This document shows, piece by piece, positions 1 to 7,400 of a stretch of 7,400 nt of DNA. A model generated the notes under the pieces. It did not search any database. It was not told where the DNA came from and saw only the letters and a program-made list of their open reading frames with translations. A program made the translations under genes and the position numbers. Position 1 is the first letter of the stretch. Each line of letters opens with the position of its first letter. This stretch comes from an uncultured Eubacteriales bacterium (GTDB lineage: Bacteria > Bacillota_A > Clostridia > Lachnospirales > Lachnospiraceae): contig CADCPV010000087.1 of assembly GCA_902803345.1 (NCBI GenBank), forward strand, positions 1-7,400. The letters are read 5' to 3'.

Positions 1-329
1 CCCATCCGGTAATCCTCGCACATGCCAATATAGCTGTCTTTCGCAGCCTGCTTCTCATAGCTGAGCTGCGCATTGGAGGAAATGAAGGTTGAACTGATAA
101 AGGGAAAATAATACTCGGGGACGAGCACACCACGCTCGTCAATTTCCCCAACTACGGAAATGCCCGCGTGGCCGGCGATTTCACGCTCGGCCACCGCGAG
201 ATTCTGCTCTGCATTCACGGATACAACACTCAGCTGATCCGGCTTTTCCAGCACCCAATCGGTCAGTTCATTCAGTTGTTTTTTTGTGCGAAAGGATTTG
301 AAACCGATCGAACGCAGGAATTCATGCAT
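1..329 (-). CDS. DUF3881-like protein of unknown function (partial, C-terminus outside window)
   Basis: About 109 codons are visible, reading from the ATG at 327-329 down to the window edge without a stop; the rest of the protein lies beyond position 1. The N-terminus reads MHEFLRSIGFKSFRTKKQLN, which I recognise as the start of the DUF3881 family found mainly in Lachnospiraceae, often next to serS. The family has no known function. A later stretch, GEIDERGVLVPEYYFPF, suggests beta-rich globular structure; there is no signal peptide or membrane segment in the visible part, so it is probably cytoplasmic. The start is supported by a GAGGAAA ribosome binding site at 337-343, seven bases upstream of the ATG. 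The gene begins 35 bases after the serS stop with no promoter or terminator visible between them, so it is probably co-transcribed with serS. The family name is from memory; the coding call itself is firm. Confidence 0.72.
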   Translation of the reverse strand, partial: MHEFLRSIGFKSFRTKKQLNELTDWVLEKPDQLSVVSVNAEQNLAVAEREIAGHAGISVVGEIDERGVLVPEYYFPFISSTFISSNAQLSYEKQAAKDSYIGMCEDYRM

Positions 330-364
330 GGTAATATTTCCTCAATAATTTACGGAAAACTTTC

Positions 365-1654
365 TCAGTGCTTCGGAACCAGCTCGGTCATTCCGCCCAT
401 GTAAGGACGAAGCACTTCTGGGATTGCAACAGTTCCGTCCGCGCGAAGATTGTTCTCCAGGAATGCAATCAGCATACGCGGCGGTGCGACAACGGTGTTG
501 TTCAAGGTATGTGCAAGGTACTTCTTTCCGCCTTCGCCGTTTACACGGATCCGGAGGCGTCTCGCCTGCGCATCGCCAAGGTTCGAACAGCTTCCAACCT
601 CGAAATACTTCTTCTGACGCGGCGACCAGGCTTCGACATCAACCGACTTGACCTTGAGGTCCGCAAGGTCGCCGGAGCAGCACTCAAGCGTCCGGACCGG
701 AATATCCATACTACGGAAAAGGTCAACCGTATTCTGCCAGAGCTTGTCGTACCACATCGGGCTGTCTTCCGGCCGGCAGATGACGATCATCTCCTGCTTT
801 TCAAACTGATGAATCCGGTAAACGCCGCGTTCCTCGATGCCGTGCGCGCCTTTCTCTTTGCGGAAGCAAGGAGAATAAGATGTCAGCGTATAGGGAAGCT
901 TCTCTTCCGGAATCTGCTGGTCGATGAATTTGCCGATCATCGAATGCTCCGAAGTCCCAATCAGATACAGGTCTTCACCTTCGATCTTGTACATCATCGC
1001 ATCCATTTCTGCAAAGCTCATGACGCCGGTCACAACATTCGAACGGATCATGAAAGGCGGTACACAGTAGGTGAAGCCCCGGTCGATCATGAAATCTCTC
1101 GCATAGGCGATGACGGCCGAATGCAGCCGCGCGATATCGCCCATCAGATAATAGAAACCGTTTCCGGCAACACGGCCTGCAGCATCTAAATCGATACCGT
1201 CAAAGCGCGCCATAATGTCAGTATGGTACGGAATCTCAAAGTCCGGTACCAGCGGCTCACCGAAGCGCTCTACTTCGACGTTGCAGCTGTCATCCGGGCC
1301 GATCGGAACCGAAGGATCGATGATCTGCGGGATCACCATCATCTTCTGCAGAAGATCCGCTTCCACCTGCTTCTCTTCCGCCGAAAGCTCGTCAATCCGA
1401 GCGCCTTCCTGCGCAATCTCCTTCTTGACGGCCTCTGCTTCTTCGCGCTTTCCCTGTGCCATCAAAGCGCCGATCTGTTTGCTCGCCTTGTTTCTGTTCG
1501 CACGAAGTGATTCCACTTCGATTTTGATCTCGCGGTTTCTCTTGTCCAGCGCGAGCACTTCATCGACAAGCGGCAGCTTTGCTTCCTGGAATTTCTTTCT
1601 GATATTCTCACGGACCAGGTCCGGATTCTCTCTGACAAATCTGATGTCCAGCAT
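365..1654 (-). CDS. serS: Seryl-tRNA synthetase (SerRS, class II)
   Basis: Cytoplasmic enzyme that joins serine to tRNA-Ser using ATP; it also makes the Ser-tRNA precursor for selenocysteine where that system exists. The 429 residues match the usual length. Residues 1-105 form the charged N-terminal coiled-coil arm that grips the long variable arm of tRNA-Ser. The catalytic domain follows. The serine-pocket segment reads LIGTSEHSM at 231-239, motif 2 runs from FRKEKG (264-269) to HQFEKQEM (282-289), CSGDLADLK is at 326-334, EVGSCSN at 352-358, and motif 3 is APPRMLIAFLENN at 390-402, followed by IPEVLRPYMGG. The pocket motif is TSE instead of the common TAE, and motif 3 has PPR where many enzymes have VGR; both fit a clostridial SerRS subgroup. 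The start has a strong AAAGGGGA-type ribosome binding site at 1661-1668 and the MLDIRFVREN opening is typical. Transcription probably starts at the promoter at 1703-1731. Confidence 0.97.
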   Translation of the reverse strand: MLDIRFVRENPDLVRENIRKKFQEAKLPLVDEVLALDKRNREIKIEVESLRANRNKASKQIGALMAQGKREEAEAVKKEIAQEGARIDELSAEEKQVEADLLQKMMVIPQIIDPSVPIGPDDSCNVEVERFGEPLVPDFEIPYHTDIMARFDGIDLDAAGRVAGNGFYYLMGDIARLHSAVIAYARDFMIDRGFTYCVPPFMIRSNVVTGVMSFAEMDAMMYKIEGEDLYLIGTSEHSMIGKFIDQQIPEEKLPYTLTSYSPCFRKEKGAHGIEERGVYRIHQFEKQEMIVICRPEDSPMWYDKLWQNTVDLFRSMDIPVRTLECCSGDLADLKVKSVDVEAWSPRQKKYFEVGSCSNLGDAQARRLRIRVNGEGGKKYLAHTLNNTVVAPPRMLIAFLENNLRADGTVAIPEVLRPYMGGMTELVPKH

Positions 1655-1702
1655 TTCATTTCCCCTTTTAATCTGATAGTCACCGAAATAACGGATCAGT
1701 AT

Positions 1703-1731
1703 ATTCTATCAAAGCTTTTTTAAAACGTCAA
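1703..1731 (-). promoter_or_regulatory. sigma-A promoter of serS with extended -10
   Basis: On the minus strand, TTGACG (1726-1731) is followed by exactly 17 bases and then TAGAAT (1703-1708). The three bases just before the -10 hexamer are TGA, giving the extended -10 form TGnTAGAAT. The spacer is AT-rich. The predicted transcript would start near 1696 and leave about 40 bases of leader before the serS ATG, too short to hold a T-box. This is a pattern match to the housekeeping consensus; the start site has not been measured. Confidence 0.82.
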
Positions 1732-1748
1732 GAGCAAGTCAGAAGAGA

Positions 1749-1785
1749 GCTGACCCATCCGGTACCTGTCCCTGAATGGGTCAGT
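1749..1785. repeat. REP-like inverted repeat with GGTACC core
   Basis: CTGACCCAT (1750-1758) and ATGGGTCAG (1776-1784) are perfect 9-bp inverted arms, extended by one G-T pair, around a 17-base loop. The loop and right arm contain GGTACCTGTCCC followed by TGAATGGGTCA. This has the look of one half of a larger palindrome centred on GGTACC, from whose left half about seven bases have been lost. GGTACCTGTCCC-type palindromes are known from REP elements associated with tyrosine transposases; the resemblance is from memory. It lies just upstream of the serS -35 box. No transposase is in the window. Confidence 0.5.
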
Positions 1786-1797
1786 GTAACCAAGGAC

Positions 1798-1823
1798 AAG
1801 CCCCCTGATTTCTCAGGGGGCTT
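1798..1823 (-). terminator. Hairpin, probable terminator of the kinase-like gene transcript
   Basis: A perfect 11-bp stem, AAGCCCCCTGA (1798-1808) with TCAGGGGGCTT (1813-1823), closes a 4-base loop. Read on the minus strand the loop is GAAA, a GNRA tetraloop, which favours that strand as the functional RNA; on the plus strand it is TTTC. It starts about 177 bases past the kinase-like stop codon, the only gene transcribed towards it. The T-tract is poor on either side (CTTGTCC on minus, CTTTCG on plus), so termination may be incomplete or the structure may instead protect a 3' end. Confidence 0.6.
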
Positions 1824-1999
1824 TCGATACGTCGGTGATAACATATCTTCTATATCATTTAAAAGGGGGATCGGGGAGGTACCCGACAATTATGAGAAGT
1901 GTAAGAAGCTGTTCTCTTACGATACATATGATACTATGGAAATTTGAAGAAATTGCGTTCACTTTGTATCGATTTCAAAGATAAATTGTAAACAAAATG

Positions 2000-4258
2000 T
2001 TAATTCAGCCCAATCTGGACCTCAGGATCCGGATTTTTCTTCTCTTTTCCCTGCAGGCGCGTGTAATCTTCCAGCGCGTGGCGGTCGTTATTTTCGAGCG
2101 TTTTCCGTTCGGATTCGGAAAGTTTCTGTCCTTCCTTCGCGAATTTCGAGATTTCCTGGACGCCTTCAATCCGCAGTTTGATATAGGTATCGCTGTCGAT
2201 TGTTTTCCCGTTGTCCCGAAGCTCCTTCAGCTTGCCCGCGGCGTAAACATCCGCAGCCTGCTCCATCTTCTTCAGGCTCTTCTGCATCTTCCGAAGATCC
2301 TGCGGGGTTACGTACTGTCCGAAAACAGTCTCCGGAGACTTGTCGCCGTTTTGCACTTTCTTTCTCGACTCCGCCATCCTGTCGCGGATCTTCTGCGTCA
2401 GCTCATAATATTCCTGAACCGCTTCTTCCACCCGCTGGTAATTCGGCGAAGACTTTCCGCGGAAAAAGCTTGTGCGGTCCGAAAGCATCTTCTTCATGTT
2501 ATTCGCATGCAGGATCTGCCCGGTAATTCCGGCATCGGTTGCGCGGTCGGTGCTTCCGAGCAGCTTCGCTTTTTTCTTTTCGTCATTTTCGACTTTGGCG
2601 TAACGGCGGACGATATCGAATCCCCTCTTGACTTCACAGAACAGGTTCTGAGTCCTGGAGCTCGTCAGTTTGTCCAGATTCGTCTCGGCCTTCTTCCTGC
2701 TCCGCTCCTCGGCGAGGCGCCGGAATCCTTCCGTATCCAGTTCCCGGATCGAGGGGTATTTGATCGTATCCTCATCCGGATTCAGGTCCTGCCGGCTTCT
2801 TTTAATGACATGCTGCATGATGTAGAGGCGGTCACAGGCTGCCTTGATGGATTCCTCGTCAATTGTACCGCGCAGGCTGAACGCGAGCTCTTCCGGAGAA
2901 AGATCCAGAATCCGCTGGGCGGTCTTCTTGCTGATTGCGCCCATCGTGACAGGAACCTGCTGACAGCGGATCCGATCGTTCGCTTTCTGTGGAGCAAAGG
3001 TTCCGAAGGAACTGTCATTGTCGATTCCCTGAACACCGATCAGCTTGCCGTCATCGTCAAACTGATAGAACAGGTTTCCGGCGTGGCGGTCGATATTTCC
3101 GCAGATATAATCAAGAGCCTGCAGATCCGCAATTGCTTCCAGTCCGCGGCCGTCCGTATTCTTCAGGGAATTGGAATTGACCAGGATGCCCTTCCGTCCG
3201 GCAGAATTGGGGTCCTCACCTTTCGCCTTCGCCATGAAGGTTCCTTCGATTTCCCTGCCGTCCTTTGTCCGGATCTTCATCGGCTTTGAATAGCAGACGA
3301 CGTTCTGAACACCGATCAGTTCCGCGACAATGCTCATTCCCGCGTTTTTCTTGTCAATCCGGGTCTTGTCCGTCATGCCGACCTCGCGGCCTTTGATCTG
3401 AACGTCGAAGAAAATCTTCTCCAGTCCGGATGTCATGCCCTTCAGCGCGTTTTTGCCGCAGAGATTCTTTACTTCCTCCGGTGTTTTGCCGCTGACTTTT
3501 GCGATTTCCGAAACGATTTTGTCCTGAGAGAGGGCCATGCCTTTATTCGGATCCTTGCGGGAATTCATCAGGAAGCCGACCACCATCTCCGGATTCGTCT
3601 TGACAGACTTATTCTTATCAGGATGCTGCGTATAGTATTCCTTATAGGCATTCATGAAGTTCGAAAGAAGCGCCCTTCCGTCCGGCGTCGCGGCCTTTTC
3701 CGCCGCCGAATCCGCAACCTTGTTGAATGTCCCGAGCGGATCATAGACTTCCGCTTTCGTAAAGAAACCCTCCATCGGATTTCCGTCCGGACCGACAATC
3801 GTCATCGGCATGCGCTGTGACTGCGCGCCGCCGACACTTTTGATTTTGACATCCGAGATATCAATGGTCTGCACGCGGGCCTCATCCAGAATCGTGGGAA
3901 GAGATTTCTGATTCTCTGGATCTCTGGGATTGTATCTTCGGAAAGCCGCCGTATCGGCAGCAAGAATCTCCGCAAGCTTCTCCGCCTTTTCGCGGTTTGC
4001 CCGCTCCAGAGGATCCGTGGTATTTTTAGTTCCCTGGAGATATTTTTCCAGCGCCCTGCCGGCTGTGCGGTATTTGCCCGCCAGTGAATCCATGCGTTCC
4101 GGCGTTATCAGCTTCCAGCCGTTTTCGTCGGGCTCCATCAGTCCTTCCATTTCCTGGTTCAGCTGCTGCATCGCCGTAAGAAACGGTGCGTACTCCTGCG
4201 AGTTGGACTGATACTGCTGCATTTCATTCAGCAAAACCTGATAATCTTCTCTTGGCAT
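2000..4258 (-). CDS. Putative atypical kinase (HipA/Fam20C/PI3-4K-like fold) with long helical flanks
   Basis: I do not recognise a named family for this 752-residue protein, but its centre reads like an atypical kinase. Residues 138-170 could form the N-lobe: a glycine-containing turn (SVGGAQSQ, 141-148), a strand, then GFFTKAE with candidate ATP-binding Lys168. A helical insert covers about 175-300. An AGMSIVAELIGVQ helix (306-318) would be helix C, followed by strands ending in GTFMAKAKGED (339-349). The catalytic loop is LDYICGNIDRHAGN (382-395) with Asp390 and Asn395, and the metal-binding equivalent of DFG is GIDNDSSFG (411-419) with Asp413 or Asp415. This order is typical of HipA, Fam20C, PI3/PI4 kinases and actin-fragmin kinase. 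Residues 1-110 and 505-752 are helical, rich in Lys, Glu, Arg and Gln, with coiled-coil character. No signal peptide or membrane segment is visible, so it is presumably cytoplasmic unless exported by a non-classical route. The start has an AGGAGGT ribosome binding site eight bases upstream. Substrate (protein, lipid or small molecule) is unknown. Confidence 0.72.
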   Translation of the reverse strand: MPREDYQVLLNEMQQYQSNSQEYAPFLTAMQQLNQEMEGLMEPDENGWKLITPERMDSLAGKYRTAGRALEKYLQGTKNTTDPLERANREKAEKLAEILAADTAAFRRYNPRDPENQKSLPTILDEARVQTIDISDVKIKSVGGAQSQRMPMTIVGPDGNPMEGFFTKAEVYDPLGTFNKVADSAAEKAATPDGRALLSNFMNAYKEYYTQHPDKNKSVKTNPEMVVGFLMNSRKDPNKGMALSQDKIVSEIAKVSGKTPEEVKNLCGKNALKGMTSGLEKIFFDVQIKGREVGMTDKTRIDKKNAGMSIVAELIGVQNVVCYSKPMKIRTKDGREIEGTFMAKAKGEDPNSAGRKGILVNSNSLKNTDGRGLEAIADLQALDYICGNIDRHAGNLFYQFDDDGKLIGVQGIDNDSSFGTFAPQKANDRIRCQQVPVTMGAISKKTAQRILDLSPEELAFSLRGTIDEESIKAACDRLYIMQHVIKRSRQDLNPDEDTIKYPSIRELDTEGFRRLAEERSRKKAETNLDKLTSSRTQNLFCEVKRGFDIVRRYAKVENDEKKKAKLLGSTDRATDAGITGQILHANNMKKMLSDRTSFFRGKSSPNYQRVEEAVQEYYELTQKIRDRMAESRKKVQNGDKSPETVFGQYVTPQDLRKMQKSLKKMEQAADVYAAGKLKELRDNGKTIDSDTYIKLRIEGVQEISKFAKEGQKLSESERKTLENNDRHALEDYTRLQGKEKKNPDPEVQIGLN

Positions 4259-4266
4259 AATACTTA

Positions 4267-4273
4267 ACCTCCT
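4267..4273 (-). promoter_or_regulatory. Strong ribosome binding site of the kinase-like gene
   Basis: AGGAGGT on the minus strand, eight bases before the ATG at 4256-4258. It fixes the start codon of the 752-residue protein and suggests efficient translation. Confidence 0.85.
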
Positions 4274-4308
4274 GACAGAATCTTTGAATGAATCTGTTTT
4301 CTATGCAT

Positions 4309-4339
4309 ATCATAATTCCTGCTGTCCAACAAATGTCCA
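4309..4339 (-). promoter_or_regulatory. Candidate weak promoter of the kinase-like gene
   Basis: TGGACA (4334-4339) and TATGAT (4309-4314), each one mismatch from consensus, are separated by 19 bases, longer than the best spacing of 17. The elements overlap the inverted repeat at 4314-4348, so that repeat could act as an operator. No better pair is seen between ligA and this gene; read-through from ligA is the alternative. Confidence 0.3.
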
Positions 4340-4348
4340 GCAGGAATT
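4314..4348. repeat. Perfect 11-bp inverted repeat between ligA and the kinase-like gene
   Basis: AATTCCTGCTG (4314-4324) and CAGCAGGAATT (4338-4348) flank a 13-base loop. On the plus strand it is followed by TTAAG and a run of seven T (4353-4359), the layout of an intrinsic terminator; on the minus strand, where the flanking genes lie, the 3' side is AATTATGATATG, with no T-run. It could end ligA transcription inefficiently, stop antisense transcription into ligA, or serve as a protein-binding site. Confidence 0.6.
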
Positions 4349-4373
4349 TAAGTTTTTTTCAAAAATCAGTTTT

Positions 4374-6323
4374 TTATTGACAAAGTTTCAAGAAATCATC
4401 TTCACTGATGATTTTCACGCCAAGTTCCTTCGCCTTTTTGTTCTTTCCGGATGTGGAGCTGACGTCGTTGTTGATGAGGTACGATGTATTTTTGCTGACC
4501 GAGCCGGCTGCTTTCCCGCCGCGCTCCTCGATAAAAGCCCGGAGTTCGTCGCGGTTCCGGAATTCGTGTACTGCGCCGGTAATGACGAACGTAAGTCCCG
4601 AAAGCGGCTGTTCGGAAGGCCCTTCCACAGCCTTTTCGATCGTGAGCTCCGACAGCAGATCGTCGAGCGCGGCCGCTTTTTCGGGGTCCGCAAAATAGGC
4701 CGCAATATCCGCCGCTGTGACAGAACCGATGCCGTCAATCGCAGTCAGTGCCTCTTCGTCCGCCGCCCGGAGCGCGTCAAGATCTCCGTGGAAATAATCC
4801 GACAGAAGCTTTCCGCCCGCGACGCCGATCCCGGGGATTCCGAGTCCGTAGAGAAGCCGCGGGAGCGTCGTCTCGCGCGCTGCGTTGACAGACGCGATAA
4901 TGTTCTCGTAGGACTTTTCGCCAAAGCCCTCCATCGAGACGATTTCGTCCTTAAACCGCGGGAGACGGAAGATGTCCGCAAAGCTTTTTACAAAGCCGCG
5001 GTCCACAAACTTTTCAATCGTCGCCTCTGAAAGGCCGTCTATTTTCAGGGCATTCCGGCTCATCAGAAGGTCAAAAGCCTTGATCTGCTTGGCCGGACAC
5101 GCCGGGTTTGTGCAGTACAGCGTACGAACTCCGAAATCGTCCCTTATTTCGGTTTTGCCGCCGCAGACGGGACAAATATCGGGTATTTCGAAAAGCCCGG
5201 ATTTGGTGCGGTTTTCGGCAATCTGGGGGATGATCATGTTGGCCTTGTAGACCATGATCCGGTCCCCGATGCCAAGCTGCATTTCCTGCATGACCGAAAC
5301 ATTATGCACGGAAGCGCGGCTCACCGTCGTTCCCTCCAGTTCCACCGGGTCGAAGATTGCGACAGGGTTGATGAGTCCTGTGCGGGAGGCGCTCCATTCG
5401 ATCTCCCGAAGCGTCGTCTCCGCCATCTCGTCCTGCCACTTAAATGCGATCGCATTCCGGGGGAATTTCGAGGTGCGGCCCAGAGACTCGCCGTACTGAA
5501 GATCGTCCATCATCAGCACCAGGCCGTCGGAAGGGATATCGTAGTGATCAATCTTTTCCTTGAAATGCGCGACCCCATCCGCCATCGTATCCGCCGTGAC
5601 AAAGATCCGTTCTACAGTTTCAAAGCCCTGCGAATCGAGGAAATCCATCTGCTTCATGAAGGAGTTTTCAAAATCCGTGTCTCCTGCCGTAAGAAGCGAA
5701 AAGGCCACTAAATTCACCGAACGCGAGGCTGTGACCGCGGGATCAAGCTGGCGCACGGAGCCGGAACAGAGGTTCCGCGGGTTTTTATATTTGGACTCTT
5801 CGGGAATCTCGGCGTTCAGCCGCTCAAAGTCCGAATAGCGGATGACCGCTTCGCCCCGAAGCACAAGGTGCCCGGTAAAGGGAATCCGCAGGGGCAGGTT
5901 CTGGAAAGTCCGGGCGTTTCCGGTAATCACTTCGCCGATCTCGCCGTTGCCGCGCGTGACAGCTTTCGTAAGTTCTCCGCCGTCGTAGGTCAGGACAATT
6001 GTCAGTCCGTCAAGCTTCCATGACAGCACGCCCTTCTGCGTTCCGAGGAAGGCGGAAAGAGCTTCCACTTCCTTCGTTTTATCCAGTGACAGCGCCGGGA
6101 ATTCGTGGCGTTCGCGCGGAAGTTCCGAAAGCACTTCATAGCCGACAAAGTGCGTCGGGCTTCCGGCAAGCACGGTTCCGGTCTCCTGTTCCAGCGTGAG
6201 AAGTTCGTCGTACAGGCGGTCGTAGCGCTCGTTCGGCATGATTTCGCGGCTCTCCTGGTAATAAGCCCGCGCAGCTTCCCGAAGCTCTTCCACCAATTCC
6301 TTCATGCGAGAAAGCTTATCCAT
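4374..6323 (-). CDS. ligA: NAD-dependent DNA ligase LigA
   Basis: Seals nicks in duplex DNA during replication and repair, using NAD as adenylate donor through a lysine-AMP intermediate. Domains in the 649 residues: domain Ia (about 1-65; YDRLYDELLTLE at 34-45, SPTHFVG at 55-61), adenylation domain with active-site WKLDG (Lys103), TRGNG (123-127), RGEAV (156-160), NPRN (181-184) and DGLVL (266-270), OB domain (about 310-380), a four-cysteine zinc finger (Cys384, Cys387, Cys404, Cys409), helix-hairpin-helix repeats (about 425-540; GLGIPGIGVAGGKLL and AIDGIGSVTA) and a C-terminal BRCT domain (about 573-649). Length is slightly below the usual 660-680. Several conserved motifs differ from the textbook enzyme: TRGNG for TRGDG, and NPRNLCSGSVRQLD for NPRNAAAGSLRQLD. 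This matches a divergent clostridial LigA group as I recall it. The gene starts six bases after the rluF stop, and its ribosome binding site overlaps that stop, so translation is probably coupled. Confidence 0.96.
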   Translation of the reverse strand: MDKLSRMKELVEELREAARAYYQESREIMPNERYDRLYDELLTLEQETGTVLAGSPTHFVGYEVLSELPRERHEFPALSLDKTKEVEALSAFLGTQKGVLSWKLDGLTIVLTYDGGELTKAVTRGNGEIGEVITGNARTFQNLPLRIPFTGHLVLRGEAVIRYSDFERLNAEIPEESKYKNPRNLCSGSVRQLDPAVTASRSVNLVAFSLLTAGDTDFENSFMKQMDFLDSQGFETVERIFVTADTMADGVAHFKEKIDHYDIPSDGLVLMMDDLQYGESLGRTSKFPRNAIAFKWQDEMAETTLREIEWSASRTGLINPVAIFDPVELEGTTVSRASVHNVSVMQEMQLGIGDRIMVYKANMIIPQIAENRTKSGLFEIPDICPVCGGKTEIRDDFGVRTLYCTNPACPAKQIKAFDLLMSRNALKIDGLSEATIEKFVDRGFVKSFADIFRLPRFKDEIVSMEGFGEKSYENIIASVNAARETTLPRLLYGLGIPGIGVAGGKLLSDYFHGDLDALRAADEEALTAIDGIGSVTAADIAAYFADPEKAAALDDLLSELTIEKAVEGPSEQPLSGLTFVITGAVHEFRNRDELRAFIEERGGKAAGSVSKNTSYLINNDVSSTSGKNKKAKELGVKIISEDDFLKLCQ

Positions 6324-6329
6324 CCCCGA

Positions 6330-6336
6330 TCACCTC
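6330..6336 (-). promoter_or_regulatory. ligA ribosome binding site overlapping the rluF stop codon
   Basis: GAGGTGA on the minus strand; its last three bases, TGA, are the rluF stop codon. The spacing to the ligA ATG is six bases. This arrangement favours translational coupling and fixes the ligA start at 6323 over the internal methionine at residue 7. Confidence 0.8.
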
Positions 6337-7073
6337 TTCGCGGCAGTTTTTCCGCTGCCCTTCTTCGAAAGCCCCGACAGAAGCTCTGTCCGTTCCGCAC
6401 CGGTCACAAAGCGCCACTCGCCCGGCTTCATTTTTCCGAGAAGGACGTTCATAATCCGAACTCTTTTTAATGCAGTCACTTCATAGCCGCAGCTCTGGCA
6501 CATCCGCCGGATCTGCCGGTTCAGGCCCTGCGTCAGGACAATTGTGAAGCGCCGGCCGCCGGTCTTTTTCACTTTGCAGGCGGCCGTCGTTTTCTGCAGT
6601 TCTGAGAGGTAAATGCCCTTCTCCATCCGCTTCAGGAAAGATTCCGTCAGGTCATGACTGACCGTTACTTCGTATTCTTTCTCATGCTTTCCGGAGGCTT
6701 TTGTGATCTCCGATGCAAAAGCGCCGTCGTTTGTGAGAAATAAGAGGCCCTCTGAGTCCTTGTCGAGCCGGCCCACCGGATACAGGCGTCCGTTGTAGTC
6801 GATCAGCGAGAGGACATTTTCCTCGCCGCGGAAATCCTTTGTCGTACAGACATAGCCCGTCGGTTTATTCAGCGCAATAATGACTTTTTCGGGGCTCCTC
6901 GTATCGACAAGAGCCCCGTTCACGCGGATTTCGTCCGCATCTGTAACCTTCTGACCGAGGGAGGCGGGCTTTCCGTTGACGAGAATCCGGCCCTCCTCTG
7001 TGAGGCGGTCCGCTTCCCGGCGGGAGCATACACCCCGGTCGCTCAGGTATTTATTCAGTCTGATTTCTTCCAT
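6330..7073 (-). CDS. rluF: 23S rRNA pseudouridine synthase, RluF type (RsuA/RluB/RluE/RluF family)
   Basis: Converts a uridine to pseudouridine in 23S rRNA; E. coli RluF modifies U2604 near the peptidyl transferase centre. The 247 residues start with an S4 RNA-binding domain (RLNKYLSDRGVCSRREADR at 5-23, then ILVNGKPA). The catalytic domain has ALNKPTGYVCTT (67-78), the active-site block YPVGRLDKDSEGLLFLTNDG (98-117) with catalytic Asp104, and the RNA-contact block QGLNRQIRRMC followed by GYEVTALKRVRIMNV. The last segment and the ending LGKMKPGEWR resemble RluF more than RluB or RsuA. The C-terminus is a short basic tail. The start fits the family opening, but there is no good ribosome binding site within normal range; the nearest GAGG is 17 bases away inside the end of the HPt gene, which suggests re-initiation after that gene, 12 bases upstream. 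The exact target uridine in this organism is inferred. Confidence 0.88.
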   Translation of the reverse strand: MEEIRLNKYLSDRGVCSRREADRLTEEGRILVNGKPASLGQKVTDADEIRVNGALVDTRSPEKVIIALNKPTGYVCTTKDFRGEENVLSLIDYNGRLYPVGRLDKDSEGLLFLTNDGAFASEITKASGKHEKEYEVTVSHDLTESFLKRMEKGIYLSELQKTTAACKVKKTGGRRFTIVLTQGLNRQIRRMCQSCGYEVTALKRVRIMNVLLGKMKPGEWRFVTGAERTELLSGLSKKGSGKTAAKR

Positions 7074-7085
7074 GGTTTCTGTCTG

Positions 7086-7400
7086 TCAGGCCTCTTCTGC
7101 AAGACGCGAAAGCGTCTCCCGCGCAGTCCGGATCTTCTCGAAATATGCCTGATAATCCGCTCCGGTCCGGGCGCGAAGCTCTTCTGTAAGCGCAGATGTC
7201 GGATCAAAAATAGGCGTCAGCGAAAGGTTTCCGAGCGCACCTTTCAAAGCATGCGCAGCCTCGAATGCCGCTGTCTCGTCGCCGGCCTGGAGCGCCTGCT
7301 CCAGCAGATCAAAATTCCGGTCCTGGAGTTCCATTTTGACCAGGCGCAGATAAAAGCCTTCGTTGTTCATGCAGCGTGTCAGTCCCTCATCGACCGCAGC
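7086..7400 (-). CDS. HPt-domain (histidine phosphotransfer) protein, partial at N-terminus
   Basis: A small helical protein with the phosphotransfer motif AHALKGALGNLSL, whose histidine (codon at 7251-7253) would accept and pass on a phosphoryl group between receiver domains or kinases. The reading frame does not begin at the ATG at 7368-7370: it stays open to the window edge, adding AAVDEGLTRC before MNNEGFYLRL. Related clostridial HPt proteins, as I recall, have this ...EGL.RCMNNE.FYLRL block internally, so the true start lies beyond 7400. The ATG at 7368-7370 also has no ribosome binding site. 104 residues are visible, near the usual full length of 110-120. No kinase or receiver partner is in view. 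It is the first visible gene of the cluster with rluF and ligA; the stop TGA lies 12 bases before rluF. Confidence 0.85.
   Translation of the reverse strand, partial: AAVDEGLTRCMNNEGFYLRLVKMELQDRNFDLLEQALQAGDETAAFEAAHALKGALGNLSLTPIFDPTSALTEELRARTGADYQAYFEKIRTARETLSRLAEEA

Follow-up and report, generated by a model that had tools for sequence, protein, structure and literature searches.

The window analysed here is a 7,400-nucleotide stretch of DNA in which the original prediction had placed a 752-residue open reading frame at 2000..4258; this reading frame is real and lies on the minus strand (4258-2000). Its same-strand neighbours in the window encode a DUF3881 protein, SerS, LigA, an S4-domain pseudouridine synthase and an Hpt protein. 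No HipB-like gene is found among these neighbours, as had been noted earlier, and no signal peptide is apparent by eye in the protein. The gene and its features, all on the minus strand, are as follows.

2000..4258, minus strand: coding sequence of the 752-residue putative atypical kinase, with the stop codon at 2000-2002
4324..4339, minus strand: direct repeat TGGACATTTGTTGGAC with an 11-bp period, an exact match to the regulon motif described below
4309..4314, minus strand: -10-like box TATGAT, 9 bp past the repeat, the same offset as in 60 of 72 aligned sites
4268..4273, minus strand: Shine-Dalgarno-like AGGAGG ahead of the ATG, identified by eye
3929..4258, minus strand: four-helix bundle, residues 1-110 (AlphaFold2 model and fold comparison)
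2744..3874, minus strand: predicted kinase domain, PI4K-II/Fam20-like, residues 129-505 (model, structural alignment and Pfam)
3380..3739, minus strand: helical insert between strand 3 and helix C, residues 174-293 (model)
3074..3100, minus strand: catalytic loop GNIDRHAGN with Asp390 and Asn395, residues 387-395 (homologue alignments)
3014..3028, minus strand: metal loop GIDND with Asp413 and Asp415, residues 411-415 (homologue alignments)
2036..2734, minus strand: helical C-terminal part, residues 509-741 (AlphaFold2 model)
2003..2035, minus strand: disordered tail, residues 742-752, pLDDT below 50 (model), a possible place for a secretion signal

The AlphaFold2 model of the protein, computed with 51 sequences as input, is confident (pLDDT 90.3, pTM 0.85) and shows the bilobed fold on which the original prediction depended, in residues 129-505; it is near certain that the protein has a kinase fold. 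Strands are at 130-133, 149-155, 161-168, 324-330 and 336-343, with helices at 303-314 and 371-386, the latter followed by the catalytic and metal loops. A helix C is present as foreseen, but it is preceded by a helical insert of about 120 residues (approximately 174-293) that had been missed. The flanks are helical, again as proposed, with four helices in residues 2-108 and a helical C-terminal part. The N-terminal four-helix bundle is no more like the membrane-localisation bundles of large clostridial toxins and MARTX RID than it is like unrelated bundles, and the families TcdB_N and MLD are absent from the 25 listed of the 39 families matched by 12 N-termini. By eye, hairpins 151-174 and 326-350 are similar, each reading PM-I----DG---EG-F---A---DP, which may point to an internal duplication within the N-lobe.

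Structural alignment of the kinase domain (residues 129-505) with VIA-align places the type II phosphatidylinositol 4-kinases (PI4KII) nearest, with scores of 14.5-15.3 (best row 229 residues at 3.6 A), followed by Fam20 (13.2-13.9), CtkA (12.5-12.8) and CotH (11.8-12.0), and then by HipA (up to 9.7), actin-fragmin kinase (9.0) and Vps34 (~8.5); because Z differences of less than 1 were counted as ties, PI4KII is only modestly ahead of Fam20. Foldseek alone returned nothing at E<=0.001, its top row being MavQ (E 0.044). Among Pfam families, PI3_PI4_kinase (PF00454) matches the window protein with an E-value of 2.8e-5 (24.6 bits against a gathering cut-off of 27.1) and Fam20C (PF06702) with 4.5e-4 (20.4 bits against 26.8); at E<=0.1 these match 50 and 49 of the 51 relatives respectively, and both are precomputed domains on many relatives. 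HipA_C is found in a single member of the 51 (E 0.01), which is not the window protein. The original interpretation is borne out in part. The list of kin that it offered (HipA, Fam20C, PI3/PI4 kinases and actin-fragmin kinase) was of the right fold class, with PI4K-II and Fam20 the nearest of its members and HipA lower. Identity to PI4KII alpha and beta is 15-19% over the aligned part, and the window kinase differs from them in being bacterial and in having additional helical parts at both termini as well as the helical insert; relative to the Fam20/Fam20C secretory-pathway kinases it has Asn395 where the FAM20C row has a Glu, and the flanks differ. CotH, CtkA, HipA, MavQ and other bacterial atypical kinases share its fold class; Pfam matches to the window protein do not include the CotH and CtkA families.

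The catalytic residues are strongly conserved. GNIDRHAGN occupies residues 387-395 and GIDND begins at residue 411, 16 residues past 395, as originally described; a DRHxxN motif followed at this spacing by [ILV]D[NF][DG] did not arise in any of 20,000 shuffles of the window protein. Ten positions (C386, N388, D390, R391, H392, N395, G411, D413, N414 and D415) are invariant in the 51 aligned relatives. With a threshold of E<=0.001, 144 homologues were retrieved in a protein search, and in the 120 of these that were listed and aligned, N388, D390, R391, H392, N395, D413, N414 and D415 are identical in every one, including the Asp390, Asn395 and Asp413/415 whose loss would have spoken against the original prediction, while C386 and G411 are each kept in 119. 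Lys168, originally matched to the beta-3 lysine, is poorly conserved, as there is a lysine at this position in only 65 of the 120 homologues and 30 of the 51 relatives (41 of 51 have one at 168 or 169); Arg149 is better kept, being present in 116 of 120 with gaps in the remaining four. The window protein is likely to be an active atypical kinase.

A scan of GTDB genomes yielded 157 relatives of the kinase, from which 74 loci were kept, mostly from metagenome-assembled genomes with titles naming Lachnospiraceae, Oscillospiraceae, Erysipelotrichaceae, Eubacterium, Clostridia, Bacilli or Bacillota; by title count, a ruminant stomach compartment is named in 27 of the 28 that give a gut compartment. 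Sixteen genomes searched whole contain from 1 to 12 kinase-matching places each, where one protein may give more than one place.

Upstream of the window gene is a 16-bp direct repeat, TGGACATYTGTTGGAC, with an 11-bp period, situated 9 bp ahead of the -10 box. The sequence TGGACATTTGTTGGACA or a near form of it precedes the kinase genes of the window and of four other loci (L003, L021, L023 and L026), and TATGCC-N5-TATGCC is similarly placed in L002, L006 and L013; the repeat word differs by lineage, falling into TGGAC, TATGCC and TTGTTGC classes. Of 76 regions upstream of kinase genes, 14 contain exact 7-mer repeats with a period of 11, compared with 1.3 in shuffles, and no other period from 8 to 22 is represented in more than nine. 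The same words are found ahead of type IV secretion system (T4SS) genes, with TATGCC repeats ahead of a pilin-like gene in G011, and TGGAC repeats ahead of a regulator in G005 and twice ahead of a pilin in G319. Repeats of the TGGAC class precede 9 of 76 kinases and 6 of 555 of the remaining genes at these loci, and those of the TATGCC class 4 of 76 and 2 of 555, where several of the repeat-bearing non-kinase genes are themselves candidate substrates. A -10-like hexamer, which lies outside the 16-bp pattern, is present 9 bp past the repeat at 60 of 72 sites, the window included. A perfect 11-bp inverted repeat (arms at 4314-4324 and 4338-4348, with a 13-nt gap) encloses the window repeat; these arms are absent by eye from the remaining aligned repeat sites, and they might belong to a ligA terminator, although they are not followed by a T-run, or to a regulator site.

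In three loci (L040, L031 and L026) the kinase gene lies downstream of a VirD4/TraG gene, at a distance of approximately 3 to 6 kb. The VirD4/TraG gene matches T4SS-DNA_transf with E-values of 8e-51 in L040 and 7.6e-48 in L026, the L031 copy being cut by the contig end. We compared eight T4SS loci, among them that of G062, a genome without a kinase match, and find varying sets of genes for a pilin, VirB4, a VirB6-like membrane protein, VirD4, a surface protein of about 2000 residues and two-component proteins; four protein clusters are present in all eight loci, three in seven and others in fewer. The pilin of G319 matches T4SS_pilin (E 2.6e-14) and the VirB4 of G001 matches P-loop_TraG (E 1.5e-15), while the VirB6-like protein, which has no Pfam match, is named from its position and appearance. 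Genes for STAS, RsbW-like and SpoIIE proteins are situated within the T4SS cluster, for example at L078:12027-14589, suggesting that secretion is under partner-switch control. No relaxase of PF03432 (MobP), the family searched, was found near the kinase-linked VirD4 in 10 genomes: the nearest in G001 is on the same contig but about 378 kb away, in five genomes it is on other contigs and in four it is absent, a comparison that is limited by contig breaks. In G062, G127, G177 and G079 the VirB6-like match is divided between two neighbouring reading frames, and a second T4SS subtype is possible in these genomes.

A VirD4 relative with at least 53% identity to the L040 query is present in 35 of 40 kinase-bearing genomes (those reached from 41 of the 74 loci), and of the five without one, G321 has a VirB6-like protein (60%) and G324 a VirD4 fragment (49%, 77 residues). 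In a sample of 299 Lachnospiraceae genomes from the family of G001, which is the genome of L014 and bears the title Lachnospiraceae bacterium AC2029, 14 have the kinase, 13 have VirD4 and 8 have both, where 0.6 would be expected (Fisher p=2.4e-9); kinship among genomes inflates significance, so that every co-occurrence p-value given here is optimistic. When VirD4-lacking genomes were inspected at a looser threshold, their VirD4-like proteins scored below 100 bits, compared with more than 570 for the best match of the kinase-linked type per genome. The link was not replicated in a second sample of 300 genomes from the family of G007 (the genome of L018, Oscillospiraceae), in which the kinase is found in 7 and VirD4 in 3, with only G007 in common, and we note that both sample centres, G001 and G007, were picked for carrying the kinase. 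These counts, together with the absence of VirD4 from 6 of the 14 kinase genomes in the first sample (G079, one of the six, matches the VirB6-like protein weakly, E 1.4e-25), show that kinases, mostly remote members of the family, do occur without the kinase-linked T4SS. In 11 of the 12 VirD4-lacking kinase genomes of the two samples the best kinase E-value is weaker than 1e-75, the exception being G514 (2.6e-144), and it is stronger than 1e-75 in six of the eight genomes of the first sample that have both.

Allowing no more than one mismatch, the 16-bp pattern occurs at 71 sites in seven T4SS-positive genomes, with 2 to 22 in each, and in none of 15 VirD4-negative genomes; a reversed control pattern has no matches in the seven and three in the fifteen. 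Because the seven genomes were picked for a kinase or motif already seen in them, the exact pattern with its -10 box, sought in all 299 genomes, is a less biased test: nine genomes match, 5 of the 13 with VirD4 and 4 of the 286 without (p=7.7e-6). G261 and G176 each have one exact-pattern match less than 8 kb from VirD4; the VirD4-negative genomes G163, G129, G250 and G301 have one copy each of the strict promoter pattern. The 71 sites are scattered across many contigs, and the genes following them include pilin-like genes at five sites (in four genomes), receiver-domain regulators at two and kinases at nine. After exclusions there are 36 other regulon proteins, of 158 to 2080 residues and belonging to 13 families; Pfam searches of a near-identical set of 36 matched four families at E<=0.01, with one member each, and none of these matches points to a target. 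One regulon family of about 2000 residues or more, present in three genomes (L138:3-5951, L143:1-5952 and L152:3230-9469), starts with MPRP, and its gene is divergent from a kinase gene in L138 and L143. From its promoter match, the window gene is likely to belong to this T4SS regulon.

Some of these proteins have a common tail feature, a dipeptide statistic shown by 5 of the 13 families that hold the 36 proteins: Gly-Pro occurs in the last 20 residues of 13 of 36 regulon proteins, compared with 13 of 167 controls, and of 37 of 114 kinases. It is absent from the last 20 residues of the window protein, and we therefore do not claim a secretion signal there.

PhoB- and SARP-type winged-helix proteins bind 11-bp-spaced repeats adjoining the -10 box, and the promoters described here resemble theirs in the 11-bp period and in the position of the repeat 9 bp ahead of the -10 box; they differ in that the repeat word varies by lineage, and the repeat is a candidate binding site. 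The T4SS locus of G319 encodes a receiver with a Trans_reg_C winged helix (E 3.6e-5), and that of G005 a receiver with an XRE domain. The repeat pair ahead of the -10 box would most likely be bound by a response regulator like those whose genes adjoin the T4SS genes of relatives, with a winged-helix protein of the PhoB or SARP type as the presumed activator, and on this account the kinase would be made together with the T4SS. The apparatus would comprise a VirB2-like pilin, VirB4, the VirB6-like protein, VirD4 and the large surface protein, and we expect that the window organism's own genome carries it. Dozens of other large proteins would be made with the kinase and are most likely T4SS substrates; VirD4 may recognise a signal in them, perhaps in disordered C-terminal tails, and the system would export its substrates or pass them into a contacted cell, where the kinase would phosphorylate a lipid or a protein. 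On balance we favour an active kinase that is produced together with a chromosomal T4SS lacking a nearby MobP relaxase and is probably delivered by it, and we regard this as somewhat better than an even proposition; that the kinase is a substrate of the system is, in itself, more probable than not.

The kinase could instead remain in the cytoplasm, co-regulated with the T4SS and acting inside the producer, for example by tuning the T4SS through the STAS/RsbW/SpoIIE partner switch or a two-component system. The presence of STAS, RsbW-like and SpoIIE genes at T4SS loci and the apparent lack of a signal peptide are consistent with this, but up to 12 kinase-matching places in a genome, great divergence, scatter and disordered tails are better suited to substrates, and we consider a cytoplasmic role unlikely. 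It is less likely still that the T4SS is the conjugation machine of an integrated element, with the kinase and the large proteins as cargo or as polyvalent-type proteins that accompany the DNA; VirD4 and VirB4 are of the conjugation superfamily, sequence cannot separate DNA transfer from protein transfer, and the relaxase search covered PF03432, but no such relaxase lies near VirD4 in the 10 genomes, the motif sites are spread over many contigs, and none of 55 viral-contig candidates has a kinase relative.

Export by a type VII system seems very improbable. It would draw on a weak WXG100-like match at residues 51-86 (TIGR03930 with E 0.019; Pfam WXG100 with E 0.39 over the full length and 0.01 over residues 1-117), none of which reaches its cut-off, and on a partial EssC match, also under the cut-off, in G022; the N-terminal bundle has no W-x-G turn by eye, and EssC is not associated with the kinase, exceeding its cut-off in 4 of the 14 genomes that have the kinase and in 61 of the 285 that do not (p=0.51). 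We give as little credence to a role as the HipA-like toxin in a toxin-antitoxin pair or as a kinase of phage defence: HipA_C matches only one of the 51 members, there is no HipB-like neighbour in the window and PADLOC gives only weak matches (DpdC 0.02, Cas4a 0.05), in keeping with the original view that a toxin-antitoxin role is unsupported.

The context of the kinase, in its promoter and in its association with the T4SS, is the new part of this analysis. It provides a concrete system in gut Clostridia that can be tested, in which a conserved T4SS locus is accompanied by a promoter word that lists its candidate substrates, the kinase being one candidate substrate family with a readable enzyme fold. 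We put forward tentatively, as a rather doubtful extension, that ruminant-gut Clostridia have a dedicated protein-injecting T4SS with dozens of promoter-defined effectors, a type of system familiar from Gram-negative intracellular bacteria. The present family of PI4K-II-like kinases would be the commonest recognisable enzyme among these effectors, with membrane lipids or proteins as its targets in a eukaryotic neighbour, for instance a rumen ciliate or an anaerobic fungus. For a eukaryotic target, which is no more than possible, the sole pointers are the PI4K-like fold and the habitat of the relatives; a protozoan or fungal target would reveal a molecular dialogue in the rumen, and a bacterial one a new weapon. 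Among Gram-positive VirB/VirD4-type systems, the T4SS of the Streptococcus suis 89K island is reported to export a protein (PMC12857230); the putative export system described here differs in its many large promoter-defined candidate substrates and its partner-switch module.

At L006:10001-12276 the kinase gene consists of two overlapping open reading frames, reflecting either a frameshift or a sequencing error. At L005:817-9915 a gene for 3032 residues lies directly ahead of the kinase gene and has a TATGCC repeat upstream of it. Two frames of about 1330-1340 residues in G004 (C20:64543-67839 and C30:131935-134892) are each matched twice by the kinase profile, suggesting that they encode tandem kinase domains.
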